From contig NZ_JACCIU010000001.1 of NCBI RefSeq assembly GCF_019303535.1, positions 992,001 to 1,056,000 on the forward strand: 64,000 nt of DNA. The letters are read 5' to 3'. This DNA comes from Lactobacillus sp. Sy-1 (lineage in GTDB: Bacteria > Bacillota > Bacilli > Lactobacillales > Lactobacillaceae). The notes under the pieces are model-generated. The model was not told the origin of the DNA, made no database searches, and saw nothing but the letters and a program-made list of their open reading frames with translations. Both the position numbers and the translations under genes were made by a program. Shown in pieces: positions 1-64,000 of the stretch (position 1 is the stretch's first letter; the number at the start of each line of letters is the position of its first letter).

Positions 1-930
1 ACTGCTTCGCGCAAAATTCAGGCGGATATTATTGCTAAATTAGGCCTAACGCAGCCGGTCACACGGGTGGTAGAATCGATTGACCGTCCTAACATTTACC
101 TAGCGGTAACTACAGTGTCGGATGATAAAGATAAGCAAGCGGCGCTCTTAAGGTTGGTTAATACGATCGTTGCACCGGGAGTAGTGTACTTTTTAAGTCG
201 CAAGCGGGCGAATCAAATGGCGCTGTGGCTCATGGAAAAAACCGGATTACGGGTTGCGGCCTACCATTCTGGGCTTTCGGATGAAGAACGGTTTAAAATC
301 CAACACCAGTTCATGAACGACCAACTGGACATCATCTGCGCTACTAGTGCCTTTGGGATGGGAATTGACAAGAATAATATTCGCTTTGTGATTCACTACC
401 ACCTGCCAGCCGATTTGGAAGCCTACATGCAAGAGATTGGCCGTGCCGGACGGGATGGAAAGCAAAGTATTGCGGTTTTATTGTATCAAGATGGAGACGA
501 ATCGTTACCAGCTCATCTAACGGTGAATAACATCCCAGATGAATCGATTGTCAATGCATTCTTCCGGAATCCCCAAGAAATGGCTAAATTAGCTGATCAA
601 GACGATCAAATTCGCATTTTAAGTTTTTATTGGCGGCATGCTTATTCTGCTGACCAGGTTAATCGGATTTTTAGCTTACGGGTTCAGCAACAGCGGAGCA
701 ATATCGCTACGATGATGAACTATGTGCATGCAAAACAGTGCCGTAGAAAGGTGTTATTGGAGTATTTTGATCAAACTGCGCCGCCACATACCAAGCGGTG
801 TTGTAACTTGCACACACCGGCCCTGCCAATTGAAGGATTGGGGCTTATGAATACGGTTGTGGAACCAAATTCGGAGCCTAATTTGGACTGGCGAAGAGTT
901 ATCAAAAAATTATTTAAAAATGATGATTAA
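1..930 (+). CDS. recQ: ATP-dependent DNA helicase RecQ, C-terminal part (cut by window start)
   Basis: The frame is open from base 1, so this is the 3' part of a gene that begins upstream. RecQ is a 3'-5' superfamily 2 DNA helicase in recombination and fork repair. Visible here are the second RecA-like domain, with the motif V region ATSAFGMGIDK and the motif VI box QEIGRAGRDG, then a zinc-binding-like stretch and a short tail without an HRDC domain, as in short Firmicute RecQ/RecS proteins. The zinc region shows one Cys (QCRR) and then only a CC pair (KRCC) where the family usually has CxxCxxC, so zinc binding may be weakened. The GTG at 67 is an internal codon, not the start. The family call is secure from the helicase motifs; the N-terminal domain cannot be judged. 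Confidence 0.9.
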   Translation, partial: TASRKIQADIIAKLGLTQPVTRVVESIDRPNIYLAVTTVSDDKDKQAALLRLVNTIVAPGVVYFLSRKRANQMALWLMEKTGLRVAAYHSGLSDEERFKIQHQFMNDQLDIICATSAFGMGIDKNNIRFVIHYHLPADLEAYMQEIGRAGRDGKQSIAVLLYQDGDESLPAHLTVNNIPDESIVNAFFRNPQEMAKLADQDDQIRILSFYWRHAYSADQVNRIFSLRVQQQRSNIATMMNYVHAKQCRRKVLLEYFDQTAPPHTKRCCNLHTPALPIEGLGLMNTVVEPNSEPNLDWRRVIKKLFKNDD

Positions 931-947
931 AATGAATAAGTAAATGT

Positions 948-953
948 TACAAT
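948..953 (+). promoter_or_regulatory. Possible extended -10 promoter of the LysM gene
   Basis: TGT followed by TACAAT lies 30 bases before the preferred start at 983, in an AT-rich gap after recQ. No convincing -35 box was seen, so this is a weak prediction. Confidence 0.35.
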
Positions 954-982
954 AATAAATGATTATTTTAGAGGAGGTCGCT

Positions 983-1546
983 ATGAAGGATAAAAATGAA
1001 AATGATAAAGAACCCTGGAATCAAACATTTGACGATGTTACTGATGACGAGGGGAACTTATCTCGCACTAAGTTGCGAAAACAAAACAAAAGTAATAGCC
1101 TAATCTCAATTATTTTAATTAGCGCAATTATTTTAATTGCAGCAATTGCATTGCTATTTGGAGTAATGAAGAGCACTAGCGGAACTGGAAATGGAGATAG
1201 CTCTAGCGTTGCTAGTACTAAGGTTCAATCGATTAGTACCAGTAAGGAAAAATCAGCTAAAAAGGATAGCACTAGCAAGAAACACAGCAGTGCGGCAAGT
1301 TCCAAAAGCGCCAGTGCTAAGAGCAGTTCAGAATCCAGTAGTATGGCTAAGAAATCATCCGAAAGTAGTAAAAAAGAGAGCAGCTCTGCTAGCAGTGAGA
1401 GTGGCGATTACGTTACCGTCCAAGCTGGTCAAGGACTCTACCGGGTTGCTACTAATGCTGGGATTTCAGAACAACAATTGCTACAGTTGAACGGATTAAC
1501 TAGTGCTTCACAAATTCATCCGGGACAAAAACTACGGGTTAAATAA
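983..1546 (+). CDS. Membrane-anchored LysM-domain protein with Ser/Lys-rich linker
   Basis: A 187-residue protein that probably binds peptidoglycan at the cell surface. It has a charged N-terminal segment of about 35 residues, one transmembrane helix (ISIILISAIILIAAIALLFG), a linker of about 85 residues made almost only of Ser, Lys, Ala and Glu, and a C-terminal LysM domain of about 45 residues beginning YVTVQAGQGLYRVA and ending HPGQKLRVK. The start at 983 is preferred over the ATG at 959 because GAGGAGG ends 7-8 bases before it. It sits between recQ and cmk with only 23 bases to cmk, so transcription may continue into cmk. Topology suggests a cytoplasmic N-terminus and an external LysM. The LysM call is clear; the cellular role is unknown. 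Confidence 0.8.
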   Translation: MKDKNENDKEPWNQTFDDVTDDEGNLSRTKLRKQNKSNSLISIILISAIILIAAIALLFGVMKSTSGTGNGDSSSVASTKVQSISTSKEKSAKKDSTSKKHSSAASSKSASAKSSSESSSMAKKSSESSKKESSSASSESGDYVTVQAGQGLYRVATNAGISEQQLLQLNGLTSASQIHPGQKLRVK

Positions 1547-1569
1547 TATTGATTGGGGAATTGATTTCA

Positions 1570-2253
1570 TTGAGTGAAAAAAAGCTACAGGTTGCAATTG
1601 ACGGGCCGGCTTCCGCTGGAAAGAGTACTGTTGCTAAGTTAATTGCAAAACAATTTGGATACATTTACTGTGATACTGGAGCGATGTATCGTTCGATTAC
1701 CTTAAAGGTAATTCAAGCGGGAATCGCCCTTGATGATGAACCGAAGATCGTGGCCCTATTGAATGATACCGCCATTGATTTTAAGCCGGGCCAGCCCCAT
1801 CAATTGGTGTTTTTAGATCATCAAGACGTTACCAACGAGATTCGTTCAGAACGGGTCACGAACTCCGTTTCAACGGTAGCTGCATTGCCGGGGGTGCGCA
1901 AGAACTTAGTTGATCAACAACGGGCGATTGCTAAAAACGGTGGGGTCGTTATGGATGGTCGGGATATTGGAACGACCGTCTTAGTCGATGCGGACGTGAA
2001 AATTTTCTTGGTGGCCAGCGTTAGTGAACGGGCGCAACGCCGGTTTAAAGATAATGCTGAAAAGGGAATTCATACGCCATTAAAGGAATTAGAAGCCGAA
2101 ATCGAAACTAGAGACTATAAGGATTCACACCGGAAAGTTTCCCCGTTAGTCAAGGCTGCAGATGCAATTGAAATTAATACTACTAAGATGTCAATCCAAG
2201 ATGTGGTTGACGAAATTAGTAAATTAATGAAAAATAAACTTAATAATAACTAA
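1570..2253 (+). CDS. cmk: Cytidylate kinase
   Basis: Phosphorylates CMP and dCMP to the diphosphates with ATP in the cytoplasm. The N-terminus holds the P-loop IDGPASAGKST, followed by CDTGAMYR and later MDGRDIGTTV and RRFKDN, the usual bacterial CMP kinase signatures. The preferred start is TTG at 1570, giving 227 residues, the normal length; GGGGA at 1555-1559 is correctly spaced for it. TTG codons at 1549 and 1561 are possible but worse placed. The gene lies directly before rpsA, an arrangement common in bacteria (cmk-rpsA). Confidence 0.95.
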   Translation: MSEKKLQVAIDGPASAGKSTVAKLIAKQFGYIYCDTGAMYRSITLKVIQAGIALDDEPKIVALLNDTAIDFKPGQPHQLVFLDHQDVTNEIRSERVTNSVSTVAALPGVRKNLVDQQRAIAKNGGVVMDGRDIGTTVLVDADVKIFLVASVSERAQRRFKDNAEKGIHTPLKELEAEIETRDYKDSHRKVSPLVKAADAIEINTTKMSIQDVVDEISKLMKNKLNNN

Positions 2254-2321
2254 TTACTAGCAATTATCGAAAAAGTAGGTTAAACTACAGTTAGTTGTTG
2301 TCGCAAGGAGGAAGTATTTTT

Positions 2322-3560
2322 ATGAGTGAAACTAACGAAAATACAAATAAGGATTTATTAAACGCTTTGAATAGCGTACAAGAAGTAAAAGTTGGCGAAG
2401 TTGTCAGTGGTGAAGTTTTGGATGTCGACGATAGTGATCAAGTATTCGTCGGAATCGAAAATTCAGGTGTTGAAGGAGTAATCCCTCGCCACGAACTTTC
2501 TGTAAAACCAATCGAAAATGTTAAAGATGAATTTAAAGTTGGAGACAAGGTTAAGGTTTACGTTGTTAAGCGGATTGGTGACGATAAGGAAGGCGGAAGC
2601 TACCTCTTATCAATCAAGAAGCTTGAAGATCTCAAAGTTTGGGATGAAATCAAGGAAAAAGCCGATAAGGGTGAAACCGTTAACGTTACTGTTAGCCGTG
2701 CCGTTCGTGGTGGGTTAGTTGTTGATGCTGATGGTGTACGTGGCTTTATTCCAGCTTCCATGATTACTGATCACTTTGTTGAAAAGTTAAACCAATTCAA
2801 GGGCCAAGAATTCGAATGTAAGATTGTTGAAGTAATCCCATCCGAAAACCGTCTAATTCTTTCTCACCGTGAAATTGTTGAATCAGAAAGAAAAGAAGCT
2901 CGTGAAAAAATTATGGACAAGCTTACCGTTGGCGAAGTTGTTGAAGGTAAGGTTGCTCGTTTAACTGATTTTGGTGCCTTTGTTGACCTTGGTGGAATTG
3001 ATGGATTAGTTCACGTTTCTGAAATTTCATACGAACGGGTTGCAAAGCCTAGTGACGTTCTTAAAGTGGGCGAAGAAGTTAAGGTTAAGGTTCTTTCTGT
3101 TGACGAAGATCGTGACAGAATTGCCCTTTCAATCAAGCAAACTCAACCACAACCATGGGATGATATTGAATCTAAAGCTCCTAAGGGCAGTGTTCTTGAA
3201 GGAACTGTTAAGCGCTTAGTTGATTTTGGTGCGTTTGTTGAAGTATTCCCAGGAGTTGAAGGATTAGTTCACATTTCACAAATTTCACACAAGCACGTTG
3301 CTACTCCAGGTGACGTTTTGAAGGTTGGTCAAAAGGTTGAAGTTAAGGTCTTAGACGTTCAACCAGAAAACCACCGGCTTGCTTTATCAATGCGTGCTCT
3401 TGAACCAGAACCAGAACACTCAGAAGGTGAAAACAAGCGTCGTCCAAGTCGCAAGCCAGTTAATGATAACTCCATCAAGGATGCTCCTGAAGAAGAAAGT
3501 GGTTTCACTTTAGGTGACATCGTTGGTAAGGCTTTAAACAAGGATGAAGACGATAAGTAA
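2322..3560 (+). CDS. rpsA: Ribosomal protein S1 homologue
   Basis: RNA-binding protein of 412 residues with four tandem S1 (OB-fold) domains, beginning near residues 15, 100, 185 and 275. Repeats such as [20 protein letters not shown] and [13 protein letters not shown] show the typical S1 core. The tail of about 45 residues is acidic and disordered-looking. Firmicute homologues have four domains rather than the six of enterobacteria, and their ribosome association is looser. The start at 2322 follows AAGGAGG with good spacing; an upstream TTG at 2295 is not needed. Codon use is strongly biased, as in highly expressed genes. A terminator follows. Confidence 0.95.
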
Positions 3561-3593
3561 TCAATAACTGATTATATTAATTTTGATATTATT

Positions 3594-3630
3594 AAAATTA
3601 TCCTTCAATTTATTTGAAGGATAATTTTTT
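3594..3630 (+). terminator. Rho-independent terminator after rpsA
   Basis: A 15-base stem (3594-3608 with 3614-3628), a five-base loop and a run of six T. It ends the cmk-rpsA unit 30 bases after rpsA. Confidence 0.9.
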
Positions 3631-3664
3631 GTCTATAACTATTCATTTAAAGGAGGTTTAAAAG

Positions 3665-4975
3665 ATGGCACAACAACCAACAGTCGCAATCGTTGGACGC
3701 CCCAATGTGGGTAAATCAACCATTTTTAACCGGATTGCCGGGGATCGCATTTCAATTGTTGAAGACACCCCCGGGGTTACTCGAGATCGAATCTATGCCC
3801 ATGCCGAATGGTTGAACCAGTACTTTAACATCATTGATACTGGTGGAATTGATATTGGAGATGAACCATTCTTAAAACAAATTACTGCCCAGGCCGAAGT
3901 GGCGATCGATGAAGCCGATGTAATCATCTTCATGGTTGATGGTAAACAGGGGGTTACTAGCGCTGATGAACGGGTTGCCAAGATTCTATACCGTTCTAAA
4001 AAGCCGGTAGTCCTCGCCGTTAACAAGGTGGATAACCAAGAATTACGGCTAAACATTTATGATTTCTACTCCCTTGGCTTTGGCGAACCCTACGCAATTT
4101 CTGGGGCCCATGGAATTGGATTAGGGGACCTATTGGACCAAGTAGTGGCTCACTTTCCATCCGAAAGTGACACCGAAGAAGTGGATTCAATTCGCTTTAG
4201 TCTAATCGGCCGACCTAACGTTGGAAAATCATCGTTGGTTAACTCCATTTTGGGTGAGAACCGGGTGATCGTATCGGATGTTGCTGGAACTACACGGGAT
4301 GCCATTAACACCACGTTTGAATTTAACGAGCAACTATTTACGATGGTTGATACCGCTGGATTGAGAAAACGGGGGAAGGTATACGAAAATACCGAACGTT
4401 ATAGTGTAATGCGGGCAATGAAGGCCATTGATGATAGTGATGTTGTTTTGATGGTGATTAATGCCGAAGAGGGCATTCGCGAACAGGATAAGCGCATTGC
4501 TGGATATGCCCATGATGCCGGTCGGGCAATTATTGTAGTCGTTAACAAGTGGGATACGATTAAGAAAAACACCCATAGTCAACACGACTTTGAAATTGCG
4601 TTCCGGACTGAGTTTAGATACCTCAGTTACGCCCCCATCATCTTCGTTTCTGCTTTGACCCACCAACGGTTGAACCAAATTCCAACCCTAATTGAAGAGG
4701 TCAATGCGAACCATAAGCAACGGATTAGTTCATCTGCGTTGAATCAGGTTATTTCTGATGCAATTGCAATGACTCCCACCCCAACCGTGAAGTCCAGAAG
4801 ACTGCGGATTTACTATGCGACTCAAGTGGCAATTGCACCGCCTACAATCGTGGTCTTTGTTAATGATCCTGAACTAATGCATTTCTCATACCAACGGTAC
4901 CTGGAAAATCAAATTCGGGCTCATTTTGACTTTAAGGGCACCCCAATTAAAATTTTGAGTCGCCACCGGAAGTAA
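3665..4975 (+). CDS. der: Ribosome biogenesis GTPase Der (EngA)
   Basis: Essential 50S assembly GTPase of 436 residues with two tandem G domains and a C-terminal KH-like domain. G domain 1 has [26 protein letters not shown] and NKVD; G domain 2 has [29 protein letters not shown] and NKWD. All nucleotide-binding motifs are intact and the length is normal. The start is clear: AAAGGAGGT precedes ATG 3665. The neighbours rpsA and hup are a common Firmicute arrangement. Confidence 0.97.
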
Positions 4976-5101
4976 AATTGGGATAAATGGCTAAAAATCG
5001 GCATTTATCTATACAAAATGATTGCACTTACCAGGGGTTTGTGATATTTTGGATAAAGTAAAGGCGCCCCTTGGTGTGCCTAGAACTTTAGGTCATCTTC
5101 A

Positions 5102-5110
5102 TGGTATAAT
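5102..5110 (+). promoter_or_regulatory. Extended -10 promoter of the HU gene
   Basis: TGGTATAAT lies 62 bases before hup. The 196-base gap from der to hup also contains a weak TTGG-rich stretch but no good -35 box. The same nine-base element occurs before plsY, degV, fhs, gpsB and recU in this window. Confidence 0.6.
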
Positions 5111-5171
5111 GATTAAGTTCAGTATTTTGATGCTGACCAAAAGTTCCTAATTTTTTAGGAGGTGAATCTCA

Positions 5172-5447
5172 ATGGCAAACAAGGCAGAATTAGTTGGCGA
5201 TGTCGCAGAAAAGACTGGTTTAACTAAAAAAGATGCTACTGCAGCTGTAGATGCAGTATTCAACTCAATTGAAAACCACTTATCAAAGGGTGAAAAAGTT
5301 CAATTGATCGGTTTCGGTAACTTTGAAGTTCGTGAACGTGCCGCTCGTAAGGGCCGCAACCCACAAACTGGTGCAGAAATTCAAATTCCTGCAAGTAAGG
5401 TTCCAGCTTTCAAACCAGGTAAGGCTTTAAAGGATGCAGTTAAATAA
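5172..5447 (+). CDS. hup: HU-family nucleoid DNA-binding protein
   Basis: A 91-residue histone-like protein that bends and compacts DNA as a dimer. The sequence is canonical HU: helical N-terminal half, the [21 protein letters not shown] beta-arm region, and the conserved Pro of the arm tip in [32 protein letters not shown] precedes the ATG with ideal spacing, and codon use suggests high expression. It has its own promoter and terminator, so it is probably monocistronic. Confidence 0.97.
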
Positions 5448-5464
5448 TTGTATGTTTTAAAACG

Positions 5465-5498
5465 AGCCAGTGCGACGAATGTCGAGCTGGCTTTTTTT
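5465..5498 (+). terminator. Terminator after hup
   Basis: AGCCAG (5465-5470) pairs with CTGGCT (5487-5492), with an inner CGAC/GTCG stem and a GAAT loop, followed by seven T. Confidence 0.9.
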
Positions 5499-5529
5499 AT
5501 TTCCCAATTTCAATTGAGGAGGACGTTGG

Positions 5530-6789
5530 ATGAATAGCTACTCACAAAGGGCCCTTGACTTCTTAGAAGCAGGCAAACTAACCGAATTTGATGAACAGTT
5601 CAAATTGGCCCTAAAAAACGACGATGACGACCTGTTGTTCTCATTCGCCGAGGAATTATATTCGCTAGGCTTTTTACCCCAGGCAAAGCAAATTTACCAC
5701 CAATTATTAACTAAATATCCAGATGCTGATGAACTCCGTGCTAACCTGGCGGAAATTGCAATCAGTGAAGACCAAAATGACCTGGCTCTTTCCTATCTGA
5801 GTGAAATTAAACCGGATTCCGATAGTTACGTCCAATCGTTGATGATTGCGGCTGATCTCTATCAAACCCAGGGCTTATTTGAGGTCAGTAAACAAAAGTT
5901 ATTAGCCGCAAAGCAAGCTGCTCCCGATGAAGATGTGATTACGTTTGCACTTGCGGAGCTATACTTTTCAACCCGTGAATTTGATAAGGCAATTCCGTTG
6001 TATCTGCACCTGATCAAAAAGGGGATCACTGAACTATCCGCAGTCAACCTCGTGGAGCGAATTGGGGTTGCTTATGCAAACGCTGGTCGGTTTGGTCATG
6101 CAATCGGGTATTTAAAACAGATCAAATTAATTGATATGACCTCAGACGTTAAGTTTGAAACGGCCTTTACCTATTTACAACTAGGTGAGTACCAACAAGC
6201 GGTCAACGTTTTTGAAGACCTGCGGGACAGCGACCATGATTATCCGACCCTCTACCCCTATTTAGGGGAAGCCCTTGAAAAATTGCACAAAGAAAAAGAC
6301 GCATTACGCGTCTTTCAAGAGGGATTAGGGGTTGATGAGTATAATGAAGTGCTCTGGCAAAAAGCGGGTGATTTAGCCCTTAAATTGGGCGAAACCGACC
6401 AAGCTGAGCATTATTATCGGCAGGGACACCAAGTTGCACCGGATGACTTAAACTTAACCATTAAACTCTCGAATCTACTGGTTCAAGAAGAGGATTACGA
6501 GGGGAACGTTAATTTCTTAAAACAGTATTTAGAAACCCATGCTGTGGATCCTCAATTAGCATGGAATTTAGCAACATCTTATTCTGAAATGGAATCCTTG
6601 GACCAAGCCACCAATTACTACCAATTGGCTGCGAAGTCATTTGGTGATAATCCAGATTTCTTAAAGGAGGCGGCGTTGTTTTACCGTTCGGTGGGGAAAA
6701 CAGACGCGATGTTACCACTACTCAAGCGCTATATTGAGTTGGAACCAACCGATGGTGAAATGGCCCAAATTTTAAGTGAGTACCACTAG
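5530..6789 (+). CDS. Tetratricopeptide repeat protein (YpiA-like)
   Basis: A 419-residue soluble protein built of about ten TPR-like helical hairpins, for example FLPQAKQIYHQLLTKYPDADELRANLAEI and ALRVFQEGLGVDEYNEVLWQKAGDLALKLGETDQAEHYYRQG. TPR arrays mediate protein-protein contacts; no catalytic domain is seen. GAGGAGG precedes the ATG. Homologues of this size are widespread in lactobacilli as YpiA-type proteins of unknown function. The stop is only three bases from the stop of the convergent recombinase-like gene, with no terminator between them. Confidence 0.8.
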   Translation: MNSYSQRALDFLEAGKLTEFDEQFKLALKNDDDDLLFSFAEELYSLGFLPQAKQIYHQLLTKYPDADELRANLAEIAISEDQNDLALSYLSEIKPDSDSYVQSLMIAADLYQTQGLFEVSKQKLLAAKQAAPDEDVITFALAELYFSTREFDKAIPLYLHLIKKGITELSAVNLVERIGVAYANAGRFGHAIGYLKQIKLIDMTSDVKFETAFTYLQLGEYQQAVNVFEDLRDSDHDYPTLYPYLGEALEKLHKEKDALRVFQEGLGVDEYNEVLWQKAGDLALKLGETDQAEHYYRQGHQVAPDDLNLTIKLSNLLVQEEDYEGNVNFLKQYLETHAVDPQLAWNLATSYSEMESLDQATNYYQLAAKSFGDNPDFLKEAALFYRSVGKTDAMLPLLKRYIELEPTDGEMAQILSEYH

Positions 6790-6792
6790 TGA

Positions 6793-7620
6793 TTAGTCTA
6801 AATTATGGATTAATTTCCGGTAGTACAGAATTGAAACCATATCTAACCGCAGGGTTTCCGATAAGTCAGTATCTGATAGACGGGGATGCTTTAGGATGTA
6901 ATCAACCACATAGCTTTGAAATAATTGGGATGGCTTTAATTGCATCCCAATTTTTTGTTCATCCGGTTTTAAATATTTATGGATCCCCTGGAGCGTGATG
7001 TGGGGATCACCCGCGAACCGTTGCTTTAAGAAGATGTCCGGACTATTTTGGCGGACCCTAATGGGAGCGATAAAGGTTTGAAATTGGTCGATAAACGCCT
7101 GTTCATCAGGGGTCCATTTGATTTGTTCGAAGGCCCGATAAAACCCAGGTTGGAGGAATTCCTTTAGGTTATACCCCTTACTGATCAATAATAGGACCAA
7201 GCGGGTATAGATGTGAACCTGATCATCTGCCAAGATGACTGGTAATTCCTGGAGCCACTTGACCGAAACTGATGCCGGGGTTTTGCGTTCCTTTCCCTTT
7301 AAATTTAGAGTAGGCAGTTTTTGGGTCAGCTCCTGGGTAAATAGGTACTTAAAATAGATATTTAAGTGGGAAAGGACCTTGTTATAAGTGGTGTTTGTGA
7401 TGTTACGTTCGTCCACTAACATATTCATGTATTGTTGAATATCACGGTCGAATAATTCACTGACCCGGTGGTCCTTTTGATATCCAGCGTTAAAGTTAGA
7501 TAGGTATTCAAAGAGGTCGACTAACGTCGCTGAGTATTCATCAATTGTAATTTGAGCGAGTGCAACCTGGTGAAGGTAGGCTTCAAAATTTTTTTGGTAC
7601 GGATAGTTGTTTACGGTCAT
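6793..7620 (-). CDS. Tyrosine-recombinase-like protein with lost catalytic residues
   Basis: A 275-residue protein with the two-domain layout of XerC/XerD. An N-terminal SAM-like core-binding domain covers residues 8-100 (YLHQVALAQITIDEYSATLVDLFEYL), and a C-terminal part aligns by eye with the catalytic domain. The active-site signatures are gone: the position of TGLRxSE reads SKGYNLKE, the HxxR box reads SQLFQ, and the following GH box is absent; only Tyr residues near the C-terminus (YYRKL) remain. It should not catalyse strand exchange, though it may still bind DNA. GGAGG is placed nine bases before the ATG, so the gene looks expressed. Recombinase ancestry is moderately sure; function is unknown. 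Confidence 0.7.
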   Translation of the reverse strand: MTVNNYPYQKNFEAYLHQVALAQITIDEYSATLVDLFEYLSNFNAGYQKDHRVSELFDRDIQQYMNMLVDERNITNTTYNKVLSHLNIYFKYLFTQELTQKLPTLNLKGKERKTPASVSVKWLQELPVILADDQVHIYTRLVLLLISKGYNLKEFLQPGFYRAFEQIKWTPDEQAFIDQFQTFIAPIRVRQNSPDIFLKQRFAGDPHITLQGIHKYLKPDEQKIGMQLKPSQLFQSYVVDYILKHPRLSDTDLSETLRLDMVSILYYRKLIHNLD

Positions 7621-7774
7621 GGGTGATGTCCTCCCTACTTGTACATTTTTACATTAACTTAAATAAAAGAATAACACAAAATCAAAATTAATCAATAAAT
7701 ATTAACAAAATCACCCCTACCTCCCCAATATTTTGGTAACATTGATATTAGCAATTTAGAATGGGGCGGATACA

Positions 7775-8983
7775 ATGAAGATTCAAAAATTACCAGCAGA
7801 ATTCGAAGCCGCGCGGCCAGTTTTACAGACGATTGAGGCCGCCGGATTCGAAGCTTACTTTGTCGGGGGGAGCGTTCGTGATACCATTTTAGGCCTGCCG
7901 ATTCACGACGTGGATATCGCATCAAGTGCCTATCCAGCTGAAATCAAGGCCTTGTTTGAACGAACTGTTGACACTGGCATTGAGCATGGAACGGTAATGG
8001 TTTTAGACCATGGGAACGGCTACGAAGTCACTACTTTTCGAACCGAATCTGGCTATCAAGACTACCGCAGGCCAGACAAGGTTACGTTCATTCGGTCGCT
8101 TACAGAAGACTTAAAACGACGTGACTTCACGATTAATGCATTGGCGATGAAGGAAGATGGGAAAGTAATTGACCTCTTCGATGGGGTAACCGATTTAAAA
8201 AACCACTTAATCCGTGCGGTAGGGGATGCCAATGTCCGGTTCAATGAGGACGCCCTTCGAATGATGCGCGCAGTCCGGTTTGCAAGTAAACTTAATTTTT
8301 CCATTGATCCGGATACAATGCGGGCAATCACTAAACATAGCTACTTATTGGAAAAGATTGCAGTGGAACGCATTTACACCGAATTTGTGAAAATGATGAT
8401 GGGTTATCAGCCGCAGCTGGGACTTAGGGACATGCTCAACACTAACATGGTTGATTATGTGCCGGTCCTCAATAATTACTTACCAGCCATCGAATCGATC
8501 ATCGCCCTCCCGAATTTTAAACTAGCAAATGATAATCAGGTCTGGGGATTGTTGAGCAGTGGCTTTGCTCTGCATTCCAACCAAATTAGCAGCTTTTTGA
8601 AACAGTGGAAGGCTGCGAACCAAACAATTACTGCGGTTCAAAAGATTACTAAGGCGGTGTTGGCCTTCCAAAACGATAATTTAGATGCAATGACGCTGTT
8701 TCAAATCGGCCAGCCATTGCTAATGGACGCAATTCAGGTTGCCCAAGCCCTTGAAATCCCGGTTGACAGTGAACGGGTGCTCAGTCAATACGAGCAACTA
8801 CCAATTAAAAATGGCCATGAACTAGCAATTAACGGTGGGGTATTGATCAAAGCGGGAATTTTAAAGCCCGGCCCGGACCTAGGACGAATCTTAAAGCAAC
8901 TTCAGGCGGTGGTGATCAATGGTGAATTACCAAACGATCAACCAACGTTGTTACAACACGCAAAGGTACTTTTACAAGCTTAA
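7775..8983 (+). CDS. cca: CCA-adding tRNA nucleotidyltransferase
   Basis: Adds or repairs the 3' CCA end of tRNAs using CTP and ATP. The 402-residue protein is a class II nucleotidyltransferase: FVGGSVRDTILGLPIHDVDIAS carries the GGSVRD motif and the DxD metal ligands, RRDFTINALA is the conserved RRD motif, and EDALRMMRAVRFA is the nucleotide-selecting helix. A helical neck and tail make up the C-terminal half. The length is normal for lactobacilli. The intergenic 7621-7774 is AT-rich and should hold divergent promoters for this gene and the reverse recombinase-like gene, but no clear boxes were chosen. Confidence 0.96.
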   Translation: MKIQKLPAEFEAARPVLQTIEAAGFEAYFVGGSVRDTILGLPIHDVDIASSAYPAEIKALFERTVDTGIEHGTVMVLDHGNGYEVTTFRTESGYQDYRRPDKVTFIRSLTEDLKRRDFTINALAMKEDGKVIDLFDGVTDLKNHLIRAVGDANVRFNEDALRMMRAVRFASKLNFSIDPDTMRAITKHSYLLEKIAVERIYTEFVKMMMGYQPQLGLRDMLNTNMVDYVPVLNNYLPAIESIIALPNFKLANDNQVWGLLSSGFALHSNQISSFLKQWKAANQTITAVQKITKAVLAFQNDNLDAMTLFQIGQPLLMDAIQVAQALEIPVDSERVLSQYEQLPIKNGHELAINGGVLIKAGILKPGPDLGRILKQLQAVVINGELPNDQPTLLQHAKVLLQA

Positions 8984-9005
8984 TTTAATGAAAGGGTGAT
9001 ATTTA

Positions 9006-10904
9006 ATGCAAACGCTTAGAGCGGAAAATTTAACAAAAACCTACGGTGAAAAGACCCTTTTTAAATCCCTTAACTTTATTATTAACGAACACGACCGGAT
9101 TGGATTGATTGGGACCAACGGAAGTGGCAAAACGTCGCTTTTGAACGTGCTTTCTGGAGTTGATACCGACTCCAGTGGTGAAATTATTACTTCCAAGTCG
9201 TATACGATTGGCTACTTGCGCCAACATCCAGAACTAGACGAAGACCGAACCGTTTTAGACGCGGTTTTCAGCGGTAGTCAGGCCGTTTTTGAGACCATTC
9301 GGCACTATGAAGAGGTTTTGGATCGGTACTCATTTAATCCTGAAGATCCGAAGGTTCAAAAGCAATATATGGATGCAGAGGCTAAGATGAATGAAGAGGA
9401 TGCCTGGAATGCCGAAAGCGACGTTAAGACGATTTTAACCCAGCTTAAGATTACCGACATGCAACAAACAATTGCCAGCTTATCAGGAGGGCAAAAACGA
9501 CGGGTCGCATTGGCGCAAGTCCTGATTCAATCACCAGACTTGTTGTTATTAGACGAACCAACGAACCATTTGGATTTTGATTCAATTGAATGGCTCCAGG
9601 AATACCTAGCTAAGTATAAGGGATCGTTACTATTGGTTACTCATGACCGGTACTTTTTAGATCGGGTTGTAAACAACATTTGGGAACTATCTTTCGGCAA
9701 GCTATACTCCTATCAGGGAAACTACCAAGACTACGTTCAACAAAAGGCGGCTAGGGTTGATCAAGCGGTCAACGCCGAACATAAACAACAGCGCCTCTAC
9801 AAACAGGAATTAGCCTGGATGAAAAAGGGTGCTAAGGCCCGTTCTACAAAGCAACAAGCCCGGATCAATCGCTTTAACGACATTAAAAGTAACATTAACC
9901 ACCTCCAATTAGATCAAGACGTTGATATCTCACTCGGTCAACAACGACTGGGAAAGAAAGTAATCAACATTGAACACGCCGATCTCAAATTAGGTGATAA
10001 GTTAATTTTGAATGATTTCAACATGTTAGTGCAGGGGAATGAACGGATCGGAATTAGTGGTGAAAACGGTGCCGGAAAGTCCACCCTTTTGAACGTGATC
10101 GCCGGACGAGTGCCCCTTGATTCCGGAACCGTTACGATTGGAGAGACCGTTAAACTAGCCTACTATACCCAACAAACGGAACCAATTCCAGGGGACAAGC
10201 GGGTCATTAACTACCTTAGTGACGTTGGCCAACACGTAACCGATAACCAGGGGAACGATCTAAGTATTACTGAACTATTAGAACAATTTTTATTTCCTCG
10301 CTTCATGCACGGAACGTTGATCAGAAAACTGTCCGGGGGTGAAAAACGCCGGTTATACCTCTTAAAGCTGCTGATGCAACAACCGAACGTCTTATTGTTG
10401 GACGAACCGACCAACGACTTGGATATCGGAACGTTAACGGTGCTGGAAGATTACATCGAACACTTTAACGGGACCGTAATTACGGTCTCACATGACCGTT
10501 ACTTCCTAGATAAAACAGCTACACGCTTATTGTTCTTTGATGGCAACGGACGCATTGAAGAGCACTTTGGACGCTTTACCGACTACTTAGCCCAACGGAA
10601 TGCGGCTACTAAGCAAAGCAATAAGCGTTCTGATCAGGCCACTAAAGCAGCCGCTGCTGAAGCTAAGCCCACTAAGGCCGCAAAGGTAAAGTTGACCTAT
10701 GCTGAAAAAATCGAGTACGGTAAAATTGAAACTGAGATTGAAAAATTAGACGAGCAAAGAGAATCAATCGAGCAGGCAATGGCCGATAATAGTGATAATT
10801 TTGAAAAACTTGCGAAGTTACAAAAGCAATTGAACCAGGTTCAAGCGGAGTCAGACGCTAAAATGGACCGCTGGGAATACCTCAGTCAATATGCTGATGA
10901 ATAG
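9006..10904 (+). CDS. ABC-F family ATPase
   Basis: A 632-residue soluble twin-ATPase of the ABC-F type with no membrane segments, expected to act on the ribosome. It has two complete nucleotide-binding domains: Walker [10 protein letters not shown] and GENGAGKST, signature LSGGQKRR and LSGGEKRR, and Walker [13 protein letters not shown] and [13 protein letters not shown] linker near residues 235-300 is rich in Lys and Arg, and a charged coiled coil forms the last 70 residues, as in the Uup-like branch. The gene follows cca by 22 bases and thyA starts 10 bases after it, so a single transcript is likely. Which ABC-F subgroup it belongs to is not settled by reading alone. Confidence 0.92.
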
Positions 10905-10914
10905 GAGCCAAAAA

Positions 10915-11865
10915 ATGTTAGAAGATGCATATTTAAACTTAGAGCGTTACGTATTGGAACACGGTCACCGAAAACAAGACCGAACGGGAACGGGGACCAT
11001 TAGTACCTTTGGTTATCAGATGCGCTTTGATTTAAGCGCTGGGTTTCCACTACTTACCACCAAGAAAGTTCCCTTTGGGTTGATCAAAAGTGAACTACTG
11101 TGGTTTCTGCATGGGGATACCAACATCAAGTACCTCTTGGAACACAATAATCACATCTGGGACGAATGGGCGTTTGCCAACTACGTAAAATCAAGCGATT
11201 ATAACGGTCCAGACATGACTGATTTTGGCCGTCGGCACCTTTCTGATCCCACATTTGATCAGGAATACCAAGCCCAAAAGCAACTATTTTGTGACCGCAT
11301 CCTTAATGACAATGTTTTTGCTGAAAAGTACGGCAATCTAGGGGATGTTTATGGCAGCCAATGGCGTCATTGGAAGACCCGGAGTGGCGAGACGATTGAC
11401 CAGATCAAAAATGTAATTGAAACCATCAAAACGCATCCCGATTCCAGACGGATGATCGTTTCAGCTTGGAATCCGGAAGACGTGCCATCAATGGCGCTGC
11501 CTCCCTGCCACACGATGTTTCAATTCTACGTTAATGATGGCAAGTTAAGCTGTCAGCTATACCAAAGAAGTGGTGACATCTTCTTGGGGGTGCCGTTCAA
11601 CATTGCTAGTTATGCTCTATTGACGTGCTTAATTGCAAAGGAGACGGGGTATCAACCCGGTGAGTTCATCCATACACTGGGGGATGCGCACATCTACTCC
11701 AATCACGTTGAACAGGTTAAACAACAACTATCCAGAATGCCTAAAAAAGCGCCCACCCTCTGGCTAAATCCAGCGAAAAAGAGTATTTTCGACTACCAAA
11801 TGGATGACATTAAGGTGGTTGACTACGATAGCTATCCAGCAATTAAGGCTCCAGTAGCCGTTTAG
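10915..11865 (+). CDS. thyA: Thymidylate synthase
   Basis: Methylates dUMP to dTMP using 5,10-methylene-tetrahydrofolate, releasing dihydrofolate. The protein has 316 residues, the length of the Lactobacillus casei type, which carries an insertion compared with the E. coli enzyme. The nucleophile lies in [13 protein letters not shown], and [26 protein letters not shown] and HIYSNH are also present. ATG 10915 is the start, after AGGAG; the earlier ATGs at 10891 and 10897 overlap the end of the ABC-F gene. DHFR follows 16 bases later, which regenerates the folate cofactor. Confidence 0.97.
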
Positions 11866-11881
11866 TTGAGGAGGAATTAAA

Positions 11882-12373
11882 ATGATTGCATTTGTGTGGG
11901 CTGAATCTAAGAACGCAACGATTGGAAACAACGGCGGATTGCCGTGGAAGATGCCAGCCGATATGCACCGCTTCAAGACCACTACGACTGGCCATCCAAT
12001 TTTGGCGGGGCGACCAACTTTTTTGTCGTTCGGCCGACCGCTGCCCAACCGGACTAACATGGTGTTGACCAGTCATTCTAAGGCTGAATTTCCCCCTTCA
12101 GTGGTGGTTTTCAATAGCGTTGCTGAATTTTTAACTGCCTATCGTGAACAATCAGATGACGTTTACGTAGTTGGTGGAGCAATGATTTTCAATGAGTTAA
12201 TGGACGTCGTTGACGTATTATACCGGACCGTCATTAATGCGGTGATTGATGGTGACACTAAGATGCCACCAGTGGATTATTCACGCTTTAAGTTGGTGGA
12301 TGCGCAGTCGTTTCCCGCTGATGAAAAAAATCAGTTTCCATACCGCTTTGAAACGTACCGAAAGTTAAAATAA
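11882..12373 (+). CDS. folA: Dihydrofolate reductase
   Basis: Reduces dihydrofolate to tetrahydrofolate with NADPH. The 163-residue sequence shows NNGGLPWKMPADMHRFK, with the acidic residue of the substrate site, LAGRPTFLSF and VVGGAMIFNELM in the expected order. GAGGAGG precedes ATG 11882. It is coupled with thyA, whose product dihydrofolate is its substrate, in the usual thyA-folA pair. Confidence 0.96.
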   Translation: MIAFVWAESKNATIGNNGGLPWKMPADMHRFKTTTTGHPILAGRPTFLSFGRPLPNRTNMVLTSHSKAEFPPSVVVFNSVAEFLTAYREQSDDVYVVGGAMIFNELMDVVDVLYRTVINAVIDGDTKMPPVDYSRFKLVDAQSFPADEKNQFPYRFETYRKLK

Positions 12374-12380
12374 TGCGGGG

Positions 12381-12611
12381 GTGATTACAATCGCACAGAG
12401 TTTTTATCAGTATTTAATGACTGAACGCAACCCGAAGAGTTACGAGCCGCTTGCTGAATTCGCGAATAACGCGTTTTACGACCACTCGTTTCCTAAAAAT
12501 ACCGCTGATTTCGACGAAATTTCGCAGTACCTAGAAGAAAATGGTTCCTATCTACCGTCAATGACCATCTTTGATGACGCATGGAGCCACTTTTTAGACT
12601 ACAAAGATTAA
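12381..12611 (+). CDS. yozE: YozE-family small protein (UPF0346)
   Basis: A small acidic protein of unknown function, about 73-76 residues, with the family signature SFYQYLMTERNP, EFANNAFYDHSFP and a C-terminal ATFDDAW-like segment (MTIFDDAWSHFLDY). The start is unusual. GTG 12381 is the only standard codon, but it is itself part of the Shine-Dalgarno-like GGGGGTGA (12377-12384) and leaves no spacing. The ATC at 12390 is eight bases beyond that sequence and gives IAQSFYQYLM, matching the N-terminus expected for the family. Coordinates use GTG by convention. It lies seven bases after folA. Confidence 0.85.
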   Translation: MITIAQSFYQYLMTERNPKSYEPLAEFANNAFYDHSFPKNTADFDEISQYLEENGSYLPSMTIFDDAWSHFLDYKD

Positions 12612-12627
12612 ATAATGAGGTGAAAAA

Positions 12628-13491
12628 ATGGGTGTAAATATTCAATGGTTTCCAGGCCATATGGCTAAAGCAATCCGTCAGTTTGAAGAGAACGTTCACT
12701 TAGTGGATATTATCTTTGAACTAGTTGATGCGCGGGCACCATTTAGTTCAATGAATCCGGAAGTTGCTAGAATCGGGGTCGATAAACCGCACCTCTTGAT
12801 TTTAACCAAGGCGGACTTAGCAGACCCTAACCGGACTAACCAATGGATCCACTACTTTGATACCCACGGGTATACGGCAATTGCAGTGGATTCCAAACAA
12901 AACGGGGCCAATAAACTAGTAACTCAGACGGCCCTTAAAATCTTACAACCAAAGCTGGCGGCGGAAGTAAAACGGGGGATGAAGCAACGGCCCATCAAAG
13001 CAATTTGTGTGGGGGTCCCTAACGTTGGAAAATCGACGCTTTTGAACCGCTTAGTTCAAAAACGTGCTGCCCAGGTAGGTAATCGCCCGGGAGTTACCAA
13101 GGGTCAACAATGGCTCCGATCCAGTAAGGACCTAGAGTTATTAGATACCCCAGGAATCCTATGGCCAAAGTTTCAAAATCAATCGATCGCAAATAAGCTA
13201 GCGTTAACGGGGGCAATTAAGGATAACCTATACGCTAGTGATGACGTTGCGTTATTTGCGTTGGACTTCTTTCGGAACAACCGGCCTAAGGAGCTGATGC
13301 AACGCTACCGCTTGACCGATGCGGACATGCAGTTAAGCAACGTTGATTTACTGCTTAAAATTACCCAAAATGTCGGGATGCGCGACGATTATGAACGCGC
13401 TTCCGTGCGTTTGATTCAAGACGCTCGGAAGGCTAAGTTAGGGCGCTTTACCCTCGACTCCATGGAACTAGTGAATCCAGATGAAGAATGA
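12628..13491 (+). CDS. rbgA: Ribosome biogenesis GTPase RbgA (YlqF)
   Basis: Circularly permuted GTPase needed for late 50S maturation. In 287 residues the G motifs run in the permuted order: LTKADLAD (G4) near residue 60, GVPNVGKST (G1) near 130, GVTKG (G2) and DTPGIL (G3), then the C-terminal ANTAR-like domain. The N-terminus IQWFPGHMAKA is diagnostic of the YlqF/RbgA family. AATGAGGTG precedes the ATG. It overlaps rnhB by 11 bases, the standard ylqF-rnhB pair. Confidence 0.96.
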   Translation: MGVNIQWFPGHMAKAIRQFEENVHLVDIIFELVDARAPFSSMNPEVARIGVDKPHLLILTKADLADPNRTNQWIHYFDTHGYTAIAVDSKQNGANKLVTQTALKILQPKLAAEVKRGMKQRPIKAICVGVPNVGKSTLLNRLVQKRAAQVGNRPGVTKGQQWLRSSKDLELLDTPGILWPKFQNQSIANKLALTGAIKDNLYASDDVALFALDFFRNNRPKELMQRYRLTDADMQLSNVDLLLKITQNVGMRDDYERASVRLIQDARKAKLGRFTLDSMELVNPDEE

Positions 13492-14254
13492 GACGGTTAA
13501 TGAAATCAAGCAACGCTTAGCGGCCATTACCGACCCCTCCGATCCACTACTAACGAAGTGGGCGCATGATTCACGTAAGGGGGTCTTAACCGCACTGGCC
13601 CGGCGCAGACAACAATTGCAAAAGCAGGCTGAACAACACGCCGCTTTTTTGGCGCGGTTTCGCTATGAAAAGTTATTCTGGCACCAGGGAATTACCTACG
13701 TTGCCGGAGTCGACGAAGTAGGCAGGGGTCCCCTTGCCGGCCCCGTGGTGGCTGGGGCAGTAATCATCCCAGCTGATTTTGATTTGGAGTTGGTAAACGA
13801 TTCCAAACAACTCACTCCCGCAAAGCGCGCTGAATTAGCACCGTTGATTGACGATGCTGCAATCGCTACTGGCTTAGGGGTGGTGGATAATCACATGATT
13901 GACAAGCTTAACATCTACGAGGCCACTAGACTAGCGATGCAAACGGCCGTCAATAACTTAGCCGTTCAACCGGAACGTTTAATCGTAGATGCAATGCAGG
14001 TGCCAGTACCGATTGAGCAGTTGCGTTTGATCAAGGGGGATGCAAAGAGTATTTCAGTCTCAGCTGCCAGTATCCTGGCAAAGGTGCATCGGGACCGGTT
14101 AATGGATGATTACGCTAGTTTGTATCCAGAATATGATTTCGTGCACAATGCAGGGTACGGGACCGCTAAGCATTTAGTGGCGTTAAAGCAGTTCGGTGCG
14201 ACCCCGATTCACCGTATTAGTTTTGCCCCCGTAAAAAAATCCATCCAAAAATAA
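13481..14254 (+). CDS. rnhB: Ribonuclease HII
   Basis: Cleaves RNA in RNA-DNA hybrids and at single ribonucleotides in DNA. The 257-residue protein has an N-terminal helical extension of about 65 residues and then the catalytic core: YVAGVDEVGRGPLAGPVVAGAV carries the first Asp and Glu, followed by LIVDAMQ and SVSAASILAKVHRDRLM. Metal-ligand acids appear intact. The start codon lies within the last codons of rbgA, indicating translational coupling. Confidence 0.96.
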   Translation: MKNETVNEIKQRLAAITDPSDPLLTKWAHDSRKGVLTALARRRQQLQKQAEQHAAFLARFRYEKLFWHQGITYVAGVDEVGRGPLAGPVVAGAVIIPADFDLELVNDSKQLTPAKRAELAPLIDDAAIATGLGVVDNHMIDKLNIYEATRLAMQTAVNNLAVQPERLIVDAMQVPVPIEQLRLIKGDAKSISVSAASILAKVHRDRLMDDYASLYPEYDFVHNAGYGTAKHLVALKQFGATPIHRISFAPVKKSIQK

Positions 14255-14296
14255 TTTTTTTGCGTATCTTTTCTAATAATGAAGGGATTGATACGT

Positions 14297-15175
14297 ATGC
14301 AAGCAAGAAAATTATTATTAAAACTGAGGATTTGTCGGGGAATTAGCTTTCGAGGTGAGTACCGAGTCTACCAGTGGCTAGTTTCGCAGTTAGGGGTTCT
14401 TGATGGAACCCAGGAAGTGAAGCTATCCGTTGATGATTTAATTCAAGTTGCTACGATTAGGCGCAACTATCACGCCCAATTCAAGGCTAGTTTTTTAAGT
14501 GAACAGATTGAATCCGACATGGCCCTTAACGAGCGGATGTGTGAATATACAACCATTTTTGATTCAGACTACCCGCAAGCCTTGCGGGAGGCCGCTTTTC
14601 CGCCCTTAGTATTGTTCTATCAGGGCGATATTCAATTAGCGCACCGCCCGCTTTTGGGGATGGTGGGGAGTCGTAAGAACTCCCAATATGCGGTGGAAGT
14701 CATTCGCACTCTGATGCCAAAACTGGTTGAACATGGGATTGTAACCGTTTCGGGATTAGCAACCGGAGTGGATGGCCTGTGCCACAAGCTAACGATCGCA
14801 AATGGTGGCAAGACGATTGCTGTAATTGGGACGGGACTGGATTACTGTTATCCGCGGAGTAATGTGCGACTTCAGTCCATCATTGCTCACGACCACTTAT
14901 TACTGTCTGAATATCCGCTGGGGGTCAGCGTACGAAAACACCATTTTTTAGAACGAAATCGGATCATTGCGGGGTTGATCAAAAATATTATTATTGTCGA
15001 AGCAGCCCAAAAATCAGGAAGCTTAATCACCGCAAATTTAGCGTTGAACAACAATCGAAATGTGACTGCAATCCCCGGCCCCATCGGCCATCCGTTGTCT
15101 GTGGGGTGTAACCAGTTGATTGTTGAAGGAGCGAAGCCAATTTTGACGGCTGAAGATATTTTGGAAGATTTTTAA
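14297..15175 (+). CDS. dprA: DNA processing protein DprA
   Basis: Binds incoming single-stranded DNA and loads RecA during natural transformation. The protein of about 292 residues has a short N-terminal domain and the DprA Rossmann-like fold, with GMVGSRKNSQYAVEVI, TVSGLATGVDGLCHKLTIANGGKTIAVIGTGLD and SEYPLG. The start at 14297 is supported by GAAGGG ten bases upstream; ATG 14279 has no ribosome site. A complete dprA beside topA is the usual arrangement. Whether the organism is competent cannot be told from this window. Confidence 0.95.
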   Translation: MQARKLLLKLRICRGISFRGEYRVYQWLVSQLGVLDGTQEVKLSVDDLIQVATIRRNYHAQFKASFLSEQIESDMALNERMCEYTTIFDSDYPQALREAAFPPLVLFYQGDIQLAHRPLLGMVGSRKNSQYAVEVIRTLMPKLVEHGIVTVSGLATGVDGLCHKLTIANGGKTIAVIGTGLDYCYPRSNVRLQSIIAHDHLLLSEYPLGVSVRKHHFLERNRIIAGLIKNIIIVEAAQKSGSLITANLALNNNRNVTAIPGPIGHPLSVGCNQLIVEGAKPILTAEDILEDF

Positions 15176-15176
15176 T

Positions 15177-15205
15177 TTGACACAATCAACTAACTGCAAT
15201 ATTAT
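15177..15205 (+). promoter_or_regulatory. Sigma-A type promoter of topA
   Basis: TTGACA (15177-15182), a 17-base spacer and TATTAT (15200-15205), 50 bases before the preferred topA start. The -35 box is a perfect match. Confidence 0.75.
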
Positions 15206-15255
15206 GTGAGAGATTTAATGTATAGAAATGAATAATTTGATTGAGGGATTATTTA

Positions 15256-17361
15256 ATGACCACAAAAACAAAAACTTCCACATCGAAACGTAAGAGAACC
15301 GTTAAGAAAAAGCTAGTGATTGTTGAATCACCAGCAAAAGCAAAAACAATTGAAAAGTACTTAGGTCGCACCTATCGCGTAATTGCCAGTAAGGGTCACA
15401 TTAGAGATTTGCCCAAGAGTAAGATGGGGGTTGATATTGAAAACCACTTCGAACCCCACTACATTTCCATTCGAGGAAAGGGTGACACGATTAAGATGTT
15501 GCGCTCTGAGGCTAAAAAGGCCAAGGCCATTTACCTCGCATCTGACCCCGATCGAGAAGGGGAGTCGATTGCTTGGCATCTATCACACCTGTTAGGGTTA
15601 GATATTAACGATAATAACCGAGTTGCTTTTCATGAAATTACTAAGGATGCCGTCAAGGACGCTTTTAAGAACCCTAGAAGCATTGACATGAACCTAGTCG
15701 ACGCCCAACAAGCGCGTCGGGTCTTAGACCGGCTGGTGGGATATTCAATCTCGCCATTGCTATGGAAAAAGGTTAAAAAGGGGTTAAGTGCTGGACGGGT
15801 TCAATCCATTGCTCTTTGGTTGATTATTGATCGGGAACGAGCAATTCGAAAGTTCGTACCAGAAGAGTACTGGACGATCGATAGTGAATTTAAGAAGGGG
15901 CGGGCTAAGTTCGAAGCTAGTTTCTACGGCCTAGACGGTAAAAAGGCAGAATTGCATAATAATGACGACGTCCAATCCGTTTTAGGAAAGTTAGATAAGA
16001 ATGCCGACTTTACGATTCAAAGTGTAAAGCGCCGCGAAAGAAAGCGCCAACCCCAACAGCCATTTACTACCAGTACGATGCAACAGGTGGCCAACCGCCA
16101 GTTGAAATTTAGAACTGGAAAGACCATGATGGCTGCCCAACAATTGTATGAAGGAATTCACCTGGGCAAGGAAGGTAACCAAGGGTTAATTACCTATATG
16201 CGAACCGATTCCACCAGAATTTCCGCAATTGCAAAGCATGAAGCAGCGACCTTCCTCCACGAAAACTACGGAGCTGAATACGCTGCAAATAAACCGCTCA
16301 AGGGGAAACTACCCGAAGGTGCCCAAGATGCCCATGAGGCGATTCGACCAACTTCGGTAATGAGAACCCCTGATAGCGTTAAGGAATACTTGAACAAGGA
16401 TCAATTCAGACTCTACCAGCTCATTTGGTCACGATTTTTAGCCAGCCAGATGACGCCAGCGGTCATGGATACGATGACGGTCGACCTCGAACAAAACGGG
16501 GTCAACTTTAGAGCGAACGGCTCTAAATTGAAATTCCCTGGATTCTTGAAGGTTTATGGGACTCGTGAAAAGGATAACGACCTTCCAGACTTGGCTGAAG
16601 GGGATGCCACTAAGTTGGTCAAGAATAATCCTGATCAACATTTCACCCAGCCTCCGGCACGGTATAGTGAAGCGAACTTGATCAAGGCCCTTGAAGAAAA
16701 CGGGGTGGGGCGGCCTTCCACGTACGCCCCTACGTTAGGAACGATTCAAAAGCGTTACTACGTTAAGTTCGTGGGCCGGCGGTTTGAACCAACCGAGCTC
16801 GGTGAAATTGTTAATGACATTATTGAAGAGTACTTTCCAGACGTCATTAACATTGACTTTACCGCCGATTTAGAATCAAAACTAGATGAAATCGAAGAGG
16901 ATAAGCAAAACTGGGTCAACGTTGTTGATCAGTTCTACGAACCATTTTCAAAAGAGGTTAGCCACGCCGAAAAGACAATGGAAAGTATCCAGATTAAGGA
17001 CGAACCAGCGGGCTTTAACTGTGACATCTGTGGAGCTCCGATGGTCATTAAGATGGGCCGGTATGGTAAATTTTATGCTTGCTCACGCTTCCCTGATTGC
17101 CGGAATACCCAGGCAATTGTAAAGGAAATCGGGGTTAGCTGTCCAAAATGTAAGCAGGGGCAAGTGATCGAACGGAAATCGAAGAAGAACCGGATTTTCT
17201 ACGGTTGCTCGCGTTATCCAGAATGTGACTTTGTTAGCTGGGATAAACCAGTTGGCCGGGATTGTCCACGGGATGGGCACTTCCTGGTTGAAAAGAAGAT
17301 TAAGGGTGGCGTTCAGGTGGTTTGTCCTAACGGCGACTACGAAGAACCCGTTCAAAAATAA
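15256..17361 (+). CDS. topA: DNA topoisomerase I
   Basis: Type IA topoisomerase relaxing negative supercoils, about 701 residues. The TOPRIM domain [19 protein letters not shown] lies near the N-terminus with [10 protein letters not shown], and the active-site Tyr is in [12 protein letters not shown]. The C-terminus has two full four-Cys zinc ribbons (CDICG...CSRFPDC and CPKC...CSRYPEC). A third ribbon is degraded: CPRDGH and CPNGDY keep one Cys each where two are expected. ATG 15256 follows GAGGGATT; the ATG at 15241 has no ribosome site. Confidence 0.96.
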
Positions 17362-17394
17362 GGTATTATCTAAATGGATAATACCTTATTTTTT
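17360..17394 (+). terminator. Terminator after topA
   Basis: An 11-base stem (17360-17370 with 17377-17387), a six-base loop and a T-rich tail, starting within the topA stop codon. Confidence 0.85.
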
Positions 17395-17441
17395 GAAGAT
17401 TTGTAGTAAAATGTACTATTTTACTTTAACCAAGGTGAAAA

Positions 17442-18356
17442 ATGAAAGAAAACAAAGATTTAATTAACATTTTTATTGCCCATATTCAAGTTGAAAAACA
17501 GTATTCAATTCAAACCATTCGTGCATACTTAAATGACTTAAACGAATTTACTAAAATTGCGGCTGGGAAGGAAAATCGCTCCTTATTAGAAGCGACTGAA
17601 ATCGATGTTGAAAACTACTTGAACTACTTAAATCGGAAGGGCGACGAAAGGAATACAATTCTACGCAAGATATCTGCGGTGAGGTCATTTTATAACTACC
17701 TAATTAAAACGGACGTAACTAAAAATCAGCCGTTCGAATACGTCCACTTAAAGAAGAAGCAAAACCGACTACCTAAGTTTTTGTACCCGAATGAGATTAA
17801 AGAATTGTTTAAATCCGCCCATAATGGAACAAATGAGACCTTAATTCCGCGAAATGTTGCTATACTAGAATTACTGTTTAGCACTGGATTACGAGTAAGT
17901 GAGTGCGCAGGATTGACCCTTGCAAAGTTAGATTTTGATAATCGCATTATGGATATTTTAGGGAAGGGCAGCAAACAACGCTACGTCCCGTTTAGTCCGG
18001 AAACTAGGCAGGCATTGAAAAACTATCTTAGAACTACTCGGCCCACGCTAATGCAGAAGTACCATCAAGACCATGATACGTTATTTGTAAATAACCATGG
18101 GGCACCATTGACATCCCGTGGAATTGAATATATTTTAGATTCCATTCTAAAGAATAGTTCGCTGGACAGTAATATTTACCCCCATATGTTTCGGCATACG
18201 TTTGCTACCGACATGTTAAATAACGGGGCCGATCTAAGAAGTGTTCAGGAGTTGTTAGGGCATAGTAGCCTCTCTACGACACAAATATATACGCACGTTA
18301 CTAAAGAAAACCTACTAAAAAATTATAATCAGTTCTTCCCACGCTCGAAGGACTAA
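17442..18356 (+). CDS. xerC: Site-specific tyrosine recombinase XerC
   Basis: Resolves chromosome dimers at dif. The 304-residue protein has the SAM-like N-terminal domain (residues 5-90) and a complete catalytic domain: STGLRVSE (Arg), GKGSKQRYVP (Lys), PHMFRHTFATDML (His-x-x-Arg), LLGHSSLSTTQIYTH (His and the nucleophilic Tyr). This intact copy is a useful contrast to the degenerate gene at 6793-7620. It is followed after 15 bases by hslV, as in many Firmicutes (topA-xerC-hslVU). AAGGTG lies upstream of the ATG, and a seven-base inverted repeat at 17406-17424 precedes the gene. Confidence 0.95.
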   Translation: MKENKDLINIFIAHIQVEKQYSIQTIRAYLNDLNEFTKIAAGKENRSLLEATEIDVENYLNYLNRKGDERNTILRKISAVRSFYNYLIKTDVTKNQPFEYVHLKKKQNRLPKFLYPNEIKELFKSAHNGTNETLIPRNVAILELLFSTGLRVSECAGLTLAKLDFDNRIMDILGKGSKQRYVPFSPETRQALKNYLRTTRPTLMQKYHQDHDTLFVNNHGAPLTSRGIEYILDSILKNSSLDSNIYPHMFRHTFATDMLNNGADLRSVQELLGHSSLSTTQIYTHVTKENLLKNYNQFFPRSKD

Positions 18357-18371
18357 GAAGGAGTATGAATA

Positions 18372-18914
18372 ATGACAGTAAAATTTGAAGCAACCACGAT
18401 CTGTGCAGTTAGACACAACGGTCATATTGCAATGGCCGGAGATGGTCAAGTAACCATGGGTGAAAAGGTAATCATGAAGGGGACCGCGCACAAGGTGCGT
18501 AAAATTTATGATGGAAAGGTTGCCGTTGGATTTGCCGGAAGCGTTGCCGATGCCTTTAACTTGGAATCAAAGTTTGAAGCCAAGCTTAAGGAATATAGCG
18601 GAAACTTAAAGCAAGCAGCCGTAAAGCTCGCTCAACAATGGCGTGGTGATCAATCACTGCAAAAGCTGGAAGCACTATTGATCGTTGCCGATAAGAAGGA
18701 CTTGCTCTTGGTTTCTGGATCTGGGGAAGTAATCGAACCAGATGATGATATCCTAGCAATTGGTTCTGGCGGGAACTTTGCCCTAGCGGCTGCACTAGGA
18801 ATGAAGCACCATGCTAAGGACATGAGTGCCAAGGAAATTGCTGAGGCATCAATCTATATTGCCGGAAGCATTGATATTTTTACTAACCAAAACATTATTT
18901 CAGAAGAACTATAA
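18372..18914 (+). CDS. hslV: HslV (ClpQ) proteasome-like peptidase
   Basis: Peptidase subunit of the HslUV protease, 180 residues. The proteasome beta fold signatures [21 protein letters not shown] and [11 protein letters not shown] are present, and the Thr pair after FEA ([11 protein letters not shown]) marks the catalytic N-terminal Thr, implying removal of a short propeptide (MTVKFEA). AGAAGGAG precedes the ATG. hslU follows after 16 bases. Confidence 0.95.
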
Positions 18915-18930
18915 TTTCAGGAGGATTTTG

Positions 18931-20349
18931 ATGAAAGCAATCGATAAGACCCCAAAACAAATCGTTAAAGAACTAAATGAATACATCATTGGCCAAGACG
19001 CTGCTAAGAAGGCGGTTGCCGTGGCATTGAGAAATCGATACAGAAGAATGCACCTTTCTAAGTCAATGCAAGAAGACATTACCCCTAAAAACATCTTAAT
19101 GATTGGACCAACTGGGGTGGGAAAAACTGAAATTGCAAGACGCCTTGCTAAAATTGTTAACGCTCCATTTGTGAAGGTGGAAGCAACTAAGTTTACCGAA
19201 GTTGGTTACGTCGGTGGTGACGTAGAGTCAATGGTGCGGGACCTGGTGGAAAATGCCGTTAAAACGGTCAAAGAAGAACGGTTCAGTAGTGTTGCTGGTC
19301 AAGCTGAACAAAGAGCAAATGAACGCCTAGCAGAGTTGATGGTCCCTGATGACAACCAGCAAGCGAACCAAAATGCGGATATGAAGAGCATGATGGACAT
19401 GCTTAACCAACTCCAAAAGGGGCAAATGCCTAACAACCAAGAAGCCCCTAAGCACCAACCAGTTAGTGATGAAGTGAAAGCCAAGCGTGAACAGCTTCTA
19501 AAGCAACTAGAACTAGGCCAATTAGAAGACCGGATGGTTGAAATTGAAATGGATGACCCTAAGCAATCAGTAGCGCAACAAAATAATATGCTGGGTCAAA
19601 TGGGAATCAATTTAAATGACACCCTAGGTAGTATGCTCCCTAAGCGGCAGATCAAGGCCCACCTCAAGGTCTCTGAAGCCCGCGAAATTTTGATTCGGGA
19701 AGAATCAGAAAAGCTAGTTAACGATGCTGACCTATACCGCGAAGCAATTAACCGGGCCCAAAATACCGGGATTATCTTTATTGACGAAATTGATAAGATC
19801 GTGGGCGGTCAATCCCAAAACAAGGGGGAAGTCTCAAGAGAAGGAGTTCAAAGAGACATCCTCCCAATCGTAGAAGGTTCCAACATCAATACTAAGTATG
19901 GTTTGGTGGATACTAGCCACATCCTTTTCATTGCTTCTGGGGCGTTTGCGGAAAGTAAGCCTAGTGATTTAATTGCTGAATTACAAGGACGGTTCCCAAT
20001 CCGGGTGGAATTGGATTCATTGAGCAAGGAAGATTTTGTGAACATTTTGACGAAGCCAAATAATGCGTTGATCAAGCAATACGTTGCGTTGATTGGGACC
20101 GATAACATCCAGGTAACGTTTACGATCGAATCAATTCAAAAGATTGCTGAAATTGCATATAATGTTAACCGCGATATTCAAAATATTGGGGCTCGGAGAT
20201 TGCATACCATTCTAGAAAAACTTTTGGAAGACCTATTGTTTGAAGGTCCAGATATGGAAATGGGTGACATCACAATCACTGAACACTACGTTGAAGATAA
20301 GGTCGGCCACCTTGCTAAGGACCAAAATCTATCCCAGTTTATTCTTTAA
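18931..20349 (+). CDS. hslU: HslU (ClpY) AAA+ unfoldase
   Basis: ATPase partner that unfolds substrates for HslV. The 472-residue protein has Walker A GPTGVGKTE, Walker B GIIFIDEIDKI, an intermediate domain rich in Gln and Met (about residues 130-230) and the C-terminal tail ending LSQFIL that docks into HslV. The true start is ATG 18931 after AGGAGG; upstream codons in the same frame overlap hslV. In many relatives codY follows hslU; here an aldose-epimerase-like gene does. Confidence 0.95.
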   Translation: MKAIDKTPKQIVKELNEYIIGQDAAKKAVAVALRNRYRRMHLSKSMQEDITPKNILMIGPTGVGKTEIARRLAKIVNAPFVKVEATKFTEVGYVGGDVESMVRDLVENAVKTVKEERFSSVAGQAEQRANERLAELMVPDDNQQANQNADMKSMMDMLNQLQKGQMPNNQEAPKHQPVSDEVKAKREQLLKQLELGQLEDRMVEIEMDDPKQSVAQQNNMLGQMGINLNDTLGSMLPKRQIKAHLKVSEAREILIREESEKLVNDADLYREAINRAQNTGIIFIDEIDKIVGGQSQNKGEVSREGVQRDILPIVEGSNINTKYGLVDTSHILFIASGAFAESKPSDLIAELQGRFPIRVELDSLSKEDFVNILTKPNNALIKQYVALIGTDNIQVTFTIESIQKIAEIAYNVNRDIQNIGARRLHTILEKLLEDLLFEGPDMEMGDITITEHYVEDKVGHLAKDQNLSQFIL

Positions 20350-20425
20350 ACGATTAATTTAGTGATTTACACTAGTTTTTTTGCTAAAATTAATTTATAA
20401 CTTAAAGATAGATGAGGATGATCGC

Positions 20426-21307
20426 ATGGAATTCACTTTATCAAATGACAGTTTAACAATTGAAGTTAATTCTAAGGGTGCTGAATTAAATAGTATTAAG
20501 GGTGACAATGGAATTGAATACCTTTGGCAGGCTGATTCTAACTTTTGGGGTCGACATGCACCGGTATTATTTCCAATCGTTGGTCGACTTAAGAATGACC
20601 AGTATGAATATGAAGGCAAGAAGTATTCACTAGGTCAGCATGGGTTTGCGCGGGACATGGAATTTGAACTGAGTGATCGCACGGCTGATTCAATTACGAT
20701 GGTTTTAAAGGCCAATGCCGAAACTAAGCCGGTGTACCCATTTGATTTTTTGCTATTCGTTAAGTATACATTGGATAAGACAACGGTGAAGGTTGATTTA
20801 ACCGTAGTTAACCAGGGAACTAATGAGATGTACTTTTCAGTGGGCGCCCATCCCGCATTTAACGTTCCACTGAATGCTGACCAGCACTTTGACGATTACC
20901 AAGTTAAAGTGGCGCCACGGGAAATTTTTAACCAAATCCCCTTGGAAAACTCACTTAGTGCCGCTAAGGATGGGTCTGAATTAGATTTTAAAAACCCACT
21001 CCCAGTTTCCAGAGAATTGTTTAAAAACGATGCCGTAATTTTAGACTTACAACAGCAACCAATTGACGTAATGCTAGAATCTAAACATACGCTTAATCAA
21101 CACGGGGTATCTTTGCATACTGATAATGCTAAGTACATGGGGCTTTGGTCACAGTACCCATCAGATGCCCAATTTGTTTGCATTGAACCATGGTGGGGAA
21201 TCGCTGATGACGTTGATGCAGACGGCCTCTTAATTCACAAAAAGGGAATCGAACAACTAGCTTCTGGAGATCGTTTTGATGCCTGTTTTGACATCACGGT
21301 GTATTAG
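20426..21307 (+). CDS. Aldose 1-epimerase family protein (LacX-like)
   Basis: A beta-rich sugar-binding protein of about 293 residues in the galactose mutarotase-like superfamily. Recognisable pieces are APVLFPIVGRLKND, QHGFARDMEF, VGAHPAFNVPL with the conserved His, and CIEPWWGIADD with the conserved Glu. LacX-type members are often annotated as epimerases, but their substrate is rarely known. The start at 20426 follows GATGAGG; earlier codons lie in the AT-rich leader. A TGC-TAAAAT extended -10 at about 20382-20390 is a plausible promoter. It converges on plsY with a shared terminator. Confidence 0.85.
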   Translation: MEFTLSNDSLTIEVNSKGAELNSIKGDNGIEYLWQADSNFWGRHAPVLFPIVGRLKNDQYEYEGKKYSLGQHGFARDMEFELSDRTADSITMVLKANAETKPVYPFDFLLFVKYTLDKTTVKVDLTVVNQGTNEMYFSVGAHPAFNVPLNADQHFDDYQVKVAPREIFNQIPLENSLSAAKDGSELDFKNPLPVSRELFKNDAVILDLQQQPIDVMLESKHTLNQHGVSLHTDNAKYMGLWSQYPSDAQFVCIEPWWGIADDVDADGLLIHKKGIEQLASGDRFDACFDITVY

Positions 21308-21314
21308 TTAGGAA

Positions 21315-21350
21315 ATAAAAAAGACGCTCACCACATGGTAAGCGTCTTTA
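21315..21350. terminator. Bidirectional terminator between the LacX-like gene and plsY
   Basis: AAGACGCT (21321-21328) pairs with AGCGTCTT (21341-21348), with A-rich and T-rich flanks on both sides, so it can serve both converging genes. Confidence 0.8.
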
Positions 21351-21355
21351 ATTAT

Positions 21356-21976
21356 TTAGTGTTGTTGATGCTTGTATTTAATACCAAAGTGAACGAGGTT
21401 CTCAGTCCCGTTCAAAATTCGTCGGATATTCTTTCGATGGCGGTAAAATACGAAGATGGTCAGGATGATTGCAATTGTTGCTAACAGGTAGTCATGAATT
21501 GTTAACGCAACGATTGAAACAAATATGAATGTGCATAGGCTAGCCAGGCTGACCATGCTGCTCAGGTAGAGCACAAAAATCAACACTAAGGTTGCCATGA
21601 TGAACAAAACGGGATTATACGTTAATAACATCCCTGCACTAGTAGCAACGGCCTTCCCACCCTTAAATCCATCGAAGATTGAGAACGTGTGACCAATAAT
21701 GGCGCACAACCCAAAGATTAGCTCGGTCAGGTGAATTGAACCGAAGTTGATGCCAAATAGCAGTGGCAATGCTGCTGAAAGCGATCCCTTGGCAATGTCC
21801 ATGAATAATACAACTGATCCAGCAACGGGACCTAGGACCCGAAAGGTATTTGTAGTGCCGATGTTTCCGGAACCATGTTGTCTAACGTCAACCTTAAAAA
21901 AAGTTTTCCCAATCCAAATTCCACTCGGAATTGAACCTAATAAATATGCTATGATTAATAATACTGCGATTTTCAA
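21356..21976 (-). CDS. plsY: Glycerol-3-phosphate acyltransferase PlsY
   Basis: Membrane enzyme that transfers acyl groups from acyl-phosphate to glycerol 3-phosphate, the first step of phospholipid synthesis. The 206-residue protein has about five membrane helices and the family motifs LGSIPSG, the GSGNIGTTN loop and FKGGKAVAT. Divergently transcribed from parE, the usual Firmicute arrangement. TGGGGGCATC-type ribosome site precedes ATG 21976. Confidence 0.96.
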   Translation of the reverse strand: MKIAVLLIIAYLLGSIPSGIWIGKTFFKVDVRQHGSGNIGTTNTFRVLGPVAGSVVLFMDIAKGSLSAALPLLFGINFGSIHLTELIFGLCAIIGHTFSIFDGFKGGKAVATSAGMLLTYNPVLFIMATLVLIFVLYLSSMVSLASLCTFIFVSIVALTIHDYLLATIAIILTIFVFYRHRKNIRRILNGTENLVHFGIKYKHQQH

Positions 21977-22060
21977 AATGATGCCCCCAATAAATCGTTT
22001 AATAACGATGGTGACTTTAAATCATCACCACTTGCATTTATAAATTAAACGTACTAAATT

Positions 22061-22069
22061 ATTATACCA
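22061..22069 (-). promoter_or_regulatory. Extended -10 promoter of plsY
   Basis: On the reverse strand this reads TGGTATAAT, about 85 bases before plsY. Confidence 0.55.
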
Positions 22070-22093
22070 TAGAACATTTGTTCGAATTAAAAT

Positions 22094-22121
22094 TTGCAAA
22101 GTCGCGTAAATAAGTTATGAT
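22094..22121 (+). promoter_or_regulatory. Promoter of parE-parC
   Basis: TTGCAA (22094-22099), a 16-base spacer and TATGAT (22116-22121), 41 bases before parE. Confidence 0.5.
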
Positions 22122-22162
22122 TATATAGATTGTATTTTCTAAGATAAAGGAGTTTTCTCATA

Positions 22163-24121
22163 ATGGCTAAATCAAAACAAGAATATGATGATTCCTCCAT
22201 TCAAGTCCTGGAGGGGCTAGAAGCCGTTCGAAAACGGCCAGGGATGTATATTGGTTCTACCAATGGTAATGGACTCCACCACCTGGTCTACGAAATCGTT
22301 GATAACGCCGTTGATGAAGCGTTAGCCGGATATGGTGATGAAATTAACGTTACAATTCATAAGGATAATAGTTTGACCGTTGTCGACCATGGACGGGGAA
22401 TGCCAGTTGGAATGCATTCGTCAGGAAAACCAACCCCCGAAGTGATTTTAACGGTTCTGCATGCCGGTGGGAAATTTTCCGAAAATGGTGGTTATAAGAC
22501 CTCTGGAGGCCTTCACGGAGTTGGTTCCAGTGTTGTGAACGCCCTTTCGACTAGTTTGATGGTTACGATCGTTAGGGATGGTCATAAGTACCAAGAACAG
22601 TTTGAAAACGGTGGGAAGCCGATTGGCACCTTGAATGACCTGGGTAAGACTAAGGAGCACAGTGGAACAACAGTGACCTTTAAGCCCGATCCCGCAATCT
22701 TTACTACGACCGTGTTTAACTACGACGTGTTAAAGGAACGGTTACGTGAATCCGCCTTCTTACTAAAGGGGATCAAAATTACGTTGACTGATGAGCGGAC
22801 AACCCCTGAAAAACACGATCAATTCCACTTTGAAAAGGGAATTGAAGAATTCGTTGAATACCTAAATGAAGGTAAGCACACCTTAGGACCTGTGATGTAT
22901 TTTGACGGTACTAAGGAAGGCATCGAAGTTGAAGTAGCTGCTCAATATAACGATGGGTACACTGAAAATACATTATCATTCGTTAATAACGTGCGGACCA
23001 AGGACGGTGGGACCCATGAATCAGGATTCCGTAGTGCTTGGACCAAGGCGTTCAACGAATACGCCAAAAAAGTGGGCTTACTAAAGGGGAAGGATAAGAA
23101 GCTAGACGGGACCGATGTTCGTGAAGGCCTTTCAGCCATTATTGCCCTAAAGATTCCAGAAGAGCTCCTTCAATTCGAAGGCCAAACCAAGGGGAAACTT
23201 GGGACCCCTGAAGCCCGTTCAATCGTGGATAGCATTATTAGTGACCAGCTGGTTTACTTCCTAATGGAAAATGGCGACTTTGCTCAGCAGTTAGTTCAAA
23301 AAGCAATTCGGGCTCAACAGGCCCGGGATGCGGCGCGTAAAGCTCGGGATGAAAGCCGTGGCGGGAATAAGAAGCGCAAAAAAGAACGGCTCCTATCAGG
23401 AAAGTTGACCCCTGCCCAGTCAAAGGACGCCGCTAAAAATGAATTATTCCTAGTTGAAGGGGATTCAGCTGGTGGTTCTGCTAAACAGGGCCGTGACCGG
23501 AAGCATCAAGCCATCCTACCATTACGGGGGAAGGTATTGAATACCGAACGGGCAAAGCTCCCTGACATTATGAAAAACGAAGAAATCAGTACAATGATCT
23601 ATACCGTTGGAGCCGGGGTCGGATCTGACTTTAACATTAAAGATGCTAATTACGACAAAATTATCATCATGACCGATGCCGATGATGATGGGGCCCACAT
23701 TCAGATCCTATTGTTAACGTTCTTTTATAAGTACATGCGGCCGATGATTGAAGCCGGTCGGGTGTACATTGCATTACCACCCCTATACAAGGTGCAAAAG
23801 AAGGTTGGTAAAAAAGACCGGGTCGCATATGCTTGGACCAATGGTGAAATGGAACGGTTGACCAAGGAATTCAAGAAACCGTATACCCTCCAACGCTTTA
23901 AGGGGTTGGGTGAAATGAACGCCGATCAACTATGGGAAACCACGATGGACCCTGAATCCAGAACACTAATTCAAGTGCACATTGATGATGCTAAATTAGC
24001 TGACCGTCGGGTAACGACCCTAATGGGTGATAAGGTAGCACCACGACGGGATTGGATTGAAAATAACGTCCAATTTAACCTAGAAGAAGATGGCAGTATT
24101 TTAGATAATACCGCTAAATAG
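22163..24121 (+). CDS. parE: DNA topoisomerase IV subunit B
   Basis: ATPase subunit of the decatenating type II topoisomerase, 652 residues. GHKL ATPase motifs (EIVDNAVDEALAG, VDHGRGMPVG, GLHGVGSSVVNALS) are followed by the transducer domain and the TOPRIM domain with LFLVEGDSAGGSAKQGRDR and MTDADDDGAHIQ. The direct pairing with parC and the divergent plsY identify it as ParE rather than GyrB. GGAG precedes ATG 22163. parC starts 23 bases downstream. Confidence 0.95.
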   Translation: MAKSKQEYDDSSIQVLEGLEAVRKRPGMYIGSTNGNGLHHLVYEIVDNAVDEALAGYGDEINVTIHKDNSLTVVDHGRGMPVGMHSSGKPTPEVILTVLHAGGKFSENGGYKTSGGLHGVGSSVVNALSTSLMVTIVRDGHKYQEQFENGGKPIGTLNDLGKTKEHSGTTVTFKPDPAIFTTTVFNYDVLKERLRESAFLLKGIKITLTDERTTPEKHDQFHFEKGIEEFVEYLNEGKHTLGPVMYFDGTKEGIEVEVAAQYNDGYTENTLSFVNNVRTKDGGTHESGFRSAWTKAFNEYAKKVGLLKGKDKKLDGTDVREGLSAIIALKIPEELLQFEGQTKGKLGTPEARSIVDSIISDQLVYFLMENGDFAQQLVQKAIRAQQARDAARKARDESRGGNKKRKKERLLSGKLTPAQSKDAAKNELFLVEGDSAGGSAKQGRDRKHQAILPLRGKVLNTERAKLPDIMKNEEISTMIYTVGAGVGSDFNIKDANYDKIIIMTDADDDGAHIQILLLTFFYKYMRPMIEAGRVYIALPPLYKVQKKVGKKDRVAYAWTNGEMERLTKEFKKPYTLQRFKGLGEMNADQLWETTMDPESRTLIQVHIDDAKLADRRVTTLMGDKVAPRRDWIENNVQFNLEEDGSILDNTAK

Positions 24122-24144
24122 TTAATCAAGGGAGGCCCACTTAA

Positions 24145-26586
24145 TTGAAGAATGGACAAACAATTGAACGGCTAACGCTTGAAGATATCATGAGTGAACG
24201 ATTTAGTCGTTATTCTAAGTCAATCATTCAAGAAAGAGCGTTACCAGACGTGCGGGATGGATTGAAGCCGGTCCAAAGAAGAATCCTCTATGCCATGAAT
24301 AAAGATGGGAATACTTACAACAAGGGATTCCGTAAGGCTGCTAAATCCGTCGGAAACGTAATGGGGAACTACCATCCCCATGGGGATAGTTCCATTTATG
24401 AAGCCCTTGTCAGAATGAGTCAGGGGTGGAAACTACGTGAACCACTAATCGAAATGCACGGGAATAACGGATCAATGGATGGGGATCCACCTGCTGCAAT
24501 GCGGTATACTGAAGCCCGCCTTAGCAAGATTGCTGGTGAAATGCTTAGGGATATTGATCGCGACACTGTTGATTGGGTATTGAACTTTGATGATACTGAA
24601 TACGAACCGGTTGTCCTTCCAGCTAGGTTCCCGAACCTATTGGTGAATGGAGCCACTGGAATATCGGCTGGTTATGCGACTGATATTCCACCGCACAACT
24701 TAGGAGAAGTGATCGACGCTGTGATTGCACTTCAAAAGAAGCCTGATGCTACTCTGGCTGATTTAATGAAGTACGTTCACGGGCCTGACTTTCCAACTGG
24801 CGGGATCATTCAAGGAATTGATGAAATTAAGAAGGCTTATGAAACCGGTAAGGGAAGAATCGCTGTTCGTTCTAAAACAGCAATTGAAACCTTACGGGGG
24901 AATAAGCAGTTGATTCGGGTCACCGAAATTCCGTACGAAGTGAACAAGCTTCAACTCGTTAAGCAAATTGATGAAATTAGAATTGCTAAAAAGATCGATG
25001 GAATTGCTGAAGTCCGGGATGAAAGTGACCGTAATGGGCTTTCAATTGCGATCGAATTAAAACGGGATGTTGATTCTAAAGGGATTTTAAACTACCTCTT
25101 TAAGAATACCGACCTGCAAATTTCATATAATTTTAATATGGTTGCGATTGATAACATGCGTCCGGAAAGACTAACCCTCAAGCGGGCACTTAGTTCCTAC
25201 TTAGAATTTCAAAGGCTAGTGGTTAAAAAACGGACCCAGTTCGATTTAGATAAGGCTTTAGACCGCCAAGAAATCGTTCAAGGACTGATCAAGGCGCTAT
25301 CCATTTTGGATCAAGTAATTAAGACCATTCGAGGAAGTAAGGATAAGGCCTCTGCGCGAAATAACTTAATTGAGGCGTTTGATTTTACGAACGCCCAGGC
25401 TGAGTCAATCGTTAACTTGCAACTGTACCGCTTGACCAATACCGATGTGACCCAGTTAAATGCTGAGGCTGAAGCCCTTGCAGAACGGATTGAAAAGTTC
25501 AAGGCCATTTTAGCAGACCCTAAACAACTGGATCTGGTATTGAGAAATGAGTTACGCGCCATTAAGAAGGCGTACGCATCCCCACGGCTCAGTGAAATTG
25601 AAGCTGAAATCGAAAACCTCAAGATTAGTACAAAGGTAACGGTTCCGGATGAAGACGTAGTGGTATTAGTCAGTGACGATGGTTACTTGAAACGGAGTAG
25701 TGTTCGTTCGTACCGGGCCTCAGAAGCAAATGAAAATGGCCTTAAGTCAGACGATCACCCCATCTTCTTGAAGGAATTAAACACGCGGGACCACTTAATG
25801 ATGTTTACGAATAAGGGGCACCTGATCTATCGGCCGGTATTTGAAATCACTGATACCCGGTGGAAAGACACTGGCGAGCATATTTCACAAACGATTGGGC
25901 TTGCCGACGATGAAAAAATCATTAAAACGTTTGCGTTCAAGGACCTTAAGGCAACCGGAAGCTTTTTAATTGCCACTAGTGATGGGTACGTTAAATTAAC
26001 TGAGTTTAATAAGTTCCTCCCTGGTCGGACCTACAAGAGTCATGCAAGCGTTTATGAAAAGTTGAAGCAGCCAGATGCGAACGTGATTACGATTGAGTAC
26101 CTATCCGGCAACGTTGATGGGTATCAAGTCGTGGTTGCTAGTCAGCAGGGGATGGCCACTCGATATCAACTCACTGAAGTATCGTTTAGTGGAGCTAAGA
26201 GTACTGGAGTGCGTTCCATTGCGCTTAAGGATGGTGACGAGGTCGCTAGTTGTCAATTAGCAACTGAAGATTCAATCATGGCGATCATAACTCAACGGGG
26301 TTCTTACAAGAATCTTCCTGTAAACGAAATTCCGCTAGCCGGAAGGGGCCGGCGGGGTGTTATCATCCTCAAGGCCTTAAAGGCCCAACCACATGCAATT
26401 GTTGGCTTTGTGACCGTTAAACCAATTGACCTGGAGCAACCATTGCATATCTATACTGACCACAGACGGGTGCATGATGTTGTGCCGATTGACCACCCAA
26501 TGGGGGAACGGTATTCAAACGGAAGCTTCGTGGTGGATGTTAAGTCGGAAGGCCAACCAATTTCCATTCAAAAGGCTTTAAATTAA
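24145..26586 (+). CDS. parC: DNA topoisomerase IV subunit A
   Basis: DNA-cleaving subunit of topoisomerase IV, 813 residues. The N-terminus has ERALPDVRDGLKPVQRRIL and the nucleophilic Tyr in PAAMRYTEARL; the quinolone-determining region reads HPHGDSSIYEALVRM. The C-terminal third is the beta-pinwheel DNA-wrapping domain. It starts with TTG at 24145, nine bases after GGGAGG; no ATG is suitably placed. Length is normal. Confidence 0.95.
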   Translation: MKNGQTIERLTLEDIMSERFSRYSKSIIQERALPDVRDGLKPVQRRILYAMNKDGNTYNKGFRKAAKSVGNVMGNYHPHGDSSIYEALVRMSQGWKLREPLIEMHGNNGSMDGDPPAAMRYTEARLSKIAGEMLRDIDRDTVDWVLNFDDTEYEPVVLPARFPNLLVNGATGISAGYATDIPPHNLGEVIDAVIALQKKPDATLADLMKYVHGPDFPTGGIIQGIDEIKKAYETGKGRIAVRSKTAIETLRGNKQLIRVTEIPYEVNKLQLVKQIDEIRIAKKIDGIAEVRDESDRNGLSIAIELKRDVDSKGILNYLFKNTDLQISYNFNMVAIDNMRPERLTLKRALSSYLEFQRLVVKKRTQFDLDKALDRQEIVQGLIKALSILDQVIKTIRGSKDKASARNNLIEAFDFTNAQAESIVNLQLYRLTNTDVTQLNAEAEALAERIEKFKAILADPKQLDLVLRNELRAIKKAYASPRLSEIEAEIENLKISTKVTVPDEDVVVLVSDDGYLKRSSVRSYRASEANENGLKSDDHPIFLKELNTRDHLMMFTNKGHLIYRPVFEITDTRWKDTGEHISQTIGLADDEKIIKTFAFKDLKATGSFLIATSDGYVKLTEFNKFLPGRTYKSHASVYEKLKQPDANVITIEYLSGNVDGYQVVVASQQGMATRYQLTEVSFSGAKSTGVRSIALKDGDEVASCQLATEDSIMAIITQRGSYKNLPVNEIPLAGRGRRGVIILKALKAQPHAIVGFVTVKPIDLEQPLHIYTDHRRVHDVVPIDHPMGERYSNGSFVVDVKSEGQPISIQKALN

Positions 26587-26657
26587 TTTGTAAAAAGTGC
26601 TAAAATAGAATTGAAGCGTCATCATACTAATTATCTAATAGAATTGGGGCAATCATA

Positions 26658-27587
26658 ATGAGTAAAGAATTAGTTTTTGGACACCAAAATCCAGATACAG
26701 ATGCAATTAACGCTGCGAAAGCATACGCATACCTACAAAATAGGCTAGGTTACGATGTTGAAGCCGTTGCGTTAGGCGAAATCAACGATGAAACGAAGTT
26801 TGTCTTAGACTACTTTGACGAACCTGCACCACGGGTAATTACTGCTGCTAAGCCAGAAGTTGATTCAGTAATGTTAGTTGACCATAATGAATTTCAACAA
26901 AGTGTTAGTGACATTAAGGATGTTACCATTACCCACGTGGTTGATCATCACAAGGTTGGTAACTTTGAAACTGAAAAACCACTTTACATGCGTGAAGAAC
27001 CCCTTGGATGTACTAGTACCATTATCTACAAGCTCTTCAAGGAAAATAACGTTGAAGTTCCTGCTAAGGTTGCTGGTTTAATGTTATCTGCCATCATTTC
27101 AGATACCTTACTATTACAATCACCAACTACTACTGATACTGACCGTAAGGCGGTTGAAGATTTAGCTAAGATTGCGGACGTTGATTACAAGGACTACGGA
27201 ATCAAGATGCTAAAGGCCGGAACTAACGTTGATGCTAGTTCTGCTGATGAATTAGTGGACCAAGATGCCAAGTCATTCACAATGGGTGGTAAAAACGTTC
27301 GGATCGATCAAATTAACGTTGTTGACCTTCAAGATATCTTGAAGCGGACCGATGAAATCAAGGCTGCAATGGAAAAAGCCAGTGCAGCAAATAGTTTTGA
27401 CCTTTACTTAGTATTGGTTACCAACGTATTAGACAGTAACTCCGCATTAATTGTTACTGGAGATCCAAAATCAGCCGTTGAAAAAGCATTCAATGGTAAA
27501 TTAAACGATGCCGATGTTATGAACTTACCAGGGGTTGTTTCCCGTAAGAAGCAAGTAGTTCCACCTTTAACTGAAGCTTTCGAATAA
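26658..27587 (+). CDS. ppaC: Manganese-dependent inorganic pyrophosphatase
   Basis: Family II pyrophosphatase of the DHH superfamily, 309 residues. It hydrolyses pyrophosphate to drive biosynthetic reactions. Metal-binding motifs are [10 protein letters not shown], the VDHNE Asp, and VDHHKVGNF; the DHHA2 domain near the C-terminus contains [10 protein letters not shown] with the substrate-binding Lys and Arg. Codon use suggests high expression. TTGGGG-type site precedes the ATG, and a TGC-TAAAAT extended -10 near 26596-26605 may drive it. Confidence 0.95.
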
Positions 27588-27602
27588 AAATTAATAGATG
27601 CC

Positions 27603-27652
27603 ATTAACCAGTTCTGACCGTCAGATTGATCGTTGGGACTGGTTAATTTGTC
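27603..27652 (+). terminator. Probable terminator after ppaC
   Basis: ATTAACCAGT (27603-27612) pairs with ACTGGTTAAT (27638-27647) around a 25-base partly structured loop. The T-run is short, so termination may be partial. The rest of the 177-base gap to msrB shows only AT-rich sequence. Confidence 0.5.
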
Positions 27653-27764
27653 CCTAAAATAAAATTAATTTCGATTGTAAGCATATCAGTTGCAATTCAG
27701 CCTAAATTATTTAAACTATTAATATATAGTGTAAGACATAAAAAATTAACGGGGGGATTTTTGA

Positions 27765-28190
27765 ATGACTGATTATGATAAGAGTAAATTGACTAGGGAA
27801 CAATATGACGTAACCCAAAATGCGGGGACCGAAGCCCCATACAGTGGAAAGTACGATAACTTCTTTGAAGACGGATTATACGTTGATGTTGTTAGTGGAC
27901 AACCACTATTTACTTCAAAGGATAAGTACGATTCTGGTTGTGGTTGGCCTGCATTTACCAAGCCAGTTGATAACCAAAATATTAAATCTAACTTGGATAC
28001 TTCATATGGCATGGTCAGAAATGAAGTTCGGAGTAAGGATGCGAACTCTCATTTAGGTCACGTTTTCCCTGATGGACCTAAGGATCGCGGTGGGCTAAGA
28101 TACTGTATTAACTCAGCAGCCCTTAAGTTTATCCCGGTTGATAAGCTACAAGAAGAAGGATACGGCGAATACCTTAAAGATTTTAAATAA
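27765..28190 (+). CDS. msrB: Peptide-methionine (R)-S-oxide reductase MsrB
   Basis: Reduces methionine R-sulfoxide in proteins, 141 residues. Catalytic Cys is in [12 protein letters not shown], and [23 protein letters not shown] form the active-site frame. The zinc CxxC pairs of some homologues are absent ([11 protein letters not shown]), which is common in Firmicutes. GGGGGG precedes the ATG after a 12-base spacer. msrA follows after 48 bases, so both sulfoxide stereoisomers are covered. Confidence 0.95.
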
Positions 28191-28238
28191 TTCGACCCAA
28201 GTTTTTAATCAATTTAAAATGAAAAGAGTGATTTTTGA

Positions 28239-28757
28239 ATGGAAACTGCAATTTTTGCTGGTGGTTGTTTCTGGTGCATGGTAAAACCATTTGATACGAT
28301 TCCTGGAATTGAAAAGGTGGTCTCAGGATATACTGGTGGTCACGTTCCAAATCCAACTTACGAACAGGTATGTAGCCATACTACTGGGCATACTGAAGCT
28401 GTTAAAATCACGTTTGATCCTAGCAAGATTTCATACAAGAAGCTAGTTGAAATTTACTGGCACCAAACTGATCCAACCGATGCTTCTGGTCAATTCCAAG
28501 ACCGGGGTGATAGTTACCGTCCCGTTATCTTCGTAAATAGTCCAGAACAACGGAAAATCGCTGAAGAATCCAAGGCAGATCTTCAAAAGAGTGGGATGTT
28601 TGATCAACCAATCGTAACTCAAATTGAAGATGCTAAGCCATTCTACCCAGCTGAGGATTACCACCAAGACTTCTACAAGAAGGATCCACTTCGTTACGTC
28701 ATTGAAGAAAGTGGCGGTCGAGAAGCCTTTAAGAAGCAACATTGGAATGAAAAATAG
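28239..28757 (+). CDS. msrA: Peptide-methionine (S)-S-oxide reductase MsrA
   Basis: Reduces methionine S-sulfoxide, 172 residues. The catalytic motif GGCFWCM is at residues 8-14, followed by [28 protein letters not shown] and the [10 protein letters not shown] tail region. AAAGAGTG precedes the ATG. Likely co-transcribed with msrB; together they form an oxidative protein-repair pair. Confidence 0.95.
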
Positions 28758-28775
28758 TTAACTTAATCTCATGCA

Positions 28776-28808
28776 AGAGCGTTGGAATTTATCCAACGCT
28801 CTTTTTAT
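28776..28808 (+). terminator. Terminator after msrA
   Basis: An 11-base stem (28776-28786 with 28792-28802), a five-base loop and a T-rich tail. Confidence 0.9.
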
Positions 28809-29097
28809 TTTTACTGATGAATAATTATACATAACGATTAATTTAAAATTTTAAATTCTAATGATTAAGAAACATAATCTTTAGAATTAACCCATAAAAT
28901 TGCGAACCATTCAAATTTCCATTCATCCCCTACATGATAGTATTTTAGAGCAATTTAATTTATGTACCCATTAATATAAAATGGTGCTATAATATCATTT
29001 GTAACAAACGACCCATTATATACAAATGTTTCTTTACACATATAATGTATAAAAAAGTCGTCTGCTATCCATTATAATACAGAAGGAAGTAATCATT
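28809..29097 (+). promoter_or_regulatory. Long AT-rich leader before the WxL surface gene
   Basis: About 290 bases without a gene. A plausible promoter is TATACA, 16 bases, TATAAT near 29014-29041. An inverted pair CATTATAT/ATATAATG surrounds it, and ACGAC near 29009 can pair with GTCGT near 29058, so the leader may fold. ATATCATTT at 28992-29000 resembles the arms of the palindromes before the recombinase at 30.8 kb. AGAAGGAAG before 29098 is the ribosome site. The regulator is unknown. Confidence 0.35.
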
Positions 29098-29691
29098 ATG
29101 CACAAAAATACAAAGAAAACACTGTTAGTTTCTTCAACCCTAGGCTTTTTAGCAATTGCTGGAACAACGGGATTATTGGCCCATGCAGATTCTGCAGCTA
29201 CTCAACAATCAGCAAACGTTGCCGTTACCCCAGGGAGTTTAGCAGCCTCCGCATCTAACATTACGTTTACCAGTGTTGCTGTTTCAGACATTGCGAATAG
29301 TAACACGTCTGCAAAGGCATCATCAGCTTCATTAGCAACTGATGATAACCGGGGATTAGGGGCAGTTGGTTGGAACGTTACGGTGTCAGTTAATTCATTA
29401 AACGATAGTAGTAACAAAAATTCACTAACTGGGGATATTAACTTTGGACCCGCATCAGCAGATAATGGCGCAAACGTTACTACCAATGCAACCGCTAAAA
29501 TTGGTGATACCTCAACAGTTCAAGTAGTGCAAGGAACTAATGAAGGACACACCATTACGAATTTAAATCCCGTTTTGAACTTGAATCAAAACACCAGCGT
29601 TGTTGCAACTTCTTATTCAGCATCCATTAACTGGACAATTAATGGAAGCACCACTAATTCTGCAGCTAACAGCGCATCTGGTAATAATTAA
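29098..29691 (+). CDS. WxL-like surface protein
   Basis: A 197-residue secreted protein. The N-terminus is a clear signal peptide (KKT, a hydrophobic core to about residue 28, cleavage near AHA/DS at 30/31). The rest resembles a WxL domain, a C-terminal module that binds peptidoglycan non-covalently in low-GC Gram-positives. The two defining motifs are altered: DNRGLGAVGWNVTV (Trp92) and YSASINWTI (Trp179) read WNV and WTI instead of WxL. The protein is almost only this module. It is directly followed by a DUF916/DUF3324 partner, the classic neighbour of WxL proteins, which supports the call. Confidence 0.75.
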   Translation: MHKNTKKTLLVSSTLGFLAIAGTTGLLAHADSAATQQSANVAVTPGSLAASASNITFTSVAVSDIANSNTSAKASSASLATDDNRGLGAVGWNVTVSVNSLNDSSNKNSLTGDINFGPASADNGANVTTNATAKIGDTSTVQVVQGTNEGHTITNLNPVLNLNQNTSVVATSYSASINWTINGSTTNSAANSASGNN

Positions 29692-29717
29692 GCGTTTAAA
29701 TGAAGTTATTTAAACGC
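29692..29717 (+). promoter_or_regulatory. Hairpin enclosing the start codon of the DUF916 gene
   Basis: GCGTTTAAAT (29692-29701) and ATTTAAACGC (29708-29717) are perfect ten-base arms with a six-base loop. The ATG of the next gene (29700-29702) lies at the top of the arm, and the hairpin begins one base after the stop of the WxL gene. No Shine-Dalgarno sequence is visible, so translation probably depends on ribosomes finishing the upstream gene. Confidence 0.65.
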
Positions 29718-30710
29718 AGCTGTTCTTTAGTTAGTATTCTGCTAGGAATGATTTTGGGATTTCAATTATTCAGTCAGCAGGTCCATGCTGATAACGCTAA
29801 TTCACAATATCAATACTCCGTTGAAGTTGACGATTCAAAGAATACTTCTGCAATCCAACAAACGGTTAAACCGGGCCAGCAGTTAAATGTTAAACTGGTC
29901 TTTGCTAATAATAGCAATCAGGTCCAAACCTTAAGGGTGAATTTCAATACCGCTGTAACTGGTGATAACGGAGTGATCCAATATAATTTTACGGACCTAA
30001 CTGACCGTTATTTTGGAAGGGTAAACTTCAGTAAGCTGATTAGTGGTCCTAAAACCATTAAGTTAGCAGCTAAGGCGAAGGTGATTCAGGAATACACGAT
30101 TAAAGTTCCTAAGCAATCCTTTAGTGGGGTGATTGCTGGGGGCTTTTATATTGCACAGGCTGATGGATCAAACCAGAGCAACCAACAATCGGGCGTTAAT
30201 TTTAAGAACGTGATTTCATATGCGATTCCGATTGTCCTTAGAGAAAACAACCGGTCCATTAACACTAAGTTAGCTTTAAATCAGGTTTTAGCTAAAATGC
30301 ACTATGGGTATCCAACCGTCATTGCTAAAATTGATAATTTAACGCCAACCATGTTCGGCCAAATGAAGATCAAGACCCACATTATCGATCAATCAAATAA
30401 TCAGGTCGTCTTTAAGCAAATCCAAACAAACATGAACATGGCTCCATTAACCAGAATGAGTTATCCCGTTGTAATCAATAAAAAGCTAGCTGCCGGTGAT
30501 TATACGTTGAAACTGGCCGTTAGTTCCGGGAAGGCCCATTGGAATTTTAAGCATTCTTTTTCCATCAATGCTAAGTTAGCGGATGCAACTGCTAAGCAAT
30601 CTAAAACTAAGGGTTCTCCCCCGGTTTGGATTTACGTTGTAATTGGAAGCGTCGTATTATTGGGCTTACTAGTCAGCGTCTTCTACTTGGGAAAAAGCAA
30701 ATCAAAATAA
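29700..30710 (+). CDS. DUF916/DUF3324 membrane-anchored WxL partner protein
   Basis: A 336-residue cell-surface protein. It has a signal peptide (cleavage near VHA/DN at about 31), an extracellular region with a DUF916-like beta domain (about residues 37-165, QYQYSVEVDDSKN to VIAGGFYIAQ) and a DUF3324-like domain (about 170-295), and a C-terminal transmembrane helix (WIYVVIGSVVLLGLLVSVFYLG) followed by KSKSK. Current knowledge assigns peptidoglycan-binding and host-binding roles to these domains in WxL systems. The gene starts eight bases after the WxL gene without a visible ribosome site; see the hairpin entry. The pair looks like a minimal csc-type surface locus lacking the larger WxL adhesin genes. 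Confidence 0.85.
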   Translation: MKLFKRSCSLVSILLGMILGFQLFSQQVHADNANSQYQYSVEVDDSKNTSAIQQTVKPGQQLNVKLVFANNSNQVQTLRVNFNTAVTGDNGVIQYNFTDLTDRYFGRVNFSKLISGPKTIKLAAKAKVIQEYTIKVPKQSFSGVIAGGFYIAQADGSNQSNQQSGVNFKNVISYAIPIVLRENNRSINTKLALNQVLAKMHYGYPTVIAKIDNLTPTMFGQMKIKTHIIDQSNNQVVFKQIQTNMNMAPLTRMSYPVVINKKLAAGDYTLKLAVSSGKAHWNFKHSFSINAKLADATAKQSKTKGSPPVWIYVVIGSVVLLGLLVSVFYLGKSKSK

Positions 30711-30719
30711 ATCGTTAAG

Positions 30720-30751
30720 AGCAATTCGCAATTAGGGCGGATTGCTTTTTT
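30720..30751 (+). terminator. Terminator after the WxL/DUF916 pair
   Basis: AGCAATTCGC (30720-30729) pairs with GCGGATTGCT (30737-30746, one mismatch), followed by six T. Confidence 0.8.
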
Positions 30752-30832
30752 AGTGGAGTTCGATAAATGGGGCACCTAAAACAACGAAGTCGATGGCTGA
30801 GCGCGAATTTGTTAAGAAATGATTTTAATTCT

Positions 30833-30861
30833 ATATCATTGTTAGTACCTAATAATGATAT
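30833..30861. repeat. 29-base near-perfect palindrome upstream of the recombinase
   Basis: Arms ATATCATTGTTAG and CTAATAATGATAT meet around TAC; only one base pair (30841/30853) fails. Read as a recombination core it is an 11-base arm, a 7-base centre and an 11-base arm, the geometry typical of tyrosine recombinase crossover sites. It may instead be an operator. Confidence 0.6.
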
Positions 30862-30904
30862 GAAAAGACTGTTAAATCAACGCTATAAAATAATATCAAA
30901 ATTT

Positions 30905-30943
30905 ATATCACTGTTTTATTAAATAAGCAAAAAACAATGATAT
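30905..30943. repeat. Second inverted repeat sharing the same arm sequence
   Basis: ATATCACTGTTTT (30905-30917) and AAAACAATGATAT (30931-30943) match as inverted arms at 12 of 13 positions with a 13-base gap. The arms share ATATCAYTGTT with the palindrome at 30833-30861, giving four related half-sites within 111 bases, ending about 20 bases before the recombinase start. Confidence 0.6.
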
Positions 30944-30963
30944 AATTAAATAAGGTGGTGATA

Positions 30964-31572
30964 ATGATGGCCGAAGAAAAAGTTTATCCAATTAAAGATG
31001 ATCAAACCCTCATTGACGTTGAGGATACACTGATGCACAACTTTGCAAAGAGTGGCCATAGAAATTATATGATTTTTCAGCTAGGGAAAGCGACCCTACT
31101 TCGTTGTAGCGACGTTATGAAATTAAAGTACTTAGATGCATTTGACGATGACGGCATCTTAAAGGACAGTAGTTATATTCATGACCAAAAGACCGGGAAG
31201 CAAAATCGACTTTATTTAAAGCCGGTGGCAAATGATTTATTGCGTTACCAGCAATGGCGTCAAAAAATGCTGCGGAGCCGGCACCAAACTTCCGAATGGC
31301 TGTTTCCTTCGATTATGTACCCAGAGCGTCACATTACGGTTAACCAGTTCTATAAAATCATGCAACGGACGGGTGAATTACTAGGGATTGACTACTTAGG
31401 GACCCATACGATGCGAAAAACCGGTGCATACCGACTTTATGAACAGACAAATCATAACATCGCATTGGTGATGCAATCATTGAACCATTCCAGTGAAGCA
31501 ATGACCCTTCACTACCTTGGATTAGATGAAATTACTAAGCGGAATATTTTTGATACAATTGACTTTGGATAA
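30964..31572 (+). CDS. Small stand-alone tyrosine recombinase (catalytic domain only)
   Basis: About 202 residues, roughly the size of FimB/FimE-type invertases and lacking a separate N-terminal core-binding domain. The catalytic set looks intact: LGKATLLRCSDVMKL (Arg), QKTGKQNRLYL (Lys), GTHTMRKTGAYRL (His-x-x-Arg), and LNHSSEAMTLHYLG (His and Tyr). The start is ATG 30964 or 30967; AAGGTGG (30952-30958) suits both. No excisionase or phage genes are near, so a domesticated or phase-variation recombinase is more likely than a prophage integrase. Its own promoter region carries the palindromes described separately. Target DNA is unknown. Confidence 0.85.
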   Translation: MMAEEKVYPIKDDQTLIDVEDTLMHNFAKSGHRNYMIFQLGKATLLRCSDVMKLKYLDAFDDDGILKDSSYIHDQKTGKQNRLYLKPVANDLLRYQQWRQKMLRSRHQTSEWLFPSIMYPERHITVNQFYKIMQRTGELLGIDYLGTHTMRKTGAYRLYEQTNHNIALVMQSLNHSSEAMTLHYLGLDEITKRNIFDTIDFG

Positions 31573-31575
31573 CGC

Positions 31576-31612
31576 AAAAAGCCCTTGAAAATAATCTTTC
31601 AGGGCTTTTTTG
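31576..31612 (+). terminator. Terminator after the recombinase
   Basis: AAAAAGCCCT and AGGGCTTTTT form the stem with an inner TGAAA/TTTC pair, followed by T-rich sequence. Confidence 0.85.
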
Positions 31613-31750
31613 TGTTTTAAGGTTGGTTTAAGGATGTTTGCCATTTTATTATGTTAACTAAGCTTTTATTGAGTTAGGCTCAATCTAGTTTTCACTGGTT
31701 ACAAAATCAAATATACTAGTATCAATTCAAGAGGAAAGAAGGAATTAAAA

Positions 31751-31870
31751 ATTAAAAAGAAGATCATTATTAGTCTCCTCTCAATTGCAATGGTTGCTCC
31801 ACTAGCCATCAAGCATGTCTATCAGCCCCAACATTTGGTTTCAATTAAATCCGACTTTAAGCAAAGATAG
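31751..31870 (+). CDS. Possible 39-residue hydrophobic peptide with an ATT start
   Basis: An open frame begins at ATT 31751, seven bases after AAGGA (31739-31743), and ends at TAG 31870. It encodes a Lys-rich N-terminus (IKKK), a hydrophobic stretch IIISLLSIAMVAPLAI and a short polar tail ending KQR, like a signal peptide or small membrane peptide. The frame has no ATG, GTG or TTG upstream at a usable place. It may be a real small peptide with a rare start or the head of a decayed secreted-protein gene. It lies 64 bases before the beta-helix-like gene. The gap 31613-31750 otherwise shows nothing clear. Confidence 0.35.
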   Translation: MKKKIIISLLSIAMVAPLAIKHVYQPQHLVSIKSDFKQR

Positions 31871-31934
31871 ACGTTTACATTAGCATTTATGTCCCATCAA
31901 AAAATCAAATTTAAAAACAAAGGAAGTTTTAACA

Positions 31935-33320
31935 ATGAAAAAAAATCGTCGAAACACCTTAATCTCAATCTTACTAAGTGCCTCATTATTAGGTTTTACC
32001 GCTAACCCATTAAATGAACTTCATTCACCAATGGTTCACGCTGCAATGGTCAAACAAAATGTGCCAGCTAAGCCAAGTGGTTCATCATCTAGTTCTACTA
32101 ATTTGCAGGGGGATAAAACAGTTACTAGCAAAACAACCGTTAGTGATGATAAAGCTAGCTCTGACAAAGCAAACCATTCTGCGTTCTTGGTAAAACGGGG
32201 TGGTAGTTTGACGCTTAATAATTCCGTCATTGCTAAAACTGGTGAAACGACTAGCGAGGACAACAGTAATTTTTTTGGGCAAAACGCAGGGTTACTAGTA
32301 ACTAATGGTGGAACTGCGAACGTTAATAATTTAACTGAAACCACAAGTGGCAACGGAGCCAACGCTGTCTTTGCAACCGGCTCCAACTCTACAATTAAAT
32401 TGAATAACGCTAAAATCAACACGACCAAGAATTCATCGCGGGGACTAGATGCGACCCAAAAGGGAACCATTACCGCAACAAATACGAATATCTCCACTAA
32501 TGGCAGTCATTCGGCAACCCTTGCTACTGACCGTGGGGGTGGGACCGTTACTTTAAATACTGGAAATCTAAAGACTACGGGTGACGGTTCGCCAATCATC
32601 TATTCCACCGGAAAAATCAACGTTAAAAACGTACAGGGGAATGCCAGTGGCGCAGAGGCTGCCGTAATTGAAGGGGCCAACAACATTAACGCCGTTGATT
32701 CCCACTTAACTGCAAATAAGAACAACGGGGTAATGCTATACCAGAGTATGTCCGGGGATTCAGAAGAGGGGACCGCCTCATTTACCATGAAGGGTGGTTC
32801 ACTAACTTCCAAGGTGACTGATGGTTCGAAGGGGACCACTAACCATACCGGGGCGTTGTTCTATGTTACCAATACTAAGGCTAACGTTAACTTGAATAAC
32901 GTTAAATTAACCAACACTTCTGATACATTAATTAGGGCTGCTGGTGATCGGTGGGGGACTAGTGGTAGTAACGGTGGAAAATTAACCTTTACTGCGACTA
33001 AACAAACCCTTGCTGGAAACGTAGAGGTCGCTAGTGGTAGTTCCGTTAACCTAACGTTAAAGGATGGCTCTAGTTTGACTGGAAGCATTAATTCTGCCAA
33101 CACCAAGGGAACCACTAAGCTGACCTTAGGATCTAATAGTACTTGGACCGTTACCAAAGATTCCCATTTGACCACGTTAATTGCAAGTAAGACCTCTCTG
33201 AAAAATATTAAGTCCAACGGCCATACCATTTACTACGACAAGAACAGTTCCTCAAACTCCTGGTTAGATGGGCAGACTTACAAATTATCTGGTGGCGGGA
33301 AGTTAACCCCTGCTTCTTAA
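31935..33320 (+). CDS. Secreted beta-helix-like surface protein
   Basis: A 461-residue protein with a signal peptide (KKNRRNT, hydrophobic core to about residue 23, cleavage probably near VHA/AM at 37/38). After a Ser/Thr-rich linker it consists of repeated short strands rich in Asn, Thr, Gly and Ser, such as GGSLTLNNSVIAKTG, STIKLNNAKINTTKN and ANVNLNNVKLTN, the pattern of a right-handed parallel beta helix (pectate-lyase or adhesin fold). No LPxTG, LysM, WxL or transmembrane anchor is visible, so it is probably released or held by another protein. No catalytic residues could be assigned. AAAGGAAG precedes the ATG. An adhesin or matrix role is a guess from the fold. Confidence 0.7.
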   Translation: MKKNRRNTLISILLSASLLGFTANPLNELHSPMVHAAMVKQNVPAKPSGSSSSSTNLQGDKTVTSKTTVSDDKASSDKANHSAFLVKRGGSLTLNNSVIAKTGETTSEDNSNFFGQNAGLLVTNGGTANVNNLTETTSGNGANAVFATGSNSTIKLNNAKINTTKNSSRGLDATQKGTITATNTNISTNGSHSATLATDRGGGTVTLNTGNLKTTGDGSPIIYSTGKINVKNVQGNASGAEAAVIEGANNINAVDSHLTANKNNGVMLYQSMSGDSEEGTASFTMKGGSLTSKVTDGSKGTTNHTGALFYVTNTKANVNLNNVKLTNTSDTLIRAAGDRWGTSGSNGGKLTFTATKQTLAGNVEVASGSSVNLTLKDGSSLTGSINSANTKGTTKLTLGSNSTWTVTKDSHLTTLIASKTSLKNIKSNGHTIYYDKNSSSNSWLDGQTYKLSGGGKLTPAS

Positions 33321-33340
33321 TGAGAAACCGGTGAAAAGAT

Positions 33341-33369
33341 TTGACTTGAATTATAATATGATTATAATG
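33341..33369 (+). promoter_or_regulatory. Promoter of the T-box/dehydrogenase transcript
   Basis: TTGACT (33341-33346), 17-base spacer, TATAAT (33364-33369), about 25 bases before the T-box stem I. Confidence 0.75.
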
Positions 33370-33393
33370 TAATTAATTATTAAATAGTTCGAA

Positions 33394-33640
33394 ACTTAAA
33401 GATGAGTATGTTAACTGTAATTATCAGAGAGGTGTGGATGGTGAAAGCACTAATTATGGTTGATTGAAGATGGTCTTTAGAGCATGTAAGTTACTGAGTC
33501 ACTTGATAAGGTAGTTTCGGAGCCTCCCGTTAACGAGTTAAAGTGTGGTAGCCCCTTTGGCTATCAAATCAAGGTGGTACCGCGGAAATAGAGCGCTTTC
33601 GTCCTTTAATTAAGGATGGTGGCGCTCTTTTTAATTTAAA
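33394..33640 (+). ncRNA. T-box riboswitch, probably methionine-specific
   Basis: Stem I is closed by AAAGA (33399-33403) with TCTTT (33475-33479), with GAGTA after the 5' strand and the distal CAGAGAGG and GGTGAAAGC elements. The specifier loop reads GAAG-ATG-G, so the specifier is ATG (33471-33473), a Met codon followed by a purine. The T-box sequence AAGGTGGTACCGCGG spans 33572-33586; its TGGT (33576-33579) pairs with an A discriminator, which fits tRNA-Met. The terminator is AGAGCGC (33591-33597) with GCGCTCT (33623-33629) and a T-run. It should permit read-through when tRNA-Met is uncharged. Confidence 0.88.
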
Positions 33641-33654
33641 GGAGGAGTTTCATA

Positions 33655-34425
33655 ATGGCTAAAGTCGCAGTTATTACTGGTGCAGGACAGGGAATTGGTG
33701 AAGGGATTGCGCATCAACTTGCAAACGATGGATTTGCAATTGCCGTTGCTGATATTAATGAAGCAACCGCTAATCAGGTTGCACACGATTTAAATGCGGA
33801 GGGGTATTCAGCCAAGGCGTACGTCGTCGACGTGGCTGATCGAAACCAGGTTTTCAATCTTGCCCAGTCTGCAGTTAATGACTTAGGTGAACTTGCGGTA
33901 TGGGTTAATAACGCTGGAATTGCATTTATTGATTCATTCGTGGATTCAGATCCGGACCAATTTGAACGGTTAATTGATGTTAACTTAAAGGGAACTTACT
34001 GGGGAATTCAAGCCGCTGCCAAGCAATTTTTAAAGCAGGGTGATGGCGGGCGCATTGTAAACGCTGCATCACTAGCGGGGGTGGAAGCATCTGCATTACA
34101 GAGTGCTTATTCGGCATCTAAGTTTGGCATTCGTGGGTTAACCCAATCGGCAGCTAAGGAGTTAGCGAAGGATAACATTACCGTAAATGCTTATAATCCT
34201 GGCGTGGTAAGAACGCCAATGCGGGATGCTATTGATAAAAAAACAGCTGCGCTTAAAAACATTTCAATCGATCAACAAAAAGCCGGTGTAATTGATGAAA
34301 TTGACCGGGGGCGTGAAGCAACCCCAGCAGACGTTGCTAACGTAGTGTCATGGCTGGTATCACCCAAAACCGAATACATTACGGGTCAATCGATTATGGT
34401 TGATGGCGGGATGCATTACTTATAA
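33655..34425 (+). CDS. Short-chain dehydrogenase, acetoin/diacetyl reductase-like
   Basis: A 256-residue NAD(P)-dependent classical SDR. The Rossmann motif TGAGQGIGEG, WVNNAGIA, catalytic Ser in NAASLAG, and Tyr-Lys in SAYSASKFG are all present; DVNLKGTYWGIQAA and NPGVVRTPMRD recall the BudC/ButA group that interconverts diacetyl, acetoin and 2,3-butanediol. Sorbitol-6-phosphate and other sugar-alcohol dehydrogenases are close alternatives, so the substrate is not certain. AAAGGAGGAG precedes the ATG. It is controlled by the T-box just upstream, an unusual regulator for an SDR. Confidence 0.85.
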   Translation: MAKVAVITGAGQGIGEGIAHQLANDGFAIAVADINEATANQVAHDLNAEGYSAKAYVVDVADRNQVFNLAQSAVNDLGELAVWVNNAGIAFIDSFVDSDPDQFERLIDVNLKGTYWGIQAAAKQFLKQGDGGRIVNAASLAGVEASALQSAYSASKFGIRGLTQSAAKELAKDNITVNAYNPGVVRTPMRDAIDKKTAALKNISIDQQKAGVIDEIDRGREATPADVANVVSWLVSPKTEYITGQSIMVDGGMHYL

Positions 34426-34430
34426 TAATT

Positions 34431-34478
34431 AAAAGCCCGTGCGTTCAATTATTGACCTAACTAACGCACGAGCTTTTT
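34431..34478 (+). terminator. Terminator after the SDR gene
   Basis: AAAAGCCCGTGCGTT pairs with AACGCACGAGCTTTTT (one mismatch) around a 17-base loop. Confidence 0.85.
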
Positions 34479-34491
34479 GATTTTCAAATTA

Positions 34492-34531
34492 GAAACACCC
34501 AGTTAAACGATGATTAACTGGGTGTTTCTTT
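34492..34531. terminator. Second, perfect hairpin in tandem
   Basis: A perfect 15-base stem (34492-34506 with 34514-34528) and seven-base loop, followed by TTTAT. It lies 13 bases after the first terminator and may be a back-up terminator for leftward or rightward transcription. Confidence 0.6.
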
Positions 34532-34590
34532 ATATCTAAGTTAATTGGTATATCTTCTCTTAAAATTAATATAGCACATTTATTAAAATA

Positions 34591-34612
34591 ATCAATATAA
34601 ATTTATATTGAT
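34591..34612. repeat. Perfect 22-base AT palindrome
   Basis: ATCAATATAAA followed at once by TTTATATTGAT. It lies at the 5' edge of a transposase-like remnant; its role is unknown. Confidence 0.45.
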
Positions 34613-34705
34613 GCTGTAAATGAAATTAATGAGCGTCCTAGACGAACTTTAAAATGGAAAAATGCGAATTATAAATTTAAACATGAATCCAACAAACTTT
34701 GCTAA
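34601..34705 (+). pseudogene. Remnant of a transposase C-terminus (IS30-like)
   Basis: The frame from 34601 to the TAA at 34703-34705 reads IDAVNEINERPRRTLKWKN and then a short tail. The NxRPRxTLxWK pattern resembles the end of IS30-family transposases, where it follows the last catalytic Glu. A stop lies immediately upstream and no catalytic domain remains, so this is a fossil at most. The rest of 34532-34829 is AT-rich with no other gene visible. Confidence 0.45.
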
Positions 34706-34829
34706 GATTACATTAAGTTGTTGCATTTGGATTTGACATATCCCCTAATTGATATTCTTCGGATAATAAATGTTATGTAAAGTAATAACTCAGTTTTCCA
34801 AATTGACCATTCCCCTTTCAATTCCAACT

Positions 34830-34860
34830 AAAAAACCAGCAATCAAATTGATTGCTGGTT
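34830..34860 (-). terminator. Terminator of folT
   Basis: Perfect 13-base arms (34834-34846 and 34848-34860) around one A; on the reverse strand the stem is followed by TTTTTT. Confidence 0.85.
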
Positions 34861-34867
34861 AACTAAA

Positions 34868-35410
34868 TTATTTTCTAAGTCGATTTCCTAAGGAAATAAT
34901 CGTTTGATTTTTCGAAATTAAGTACATAATAATAATCTGAATTACAACCGTAAAGATTTCCTTAATGAAACGGGAAAGAAAAATAACTTCAAACGGGACG
35001 TGATTTAAAATCACCACCCAGGTCGTATTCAAAATTAAATTAATAACCACCACCACAATTACCTGTGAAATAATGATGGTCTTAAGGGTTGGTTTATGAT
35101 TAAAGAAAAATAATCCAAAAATGACCCCGCCTAGGACGGCTGATAACGTGAATCCAGGAAAGTAAATTTGGCCTGAAATTAACGTTAAAAAGATATCAGC
35201 AAATCCGGCAATGGCACCAGCCCAAAACGGCCCGAACCACATCGCAATTAGAAAGGTTGCAATAAACGCGAAACTAAATTGGATCTTATTAGGAACCAAA
35301 TAGAACGTAAATAAGCTACTTCCTAAAATCAGTCTAATGGCAGTGAGTAATCCTAAAATAGCAATCCCACTAGCATTAGGTTGAGCAAAAACTTTCTTTT
35401 GTGTATGCAA
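34868..35410 (-). CDS. folT: ECF transporter S component, folate-specific (FolT)
   Basis: Substrate-binding membrane subunit of an energy-coupling-factor vitamin transporter, about 180 residues with six hydrophobic helices. It works with the shared EcfA/A'/T module encoded elsewhere. Sequence features such as LTAIRLILGS, FIATFLIAMWFGPFWAGAIAGFADI and the Gly-rich FTLSAVLGGVIFGLFF fit FolT, and the tetrahydrofolate riboswitch directly upstream supports folate as substrate. The start is set at TTG 35410: AGGAG (35424-35420 on the reverse strand) touches the ATG at 35419 with no spacing but is nine bases from the TTG. Confidence 0.85.
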   Translation of the reverse strand: MHTQKKVFAQPNASGIAILGLLTAIRLILGSSLFTFYLVPNKIQFSFAFIATFLIAMWFGPFWAGAIAGFADIFLTLISGQIYFPGFTLSAVLGGVIFGLFFFNHKPTLKTIIISQVIVVVVINLILNTTWVVILNHVPFEVIFLSRFIKEIFTVVIQIIIMYLISKNQTIISLGNRLRK

Positions 35411-35454
35411 AAGAGACATCTCCTAAATAGAGCTGCCACTATCAATGGTGGCGA

Positions 35455-35541
35455 ATGCGGGACTAACATCGCAAACGCATCGTTTTTCGTCCAAAGTTCA
35501 CATTCCGTTCCAATGGCACTTGACGCGTTAATCCCTACTCC
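35455..35541 (-). ncRNA. Tetrahydrofolate riboswitch
   Basis: Read on the reverse strand from GGAGTAGGG (35541-35533), the conserved elements CGCGTCAAGTG, GGAATGT and GGACGAAAAACG appear in order. GGGATTAA pairs with TTAGTCCC (35466-35459), and CGCGTC pairs with GATGCG inside it. Downstream, GCCAC/GTGGC forms a hairpin and CTC sequences lie close to the AGGAG ribosome site, suggesting control of translation. Such riboswitches are known before folT in lactobacilli. Confidence 0.85.
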
Positions 35542-35616
35542 GAATATTTTATGATAATCTTAAGAATATCATAATATCATTATGATACATGATTAAAATA
35601 AATTAAGCAATAATCA

Positions 35617-36483
35617 TTATTTTAACTCAAAGTCACGCATCCAGGCTAATGCTAGTGACTTATTCCCCAGGTGAGCACCAATTACGGGGCCAAAGTAGCT
35701 TTGCGTAACCTTCACATCGGGTCTTAATGCTTTAATTTTATCCGCCCAAATTTGACCGTGTTCTTGATCATTACCGTTAATAATCAAGACCCGCACCGGA
35801 TAGTCCAGGTTACTGGTCCGTTGGTTAAAAATCTCCTCGGCGCGTTTCAAAGCCCGCTTTCTAGTCCGGACCTTGTCAAAGGCCACGATTTTATCGGTTT
35901 GATCATCAAAGGTAAGGAGCGGTTTGATATGCAGTAAGCTTCCAACCATCCCCGCCGCATTTGACAGCCGGCCCCCCTTTACAAGGTTCATTAAGTCATC
36001 AACCACAAAAATTTCATCAATCGTAGCCCGCAATGCGTCTAATTCAGTTAATATCTCATCAACTGAATTGCCATCGGTAACCATCTGGGCGGCTGCGATA
36101 GCTAAGTATCCCATTAATTTAACGGTGATCTTGGAATCATATGGAATTACTTTAATGTTCTTAATGGTAGGGGCCAGGGCAACTAACTGGTTGTATAGTC
36201 CTGAGATGGTACTAGCGAGGTGAATACTAATTACGGTATCGTATCCATCCCGCGCTAATTGGTCGTATAATTCGATAATTTTCCCCGCTGCTGGTTGAGC
36301 AGTACTGGGGAAGTTCTTTGCAGATTGTAATTTTTCATAGAATTCAGCCGTATCAATGTCGACACCCTCTTCATAGGTTTGACCATCAATAATAACTGAA
36401 ATTGGGAGGATATGAATTTTATACTTTGCCAACTCATCATTTGAAAGATAAGCGGTACTATCCGTTACAATTGCAATTTTCAT
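35617..36483 (-). CDS. DegV family fatty-acid-binding protein
   Basis: A 288-residue two-domain DegV/FakB-type protein that binds a fatty acid, as FakB subunits do for the FakA kinase. The N-terminus KIAIVTDSTAYL and the lipid-head-group region SIHLASTISGLYNQ are diagnostic, and VKGGRLSNAAGMVGSLLHIKPLL is the second conserved block. It is a single gene with its own promoter, divergent from rqcH. The bound lipid cannot be told from sequence. An AT-rich inverted repeat follows the stop but no strong terminator was seen. Confidence 0.9.
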   Translation of the reverse strand: MKIAIVTDSTAYLSNDELAKYKIHILPISVIIDGQTYEEGVDIDTAEFYEKLQSAKNFPSTAQPAAGKIIELYDQLARDGYDTVISIHLASTISGLYNQLVALAPTIKNIKVIPYDSKITVKLMGYLAIAAAQMVTDGNSVDEILTELDALRATIDEIFVVDDLMNLVKGGRLSNAAGMVGSLLHIKPLLTFDDQTDKIVAFDKVRTRKRALKRAEEIFNQRTSNLDYPVRVLIINGNDQEHGQIWADKIKALRPDVKVTQSYFGPVIGAHLGNKSLALAWMRDFELK

Positions 36484-36522
36484 GTCTTCATCAATCCTTT
36501 AAATTATTACACTTTAACTTTC

Positions 36523-36531
36523 ATTATACCA
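36523..36531 (-). promoter_or_regulatory. Extended -10 promoter of degV
   Basis: Reads TGGTATAAT on the reverse strand, about 40 bases before the DegV start. Confidence 0.6.
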
Positions 36532-36567
36532 TTAATGGCCTTTCAAATAATCATTCTAACGGTTTTT

Positions 36568-36576
36568 TGTTATAAT
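36568..36576 (+). promoter_or_regulatory. Extended -10 promoter of rqcH
   Basis: TGTTATAAT, 38 bases before the GTG start of rqcH, back to back with the degV promoter. Confidence 0.55.
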
Positions 36577-36614
36577 AGAAATATACATCTATACCGAAAG
36601 TAAGTGATTGAAAA

Positions 36615-38330
36615 GTGTCTTTTGACGGAAGTTTTACCCACTCAATGGTAAAAGAACTAAGTGATTGGCTTAAGGGTGGCCGAATTGCTAAGATTAACCA
36701 ACCCTATCCAAATGAAATTATCATCACAATCAGATCGAACCGGAACAGCTATCCGGTATTGTTATCAGCCAACCCTAGTTATGCGCGGGCACAGGTAACC
36801 AACATCCCCTACGTCAATCCCCCGGTCCCCACTAATTTCACCATGACGCTTCGAAAGTACCTCAGCGGAAGTGTATTGAATTCCATCACTCAGTCTGACA
36901 ACGACCGGGTAATGCAGTTTCACTTTACGGTCCGCAATGAAATTGGCGATTTAAAATCAATGGTCTTAATCATTGAAATCATGGCGCGCCATAGTAACGT
37001 GATCTTAGTGGACGGTTCCGACCGCAGAATTATCGATGCCATTAAACGTATTGGCCCCGATAAAAGTAGATACCGGACGGTTCTTCCCGGAACGGAATAC
37101 ATTAATCCACCGAAGCAGGACTTAGTGGATCCGTTTACATTTACCGATGAAGCCCGGTTAGCACAAATCATCCGGGAGTTTCCGAATCAGGATGTCCTCT
37201 CGGAAAAACTCCGCCAAACCTTTCAAGGATTGGGTAAGGATACCGCTACTCAATTAGCCCGCTTTTTGCACCAATCGGGCTCATCAATGGAGTTATTTAA
37301 GCAGTTCTTTGAACAATTTAACACCCCCACGCCGACCTTGATTGACCGTGATAAGCCGATCTTTTTACCCTTTGATCCAATTGGAATTACCGATTCATTA
37401 AAGCACTATGATTCGCTAAGTGCGCTATTGGACGATTACTACCAAACCAAGGCGCAAAGGGATCGGGTCCGCGAACAAGGGGGCGTTTTGATTAAGGTTA
37501 CTAGAAACGAGCTCAAGAAAAACCGGACCAAGTTAAAAAAGCTAACTAAAACACTTGATGATACTAAGTTTGCGGATGACTATCGCATTAAGGGGGAAAT
37601 TTTAACGACCTATTTGAATCAAGTCCAACACGGAGCTAAACAAGTCGAACTCCCTAACTTCTATGATGATAACCACCCGCTTAAAATCAGCTTATTACCG
37701 GACAAGACCCCTTCTCAAAACGCCCAGTGGTACTTCAAGCAGTACCAAAAAAAGAAGAATGCGATTCAATTCGTTAGTCATCAAATTGAACTTACGAACG
37801 CGGAGGTAGAATACTTTGAGGGGGTTTTATCGCAGATTGAATTAGCAGACCCTAGCAACCTTGCTGATATTAAGGCTGAATTACAACAAGGCGGCTATCT
37901 AAGGGATCACGAACACCAAAGTAAAAAGAAACCAAGTAGACGCCAAATTAGCCAACCAGAACAGTTTAAGGCTAGTGATGGCACTGTTATCCTAGTTGGG
38001 AAAAACAACCTGCAAAATGACCGTTTGACCACTAAAATGGCTGATAAGCGTGATACCTGGTTGCACACCCAAAAAATCCACGGATCCCACGTTATCATTC
38101 GCTCGTTTGCCCCCAGTGAACAAACGATTGAAGAAGCCGCCATGCTAGCGGCTTACTTCTCTAAAGGTCGTGACTCTGCGAACGTGCCGGTTGATTACGT
38201 TCAAGTCCGGCACGTTAAAAAGCCGAACGGAACTAAGCCAGGATTTGTTATCTATGAAGGGCAAAATACCATGTATGTAACCCCAAATAAACAAGTTGTG
38301 GATCAACTAAGGGCGAATAATAATCAATAA
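36615..38330 (+). CDS. rqcH: Ribosome quality control protein RqcH (NFACT family)
   Basis: Binds stalled 50S-nascent chain complexes and recruits tRNA-Ala to add C-terminal alanine tails; the same family was earlier described as fibronectin-binding protein. The 571-residue protein has NFACT-N (to about 175), a coiled-coil middle domain (about 280-430) and NFACT-R with DTWLHTQKIHGSHVIIRS. The functionally important Asp-Arg pair is at residues 97-98, as in Bacillus subtilis. It starts with GTG at 36615 after AAGTAAGTGATTGAAAA; the ribosome site is weak. A shared terminator separates it from carB. Confidence 0.93.
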   Translation: MSFDGSFTHSMVKELSDWLKGGRIAKINQPYPNEIIITIRSNRNSYPVLLSANPSYARAQVTNIPYVNPPVPTNFTMTLRKYLSGSVLNSITQSDNDRVMQFHFTVRNEIGDLKSMVLIIEIMARHSNVILVDGSDRRIIDAIKRIGPDKSRYRTVLPGTEYINPPKQDLVDPFTFTDEARLAQIIREFPNQDVLSEKLRQTFQGLGKDTATQLARFLHQSGSSMELFKQFFEQFNTPTPTLIDRDKPIFLPFDPIGITDSLKHYDSLSALLDDYYQTKAQRDRVREQGGVLIKVTRNELKKNRTKLKKLTKTLDDTKFADDYRIKGEILTTYLNQVQHGAKQVELPNFYDDNHPLKISLLPDKTPSQNAQWYFKQYQKKKNAIQFVSHQIELTNAEVEYFEGVLSQIELADPSNLADIKAELQQGGYLRDHEHQSKKKPSRRQISQPEQFKASDGTVILVGKNNLQNDRLTTKMADKRDTWLHTQKIHGSHVIIRSFAPSEQTIEEAAMLAAYFSKGRDSANVPVDYVQVRHVKKPNGTKPGFVIYEGQNTMYVTPNKQVVDQLRANNNQ

Positions 38331-38332
38331 AT

Positions 38333-38379
38333 AAAAGAGTGGCAGCTATGAAATATTCTTCATAGTCGTCACTCTTTTA
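38333..38379. terminator. Bidirectional terminator between rqcH and carB
   Basis: AAAAGAGTG and CACTCTTTT form the outer stem with an inner CTATGAA/TTCATAG stem. A-rich and T-rich flanks serve both strands; the 3' side overlaps the end of carB. Confidence 0.85.
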
Positions 38380-40881
38380 TTCATCTTCAGGGGGATCTAG
38401 GTTGATTTCTGCCCCCACCTCTTGATTCGTGGACCCGACTTCTTGGTCCACCTTTAAGTCGATAAATGGAAATTTAGGTTTCATCTCTGCGAACGGGATG
38501 AACGAAAGATTCTTGAAGGTTTTGTTCAAGTCTTCGGTCGTTAGTTGATTGGTGTACAACTTAACTAGCATTTTGATCCAATTAACGTTCGAAATCCGGT
38601 TCAAAAAAATCGTTTCAATAATTCGAATCGGTCGAATCCCCACGACCTTGAACAGGCCCTGGTCTTCTAACACTAGGATTTGTACTAGTCCTTTCCAATA
38701 GGAGCTGCTGATCAATTCCTTAGCATCTGTAATTAGCCCGGCTAACTTATCATCATCAATCGCATATGGAAAAGCCAGGTGGGAAATGTCCTTTAGTTCG
38801 TGGTTCTTCCCAGACGCTAGCTTGACGGTATTAATAAACCGACTTTCATCCTTAGTGACAAAAAAGTTCATCGCAAAACTTGTTTTTTGCGGCAACGTGA
38901 CCCCGGTTTCTTGATCAGGTGGCAGCACCACCACCTTTAGGTCTGGATACTGCCGTAACTGCCGAACTAGGTAGTGCCGATTTCCCGGCACCACAACGAT
39001 AGCTGGTTTTTCAATTTCAGCAATGTTTAAAATGGCCCCAATCTGAATTGGTTCAATATACTGTTTGTCACTCAACTGCGGACTGAGCGATACTGAATTG
39101 GGGTTATTATTCATGATAATCGTTTTGTACCCCAACCGGTGCATTTGAATTAGGACCTCCGAAGTGTAGTAATCAGCAGCCGAATTTGGGCCTAACCGGT
39201 TACCGCCTCGCCCAATCACTAATGCCGAACGGTCTGACAACTGGTGGGATTCATTTTCCCGTTCAAAACTACTATAAAACGAACGAATTGAATGGGCTTC
39301 TTCCCCTGCCGATGGTTCAATCATTTTATAGGTTGGCACGCTGTTTTTCAACTTGCCTAAGTAGCGCACCTTGTCTAAATCGGTTTGCCAAGCGGCTGCT
39401 AACATACCATCCCCAAACCCCCTCCGGTGGGCCGTTCGAAGGGATTCTTCGGTTAGCGGCTCTTTTACAACGAGGTTTTCAACGGCCAGTAATTTTTGCA
39501 ACCGTTTAAAGTAAAACGGATCGATTTTGGTTAGTTCGGAAAGGTCTTCGACCGGATAGTTACGCCGTAAGGCCTCAATCAATACTAAAATTCGGCTAGC
39601 CTTGGGATGAATCAACTGGCTGATCATTTCATCATCGCTGAGTTCTTCCATGTTCGGTAAGACATCCCGTGGATTGAACTGTGAACTACGCATTGCTTTT
39701 AAAATGGCCTCTTCAACGGTCCGCCCAATTCCTACCGCCGAACCAATCGATTTCATTGATTGGTCTAAATGCTGATCAACGGTTTTGAGGCTGTCGAACG
39801 GCCAGAGAGGAATCCGAATTAAGATGCGGTCCATCAACGGTTCCATAAAGGTAGTCAGCTTAGCATAGGCATGGGGTAAGTGAATATCGGCAAAACCATT
39901 ACCAAGGACTAATTGAGCCGTAACGTAGTTGAGTGGGTACCCAGTAGCCAGGGTTGCTAGCGCGAAACCGCGGTTATAGTTTGGAGTGACCTTAGTAACA
40001 AAGTAATCATTGTTATCCGGATTCAACGCGAAACTAACCTCACAAGCTCCGATGATCTCTAATTGTTCCATGATGTTGAGCGTTGCCTTTCTAAGCCGCT
40101 GGTAAACCGAATCGGTGATGGTTTGAATTGGGGAAACCGCAATTGAGTCTCCAGAGTGAATTCCAATGGCATCAATATCTTCAACCCCATTAATAATCAA
40201 CTTAGTTCCGTTCGGATCCCTAATGCCAATGATACTTAACTCTTTGTACCCCACAATGCTTTTTTCAATCACACAGCGATTCAACGTGGAATCAGTAAAA
40301 GATTCACTAAGCGCGATTTCCAAGTCATCAAAACTATTACAAATCGTCCGCCGGCTATTGATTGATGATAAGACCGGCTTTACGATGATTGGAAAGCCGA
40401 CCTGTCTGACCAGGTCAAAGGCTTCAGCATTTGAATGAACGATCGTCGATGAGATGATTGGTTCTTGGACTTCCTTCATTAGTTGGCTGAAACGCAATGG
40501 ATTGCCAATTAACTTCAGGGCCGCCTTGGAGAGTCCTAAGAGCTCAACGGAGTACTTAGCAAGGATCTTCATTTCAACTAGCTTTTGGCAAATTTTAATC
40601 GCATTCGGGCCTCCAAGGGTAGGCAGAATCGCATCGGGCCCCTCATTTTGAATAATTGCAACTACGTTATCTAAGGTTACCGCTTCAATATAAGCACTAG
40701 CTGGTTGAATTTCGGTCGTCGCAATCGAATATGGATTATCATCGATCACAATACTCTTCACCCCGACCCGTTTAAAACTAACGATGGTCTGGAAAACAGC
40801 GGCATCTAACTCGTTTTCCTGCCCCACTTTGGAAGGACCACCGCCGATTATTAGGACTTTATTGATGTTTTGATTAATCAC
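38377..40881 (-). CDS. carB: Degenerate carbamoyl-phosphate synthase large subunit
   Basis: Homologue of CarB, 834 residues against the usual 1,060 or so, in one uninterrupted frame. N-terminal synthetase half: LIIGGGPSKVGQENELDA, PDAILPTLGG, GIHSGDS are recognisable, but the EDR motif reads GNP, the Gly-rich ATP loop after IVKP is replaced by VLSSINSR, the Gln of the metal site reads Ser (CEVSFALNP), and the E-x-NPR-x-S-R box reads KVTPNYNRG. The C-terminal half keeps GRGGNRLGPNSAADYY, but most of its second ATP-grasp fold and the usual allosteric domain are missing or unrecognisable. GTG 40881 is chosen: AGGAGG stands ten bases before it. Catalysis is very unlikely. Confidence 0.85.
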   Translation of the reverse strand: MINQNINKVLIIGGGPSKVGQENELDAAVFQTIVSFKRVGVKSIVIDDNPYSIATTEIQPASAYIEAVTLDNVVAIIQNEGPDAILPTLGGPNAIKICQKLVEMKILAKYSVELLGLSKAALKLIGNPLRFSQLMKEVQEPIISSTIVHSNAEAFDLVRQVGFPIIVKPVLSSINSRRTICNSFDDLEIALSESFTDSTLNRCVIEKSIVGYKELSIIGIRDPNGTKLIINGVEDIDAIGIHSGDSIAVSPIQTITDSVYQRLRKATLNIMEQLEIIGACEVSFALNPDNNDYFVTKVTPNYNRGFALATLATGYPLNYVTAQLVLGNGFADIHLPHAYAKLTTFMEPLMDRILIRIPLWPFDSLKTVDQHLDQSMKSIGSAVGIGRTVEEAILKAMRSSQFNPRDVLPNMEELSDDEMISQLIHPKASRILVLIEALRRNYPVEDLSELTKIDPFYFKRLQKLLAVENLVVKEPLTEESLRTAHRRGFGDGMLAAAWQTDLDKVRYLGKLKNSVPTYKMIEPSAGEEAHSIRSFYSSFERENESHQLSDRSALVIGRGGNRLGPNSAADYYTSEVLIQMHRLGYKTIIMNNNPNSVSLSPQLSDKQYIEPIQIGAILNIAEIEKPAIVVVPGNRHYLVRQLRQYPDLKVVVLPPDQETGVTLPQKTSFAMNFFVTKDESRFINTVKLASGKNHELKDISHLAFPYAIDDDKLAGLITDAKELISSSYWKGLVQILVLEDQGLFKVVGIRPIRIIETIFLNRISNVNWIKMLVKLYTNQLTTEDLNKTFKNLSFIPFAEMKPKFPFIDLKVDQEVGSTNQEVGAEINLDPPEDE

Positions 40882-40888
40882 GTTGTGG

Positions 40889-41962
40889 TTACCTCCTTTG
40901 TGAGCCAATATTTTCTAAAAATTCATCAAAGATATCGGATGCAATTGTGGGTCCCGGCTCACCATCTGGCGAAAATTGAACTGAAAAGGCGGGATAATCA
41001 CGGTGCCGTAATCCTTGAACGGTCCCGTTGTAAAGATCAATATAGGTCGTAATCAACGTGTTGCGGTCGATTGAATCGTAATCAACGGCATACCCCTGTG
41101 CCTGGGAAACATAAATTACCTGGTTCGTAATGATCTTTCTTACAGGATGGTTGCTTCCGTGGTGTTCGGTCTCTAATTTATAAACCTTCGCGTTGTTCGC
41201 GATTGCGAATAACTCGTGGCCAAGACCAATTGCTAGTAGTGGGAACTGGGTCTGCAATGATTGAATCGTTTTAATGATCGACTTAGGCAGGTCGGCAGGG
41301 TTCCCGGGACCGGTTGAAATCACAATTCCATCCGGATCCAAACTTAAGATGCGTTCTACCGAAGTATCCCAAGGCACCACCACTACATTGCAATCACGTT
41401 CATCTAGGCGCCTTAAGATCCCCTGCTTTAAGCCAAAGTCAATTACGATGATATTAAAGCCATTGCCCGGATTAGGGTATGGCTTGGGAGTGGCGACCTG
41501 TGATACCTGCTGGTTGGTTAAAACGGTGGCGTTCAACTGGTCAAACGCATGCTCATCATCAACGTCTACGATGCTGGCCTTCATGGTTCCCTTTTTCGTG
41601 ATCCGATGGGCTAGTTCTCTAGTATCGATCCCCTCAATTCCCGGGATTTCGTGTTGTTTTAAGAATGTATCCAATGATTGCTTGTGTTGATGATTGAGGG
41701 TGGTATCAGAGTATTCACGGGTGATGACCCCCTTGATACTGGTAACGATTGATTCATAGCTTTTATGGTTAATCCCTACGTTTCCGATGGTGGGTTGGGT
41801 AAACACAATGATTTGATTATGATAAATTGGATTAGTAATGGATTCTTGGTACCCCATCATATTTGAATTAATGATTATTTCACCGGTGGTGGTGGCCAAT
41901 GCACCAAATGCTTCGCCGGGATATGATGAGCCATCCTCTAATATTAAATAACGTTTTGTCAT
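40889..41962 (-). CDS. carA: Degenerate carbamoyl-phosphate synthase small subunit
   Basis: Homologue of CarA with normal length (357 residues). The N-terminal domain RYLILEDGSSYPGEAFGA and GYQESITNP, and the amidotransferase fold (STGPGNPADL, HHGSNHPV) are clear. All three glutaminase residues are changed: the Cys of the GICLGHQ box is Gly246 (AIGLGHE), and the His and Glu of the xHPE box are Ser331 and Asp333 (QFSPDG). It therefore cannot hydrolyse glutamine by the known mechanism. Start ATG 41962 follows GGGAG by eight bases. carB begins seven bases after its stop and pyrR ends 26 bases before it. Confidence 0.88.
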   Translation of the reverse strand: MTKRYLILEDGSSYPGEAFGALATTTGEIIINSNMMGYQESITNPIYHNQIIVFTQPTIGNVGINHKSYESIVTSIKGVITREYSDTTLNHQHKQSLDTFLKQHEIPGIEGIDTRELAHRITKKGTMKASIVDVDDEHAFDQLNATVLTNQQVSQVATPKPYPNPGNGFNIIVIDFGLKQGILRRLDERDCNVVVVPWDTSVERILSLDPDGIVISTGPGNPADLPKSIIKTIQSLQTQFPLLAIGLGHELFAIANNAKVYKLETEHHGSNHPVRKIITNQVIYVSQAQGYAVDYDSIDRNTLITTYIDLYNGTVQGLRHRDYPAFSVQFSPDGEPGPTIASDIFDEFLENIGSQRR

Positions 41963-41988
41963 TTTAATGCTCCCATCCAATTTCAGCC

Positions 41989-42525
41989 CTATTTGTTGAC
42001 GATTTCAACAGCGTCACGCTTATCGATTTCTTGAACTGAAACTTGAATTTTTTCGTTCTGGGCACTGGGGATGTTCTTGCCAACGAAGTCAGCTCGAATT
42101 GGTAACTCCCGATGGCCCCGGTCAACTAGGACTGCCAAACGAATACTATTAGGACGGCCCAGTTCTGAAATGGCGCTTAGGGCCGCTTTAATGGTCCGGC
42201 CAGTATACAATACGTCGTCCACTAAGATGACGTTTTTGCCTTCAACTGAGACCCGATCGCCGCTAGCAACCACAGTCGGAGTCTCCTTTGCACTATCATG
42301 TTCAATATCATCACGATACTTAGTGATATCTAACGCCCCCACCGGAACTTCAACGTTTTCTAGTTGTTGGAGTCGATTGGCAATTCGCTTTGCTAGGTAG
42401 ATTCCGCGGGTCTTGATTCCGACGATCACAAGGTCTTCGATGCCCTTATTCTTTTCAATGATTTCATAGGTTATTCTTGTTAATGCACGTTGCATTGCCA
42501 TTTTATCGATAATTACTTTTGCCAT
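41989..42525 (-). CDS. pyrR: Pyrimidine regulator / uracil phosphoribosyltransferase PyrR
   Basis: Bifunctional RNA-binding attenuator protein and uracil phosphoribosyltransferase, 178 residues. The PRPP-binding loop [18 protein letters not shown] is intact, with [12 protein letters not shown] and [22 protein letters not shown] also conserved. The start at 42525 follows GGAAGGA; the same frame runs open upstream through the leader but has no earlier plausible start. It is the first gene of pyrR-carA-carB and has a promoter and attenuator of its own. Confidence 0.94.
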
Positions 42526-42546
42526 TTTATCGTCCTTCCTTTTATT

Positions 42547-42583
42547 AAAAAAGGCTGCTAATTCGATTACTCGAACAGCAACC
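42547..42583 (-). terminator. Attenuator terminator in the pyrR leader
   Basis: On the reverse strand GGTTGCT (42583-42577) pairs with AGCAGCC (42559-42553), with an inner TTCGA/TCGAA stem, followed by six T. Just upstream, AACCA can pair with the TGGTT that overlaps the 5' arm, giving a mutually exclusive fold. The usual PyrR-binding sequence was not recognised. Confidence 0.7.
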
Positions 42584-42609
42584 ATTTTTCCAGTGGTTAA
42601 TATAATATC

Positions 42610-42638
42610 AGAATATTTTAAATTGCCTGGTTTGTCAA
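42610..42638 (-). promoter_or_regulatory. Promoter of pyrR-carA-carB
   Basis: On the reverse strand TTGACA (42638-42633), a 17-base spacer and TATTCT (42615-42610), just after the rluD stop. The leader to pyrR is only about 78 bases. Confidence 0.7.
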
Positions 42639-42640
42639 TG

Positions 42641-43543
42641 TTAATGCTGACGATGACGCAATTGAGTAAGCGTTTTTTCAAAGATTGTGGGCAGTGGAGC
42701 TGAAAATAACAATTGTTCCCCACTTCTAGGGTGCTTAAAGCCTAATACAGCCGCATGGAGAAATTGACCGTTTCCGGCAATTGTCTTTCGGGGGCCGTAC
42801 AGTGGATCCCCCACTAGCGGGTGCCCAATCGATTTCATGTGAACTCGAATTTGGTGGGTCCGACCGGTTTCTAATTGGCATTCCACTAGCGTGTAGTTCG
42901 CAAACCTTTCCAACACCCGGTAGTGAGTTACCGCATGCCGACCATCAGCAACAATCGCCTGTTTCTTTCGATCCTTTTTATCGCGCCCAATTGGCGCATC
43001 CACCGTCCCGCGGTCATCCTTGATCACTCCGTGCACCAATGCGATATACTTGCGAACGTTGGTCTTATCCTTGAGCTGTTTAGAAAGTGATTCATGTGCT
43101 AAGTTATTTTTCGCAACCATTAAGAGCCCGGAAGTATCCTTATCAATTCGGTGGACGATTCCCGGACGAAGCGTCCCGTTAATGTTGGACAACGGCGTAT
43201 GGTACAACAATGCGTTGACTAACGTGTGGTCTGGGTGGCCCGGAGCGGGATGAACGACCATCCCCTGGGGCTTATTCACCACTAACACGTCATCATCTTC
43301 ATAGACGATGGCTAGTGGGATGGCTTCAGCCACTAGGTCTAATTTTTTAGGCTCTGGAATCGTAATTTGAATTCGATCGCCCGGTTTGACTTCATATTTG
43401 GGTTTGACGGGCGCATCATTAACTAAGATTTGGGACTCCTTAATTAACTCCTTGGCCCGCGAACGACTGATCTGGGGTTCTAGTTCTGCGCAGACTTTGT
43501 CGATCCGACCGGACTGGTTAGTAATTTGAAACTGACTATCCAT
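42641..43543 (-). CDS. rluD: 23S rRNA pseudouridine synthase, RluD family
   Basis: Modifies uridines in 23S rRNA. The 300-residue protein has an S4-like RNA-binding domain at the N-terminus ([27 protein letters not shown]) and the RluA/RluD catalytic domain with [16 protein letters not shown] carrying the catalytic Asp, plus [20 protein letters not shown]. The start codon overlaps the lspA stop by one base (TAATG). lspA-rluD-pyrR is the common order in lactobacilli. Confidence 0.94.
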
Positions 43544-44016
43544 TATGATTTAGCACTTTCTAACTTTTCGCTTCGCCAGAGCATGATCAACAACATGATG
43601 ACCCCAAACGTTAAACATGCGTCCGCAAAGTTAAACACGAAGTTTAAAAACGGGAGGTTCAAATCAACTTGAAACATGTCAACAACGTAGCCATGGATTC
43701 CTCGATCAATAAAGTTACCGATTGTTCCCGCAAGTAAGAATACAATTGTAAATGAGTAGCCCCGGCTTTTTCTGAATTTAATCAGGTAATACCCCATTAC
43801 TAACACGGCAGCTACTGAGATGATTAAAAAGAAGTTCATCTTGCCCTGCAGCATACTCCATGCTGCACCATGGTTATGGAGGTTGGTCAACGATAATACT
43901 CCTGGAATCAGTGTGTCACTTTGGCCCTGCGTCATTGTCGCTGAGACCCAGGCCTTAATTCCTTGATCGGCACCGATTAATACGATCAAGAGGCCTATCA
44001 TGTATATAAAAGGCAT
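43543..44016 (-). CDS. lspA: Lipoprotein signal peptidase
   Basis: Inner-membrane aspartyl peptidase that removes signal peptides from lipoproteins, 157 residues with four membrane helices. The catalytic Asp residues are in GNFIDRG and NFADACLT, and NHGAAWSM is the conserved N-terminal block. Coupled to rluD. It follows fhs by 17 bases, so the group ebsA-fhs-lspA-rluD may be read together. Confidence 0.95.
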   Translation of the reverse strand: MPFIYMIGLLIVLIGADQGIKAWVSATMTQGQSDTLIPGVLSLTNLHNHGAAWSMLQGKMNFFLIISVAAVLVMGYYLIKFRKSRGYSFTIVFLLAGTIGNFIDRGIHGYVVDMFQVDLNLPFLNFVFNFADACLTFGVIMLLIMLWRSEKLESAKS

Positions 44017-44033
44017 TCGAAACGTCCCTTCGT

Positions 44034-45695
44034 TTAGAATAATCCGGTAATTTCACCGTTATCCTTGATATCCATATCCAGTGCTGCTGGATGACTAGGT
44101 AGCCCTGGCATTGTTAATACGTTTCCAGTTAAGGCAACGATAAACCCAGCCCCTAGTTTCACTTGAAATTCACGAATGTGGATCTTAAAGTTGGTTGGTG
44201 CTCCATGAATGGAGGCGTCATCAGTAAGTGAATACTGAGTCTTAGCCATACATACTGGGAGCTTATCCCAACCATTTTGGACAATTTGTTTGAGTTGTTT
44301 TTGGGCTTTACTGGAAAGCTCAATTCCATTGCCCCCGTAAATTTCAGTCACAATTTTATTGATTTTAGTTTCAATTGAATCTTCAACAGAGTAAAGCGGG
44401 TTAAACTGAGTTTCCTGATCAGCAGCAAGCACTACTAACTTTGCTAGGTCAACTGCGCCCTTACCACCTTGTGCCCATTCATAACAAGTAACGCTAGGGA
44501 TTGCAAAGTTATCATCAACGTACTGCTTTAATTGGTTGATTTCTGCTTCGGTATCACTAGCAAAGTTATTAATGGCAACAATTACTTTTTTACCGTAACG
44601 ACTCATTGCCTTAATGTGGCGGCCTAAGTTAGCAGAACCCTTTGCCAATGCAGCTAGATCCTCGGTTGCTAAATCGTTCTTATCAGCTCCACCGTTAAGC
44701 TTTAATGCCCGAATTGTTGCAACGATTACTACTACATCAGGGGCTTTGCCTAACCGTGGGGCAACGATGTCCATGAACTTTTCGCCCCCTAAGTCAGAAC
44801 CAAATCCTGATTCGGTAACGGTATAATCAGCAGTATTAAGGCCCGCCTTAGTCGCAATAATACTATTACAACCATGGGCGATGTTGGCGAACGGGCCACC
44901 GTGGATGTATGCAGGGGTGTGTTCAATCGTTTGCACTAGGTTGGGTTTGATGGCATCCTTTAATAGCAACGTTAATGCTCCTTGAACCTTTAAATCACGA
45001 ACGTAAACGGGTTTACGATCATAAGTGTACCCAATTAAAATCTTACTGATTCGTTCCTTGAGGTCTTGAATATTGCGACTCAGGCACAGAATGGCCATCA
45101 ATTCACTAGCAACCGTAATGTCAAAGCCATCTTCACGTGGGACACCGGAAGTCCGGCCCCCTAATCCGATTACGGTGTGCCGTAGTTCACGGTCGTTAAT
45201 GTCTAAGACCCGTTTCCATGTGATCTGCCGAGGGTCAATGTTTAATTGGTTTCCGTGGTGAATGTGATTATCAATTAATGCTGAAAGGGTATCATGGGCT
45301 TCGGTAAGGGCATGGAAGTCACCAGTAAAGTGTAGATTGATGTCTTCCATTGGAATTACTTGTGAGTATCCCCCACCGGTAGCGCCCCCCTTCATGCCCA
45401 TTACGGGACCTAGGGATGGTTCTCTCAACGCAAGGGCCGTCTTATAATTTAATTCGCTTAAGGCGTCCCCTAGCCCAACTGCCATGGTTGTTTTTCCTTC
45501 CCCAGCCGCAGTTGGGTTAATGGAAGTTACTAAAACTAACTTTCCCTTGGTTGATTGATCAGCGACCGGTAACGTAATCTTGGCCTTGTAGTGTCCGTAA
45601 GGCTCGATTTGTTGGTCGGTTAAATTTAACTTACTAGCAATTTTACCAATTGGTAATAATTGGCTTTCTTGAGAAATTTCAATATCTGTTTTCAA
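44034..45695 (-). CDS. fhs: Formate-tetrahydrofolate ligase
   Basis: Makes 10-formyl-tetrahydrofolate from formate, ATP and tetrahydrofolate, supplying one-carbon units for purine and fMet synthesis. About 553 residues; the P-loop [39 protein letters not shown] and the [17 protein letters not shown] tail are characteristic. TTG 45695 is the likely start: GGGGTGG stands seven bases upstream, while the GTG at 45710 lies inside that site. Confidence 0.95.
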
Positions 45696-45710
45696 AATTT
45701 TCCACCCCAC

Positions 45711-46100
45711 TTATTGATATGCGTTTATTATACCATTGATTTCAATTACGGAATTGGCTGGAAGCATAAAAATACAGTGGCGTTGTTGATAATCAAAGCT
45801 TAACGTAAATTTATGCGCTCGCAGGTTATTAATTTCGTGCATGTCAATATCTAACCAATTCGGGTTCATAACGTGCCCGACCTTAAAATGACTGTTTTCA
45901 ATTGTGATTTTTCGAAATATAATTTGAAACGTGCTAATAAACCCAAATAAAACAAAAAAGAATAGGGTAATCCAAGAAAATTGGGTAACTTCTAGCCAAA
46001 AAATAACCCCTAATAGTAATAATACAAACGTCCAACTCCAGCAAATGGTGGACGTTAGCGGGTTTGGCTGGTAAAAAAACGTTCTCTTTGGCGTTATCAT
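45711..46100 (-). CDS. EbsA-like small membrane protein
   Basis: A 129-residue protein with two membrane helices in its first half (WSWTFVLLLLGVIFWL and WITLFFFVLFGFISTFQIIF) and a cytoplasmic tail of mixed strands. Size, topology and its place beside an RNase H gene match the EbsA family of Enterococcus and lactobacilli, whose function is poorly defined. It is divergent from the RNase H gene, whose open frame upstream of the true start overlaps it. Confidence 0.7.
   Translation of the reverse strand: MITPKRTFFYQPNPLTSTICWSWTFVLLLLGVIFWLEVTQFSWITLFFFVLFGFISTFQIIFRKITIENSHFKVGHVMNPNWLDIDMHEINNLRAHKFTLSFDYQQRHCIFMLPANSVIEINGIINAYQ
45727..45735 (-). promoter_or_regulatory. Extended -10 promoter of fhs
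   Basis: Reads TGGTATAAT on the reverse strand, inside the 3' end of the EbsA-like gene and 32 bases before the fhs TTG start. Confidence 0.5.
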
Positions 46101-46135
46101 TAAATTTAGATCCTTTCGAATGGAGTGTTAAACCA

Positions 46136-46552
46136 ATGTATAAACTATATACCGATGCAGCAACATTAAACCATGGTGATCAAGAACATGATCAAAGTGC
46201 CGGTGGCATTTTGATTTTAAATCAGGGCCACCAAACACAGCTCAAGGTGCCGCTAGCGGATGCTCATGATAATCATACCGCTGAATTTTCAACCTGTATT
46301 GCAGGATTGAGGGCTTTGATTGAAAGAGTTCCGGATGATGATTTAAGTAAAACCATTGTTTTTTACTACACTGATAGCAAAATTTTAGCGGATAGTTTAG
46401 ATAAACAATATGCTAAGCACTACCAGTCTTTTGTTGATACAATTTTACAACTAGAAGCCAACTTTCAGCTAGTAATGAACCAATGGATTCCAGAATCAGC
46501 AAATATGGGGGCTCATGAATTAGCCCAACAAGCACTCCATCAGAGTAAATAG
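46136..46552 (+). CDS. RNase H-like protein (RNase HI family)
   Basis: A 138-residue RNase H fold protein. Acidic residues at the expected places are the Asp in KLYTDAAT, the Glu in HTAEFSTCIAGL and the Asp in YYTDSKIL; the last position falls in GAHELAQQAL, where Ala-His-x-Leu-Ala replaces the more common Asp form, as in the EbsB-associated branch. The start is ATG 46136 after GGAG. It would degrade RNA in hybrids if active. It overlaps the convergent oxidoreductase gene by 13 bases. Confidence 0.8.
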   Translation: MYKLYTDAATLNHGDQEHDQSAGGILILNQGHQTQLKVPLADAHDNHTAEFSTCIAGLRALIERVPDDDLSKTIVFYYTDSKILADSLDKQYAKHYQSFVDTILQLEANFQLVMNQWIPESANMGAHELAQQALHQSK

Positions 46553-47652
46553 TCCGTTAGTGGCTTAGTATACTCAGACCAATCGGGATGCGTTTGGTTA
46601 ATTACGGCCGTGGCTAACAGTTTAGCAATCATGGGCCCCGTTGTTAACCCGGATGAACCGAGTCCACCCCCTATTAGTATCTGCTCAAATCTGGGAAGCG
46701 ACCCTAAGTAAGGTGCGAAGTCATCAGTGTATGCCCGGGTCCCCACCCTTACTTCGTCAATATTGGAACGGTCCACTTCAGGAATTAACCGTTGAGCACT
46801 GGCTAATAGATCCTCAATTACCACTTCACTAGGAGCAAGGTCAAATCCCATATCATTTTCATGGGTCGCACCAATGATCACTTGGTTGTGGTTAATGGGA
46901 ATTAGGTCCCGTTCTCCCTCTGGCATTAGAACCGGCATTTGATCAAAAGCAACTGGGTGGTTCAAATGGAGTCGAATTAATTGGCCCTTTTGGGGGCGGA
47001 CCTTTAAGTTGAAACCAAGCGGGGCGATTGTGGATTGCATCCAGGCCCCAGTACAGATGATAACGCGGTCGAATTCTTGATTATTGATGTTGATTTTATT
47101 TTTGTTTTTAGTTAAAGTAACTTTTTGCTTTTTGCTAGAAAGGTTCCGTCCAGCGGCAATTTTTAATAAATGCTCCGCATAGCGCGCCCCATCAATCCGT
47201 GCCCCCCCGGTAATCAATAGTCCCGGCAAGGCATTATCGAGCATTGGAATCATTTCATTGACTTGCTCAGCAGTTAACTTCTTTAACGTTCCCATCATTG
47301 GTGCGTCCGTAATTCGCTGCCGCCCCAACTCCAGTAGCTCGGCAACCCGTTCATCCGTGTTTCTAGTAATGATGGTCCCGGATTGACAATAGGTCATTGC
47401 ATCCATCTGGGTCTCAGTCGCAATTTGATTTACAACCGCTGCCCCACTTCGTGCCAAACGGTACCATTTCTTATTCCGACGCTTGGATAACCACGGTGAA
47501 ATAATTCCAGCAGCAGCCTTAGTTGCTTGTCCAATGCCATCGTCAAACAGGGTCACAGAAAAATCGCGCCATCCCGGGGTGGTCGCTAAGTAGTACGCAA
47601 CCGTACTGCCCATGATCCCCCCACCGATAATTGCCACTTGTGATTTAGGCAT
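46540..47652 (-). CDS. FAD-dependent oxidoreductase (DAO family)
   Basis: A 370-residue flavoprotein of the glycine/D-amino-acid oxidase family. The N-terminal FAD-binding loop is VAIIGGGIMGSTVAYYLA, and a C-terminal RVGTRAYTDDFAPYLG ... ILIGGGLGSSGLTTGP block closes the fold. No signal peptide or extra domain is present. The substrate (an amino acid or related amine) is not evident. Its start overlaps the end of the methyltransferase gene by eight bases, so the two are coupled. Confidence 0.85.
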   Translation of the reverse strand: MPKSQVAIIGGGIMGSTVAYYLATTPGWRDFSVTLFDDGIGQATKAAAGIISPWLSKRRNKKWYRLARSGAAVVNQIATETQMDAMTYCQSGTIITRNTDERVAELLELGRQRITDAPMMGTLKKLTAEQVNEMIPMLDNALPGLLITGGARIDGARYAEHLLKIAAGRNLSSKKQKVTLTKNKNKININNQEFDRVIICTGAWMQSTIAPLGFNLKVRPQKGQLIRLHLNHPVAFDQMPVLMPEGERDLIPINHNQVIIGATHENDMGFDLAPSEVVIEDLLASAQRLIPEVDRSNIDEVRVGTRAYTDDFAPYLGSLPRFEQILIGGGLGSSGLTTGPMIAKLLATAVINQTHPDWSEYTKPLTDYLL

Positions 47653-48796
47653 CTTGATGTCGCTTTCTAAAGTCGGGATGCCCCCAGTATTGGAAGTAAT
47701 CCGTTCTTAGCGAACCATTATATAACTTCCGTTTCTTAGTCGCTTTTTCACCATAGTGCTGTTCAAATTCTAAGTCGCTAGTTAAGAAGTACTTCGACCA
47801 CGTCTTCATTGGTTTAAATACCCGGCCCATTTGTTGGTACAAACGAATGATACTTTCCTTATCACTCATCCGTTCCCCATATGGGGGATTAGCAACGATT
47901 ACCCCGTTCAAGAGATTGGTCTTAAAGTCTTGAACCGCTAGTTGTTTGGTGTGAATATCATAAGCTAGTCCCGCTTCTTGAGCGTTGTGTTTAGTTGCTT
48001 CGACCATGTTCCCATCAATATCGGAAGCATAAATTTGTAGTTCTGTATCATAATCAGCCTTCTCGTCGGCTTCATTTCGAACCTGTTCCGCTAATTCATC
48101 TGGCACCCAGTCCCAACTTTCACATTGGAAATCACGGTTAAAACCAGGGGCGATATTTCGGCCAATCAAAGCAGCTTCAATTGGGAGGGTCCCGGAACCA
48201 CACATTGGGTCCCAAAATGGCATGTCTGGTTTCCAGCTAGTTAGCATAATCAACGCGGCCGCCATGTTTTCCTTTAACGGGGCGATTCCCTTTTCGATTC
48301 GGTACCCGCGCTTAAATAAGCTAGAGCCAGTCGTATCAAGGGTCAACATTACACGGTCCTTGTTAATCACCACTTCTAGTGGAAACTTAGCTCCGGTTTC
48401 TGGGAACCGAGTCCGCCGATGGTATACATCGGCTAACTTGCTAACCACCGCCTTTTTAGCGATTGATTGGGCATCTGGAACACTGTGGAGTTTCGAGTTT
48501 TTGGAGCGGCCTTCCATTGGGAATTCAGCATCCATTGGTAACAGGGTACCCCAGTCTAACGCCTTGGTCTTTTCAAATAATTCTTCGAATGTAAACGCCT
48601 TAAATTCACCAACAACGATTTTAATTCGATCTGCCGTCCGTAACCAAAGGTTTGCGTTCAAAATATCCTTTACAGCCCCTTGAAAACGGACCCGGCCATT
48701 TTCGACCTGGGTCTCATAACCCAAGTCCCGTAGTTCTCTTCCTACTAGTGCCTCAATTCCAGCTGCGCAAGTAGCGATTAGGTTAAATTTTTGCAT
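47645..48796 (-). CDS. THUMP-domain rRNA methyltransferase (RlmL/YpsC-like)
   Basis: SAM-dependent N2-guanine RNA methyltransferase, 383 residues. A THUMP domain covers residues 45-155 and the catalytic Rossmann domain the rest, with FWDPMCGSGTLPIEAAL for SAM and NPPYGERM as the target-base motif. It corresponds to the N-terminal half of E. coli RlmL, as in Firmicutes. GGAG-type site precedes the ATG. It follows rnpB on the reverse strand. Confidence 0.9.
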   Translation of the reverse strand: MQKFNLIATCAAGIEALVGRELRDLGYETQVENGRVRFQGAVKDILNANLWLRTADRIKIVVGEFKAFTFEELFEKTKALDWGTLLPMDAEFPMEGRSKNSKLHSVPDAQSIAKKAVVSKLADVYHRRTRFPETGAKFPLEVVINKDRVMLTLDTTGSSLFKRGYRIEKGIAPLKENMAAALIMLTSWKPDMPFWDPMCGSGTLPIEAALIGRNIAPGFNRDFQCESWDWVPDELAEQVRNEADEKADYDTELQIYASDIDGNMVEATKHNAQEAGLAYDIHTKQLAVQDFKTNLLNGVIVANPPYGERMSDKESIIRLYQQMGRVFKPMKTWSKYFLTSDLEFEQHYGEKATKKRKLYNGSLRTDYFQYWGHPDFRKRHQDA

Positions 48797-48822
48797 GTTA
48801 GTCTCCTTTAAAAAATCGGTAT

Positions 48823-48855
48823 AAAAAAGGGGTGAGAGTTAAACTCTCACCCCTT
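48823..48855 (-). terminator. Terminator of the RNase P RNA gene
   Basis: GGGGTGAGAGTT (48829-48840) pairs with AACTCTCACCCC (48842-48853); the reverse strand then has six T. Confidence 0.9.
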
Positions 48856-49258
48856 CCTGATGGTGCAAATCCCTGTAAGCCATGTTTTGTGCTCAATTAA
48901 AATTTCAGGACAAATCAATTGAGTAGTAATCATCTATCTGAGAAATAAAATTTCTCCCCCATGCTTGGTTCAATTTCCGTACATGAAGCTCCCCTACCGT
49001 AGTTTGGGTTTCCCGCTCGAGGGGTTTACCGCGTTCCACCAATTAGATTTCTCTAATTGTTTCGTCACTGTGGCACTTTACAGAGTATTAAAGCATCGCC
49101 GAAGCATTAGCTCGTTTCTCCGCCATAATTACCAAATGGTAATTCCTCGGCTTATTTTTTCGCCGAGCACGAACACTACAGACATCGCAGTCTGTGCGAG
49201 AGTGGACTTTCCTCAGCTGATACGAACCAGCCGCGATTACTCAGGATTTACACCAGGT
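48856..49258 (-). ncRNA. rnpB: RNase P RNA, bacterial class B
   Basis: Catalytic RNA that trims the 5' end of tRNA precursors. On the reverse strand the hallmark GAGGAAAGTCC lies near the 5' end after GTAATCGCGGCTGG, and ACAAAACATGGCTTACAG marks the 3' part. The ends CCTGGTGTAAATC and GATTTGCACCATCAGG pair as helix P1, which sets the limits. It lies just downstream of gpsB, as usual in Firmicutes. Reading frames across this region are spurious. Confidence 0.95.
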
Positions 49259-49264
49259 TATTAA

Positions 49265-49663
49265 TTAGAAACGATGGGAGTCAGAACTACCATTACCCAT
49301 TTGAGTTCCAAAAACCCGCCGTTCTAGGTTTGATAAACGTTTCAGAATATCAATGGTTGTTGCGTTGTTCATTGATGGTGCTGGACTAGGCTGTGGTGTC
49401 CCTTGAAAACTATTATCGGGACTCACCGGTCCATTTGACGAAGTCGTTTCTTGACTCATTGCCAACTGACGATTGAGCTCGTCAACTTGACTTCTTAAGC
49501 GGTTATTTTCATCCTGGAGTTGTTGGGTCTCTTTATCAAACGTATCATAATCTTTGATCACATCATCTAAAAAGCTATCAACGTCGTTAGGATCATAACC
49601 ACGCATTTTTTGTCTAAATTCCTTATTCAAAATCTGATTAGGAGTAAAATGAATTTGTTCCAT
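49265..49663 (-). CDS. gpsB: Cell division protein GpsB
   Basis: DivIVA-like adaptor that links division and side-wall synthesis, 132 residues. The N-terminal domain (HFTPNQILNKEFRQKMRGYDPNDVDSFLDDVIKDY) is the lipid- and PBP-binding head, followed by a coiled coil, a Pro/Ser/Asn linker and a C-terminal NATTIDILKRLSNLERRVFG trimerisation helix. A PBP1-type synthase, its usual partner, is encoded 1.4 kb away. Confidence 0.93.
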   Translation of the reverse strand: MEQIHFTPNQILNKEFRQKMRGYDPNDVDSFLDDVIKDYDTFDKETQQLQDENNRLRSQVDELNRQLAMSQETTSSNGPVSPDNSFQGTPQPSPAPSMNNATTIDILKRLSNLERRVFGTQMGNGSSDSHRF

Positions 49664-49702
49664 CTTTTGTTACACCTCACGAATTTATCAAGCACGAATA
49701 AC

Positions 49703-49711
49703 ATTATACCA
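49703..49711 (-). promoter_or_regulatory. Extended -10 promoter of gpsB
   Basis: Reads TGGTATAAT on the reverse strand, about 40 bases before the gpsB start; it may also feed rnpB. Confidence 0.6.
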
Positions 49712-49721
49712 AATAATTAAA

Positions 49722-50288
49722 TTATTGAAAACTATTATTTTGATTTTCCTGATATTCATTGGCAGCTTCTTGTAAATCATCAAAGTCAATCATTCTCAAC
49801 TGATAATCATGGTCCTGCATATAATTATGAATGGCTTGATAATCATACTGCCCCTTGCCCTGTTTCTCTACATCATAAATCATTGCTGCCCCATCTGTAT
49901 GCTTTAACATAAATTCTTGATAATTTCTTAATTGTTGCGGGGTGCGATAGGGCTGGTTACTAACCGTTGCTGCAAAGTCAGCCTTTGCTTGAACCGCTTT
50001 TAATTTTAACTGATTCCTTTCATTCCACTGATTCCCGAATTCAGTAAACGGAGTCATCAATGCAATTTGAAATTCGCTGGGATATTGAGCCTTTAACTCA
50101 CTGGCGACTTCAATCGTCCACTGCTCAATTCCCATCTGTCCGCCGGTAATGATCCAATTATAACCGGATTCAATTGCCGATGTAATCAAGTCCCTTAAAA
50201 CCACCTTGATAACGGTTAGCTTGGGGTCATTATCATCAAACACCCCCAGTTCATAGCTGCGGTATCCAGTTATCCAAAGTCGCTTCAA
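49722..50288 (-). CDS. ypsA: YpsA-like protein (DUF1273, SLOG superfamily)
   Basis: A 188-residue Rossmann-like protein of the DprA/LOG (SLOG) superfamily. The N-terminus KRLWITGYRSYELGVF and the loop GYNWIITGGQMGIEQWTIEVA are diagnostic of UPF0398/YpsA. In Bacillus and Staphylococcus it is linked to cell division; the ligand is unknown. Its position beside gpsB and recU is the conserved ypsA-gpsB-rnpB arrangement. Confidence 0.9.
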   Translation of the reverse strand: MKRLWITGYRSYELGVFDDNDPKLTVIKVVLRDLITSAIESGYNWIITGGQMGIEQWTIEVASELKAQYPSEFQIALMTPFTEFGNQWNERNQLKLKAVQAKADFAATVSNQPYRTPQQLRNYQEFMLKHTDGAAMIYDVEKQGKGQYDYQAIHNYMQDHDYQLRMIDFDDLQEAANEYQENQNNSFQ

Positions 50289-50331
50289 AGCACCACCTCC
50301 TCTAAAAACAATTTCAAAACGCCACCGTAAT

Positions 50332-50340
50332 TGGTATAAT
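50332..50340 (+). promoter_or_regulatory. Extended -10 promoter of recU-pbp1a
   Basis: TGGTATAAT, 73 bases before the recU start. Confidence 0.55.
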
Positions 50341-50412
50341 AAAAGCTAGTGAGCTATTATTTATATTTTAACACATTAAATTTGTTAAAATAAAAGATTG
50401 AAAGGTGGTTAT

Positions 50413-51015
50413 ATGACCATTAACTATCCCGGTGGAATTCGTCCTAATCACCATTCCAGTGGTAACATTCGAACAGGATCCGGTATTAATTCATATGGTG
50501 ATCGGGGAATGACGCTTGAAGCTGAACTTAATAAGAGTAACCAATATTACCTTGCTAATGACATTGCCGTCATTCATAAAAAGCCAACCCCGATTCAAAT
50601 CGTAAATGTCGATTACCAAAAACGGACTGCTGCTGTGATTAAAGAAGCCTACTTTAGTAAGGCGTCGACCACCGATTACAATGGGGTTTATAAGGGTCGT
50701 TACATTGACTTTGATGCTAAGGAAACTAAAAACACGACGGCCTTTCCCTTAAGTAACTTCCATGAACACCAAGTTGAACATATGCGGAAATGCAATCAAC
50801 TAGGGGGCATTTGTTTTGCAATTATTAAATTCGTTAAAACGGATGAAATTTTTTTATTCAAAGCAACTGATTTGTTTCAATTTTGGGATGCCCAGTTCAA
50901 TGGTGGAAGAAAGTCAATTCCCAAGTTGAAAATTCAAGAGCTTGGGTACAATATTAAATATCGATTACAGCCATTGATTCCATATTTAGATGCTGTTGAT
51001 CAGATAATTGATTAA
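50413..51015 (+). CDS. recU: Holliday junction resolvase RecU
   Basis: Cleaves four-way DNA junctions in recombination and chromosome segregation, about 200 residues. The nuclease core includes GMTLEAELNKSNQYY, the metal-binding Asp and Glu-x-Lys in YIDFDAKET, and FPLSNFHEHQVEHM. ATG 50413 follows AAAGGTGG; the TTG at 50398 is too close to that site. The stop overlaps the ribosome site region of pbp1a, the classical recU-pbp1 pair. Confidence 0.95.
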   Translation: MTINYPGGIRPNHHSSGNIRTGSGINSYGDRGMTLEAELNKSNQYYLANDIAVIHKKPTPIQIVNVDYQKRTAAVIKEAYFSKASTTDYNGVYKGRYIDFDAKETKNTTAFPLSNFHEHQVEHMRKCNQLGGICFAIIKFVKTDEIFLFKATDLFQFWDAQFNGGRKSIPKLKIQELGYNIKYRLQPLIPYLDAVDQIID

Positions 51016-51031
51016 TGAAGGAGTTTTTTTC

Positions 51032-53350
51032 ATGTCAGACAATAATCAAGGATCCCGAGTGAATCGGAACCATTCTAAGTACCGAGGCGGGAAACGCCAC
51101 CTCATTCGGAAAATTATCCTAGGGGTGCTTGCGTTTTTTGTGGTAGTTTTTGCATTAGGAACCGGACTATTTTTCTACTATGCATCTAGTGCTCCGCAAA
51201 TAACTTATAACGCTCTTTCTAGTGATAATTCAACCAAGATTTATGATTCCAGTGGAAAGGTCATTTCCCGACTAGGAATCCAAAATCGCGAATACGTTAA
51301 ATCTAAGAACATCCCGACCCAACTTAAAGAAGCCGTCGTTTCCATTGAAGATCGCCGGTTCTATAAGGAAGGCGGTGTCGATCCCCTCCGGATCATTGGA
51401 GCAGCGTTTGGTAACCTAACTGATTCATCATTAGGGCTTCAAGGAGGCAGTACGTTAACTCAACAATTGGTTAAACTATCAGTCTTCTCCACGGCTGCAA
51501 CTGATCGAACCCTAAAACGTAAAGCCCAAGAAGCCTACCTAGCAATTAAGGTTAATCAACAATATTCTAAGGATCAAATCTTAGAATTCTACATTAATAA
51601 AGTTTACATGGGGAATAACGTTTACGGGATGCAAACGGCTGCGGAATATTACTATGGTAAGAAGTTAAGTAAGCTCTCGCTCCCAGAATTTGCGTTGCTA
51701 GCTGGGATGCCACAGTCCCCTACTAACTACAATCCTTACCAATACCCTAAGTACGCTAAGGAACGCCGGAATCAAGTTCTCCAAGCAATGGTACGGAATA
51801 AGGAAATTTCCCAAGCAACTGCTGATAAGGCAAAGGCCGTTAGCATCAAACACGGGCTAGCTAAGACGCATCGAAATACCGACGTTACATCAGTTAATGA
51901 AAAGTACATCGATGCTTACCTAAAGCAAACCCTACAGGAATTAAAGGCCCGCGGCTACAACACTAATTCTGGATTAAAGGTTTACACGAACTTAAACCTT
52001 TCCAATCAAAAGTATCTCTATAACCTAGCTAACCACAATTCATCAATTGCCTTTCCAAATAATCAGTTCCAAGTGGGAGCTACCATGATGAATTCTAATA
52101 ATGGGAAAGTTGTGGCCATGCTTGGAAATCGAAAGACCAAAGTTTCATTTGGTTTGAACCGGGCGGTGCAAACCGATCGTTCTAGTGGTTCCACCATGAA
52201 ACCACTAATGGATTACGGTCCAGCAATTGAATACTTGCACTATCCCACCTATCAAACCGTTCAGGATACCCCATTCACCTATCCTGGAACTACAACTAAG
52301 CTAATGGACTTCGATGATCGTTATGAAGGTGACATTTCGATGCGGCGGGCTCTGGTTGAATCCAGAAACATCCCTGCCATTCGAACCCTGCAAGAAGTTG
52401 GAATCGATCGGGCGACTGAATTCTTAAAGGGCCTTGGCATTAGCCAAAAATCTCAGTATCAACTGCAAAACGGAATCGGCGCCTACATTTCATCTGAACA
52501 AGAAGCCGCCGCTTATGCTGCCTTTGCTAATGGTGGAACCTACTACAAACCTTACTACATTAATAAAATTGTAGAAGCTAATGGTGACGTTCATAATTAC
52601 TCCAGTAAGGGTACCAAGGCAATGTCTTCAGCAACTGCCTTTATGATCACCGACATGTTAAAAGGCGTTATGACGGATTCAAATGGTTCAGGAACCGCAG
52701 CTAAGGTCGATGGGCTTTATGAAGCCGGAAAGACTGGGACGACCCAGTATCCAGATAACTACCTTAGTTCCGTGCCTAGCTATTCATCGATGGATTCTTG
52801 GTTCACTGGTTACACCAAGAACTTCTCCCTTTCGATTTGGACCGGGTATGATAAGCCCCTAGAGCCTAATCACTACGTCTCGGAGCAGCAGTCCCAGATT
52901 GCCCAACAAATATATAAGTATGAAATGGCCTATGCTTCGCAAAACAAGCCGAACGTTGACTGGACGAAACCAAATGACGTGGGTGAAGTTAGCCGGGATG
53001 GAAAGACCGAATACTATGTTGCGGGCTACAGTAACGGGGTGATGAACAGTAGTAGCGCCTCTAGTAGTTCCTCCTCATCGATCAGAACTAATTCAAGTAG
53101 CACTAGTGAATCCAGTGATAAGGATAGTTCTAACCGGACTAATAACTCCTCTGGAAGAGCCTCTAGCGATATTGAAAGTAAACCGAGTGATGACAGCACC
53201 AAGTCATCGTCATCCAGTAGTTCTGATAGCTCTAGTTCAAGTTCTAGCTCTAGCAACCAAAATAATGATAATAATCAAAACGATAATAATAACAATAATA
53301 ACCAGACCAATGCAACCAACGATAATAACAACAATAATAATAATAATTAA
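51032..53350 (+). CDS. pbp1a: Class A penicillin-binding protein 1A
   Basis: Bifunctional peptidoglycan glycosyltransferase and transpeptidase, 772 residues. A cytoplasmic basic N-terminus and one transmembrane helix (IILGVLAFFVVVFALGTGLFFYY) lead to the GT51 domain (VSIEDRRFYKEGGVD, QGGSTLTQQLVKL) and the transpeptidase domain with SSGSTMKP (active Ser), SRN and KTGTT. From about residue 670 the protein becomes a low-complexity tail of Ser and then Asn/Asp/Gln. GAAGGAG precedes ATG 51032. The GpsB gene nearby is a functional partner. Confidence 0.95.
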   Translation: MSDNNQGSRVNRNHSKYRGGKRHLIRKIILGVLAFFVVVFALGTGLFFYYASSAPQITYNALSSDNSTKIYDSSGKVISRLGIQNREYVKSKNIPTQLKEAVVSIEDRRFYKEGGVDPLRIIGAAFGNLTDSSLGLQGGSTLTQQLVKLSVFSTAATDRTLKRKAQEAYLAIKVNQQYSKDQILEFYINKVYMGNNVYGMQTAAEYYYGKKLSKLSLPEFALLAGMPQSPTNYNPYQYPKYAKERRNQVLQAMVRNKEISQATADKAKAVSIKHGLAKTHRNTDVTSVNEKYIDAYLKQTLQELKARGYNTNSGLKVYTNLNLSNQKYLYNLANHNSSIAFPNNQFQVGATMMNSNNGKVVAMLGNRKTKVSFGLNRAVQTDRSSGSTMKPLMDYGPAIEYLHYPTYQTVQDTPFTYPGTTTKLMDFDDRYEGDISMRRALVESRNIPAIRTLQEVGIDRATEFLKGLGISQKSQYQLQNGIGAYISSEQEAAAYAAFANGGTYYKPYYINKIVEANGDVHNYSSKGTKAMSSATAFMITDMLKGVMTDSNGSGTAAKVDGLYEAGKTGTTQYPDNYLSSVPSYSSMDSWFTGYTKNFSLSIWTGYDKPLEPNHYVSEQQSQIAQQIYKYEMAYASQNKPNVDWTKPNDVGEVSRDGKTEYYVAGYSNGVMNSSSASSSSSSSIRTNSSSTSESSDKDSSNRTNNSSGRASSDIESKPSDDSTKSSSSSSSDSSSSSSSSSNQNNDNNQNDNNNNNNQTNATNDNNNNNNNN
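53041..53349 (+). repeat. Low-complexity Ser and Asn codon repeat at the end of pbp1a
   Basis: About 310 bases encode Ser-rich and then Asn-rich tracts. The last 90 bases are mainly AAT, AAC and GAT triplets, a trinucleotide microsatellite that could slip and change the tail length in steps of one residue. Confidence 0.8.
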
Positions 53351-53360
53351 GGTTGGTTCC

Positions 53361-53399
53361 AAAAAGGATGCTCGAATTCAAAATCGAGCATCCTTTTTT
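53361..53399. terminator. Bidirectional terminator between pbp1a and dnaD
   Basis: AAAAAGGATGCTCGA pairs with TCGAGCATCCTTTTTT around a short loop; A and T runs flank it on both strands. Confidence 0.9.
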
Positions 53400-53403
53400 G
53401 ATT

Positions 53404-54144
53404 CTATTTAATTTTAAATATGGGAATTTCAGGGCCGTCATCGTCATCACCACTAGGTGGTTGGGGATTACGTTTCCCCTGGTAGCGATTGAGCTCTTTT
53501 TCAACGTCGGCAGCCGTTTTCACGTGGCGTTTTTCCCAGTTGATCAAAATGCGGTCAATGTATTTTAAATTATAAACCTGATTCAACACCGCTTCTCGCA
53601 GGGCTAACTCAATTAGTTCCGGAGAATAATGACTTTGGTCCAGCCAGCCGCTAATGGTTTCCAATTCAATTGGTGATAGCTCCCGGCCAAACTCTCGTTC
53701 GATACTTGCGTAAACGTGAGCTCGGTTATTAACGGTCATGCTATTCGTTCCGTGACTTTGATCATCGGACTGACTACTATCCGTAACGGGTTGATAAACA
53801 TCGTTCTCGGTACTTAATTCGGCCAATTTAGCGTACATTAGATCGAAGTTATACTGGTCGAAGTCCTTGCCGTTTTGATCCTGACCAGTTTTAATCGTCA
53901 TTAGCTTTTTTTGAATCAGATTATGCAAAATTTGGTAAATTTCATTCGCAGCAATGTTAGTGGCCGCACTAATCTGTTCAATATCTGGGGCGTTAATTCC
54001 GCGATCAAAGAACCGCTTAAACTGCAGGTAGAGGACTAGTTCATCTGAATTCAAGCCGATTTTGGCGTAGTTATCAAGCAGATAGTTAGCAATCGTTGTC
54101 TGACCACCGTTAATCAACCGTTGGGCAAATTTATCAATGGACAT
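53404..54144 (-). CDS. dnaD: DnaD-domain replication initiation protein
   Basis: Primosomal protein acting with DnaB and DnaI in helicase loading, 246 residues. An N-terminal winged-helix domain (residues 1-100) precedes the DnaD domain (about 130-215, FGRELSPIELETISGWLDQ and LIELALREAVLNQVYNLKYIDRILINWE). The tail is short, basic and then acidic. It follows asnS as in Bacillus, but the nth gene that commonly comes next is absent; pbp1a converges directly. Confidence 0.92.
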   Translation of the reverse strand: MSIDKFAQRLINGGQTTIANYLLDNYAKIGLNSDELVLYLQFKRFFDRGINAPDIEQISAATNIAANEIYQILHNLIQKKLMTIKTGQDQNGKDFDQYNFDLMYAKLAELSTENDVYQPVTDSSQSDDQSHGTNSMTVNNRAHVYASIEREFGRELSPIELETISGWLDQSHYSPELIELALREAVLNQVYNLKYIDRILINWEKRHVKTAADVEKELNRYQGKRNPQPPSGDDDDGPEIPIFKIK

Positions 54145-54170
54145 TTAATCCCTCCTCGTTAAATTGAATT

Positions 54171-54203
54171 AAAAAAGTAGCCTCACTTAGTGGCTACTTT
54201 TTT
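54171..54203 (-). terminator. Terminator after asnS
   Basis: AAAAAAGTAGCC (54171-54182) pairs with GGCTACTTTTTTT (54191-54203) around a nine-base loop; the reverse strand reads into six T. It separates asnS from dnaD, whose read-through may be partial. Confidence 0.8.
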
Positions 54204-54208
54204 TATGA

Positions 54209-55504
54209 TTATGGGTGAAGCCGGTTCAATAATCTTGGGAATGGAATCGTTTCACGAACGTGGTCTTCAAGGGTCAACCAAGTTAGAATCCGTTCGAGTC
54301 CTAACCCAAATCCAGAATGGGGAACACTTCCGTACTTTCTTAAGTCGAGGTACCATGAGTATTCCTTTGGATCTAATCCCGCAGCCTTGATTTTTTCAAG
54401 CAGGTAATTATAATCGGTCGCTCTTTCAGAACCACCAATGATTTCACCATAACCTTCGGGCGCTAATAAGTCCGCACAGATTACCACGTCATCCCGAGTT
54501 GGATGGGGCTTCATGTAAAATGGTTTCAATGCCTTAGGATAGTTTAGTACAAATACTGGTTGATCGAAGTGATCAGCAAGGTAGGTTTCTTCTGGCGAAC
54601 CAAAGTCAGCCCCCCACTTGATATCAAAGTCAGCCTTTTGCAATAGTTCAATTGCTTCATCGTAACTAATCCGTGGGTATGGAACCTTCGTGTAACGCTT
54701 TAGAGTTTCAACGTCACGATCCAAGATTGACAGTTCGTATTGACAATGATCCAGAACGCTTTGCACTAAGTAAGCAATGTAACGTTCTTGGATGTCTAGA
54801 CTTTCCTCTTGATGCATAAATGCCATTTCTGGTTCAATCATCCAAAATTCAGTTAAGTGCCGTCTCGTCTTGGACTTTTCAGCCCGGAAAGTAGGTCCGA
54901 ATGAGTAAACCTTACCAAAGGCTTCGGCACCGGCTTCTTCGTATAATTGACCACTTTGGGAAAGATATGCGTTCGTATCAAAGTAGTCGATATGGAATAG
55001 CTCAGTGGTCCCTTCAGGTGCGCTCCCGGTCAAAATGGGGGCGTCGAACTTAACGAACCCTTCCTTTCCGAAGAATTCGTAGGTTGCTCTGATTACCTCA
55101 TCCCGAATTCTTAGGACCGCAAATGGACGCTTAGAACGTAACCAAAGGTGTCTGTGGTCAAGCAAAAACTCAATTCCGTGTTCCTTAGGAGTAATCGGGT
55201 AATCTTCAGTTTCTGAAATCACTTGAATATCTTCAATTTCCATTTCATAGCCGAACTTGGAACGTTCATCCTTATGGATAATTCCAATTACGTACATGCT
55301 AGTTTCTTGGCGTAATTTTTTAGCCTCTTCAAATAGTTCTTCTGAGACGTTCTTTTTCAAAACGACCCCTTGGAAAAATGCGGTTCCATCCCGCAATTGC
55401 AAGAATGCAATCTTCCCACTAGAACGTTTATTGGTTAGCCAAACCCCAATTTTAACCTTTTCATCGACATGCTTTTTCGCATCGATAATATTAATTTGTT
55501 GCAT
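54209..55504 (-). CDS. asnS: Asparaginyl-tRNA synthetase
   Basis: Class IIb synthetase charging tRNA-Asn, 431 residues. N-terminal OB anticodon-binding domain (residues 1-100, [24 protein letters not shown]) and catalytic core with class II motif 2 ([24 protein letters not shown]) and motif 3 ([14 protein letters not shown]). Asn rather than Asp specificity follows from its length, its match to AsnS and its neighbours dnaD and dinG. The gene has no T-box. Start ATG 55504 after GGGGGAG. Confidence 0.95.
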
Positions 55505-55536
55505 TTGAAACTCCCCCGTCTTTATTAGTTAATATC

Positions 55537-56040
55537 CTATACGTTCGTAATCGTTTGAATTACCTTTCCATTACTATAATTCAAAGTGTAGTAGCATAGT
55601 TTATCAGATTGGTTTAGATAACTAACAATCCATACCGGCTGATTATTAAATAGTGATGGTGCTGCATTCAGGATCTTCTTAGGATTCCCTGCGGACTTGA
55701 CCCGGTTAATAGCGTCCGCTTGAGCAATGCCTTGATTAGCCTTTAAAACGGTCGTCTTCCCGTCATCCTTACTAATAATAACATAAAGGCTAGCATTGCG
55801 GTTGTTGGTTCCTTGAACTGTGTAATAAGTCCGATTCAATTCGGACGTGTAGAACTTATCAACCCTTTGAATTCCAGCAGTCTTTTCAGCAAGTGCGATT
55901 GACTGACTCTTAGCCCGGCTCAGTGGTCGCTGAGCCCGAAATAGTAGAATACAAAGAATCACAAGTAGTAGGGCCAACACCCCCAGGCTAATCTTTCTAA
56001 CCTTCCGGCGATGCTGGTGTCGTAACAATTCTCTTTGCAT
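55537..56040 (-). CDS. ypmB: YpmB-like membrane-anchored protein (DUF5590)
   Basis: A 167-residue protein with a basic N-terminus, one transmembrane helix (ISLGVLALLLVILCILLF) and an extracytoplasmic region resembling two PepSY-like repeats (about 45-165), the YpmB/DUF5590 pattern. Function unknown. It lies between dinG and asnS, the position YpmB has in Bacillus, although the usual aspB gene between ypmB and asnS is missing. Confidence 0.85.
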   Translation of the reverse strand: MQRELLRHQHRRKVRKISLGVLALLLVILCILLFRAQRPLSRAKSQSIALAEKTAGIQRVDKFYTSELNRTYYTVQGTNNRNASLYVIISKDDGKTTVLKANQGIAQADAINRVKSAGNPKKILNAAPSLFNNQPVWIVSYLNQSDKLCYYTLNYSNGKVIQTITNV

Positions 56041-56104
56041 GGCGAACTTCCTTTTTCCGTTTACATTAACAATAACATTATATCAAATCCAAAATAAAAT
56101 TGAT

Positions 56105-58894
56105 TTATTTTTTAACAAAATTTTTAAAGAAATTAGCCATCGCAAATAGCAACCGGCGGCTCCTGAGCGATTGAAAGTCAAATTGGGTTGCTAAGCTATT
56201 CAAAATAACCTTGCCGAACGGGCGATTCACAATCCGTGAATCTAGAATTGCTATGAACTGACCAGCAACGGGCAACGCTAATTCTTGGTTGAGCTTCAAA
56301 ATGGCGTTCGGCAAGATAAATTGATTGAACGGATCGTTATTTGCCTGTCCAATTTGATTTAATATAAAGCGGTTGCGTGCGGAATCAGCTTGAATCAACG
56401 GCAAATCCGCAATCATCACTGCATCAAATTGCTCAACCACCAAATGGCTGCTCTTGAGCGGTTCAATCGAACCTAATACCATTAACTGACCATCATTTAA
56501 TATATTTTTGATTAACTTTGCCTGATTGCCACTAATCGATTCCGCCATAATGTTGAAGCGTTCGTTAACGTGATGTTCAGTCAATGCAAAGTAAACCCGC
56601 CTTAAAAGTGATCCCGAATTGAACAACAGGTAGGTTTTCTTCGGGCCGTCACTTAGCAACTTTAAAATCAAATTCACATAGTAATCAACGGTTGGTCGAT
56701 CATAACTACCGGTCAACACTGGTGAATCATTAACTAACGTCAAGGGGTACTTAGGCTGTTGGTGCCCTAATTGAATCAACCGTTTATTGGGGCTCACCAT
56801 CCCCAACTTAGCAAACGTAAAGTCCGTGATTCGCCGATCAACGTTTAAGTTATCAACCAACAATACCGGTGGAAAATACTTATACAGCAATTCATCCAAA
56901 TCATTTTCAGGGGTCAAAAGTTCCTCCGTAAAAAAGGCATTGTTAACATCATGAACCTGATTAGCGTAGACTGTAATCAAGAGTTGGTCGCTATGTTCTT
57001 TCAGATGGTCCAAAAATTCGTGGTACTTTTTAATTTCACGGGTCATCTCTAACACCAGTGATTGAAAATGGTCAATCACCGATTGCTCAACTAGTGAATA
57101 ACCATGCTGGGGGCCCGCAATAATTCGGTTCGCATTTTCAAAGCAGGCCTTCCACGCCTTTTTAATACTAGTAAGTCGTTGGGTCTCAAAATTGTACTCA
57201 TCCCGTAGTTTGCCACTATCCAGGGTTCCATGAAGGTGGTTATCATTACTACTCATGAATTCTCGCCCTAAAAATCGGGTCGAAATTCGCTTTTGAATTG
57301 CCCCCAACGTATCGGTCATCGTGTTCAGATCACTACTAATGTGCTTTAGCGACCTCTTAAAATCCTTTTGATTGCCAACGATGTCAGTTACGCTTAGCGT
57401 ATGGGTGGTTTTGATTGTTCCCTGAATTTTTCTGATTAAGACGTTAATGTGGTTCAAAGCAATCGTAATCTTATTTGCTTTTAAAAAACTGTTGTTCAAT
57501 TCCAAAGCGTTATCAATTACCAATAACGGCTTTTGATTCTGCTGACTAATCTGCTTAGCGTGGCGCAATAGGTAGTCGTGGGTAGTAATTAATAGGTTGG
57601 AGTATTTATTGTAATTTCTAGCTCGCCTTAAAAAGTCCACCCGGTAAAATGGTTGGCTAGGCCGAATGGATTTGATTCCCTGGTGGTTAATCTCATTTGC
57701 AAATGGTGAATCTTGAATCGATAGTAACTCGCTCAAATCCCCCGTTTGCGTGATCGTTAACCAGACCAATAACTGTGCCTTCATGAATTGAAACTGGGTT
57801 GATTGGTCCACGACCTTCAGCGTAACAAAGAAGCGGTTCAAGTCAATGTAGTTATTGGCTGACTTTAGAATCGAATAGCTGACTTCAAACGGTGCTAACT
57901 GCTTAATGACTGGAATGGTTTTATTTACGAAGTCCACTTCGCTTTCCTGACTTCCCAGACTGACAATGACCTTTTGATTTTGGTTATGGCTCAAGTACGT
58001 TAACGGTAATCCGTACCCGAATTTCTTTCCGATTCCTTTATTGGTCGCAATAAAGAGGTTATCGGGGGCTGCGCCCTGATAGTTATCGTAGATTAAGTTC
58101 ATTAACCGCACTTGTTCTGGAATGAATTTAATTTGGTGGTCAAACTCAGCTAGTTTTTGGTGATCATTAAACGGAAATGAATATTGGTGCTTATCCAATT
58201 GCTTATGGTGGCGGTTAAATCTTCTTAACACTAACCCGTGGTTAGACATTAAGTAACTGGGTAGAATCTTTTTTTGGTGGACTTGCGACTGATAAACAGC
58301 TTGAATTAATTGACTAGTGTTTAGCGGCAACTGGAGATTTAGGCCCATGATTGACTTAAGGGTCTGAAGTGGGAGGGTCTTAAGCATTTTAATCAACACT
58401 AAAAACAAGTGGGCAGTGGCAATTGCGTCACTGCTGGCGGCATGGGGATGATCGTGGACGATGTTAAAGTAGCTTGTCAAATCCCGGAGTCGATAGCTCG
58501 GCACCATTGGCAATAATAACTGGCTTAGTGTTACTGTATCTACCGCCTTGATTTGTAATTTAGCGTGCCCCACCCGTTCGAATTCACGGTTCAAAAACGG
58601 AAAGTCGAAGTTCACATTATGGGCAACAAAGACGGTCCCGGAAAGCAACTTATATATCTTATCAGCCAGTTGCGCAAACGTAGGGGCCGACTTAAGTTCA
58701 TCGTTCGTGATCCCAGTAAGCTTCGTAATCCTAGTGGGTACCTTGGTCTCGGAATTAACATCGGTCGAATATACCCGAATGATTTTATTATTTTGTACGA
58801 GGGTACAACTGAATTGGATAATTCGGTTGTCATCGTGGGTACTATTTCCGGTCGTTTCCAAGTCGACGACCGAAAAGACAGTATTAGAATTCAT
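56105..58894 (-). CDS. dinG: DinG-type protein: exonuclease domain with degenerate helicase
   Basis: A 929-residue homologue of the Gram-positive DnaQ-DinG fusion. The N-terminal DEDDh 3'-5' exonuclease looks complete: VVDLETTGN (Asp11, Glu13), HNVNFDFPFL (Asp97) and HAASSD (His151, Asp156). The superfamily 2 helicase part keeps the length and general pattern but not the motifs. The Walker A stretch reads NKGIGKK (285-291) instead of GTGKT/S, the DEAH box reads DNAL (461-464), and the QGxGRxIR box near the C-terminus reads QELALPVAG. ATP hydrolysis and unwinding are therefore unlikely. Start ATG 58894; a TTG at 58906 is possible. Confidence 0.85.
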   Translation of the reverse strand: MNSNTVFSVVDLETTGNSTHDDNRIIQFSCTLVQNNKIIRVYSTDVNSETKVPTRITKLTGITNDELKSAPTFAQLADKIYKLLSGTVFVAHNVNFDFPFLNREFERVGHAKLQIKAVDTVTLSQLLLPMVPSYRLRDLTSYFNIVHDHPHAASSDAIATAHLFLVLIKMLKTLPLQTLKSIMGLNLQLPLNTSQLIQAVYQSQVHQKKILPSYLMSNHGLVLRRFNRHHKQLDKHQYSFPFNDHQKLAEFDHQIKFIPEQVRLMNLIYDNYQGAAPDNLFIATNKGIGKKFGYGLPLTYLSHNQNQKVIVSLGSQESEVDFVNKTIPVIKQLAPFEVSYSILKSANNYIDLNRFFVTLKVVDQSTQFQFMKAQLLVWLTITQTGDLSELLSIQDSPFANEINHQGIKSIRPSQPFYRVDFLRRARNYNKYSNLLITTHDYLLRHAKQISQQNQKPLLVIDNALELNNSFLKANKITIALNHINVLIRKIQGTIKTTHTLSVTDIVGNQKDFKRSLKHISSDLNTMTDTLGAIQKRISTRFLGREFMSSNDNHLHGTLDSGKLRDEYNFETQRLTSIKKAWKACFENANRIIAGPQHGYSLVEQSVIDHFQSLVLEMTREIKKYHEFLDHLKEHSDQLLITVYANQVHDVNNAFFTEELLTPENDLDELLYKYFPPVLLVDNLNVDRRITDFTFAKLGMVSPNKRLIQLGHQQPKYPLTLVNDSPVLTGSYDRPTVDYYVNLILKLLSDGPKKTYLLFNSGSLLRRVYFALTEHHVNERFNIMAESISGNQAKLIKNILNDGQLMVLGSIEPLKSSHLVVEQFDAVMIADLPLIQADSARNRFILNQIGQANNDPFNQFILPNAILKLNQELALPVAGQFIAILDSRIVNRPFGKVILNSLATQFDFQSLRSRRLLFAMANFFKNFVKK

Positions 58895-59012
58895 CAAATT
58901 CACCAATCTTATTCGTTCAAATTTTAAACTAACATTATGATACTACATTTAAAAGATTAATTCTAAGTTTAAAGAACCAATTAATTATTAACTAACCTGC
59001 TTGTTTTTCATG

Positions 59013-59039
59013 TTGTTAGCAAATAAATTATGCTATTAT
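59013..59039 (+). promoter_or_regulatory. Promoter of the mevalonate operon
   Basis: TTGTTA (59013-59018), a 15-base spacer and TGC-TATTAT (-10 at 59034-59039). The -10 box overlaps the ATG at 59038, which argues for the later TTG start of mvk. Confidence 0.5.
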
Positions 59040-59070
59040 GAAGACTGATTTTAGAAAGCGAGCGATAACA

Positions 59071-59994
59071 TTGAAAAAAGAAGCGACCGGAAGTAGTCAT
59101 GCTAAGATTATTTTGATTGGTGAACACAGCGTGGTCTATGGCCACCCCGCAATTGCGTTCCCCATTGACAGCATTCCAATGACGGTAACTACTAAATCAA
59201 TTCACGATGGAATTCGAATTAATAGTGAATTTTATAAGGGGAGCTTGAAGGAAGCCCCCGTCAATTTATTAGGCATTAAGCGGCTGATTGAGGCCATCTG
59301 CAATCAATTTGCAAACCAACCAGCCCACTTCCAAATTAACTTTACCAGCGAAATTCCTTCTGAACGGGGGATGGGCTCATCCGCTGCGGTTTCAATTGCA
59401 CTGATCAAGAGTCTCTACAACTACTTTGATGCCCCCCTTACTAAACGCGAAATGTTTGAGTTGAGCGACATTGAAGAAACGATTACCCACGGTAACCCTA
59501 GTGGCATCGATACCGCAACCGTTAGTTCTGAGTCACCAGTGTGGTTCATTCATAAGCAAACCCCCGATTCAATTACAATGAACCTCAATGGCTACATGAT
59601 CATTGCCGATAGTGGCATTCGGGGGCAAACCGACGTTGCCGTCAACTCCGTTCGGCAAATGGTCAACCGGGATCAAAATGCGAAGGATGCCATCGTTAAC
59701 CTTGGCAAACTAACGGAACAAACTAAGGTCACCTTAGAACAAGATGACATTACCCACCTGGGCAGCCTCCTTAACCAAGCCCAACGTCAGCTAGACTATC
59801 TTGGCATCAACATCCCCCGGACTGAACATCTAATTCAAGTGGCTAACCAAAATGGTTCACTTGGCACTAAGATTACCGGGAGCGGACTGGGTGGTTGCAT
59901 CATCGCCCTAGCTGATGACCACGCTGCTGCCCTCAAGATTGCAAACGCCCTTTCAAATGCGGGCGCCGTTAACACCTGGATCGAAACTTTTTAG
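59071..59994 (+). CDS. mvk: Mevalonate kinase
   Basis: Phosphorylates mevalonate to 5-phosphomevalonate with ATP; GHMP kinase of about 307 residues. The motifs ASGSSHAKIILIGEHSVVYG-like N-terminus, the ATP loop ERGMGSSAAVSIAL and ITGSGLGGCIIAL are intact. The start is placed at TTG 59071, which gives MKKEATGSSHAK, the usual N-terminus; ATG 59038 overlaps the -10 box and has no ribosome site. First gene of the mevalonate operon, divergent from dinG. Confidence 0.94.
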   Translation: MKKEATGSSHAKIILIGEHSVVYGHPAIAFPIDSIPMTVTTKSIHDGIRINSEFYKGSLKEAPVNLLGIKRLIEAICNQFANQPAHFQINFTSEIPSERGMGSSAAVSIALIKSLYNYFDAPLTKREMFELSDIEETITHGNPSGIDTATVSSESPVWFIHKQTPDSITMNLNGYMIIADSGIRGQTDVAVNSVRQMVNRDQNAKDAIVNLGKLTEQTKVTLEQDDITHLGSLLNQAQRQLDYLGINIPRTEHLIQVANQNGSLGTKITGSGLGGCIIALADDHAAALKIANALSNAGAVNTWIETF

Positions 59995-60005
59995 GAGTGA
60001 ATTAC

Positions 60006-60989
60006 ATGTCTGATCAGCTTGTATGGGCGCGGGCTCATACTAACATCGCACTAGTTAAATACTGGGGGAAAGCGGACGCGAAACTAATCATCCCCCAAAA
60101 TAGCAGTCTCTCATTGACGCTAGACCATTTCTACACCGATACCGGAGTCCAATTTGACAGCCAACTATCCGCAGACCAACTCTTTATCGACGACGTATTA
60201 GCGCCCGTTGATGAAAAGGTCGCTAACTGTCTAGCGGTCGTCCGTCAATTAGCCGGAATCAAAACCCACGCATTGATTCGCTCCTACAACCACGTTCCCA
60301 ACGCCGCTGGATTAGCATCATCGGCATCGGCGTTTGCCGCGCTGGCGACGGCCGCTTGTAAAGCGGCTGGGTTAACGCTATCCAAAGCCGAGTTATCAAT
60401 GGTTGCCAGACGAGGGTCTGGTTCTGCAACCCGCTCCATCTTCGGTGGATTCGTGGAATGGCATGCTGGTGATTCAGACACAACCTCATTTGCCCAGCCA
60501 ATTGAAGATCCCGTGCAAATGGATATTAAAATGATTACCGTGGTTTTGAATCGGCACCCCAAAAAAATTAGCAGTCGCATGGGGATGCAGTCATCCGTAA
60601 ATACATCCCCCTACTATGCAGCCTGGAAGCAACAAGCCGCTAAGGACCTCGTGAATATTAAGGCGGCCATTTTACAAGCTAATTTCAATATGGTCGGACA
60701 TATCGCAGAAACCAATGCGATGCGCATGCACGCCCTAACGCTTAGTGCTGATCCAAGCTTTACCTATTTTAATGCGGATAGCTTGGAAGCCATGCATATC
60801 GTCAAATCCTTACGGGAAAACGGCACTAACTGTTATTTCACCATGGATGCCGGCCCCAACGTCAAAATCATCTGTCAATCTAAGGATGAAGCTACCATCA
60901 TCAACGCCTTGTATCGCCACTTTACTGAAGATAAAATTGTCGTATGTAAACCGGGGCCAGGTGTTACAATTATTAAAGACCCCAGATAA
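60006..60989 (+). CDS. mvaD: Diphosphomevalonate decarboxylase
   Basis: ATP-dependent decarboxylation of mevalonate diphosphate to isopentenyl diphosphate; about 327 residues. NIALVKYWGKAD at the N-terminus, PNAAGLASSASAFAALA for ATP and RRGSGSATRSIFGGFVEW are hallmarks. ATG 60006 follows TTAGGAGTGA; GTG 59997 lies in that site. It follows mvk by 11 bases. Confidence 0.95.
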   Translation: MSDQLVWARAHTNIALVKYWGKADAKLIIPQNSSLSLTLDHFYTDTGVQFDSQLSADQLFIDDVLAPVDEKVANCLAVVRQLAGIKTHALIRSYNHVPNAAGLASSASAFAALATAACKAAGLTLSKAELSMVARRGSGSATRSIFGGFVEWHAGDSDTTSFAQPIEDPVQMDIKMITVVLNRHPKKISSRMGMQSSVNTSPYYAAWKQQAAKDLVNIKAAILQANFNMVGHIAETNAMRMHALTLSADPSFTYFNADSLEAMHIVKSLRENGTNCYFTMDAGPNVKIICQSKDEATIINALYRHFTEDKIVVCKPGPGVTIIKDPR

Positions 60990-61006
60990 AGAAGGGAAAT
61001 GATTTT

Positions 61007-62113
61007 TTGATAACCGTTAAAGCTCCTGGAAAACTTTATATTGCCGGTGAATACGCCGTTGTCGAACCTGGGCACCCTGCAATCTTAATTGCGGTCGATC
61101 AATTTATTCAAGTCCAAGCTCACCTTCAGTCCCACTTTAGCTCCGCTTGGTCAGACCAAAGCCCCGCAGGTGAACTGGAGTGGCACCATAATGGGAACCA
61201 AGTGGAATTTAGTCCATTTGACCGCCGGTTCAGCTACGTTGCCTCAGCAATTCAAACCACTGAGGAATACCTTCGGGCCCAAGCGGTGCCAATTAGGAAT
61301 TACCACTTAAAGATCACCAGTGAACTAGATAGTGATAACGGTCAAAAATACGGATTAGGTTCTTCAGCAGCCGTGACGGTGGCAGTGGTCAAAGCCATCT
61401 GCAAGGTCGTTGGATACCATGTGGATTTAATCACCATTTTTAAACTCGCTGCCATCGCTCACCTATCCGTTCAGGGAAACGGCTCCCTCGGTGACGTCGC
61501 CGCTAGTGTTTACCAAGGATGGATTGCCTACCAATCATTTGACCGTAAGTGGCTCTTAAATCACCTTGCCCACCACACAATCGCCGATACGGTAGCGATT
61601 GAATGGCCCCACTTAAAAATTGAGGCCCTTAACCCCCCCGCTGAATTACAAGTATTGATCGGCTGGACGGGGCGGCCGGCTTCAACCGCCCATTTAGTTG
61701 GTAAGGTGGCTAATAAACGGGTTGACGAATCAACGTTTTATAACCACTTTTTGACCGCTAGTAATGAATGCGTTAATAAAATGATTCAGGCCTTTAGAAA
61801 CCACGACCTGCAATCGATTCAAGAACAAATTCATCATAACCGCCAATTATTGGTTGCCCTCGCTAACCACACTAACGTAAATATCGAGACCCCCCAGCTA
61901 AAACAAATGTGTGACATTGTTAATCAGCTAGGTGGAGCCGCTAAGTCTTCCGGAGCTGGTGGTGGTGATTGTGGAATTGCGATTGTTAACCATCAAACGG
62001 ACCTAAAGCAAATTATTGCCCGGTGGCACCAATTTGCCATTGATAAATTACCACTACGGGTGAGTTACAACCAACAGGAGGAATCCCATGATCAGCCGTC
62101 ATTCACATCGTAA
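61007..62113 (+). CDS. mvaK2: Phosphomevalonate kinase
   Basis: Converts phosphomevalonate to mevalonate diphosphate; GHMP kinase of 368 residues. N-terminal VKAPGKLYIAGEYAVVEPGHPAI, ATP loop KYGLGSSAAVTVAVV and the C-terminal SSGAGGGDCGIAI are typical. It begins with TTG at 61007, nine bases after GAAGGGA. Its last 26 bases overlap fni. Confidence 0.95.
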   Translation: MITVKAPGKLYIAGEYAVVEPGHPAILIAVDQFIQVQAHLQSHFSSAWSDQSPAGELEWHHNGNQVEFSPFDRRFSYVASAIQTTEEYLRAQAVPIRNYHLKITSELDSDNGQKYGLGSSAAVTVAVVKAICKVVGYHVDLITIFKLAAIAHLSVQGNGSLGDVAASVYQGWIAYQSFDRKWLLNHLAHHTIADTVAIEWPHLKIEALNPPAELQVLIGWTGRPASTAHLVGKVANKRVDESTFYNHFLTASNECVNKMIQAFRNHDLQSIQEQIHHNRQLLVALANHTNVNIETPQLKQMCDIVNQLGGAAKSSGAGGGDCGIAIVNHQTDLKQIIARWHQFAIDKLPLRVSYNQQEESHDQPSFTS

Positions 62114-63134
62114 GAACGAACACGTTTCGCTGGCGGAAAAATTCTTCCAGTCAACCGCAACCGCGGGCTTTGATCAAGTTCGCTTCATCCATCACGGACT
62201 ACCGGAAATTAGTGCCCATCAAGTAGTGACTAATTCCACCCTCTTCAATGGACACATTAAAATGCAGTGGCCCTTTTACATCGAAGCAATGACCGGTGGG
62301 AGCCCCGAAACGGGAAAGCTAAACCAACAACTAGCAATGATTGCCGAACAAACCGGCCTTGCGATGGCTAGTGGCTCGGCTAGCGTTGCCTTAAAGGATC
62401 CAACGACCCAGAAGAGTTTTACCGTCATTAGGGACCACCTTAAATCTGGCAACGTGTTTGCAAACATTGGCGCTGGTCACCCCCTCGCGGATGCGGAAGA
62501 AGTGATTCAACTCTTGGACGCAGACGCCCTAGAAGTCCACATTAACGTTGCCCAAGAAATGATTATGCCTGAAGGCGACCGGGACTTTAACTGGCAAACA
62601 GACTTAAGGTCCATTGTCAACCACGCTTCTAAGCCGGTCATCATAAAGGAAGTCGGCTTTGGAATGGATCAAAAAACGATTCAAACCCTAGTTGAACAAG
62701 TTGGGGCCCAGGCCATCAACATCAGTGGTCGTGGCGGCACTAACTTTGCGTTAATTGAAAACTTCCGGCGAAAGCATAAGGATTTAGATTACCTGGCAGC
62801 ATGGGGCCAAACGACCGTTGAGTCGTTATTGGAAGCCCAGACCCTTAAAAAGCAAGTTAGCATCATTGCCTCCGGTGGCATTCGGACCCCGCTAGACATT
62901 ACCAAGGCCATCGCCCTGGGTGCCGATGCCGTTGGGGTTGCTGGGACGATTTTGAACCAGTTAATTAAACACGGTCCAGAACAGACGGTGGAAATGATTC
63001 AGGATTGGCAAACTGGCATTGTTACGATCATGACGATGCTGGGGTGTCGCAACATTGCTGAGCTTCAATCGGAACGGTTGCTGCTTTCAAGTGACTTAAT
63101 GAACTACATCCACCAAAGAAACATTAAATATTAA
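62088..63134 (+). CDS. fni: Isopentenyl-diphosphate isomerase, type 2
   Basis: FMN- and NADPH-dependent interconversion of isopentenyl and dimethylallyl diphosphate; 348 residues. HRKNEHVSLAEKFF at the N-terminus, EAMTGGSPETGKLN, the NISGRGGTNFA phosphate loop and ASGGIRTPLDITKAIALGADAVG near the end fit the type 2 family. GGAGGA precedes ATG 62088 within mvaK2. Together with the three kinases and decarboxylase this completes the lower mevalonate pathway. Confidence 0.95.
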   Translation: MISRHSHRKNEHVSLAEKFFQSTATAGFDQVRFIHHGLPEISAHQVVTNSTLFNGHIKMQWPFYIEAMTGGSPETGKLNQQLAMIAEQTGLAMASGSASVALKDPTTQKSFTVIRDHLKSGNVFANIGAGHPLADAEEVIQLLDADALEVHINVAQEMIMPEGDRDFNWQTDLRSIVNHASKPVIIKEVGFGMDQKTIQTLVEQVGAQAINISGRGGTNFALIENFRRKHKDLDYLAAWGQTTVESLLEAQTLKKQVSIIASGGIRTPLDITKAIALGADAVGVAGTILNQLIKHGPEQTVEMIQDWQTGIVTIMTMLGCRNIAELQSERLLLSSDLMNYIHQRNIKY

Positions 63135-63178
63135 AAAATGGCTCCATCATTTCATTTGAAGTGATGAAGCCATTTTTT
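63133..63178. terminator. Bidirectional terminator between fni and the methyltransferase
   Basis: AAAAAATGGCT and AGCCATTTTTT form the outer stem with an inner ATCA/TGAT part; it overlaps the fni stop region and serves both converging genes. Confidence 0.8.
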
Positions 63179-64000
63179 ATTTAGCAGCGAACCGTAACCC
63201 CTTGGGGAAGAAGTTTTTGATCGTGCCATTCACGTTTTTCCCAAAGCCGATTGCTTGATCATCGCAGATTAACTGATACCAACCCTTAGTTAGTTGTGCA
63301 TCATCGACTAGCTTAAACGTATCGCCATGCACATATTTAGCCCACTGGGCATGGTCAATTACCACCGTTTTCTTCATTGACGCGGGTTGAACCGCTAACG
63401 CCAGTGCATAACTAGGTTCGAAGCGTTTCTTTTTAAACGTTCCAAATAATAGTCCGGGCCGCATGACCTTCAATCCCTTTAGTTCGGGGATGTTCGCTTG
63501 TAACGTATAGAGCTGATCCCCAAAACAAATTAAGTCGTTAATTGGTAACTGATCGATGTTGTCAGCCATAAAATCAGCCCAGAGTTGTTTTTGTTCCCGG
63601 TTTAAATTGCCCCGTTCAAACTTTTTAATCGGTTTGGGGTTATTTACCGCCTCTTTAAGCCTTAGTTTAGCAATAAAGTGGCCTTCCCCCCTAAACAGGT
63701 GGGGAAATAACCGGACCGCCTTCGCAATTTCAGGATTACCATCTGCCCATTCAGGCTTAGCATCCACCATCCCCGCATCCTTGTTGATTGGCACCATCTC
63801 AAATGGATACTTAGTTAGTAACCAGGCAATGATCTGTTCATCTTCTTCCGGCGCGAAGGTACAGGTAGAATAAACTAATTCGCCACCCGGTTTAAGCATT
63901 TGAACAGCATCACTTAAAATCGCTTGTTGGCGGACTGCACATTCACTGGGGTAATCTGAATTCCAGTACTGGGTCGCATCCGGATCCTTATGAAACATCC
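63177..64000 (-). CDS. RsmF-like rRNA cytosine-C5 methyltransferase, C-terminal part (cut by window end)
   Basis: The reverse frame is open to the window edge, so the gene begins beyond 64000. Visible is the end of the SAM methyltransferase domain, with LVYSTCTFAPEEDEQII carrying the catalytic Cys of the NOL1/NOP2/Sun family, followed by the C-terminal RNA-binding regions of the YccW/RsmF type (FERGNLNREQKQLWADF, and a PUA-like end YVHGDTFKL...GWYQLICDDQAIGFGKNV). The probable target is 16S rRNA. The N-terminal half and start cannot be seen. Confidence 0.88.
   Translation of the reverse strand, partial: MFHKDPDATQYWNSDYPSECAVRQQAILSDAVQMLKPGGELVYSTCTFAPEEDEQIIAWLLTKYPFEMVPINKDAGMVDAKPEWADGNPEIAKAVRLFPHLFRGEGHFIAKLRLKEAVNNPKPIKKFERGNLNREQKQLWADFMADNIDQLPINDLICFGDQLYTLQANIPELKGLKVMRPGLLFGTFKKKRFEPSYALALAVQPASMKKTVVIDHAQWAKYVHGDTFKLVDDAQLTKGWYQLICDDQAIGFGKNVNGTIKNFFPKGLRFAAK

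Follow-up and report, generated by a model that had tools for sequence, protein, structure and literature searches.

Carbamoyl-phosphate synthase (CPS) starts the synthesis of both pyrimidines and arginine. Human CPS1 (CPS-I) is an ammonia-dependent form in which the glutaminase cysteine has been replaced, and pseudoenzymes can more generally be retained as regulators. The gene pair described here, to which we refer as dead carA and dead carB, shares with the CarAB of E. coli (1a9x; PyrAA-PyrAB) its sequence kinship, the carA-carB gene order and, as predicted for the large subunit, the fold. It occupies the same locus as the working pyr operons that lie next to pyrR. A further system that is relevant here is PyrR2 of Lactobacillus plantarum, reported as an inorganic-carbon-responsive regulator of the pyr operon (Arsene-Ploetze et al. 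2006, cited in PMC3582564).

The window, which is the whole stretch of 64 000 nucleotides of Lactobacillus sp. Sy-1 that was analysed, contains dead carA and dead carB as intact single open frames (Table 1). This agrees with the original prediction of two subunits free of frameshifts, and the good ribosome site that it noted is found for dead carB as a strong Shine-Dalgarno sequence. The pyrR gene of the window is the only close pyrR in the genome. A normal pyrB-C-AA-AB-D cluster is located elsewhere, so that the same genome has both a normal carAB and pyrB. The flanking genes are named from their sequence types, which we take to be rluD-like, lspA-like and rqcH/FbpA-like. The stretch between the convergent ends of dead carB and rqcH is probably a terminator shared by the two genes. 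No PyrR box was found between 37500 and 44200, and we therefore discount autoregulation of the window locus through such a box; PyrR boxes are present upstream of pyrR in some relatives (G011, G023 and G047).

Table 1. Features of the dead carAB locus, in coordinates of the window
Feature	Position	Strand	Description
dead carA	40889..41962	-	CPS small-subunit homologue, 357 aa; dead glutaminase (Gly for Cys269), conserved N-domain
dead carB	38377..40881	-	shortened CPS large-subunit homologue, 834 aa; dead ATP-grasp 1, ATP-grasp 2 reduced, without MGS domain
dead carB Shine-Dalgarno (strong) AAAGGAGGTAACCACAACGTG and GTG start	40879..40899	-	overlaps the end of dead carA
pyrR	41989..42525	-	178 aa; directly upstream of dead carA, PRPP loop and RNA-binding motif intact
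rluD-like gene	42641..43543	-	conserved upstream neighbour; synteny marker, rate control
lspA-like gene	43543..44016	-	conserved upstream neighbour; synteny marker
rqcH/FbpA-like gene	36615..38330	+	convergent downstream neighbour; synteny marker
stretch between convergent dead carB and rqcH ends	38325..38387	.	weak hairpin-family matches, the miRNA ones far below their cut-offs

All residue assignments in the two proteins are taken from alignments. In dead CarA Gly246 stands at the position of E. coli Cys269 and Ser331 at that of His353, with the further changes S47I, Q273E and H312Q; the cysteine is replaced by glycine in all 27 dead CarA sequences aligned. The Cys-His-Glu/Asp triad of the glutaminase is therefore incomplete, lacking its first two members. 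Asp333 had been counted as a third loss, but it is a normal residue, since working lactobacillal CarA, including that of the same genome, has aspartate at Glu355. The protein nevertheless scores above the curated cut-offs for the CPS small subunit (TIGR01368, 364.7 against 307.35 bits; NF009475, 431.8 against 221), and its N-domain is as conserved as that of working CarA (0.59 and 0.60, respectively). The predicted model is only fair (pLDDT 74.5, pTM 0.56), and no claim rests upon it.

Dead CarB is altered at E127/D128/R129, G175/G176, Q285, E299, N301 and R303, and lacks the full set of ATP and metal ligands of the two ATP-grasp halves. The loss of the EDR, the Gly-rich loop, the Gln and the Glu/Asn ligands had been predicted, and all of it holds for the protein of the window; loss of Gln285 is not general, since this residue is kept in 75% of a set of 20 short-type proteins. 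In the same set Glu299 is lysine in 90% of cases, and E215, G241, H243, D246 and S247 are kept. The second ATP-grasp fold is shortened in the 834-residue protein, as had been proposed. The absence of the C-terminal MGS allosteric domain had been overlooked; its occupancy in the 20 short-type proteins is 0.01. The TIGR01369 score lies below the curated cut-off (524.2 against 1027 bits) and covers 3–635 of the 1052 profile positions. The predicted model (pLDDT 87.2, pTM 0.89) aligns with 1a9x_A over 814 residues, spanning only E. coli CarB 3–926, with Z = 43.9 and an rmsd of 2.8. Thus the overall fold of the CPS large subunit is kept in the predicted structure. The oligomerization domain is relatively well conserved (0.46, against 0.55 in working CarB). 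Between genera dead CarB has diverged much faster than working CarB, with mean identities in ATP-grasp 1 of 41 and 78%, respectively.

How general is the dead pair? We analysed 37 genomes of the Lactobacillaceae, the family of the window, representing 36 genera. The old pyr locus, with the order lspA-rluD-pyrR-carA-carB-rqcH, holds a dead carAB in 31 of them (25 shortened and 6 full length) and a working carAB without the dead pair in five; one has neither copy. In the short-type genomes pyrR is directly upstream of the pair in 22 of 25, and one ORF intervenes in another. It is not adjacent in G003, G006 and G028, nor at the Limosilactobacillus loci L078, L081, L083, L085 and L129; four of these five Limosilactobacillus genomes were searched (L078, L081, L085 and L129), and each has one pyrR elsewhere. 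Dead carA is present in G003 and L070. Every family genome that has the pair and is at least 90% complete gives a pyrR match; in G018, whose assembly is 87% complete, the pair is present and pyrR was not found. The PRPP loop and RNA motif are intact in 31 of 32 PyrR sequences, and PyrR-box candidates lie upstream of transporter-like ORFs in the auxotrophs examined. Ten of the 31 pair-bearing genomes have no working full-length CarB among the matches listed (two of these assemblies, G018 and G029, are 87 and 91% complete), and eight have neither a working CarB among the matches listed nor a pyrB (ATCase) over the cut-off. Since these eight keep the pair, its role need not involve carbamoyl phosphate.

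In trees the dead forms of the Lactobacillaceae group together, with SH-aLRT values of 93 for CarA and 99 for CarB. For family f4 (G039 and G054) the trees differ: the CarA trees place its forms next to streptococci, the CarB tree places them within the dead group at a point where long branches come together. A single origin of all dead forms is consequently not upheld, and from these differing placements those of f4 may have arisen separately. In a first tree G010, with a very long branch, was placed in the working CarA group; later trees left out G010 and G047 for their long branches and G030 for its working CarA, and used only residues 1–670 of CarB.

The pair is under strong constraint. 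Ratios of dN/dS were calculated by the method of Nei and Gojobori, and as most pairs are saturated at synonymous sites only those with 0.05 < dS < 1.5 were kept within Lactiplantibacillus. Among 20 genomes of this genus the median is 0.011 for dead carA (27 of 190 pairs usable) and 0.008 for dead carB (4 of 190 usable). Mean identity there is higher for dead carA than for working CarA (95.6 against 90.2%), and short dead carB is uninterrupted in 21 of 21 genomes. Between near relatives more generally the values are mostly 0.01–0.04 with a maximum of 0.142, although these ratios are rough because many pairs have dS > 1.5 or are saturated. G016 and its near relative L075 give 0.005 for dead carA and 0.017 for dead carB; G016 is one of the eight genomes with no working CarB among the matches listed and no pyrB over the cut-off. 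None of the dead-type matches listed contains an internal stop. Intact orthologues in so many genomes exclude chance or sequencing error, and together with the dN/dS values rule out local decay or a frame error. These are the marks of a pseudoenzyme under purifying selection, with catalytic residues lost and dN/dS far below 1. The low dN/dS, the retention in 31 of 37 genomes and the fixed replacements at catalytic sites make the predicted selection for a non-catalytic role well supported at the level of sequence.

We compared evolutionary rates on FastTree branch lengths. In the main test, with 24 of 32 taxa and 45 branches (eight taxa in which no more than one control gene was available were excluded), dead carA and dead carB correlate with pyrR (rho = 0.52 and 0.50), against –0.08 and 0.15 with rluD; P values for such correlations are naive. 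In a 17-taxon run of the rluD test the value for dead carB rose to 0.28 with rluD and was 0.57 with pyrR. With three other control sets (17 taxa) the correlation with pyrR is 0.29–0.47 for dead carA and 0.20–0.32 for dead carB. Control pairs in those sets score 0.30 (dead carA with rqcH), 0.23 (dead carB with rqcH), 0.14 (dead carA with fhs), 0.24 (dead carB with fhs) and 0.37 (pyrR with rqcH); in these sets dead carB with pyrR does not stand out. The comparisons suggest that the rates of the pair follow those of PyrR, more closely than those of rluD in one test and weakly in the others. Shared relaxation of pyrimidine control could be the source of the correlation.

What might the pair do? 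We tentatively favour, at a little under an even chance, a non-catalytic complex of dead CarA and dead CarB, derived from the CPS of the ancestral pyr operon, that works with PyrR. A second pyr operon would have taken over catalysis; pyrB and pyrC are missing from the old locus, where carA and carB were retained. The retained pair would no longer hydrolyse glutamine or bind ATP; it is without the allosteric domain, and in most genomes it still lies with pyrR. The two proteins would still associate, and the complex would bind PyrR or alter its ligand response, thereby tuning the attenuation that PyrR exerts on the pyr genes, or on pyrimidine transporters where the species is an auxotroph. Adjacency to pyrR is weak evidence by itself because it is inherited synteny. 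Other observations that count against this reading are the loci at which the pair has no pyrR beside it, the failure to find a PyrR box at the window locus, the five genomes that have a working CarAB at the old locus and do without a dead pair, and the fast divergence of dead CarB between genera. The link to PyrR was absent from the original prediction, and we regard it as a better lead than the two roles suggested there. A scaffold for carbamoyl phosphate is unlikely as a general role, and substrate channelling or a scaffold for ATCase is rejected as one, because eight genomes keep the pair with no working CarB among the matches listed and no ATCase over the cut-off. It is also unlikely that nucleotides are sensed at the usual sites, since the MGS domain is absent and the ATP ligands are lost.

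In Lactiplantibacillus the partner in this complex would be PyrR2. The dead pair lies there behind a second pyrR, as the second PyrR of L072 illustrates, and by elimination this is PyrR2. Growth phenotypes that depend on CO2 reportedly occur around PyrR2 in L. plantarum, and we know of no explanation for the mechanism by which PyrR2 senses inorganic carbon. The pair is a concrete candidate. It is conceivable, if unlikely, that it is an inorganic-carbon sensor of the pyr regulon, in which the remaining carboxyphosphate site (E215, G241–H243, D246–S247) would bind bicarbonate or a related ligand and signal to PyrR2. If true, this would explain the CO2 response of an RNA-binding attenuation protein in Lactobacillus plantarum.

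The main competitor to a PyrR-directed complex is that the conserved pseudoenzyme does something that does not concern PyrR, such as serving as a metabolite- or protein-binding scaffold in another part of metabolism, and lies beside pyrR only through the ancestral operon. The persistence of the pair at the loci listed above that lack an adjacent pyrR, the failure to detect pyrR in G018 and the weak rate correlation in some control sets would all fit; the main rate test and the pyrR match in every sufficiently complete pair-bearing genome of the family speak against it, and we judge it rather doubtful. That the pair has gained a new catalytic activity is improbable: new residues are fixed at old catalytic sites (C269G, Q273E and E299K) and E215, G241, H243, D246 and S247 are kept, but the metal ligands and Gly-rich loop are lost, the nucleophile is glycine, the second ATP-grasp is reduced, and a non-systematic inspection revealed no alternative nucleophile or metal site. 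Quite improbable too is that the pair binds the working CPS, in mixed oligomers or through feedback, and tunes the supply of carbamoyl phosphate. Conservation of the oligomerization domain and of the CarA N-domain would suit such a partner, as would the CO2-dependent phenotypes; against it are the ten genomes with no working full-length CarB among the matches listed, the eight that also have no pyrB over the cut-off, and the strong constraint between G016, one of those eight, and L075. Ordinary decay of a redundant pair, still in progress, would accord with the working pyr cluster elsewhere in the genome and with residues gone at many sites, but merits scarcely any credence given a dN/dS of about 0.01 in Lactiplantibacillus, dead-type matches listed that have no internal stops, and a pair kept in 31 of 37 genomes.

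Searches of listings of open-licence papers gave neither a description of the dead CarA–CarB pair nor any two-subunit pseudoenzyme of CPS descent that is linked with an RNA-binding attenuation protein; for the PyrR2 system, with which the Lactiplantibacillus pair shares the second pyrR, the pair goes unmentioned in the parts of PMC3582564 considered here. Annotation is affected, because dead carA passes the curated small-subunit cut-offs: pathway predictions that count it as a working CPS in lactic acid bacteria risk error, and eight of the 31 pair-bearing genomes, with no working CarB among the matches listed and no ATCase over the cut-off, are exposed to this. Compared with CarAB, the dead pair is without the glutaminase nucleophile, the ATP and Mg ligands and the MGS domain, and its second ATP-grasp is reduced. 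Like the ammonia-dependent CPS it keeps the small-subunit part, and Cys269 is lost in the CarA of Allobacillus (L093) and Bacillus piscicola (L100) as it is in dead CarA. Yet those two species keep a catalytic large subunit (21 of 21 checked CarB residues), whereas that of the dead pair is dead too, so it lacks the combination of catalytic large subunit and dead glutaminase that defines an ammonia-dependent CPS. The pair also resembles pseudoenzymes retained as regulators, which show the same conserved fold, lost catalytic residues and purifying selection; in the dead pair a core metabolic enzyme exists, across the family, as a pseudoenzyme held under strong constraint.

The frames of the two genes lie a few bases apart (Table). 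In profile searches carA*, the homologue of the small subunit of carbamoyl-phosphate synthase (CPS), exceeds the curated cut-off, while carB* covers only the first 635 positions of the large-subunit model and scores far under its cut-off. On alignment with E. coli CarAB and the working CarAB of the same genome, Gly replaces Cys269 and Ser replaces His353 in carA* (E. coli numbering), and carB* is without the EDR motif, the glycine-rich loop, Q285, E299, N301 and R303. Thus the original prediction of two intact frames devoid of catalytic residues stands, except that Asp333 was wrongly counted among the losses; Asp at position 355 is normal in lactobacilli, and is therefore not a loss in carA*.

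Table. Features of the dead pair and related loci (strand as + or -).
Feature	Location	Coordinates	Strand	Remark
carA*	window	40889-41962	-	uninterrupted frame
carB*	window	38377-40881	-	uninterrupted frame
Ser/Ala-rich ORF	L062, own genome	13013-18949	-	1978 aa, outside the window
PyrR of G010	L060	9582-10058	-	
Split carB of G030	L052	7382-10579	+	ORFs of 853 and 207 aa
Full-length CarB of G022	L242	2903-6067	-	
pyrR to carB of G023	L061	7072-12022	-	
CarA of Allobacillus halotolerans	L093	5872-7008	+	
CarA of Bacillus piscicola	L100			

The working genes form a pyrB-pyrC-pyrAA-pyrAB-pyrD cluster ~75 kb from the dead pair, with an intact CarA and a CarB of 1057 aa. The Ser/Ala-rich ORF lies upstream of this pyrB. 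Apart from the pyrR adjoining carA*/carB*, the genome has no close pyrR.

A model of carB* built from a 20-sequence alignment (the window and related loci) is confident (pLDDT 87.2, pTM 0.89). Its best structural match is E. coli CarB (Z 43.9, rmsd 2.8, 814 residues aligned), model residues 2-834 corresponding to 3-926 of the E. coli chain, and Foldseek is concordant. From the strength of this match, carB* is predicted to keep the fold of the CPS large subunit. About 110 E. coli residues inside 3-926 are unmatched, mostly in ATP-grasp 2, where occupancy is 0.62 in the alignment of 20 short forms, and the MGS allosteric domain is missing. The carA* model is of only fair quality.

Are these genes decaying? 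In 20 of 21 Lactiplantibacillus genomes (G076 was left out) pyrR2, carA* and carB* are uninterrupted and in identical order, with lengths of 360 aa (20/20) for carA* and 851-855 aa for carB*. Median dN/dS is 0.011 for carA* (27/190 pairs usable) and 0.008 for carB* (4/190), compared with 0.019 (16/190) and 0.028 (12/190) for the working CarA and CarB of the same genomes. Mean amino acid identity is 95.6% for carA* vs 90.2% for working CarA, and 85.6% for carB* vs 90.4% for working CarB. Between the window genome and a congener the ratios are 0.020 (carA*) and 0.038 (carB*), at dS >2; between G016, with no working CarB among the matches listed, and a near relative (L038, L075) they are 0.005 and 0.017. 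All values are well under 1, the highest being 0.142 (carB*, G020 with Periweissella ghanensis), as expected were the pair retained by selection for a non-catalytic role, as originally proposed. Across genera carB* diverges faster (mean identity in ATP-grasp 1 0.41 vs 0.78 in working CarB), while two regions come close to the conservation of the working enzyme, the N-domain of CarA (0.59 vs 0.60) and the oligomerisation domain of CarB (0.46 vs 0.55). Former catalytic sites carry new fixed residues (C269G 100%, Q273E 95%, E299K 90%), and E215, G241, H243, D246 and S247 are retained in at least 90%. Judged by sequence, carA*/carB* is a real conserved pseudoenzyme system and not a decaying gene.

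How widespread is the pair? We surveyed 37 genomes of the family from 36 genera, own genome included, drawn from a search of 60 relatives and their neighbourhoods. A shortened dead CarB is found in 25, of 791-901 aa in 23 and of 659 and 643 aa in G010 and G023. A full-length CarB with lost ligands is found in six (G011, G015, G018, G022, G028, G033), and in five the rluD-pyrR locus carries a working pyr operon (G012, G013, G026, G031, G032). G030 has no dead-type match among those listed and no close pyrR was found; its pyr-operon carB is broken into two ORFs. In the full-length CarB of G022 the checked first-half residues are kept and the second-half ones lost; this is an intermediate state. 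The arrangement in G023, where a 435-aa ORF (probably pyrP) lies between pyrR and the dead carA, is another stage of reduction. In f4, another family of the order, a dead carA and a carB of 577-579 aa lie near pyrR in 3/3 sampled genomes, with a pyrB-like ORF in between in two. A contig scan of further genomes gave 20 dead-type loci among the best 80 of 589 confirmed, from Levilactobacillus, Secundilactobacillus, Lactiplantibacillus, Periweissella, Furfurilactobacillus, Weissella, Limosilactobacillus, Fructobacillus, Pediococcus acidilactici and metagenome bins.

Cys269 is Gly in 27/27 aligned rows of dead CarA, in 20/20 dead-type loci of those best 80 of 589, and in 5/6 full-length cases; the CarA of G033 retains Cys but neither His353 nor Glu355. 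Gly is also found in two Bacillaceae CarA (L093, L100), with Gln for His353, beside working-type, full-length CarB retaining all 21 checked residues. Thus Gly269 by itself is no proof of a dead pair, and these two sequences suggest a possible ammonia-dependent bacterial CPS.

In trees of CarA and CarB the dead forms of Lactobacillaceae cluster apart from the working copies of the same genomes. Of the full-length dead forms, several are basal branches, and those of G015, G018 and G028 join short forms in the tree of CarA. Since five genera keep a working operon at the same locus, the most economical account has a second pyr operon taking over; the native CarAB would then have lost catalysis, with pyrB and pyrC disappearing from the old locus and carA and carB remaining. 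Different catalytic sites are lost among the full-length forms, suggesting that the loss may have been stepwise or repeated, and the f4 forms may be of independent origin. Literature searches limited to open-licence papers gave no recognised description of the pair.

The role of the pair would not depend on a working CarB or on pyrB. Among the 31 genomes that carry a dead pair, ten have no working full-length CarB among the matches listed, and in eight of these (G010, G014, G016, G018, G021, G025, G028, G034) no pyrB exceeds the curated cut-off. PyrR-box candidates were taken at E<=0.001, several under the Rfam gathering score, with at most 50 scored per genome. On this basis G028 has two and G010, G018 and G021 none. 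In the remaining four, where the genes behind the candidates were inspected, the ORFs resemble uracil permease, NCS1-type and MFS transporters; in G016 a small enzyme-like ORF once intervenes, and one G034 candidate has no clear gene behind it.

The neighbouring gene offers the best clue to function. pyrR is immediately upstream of the pair in 22 of 25 short-type genomes; one ORF intervenes in G023, and in G003 and G006 pyrR is elsewhere. The PRPP loop and RNA motif are intact in 31/32 aligned PyrR rows. The exception is G010, which also has the most diverged dead pair; in its PyrR the PRPP-binding loop and GIKTRG motif are lost and the RNA-binding motif is mostly preserved. Using a fixed tree built from neighbouring genes, we compared relative branch rates (24/32 taxa, 45 branches). 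carA* and carB* correlate with pyrR (rho 0.52 and 0.50) and not with rluD (-0.08 and 0.15). Without G010 the values are 0.49 and 0.48 (rluD 0.02 and 0.24), and restriction to the 17 taxa of the main short clade gives 0.52 and 0.57 (rluD -0.08 and 0.28). With two-gene control sets in another 17-taxon subset the correlation is weaker (carA*-pyrR 0.29-0.47, carB*-pyrR 0.20-0.32), and some control pairs reach similar values (carA*-rqcH 0.30, carB*-fhs 0.24, pyrR-rqcH 0.37), so that it is suggestive only. From synteny, co-occurrence and rates, a tie to PyrR would be the most likely function, at just short of an even chance.

A known system may be compared. L. plantarum EGD-AQ4 (L072) has two close pyrR genes, one within the pyr operon with working CarAB and the other preceding carA*/carB*; their products are 65% identical (63-65% across three genomes compared). 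In PMC7911632, pyrR2 is lp_1782 and pyrR1 lp_2704. Since the other pyrR sits in the pyr operon, by elimination the PyrR before the dead pair is PyrR2, cited in PMC3582564 as the regulator of the pyr operon that responds to inorganic carbon. We hypothesize that bicarbonate is the signal of the pair.
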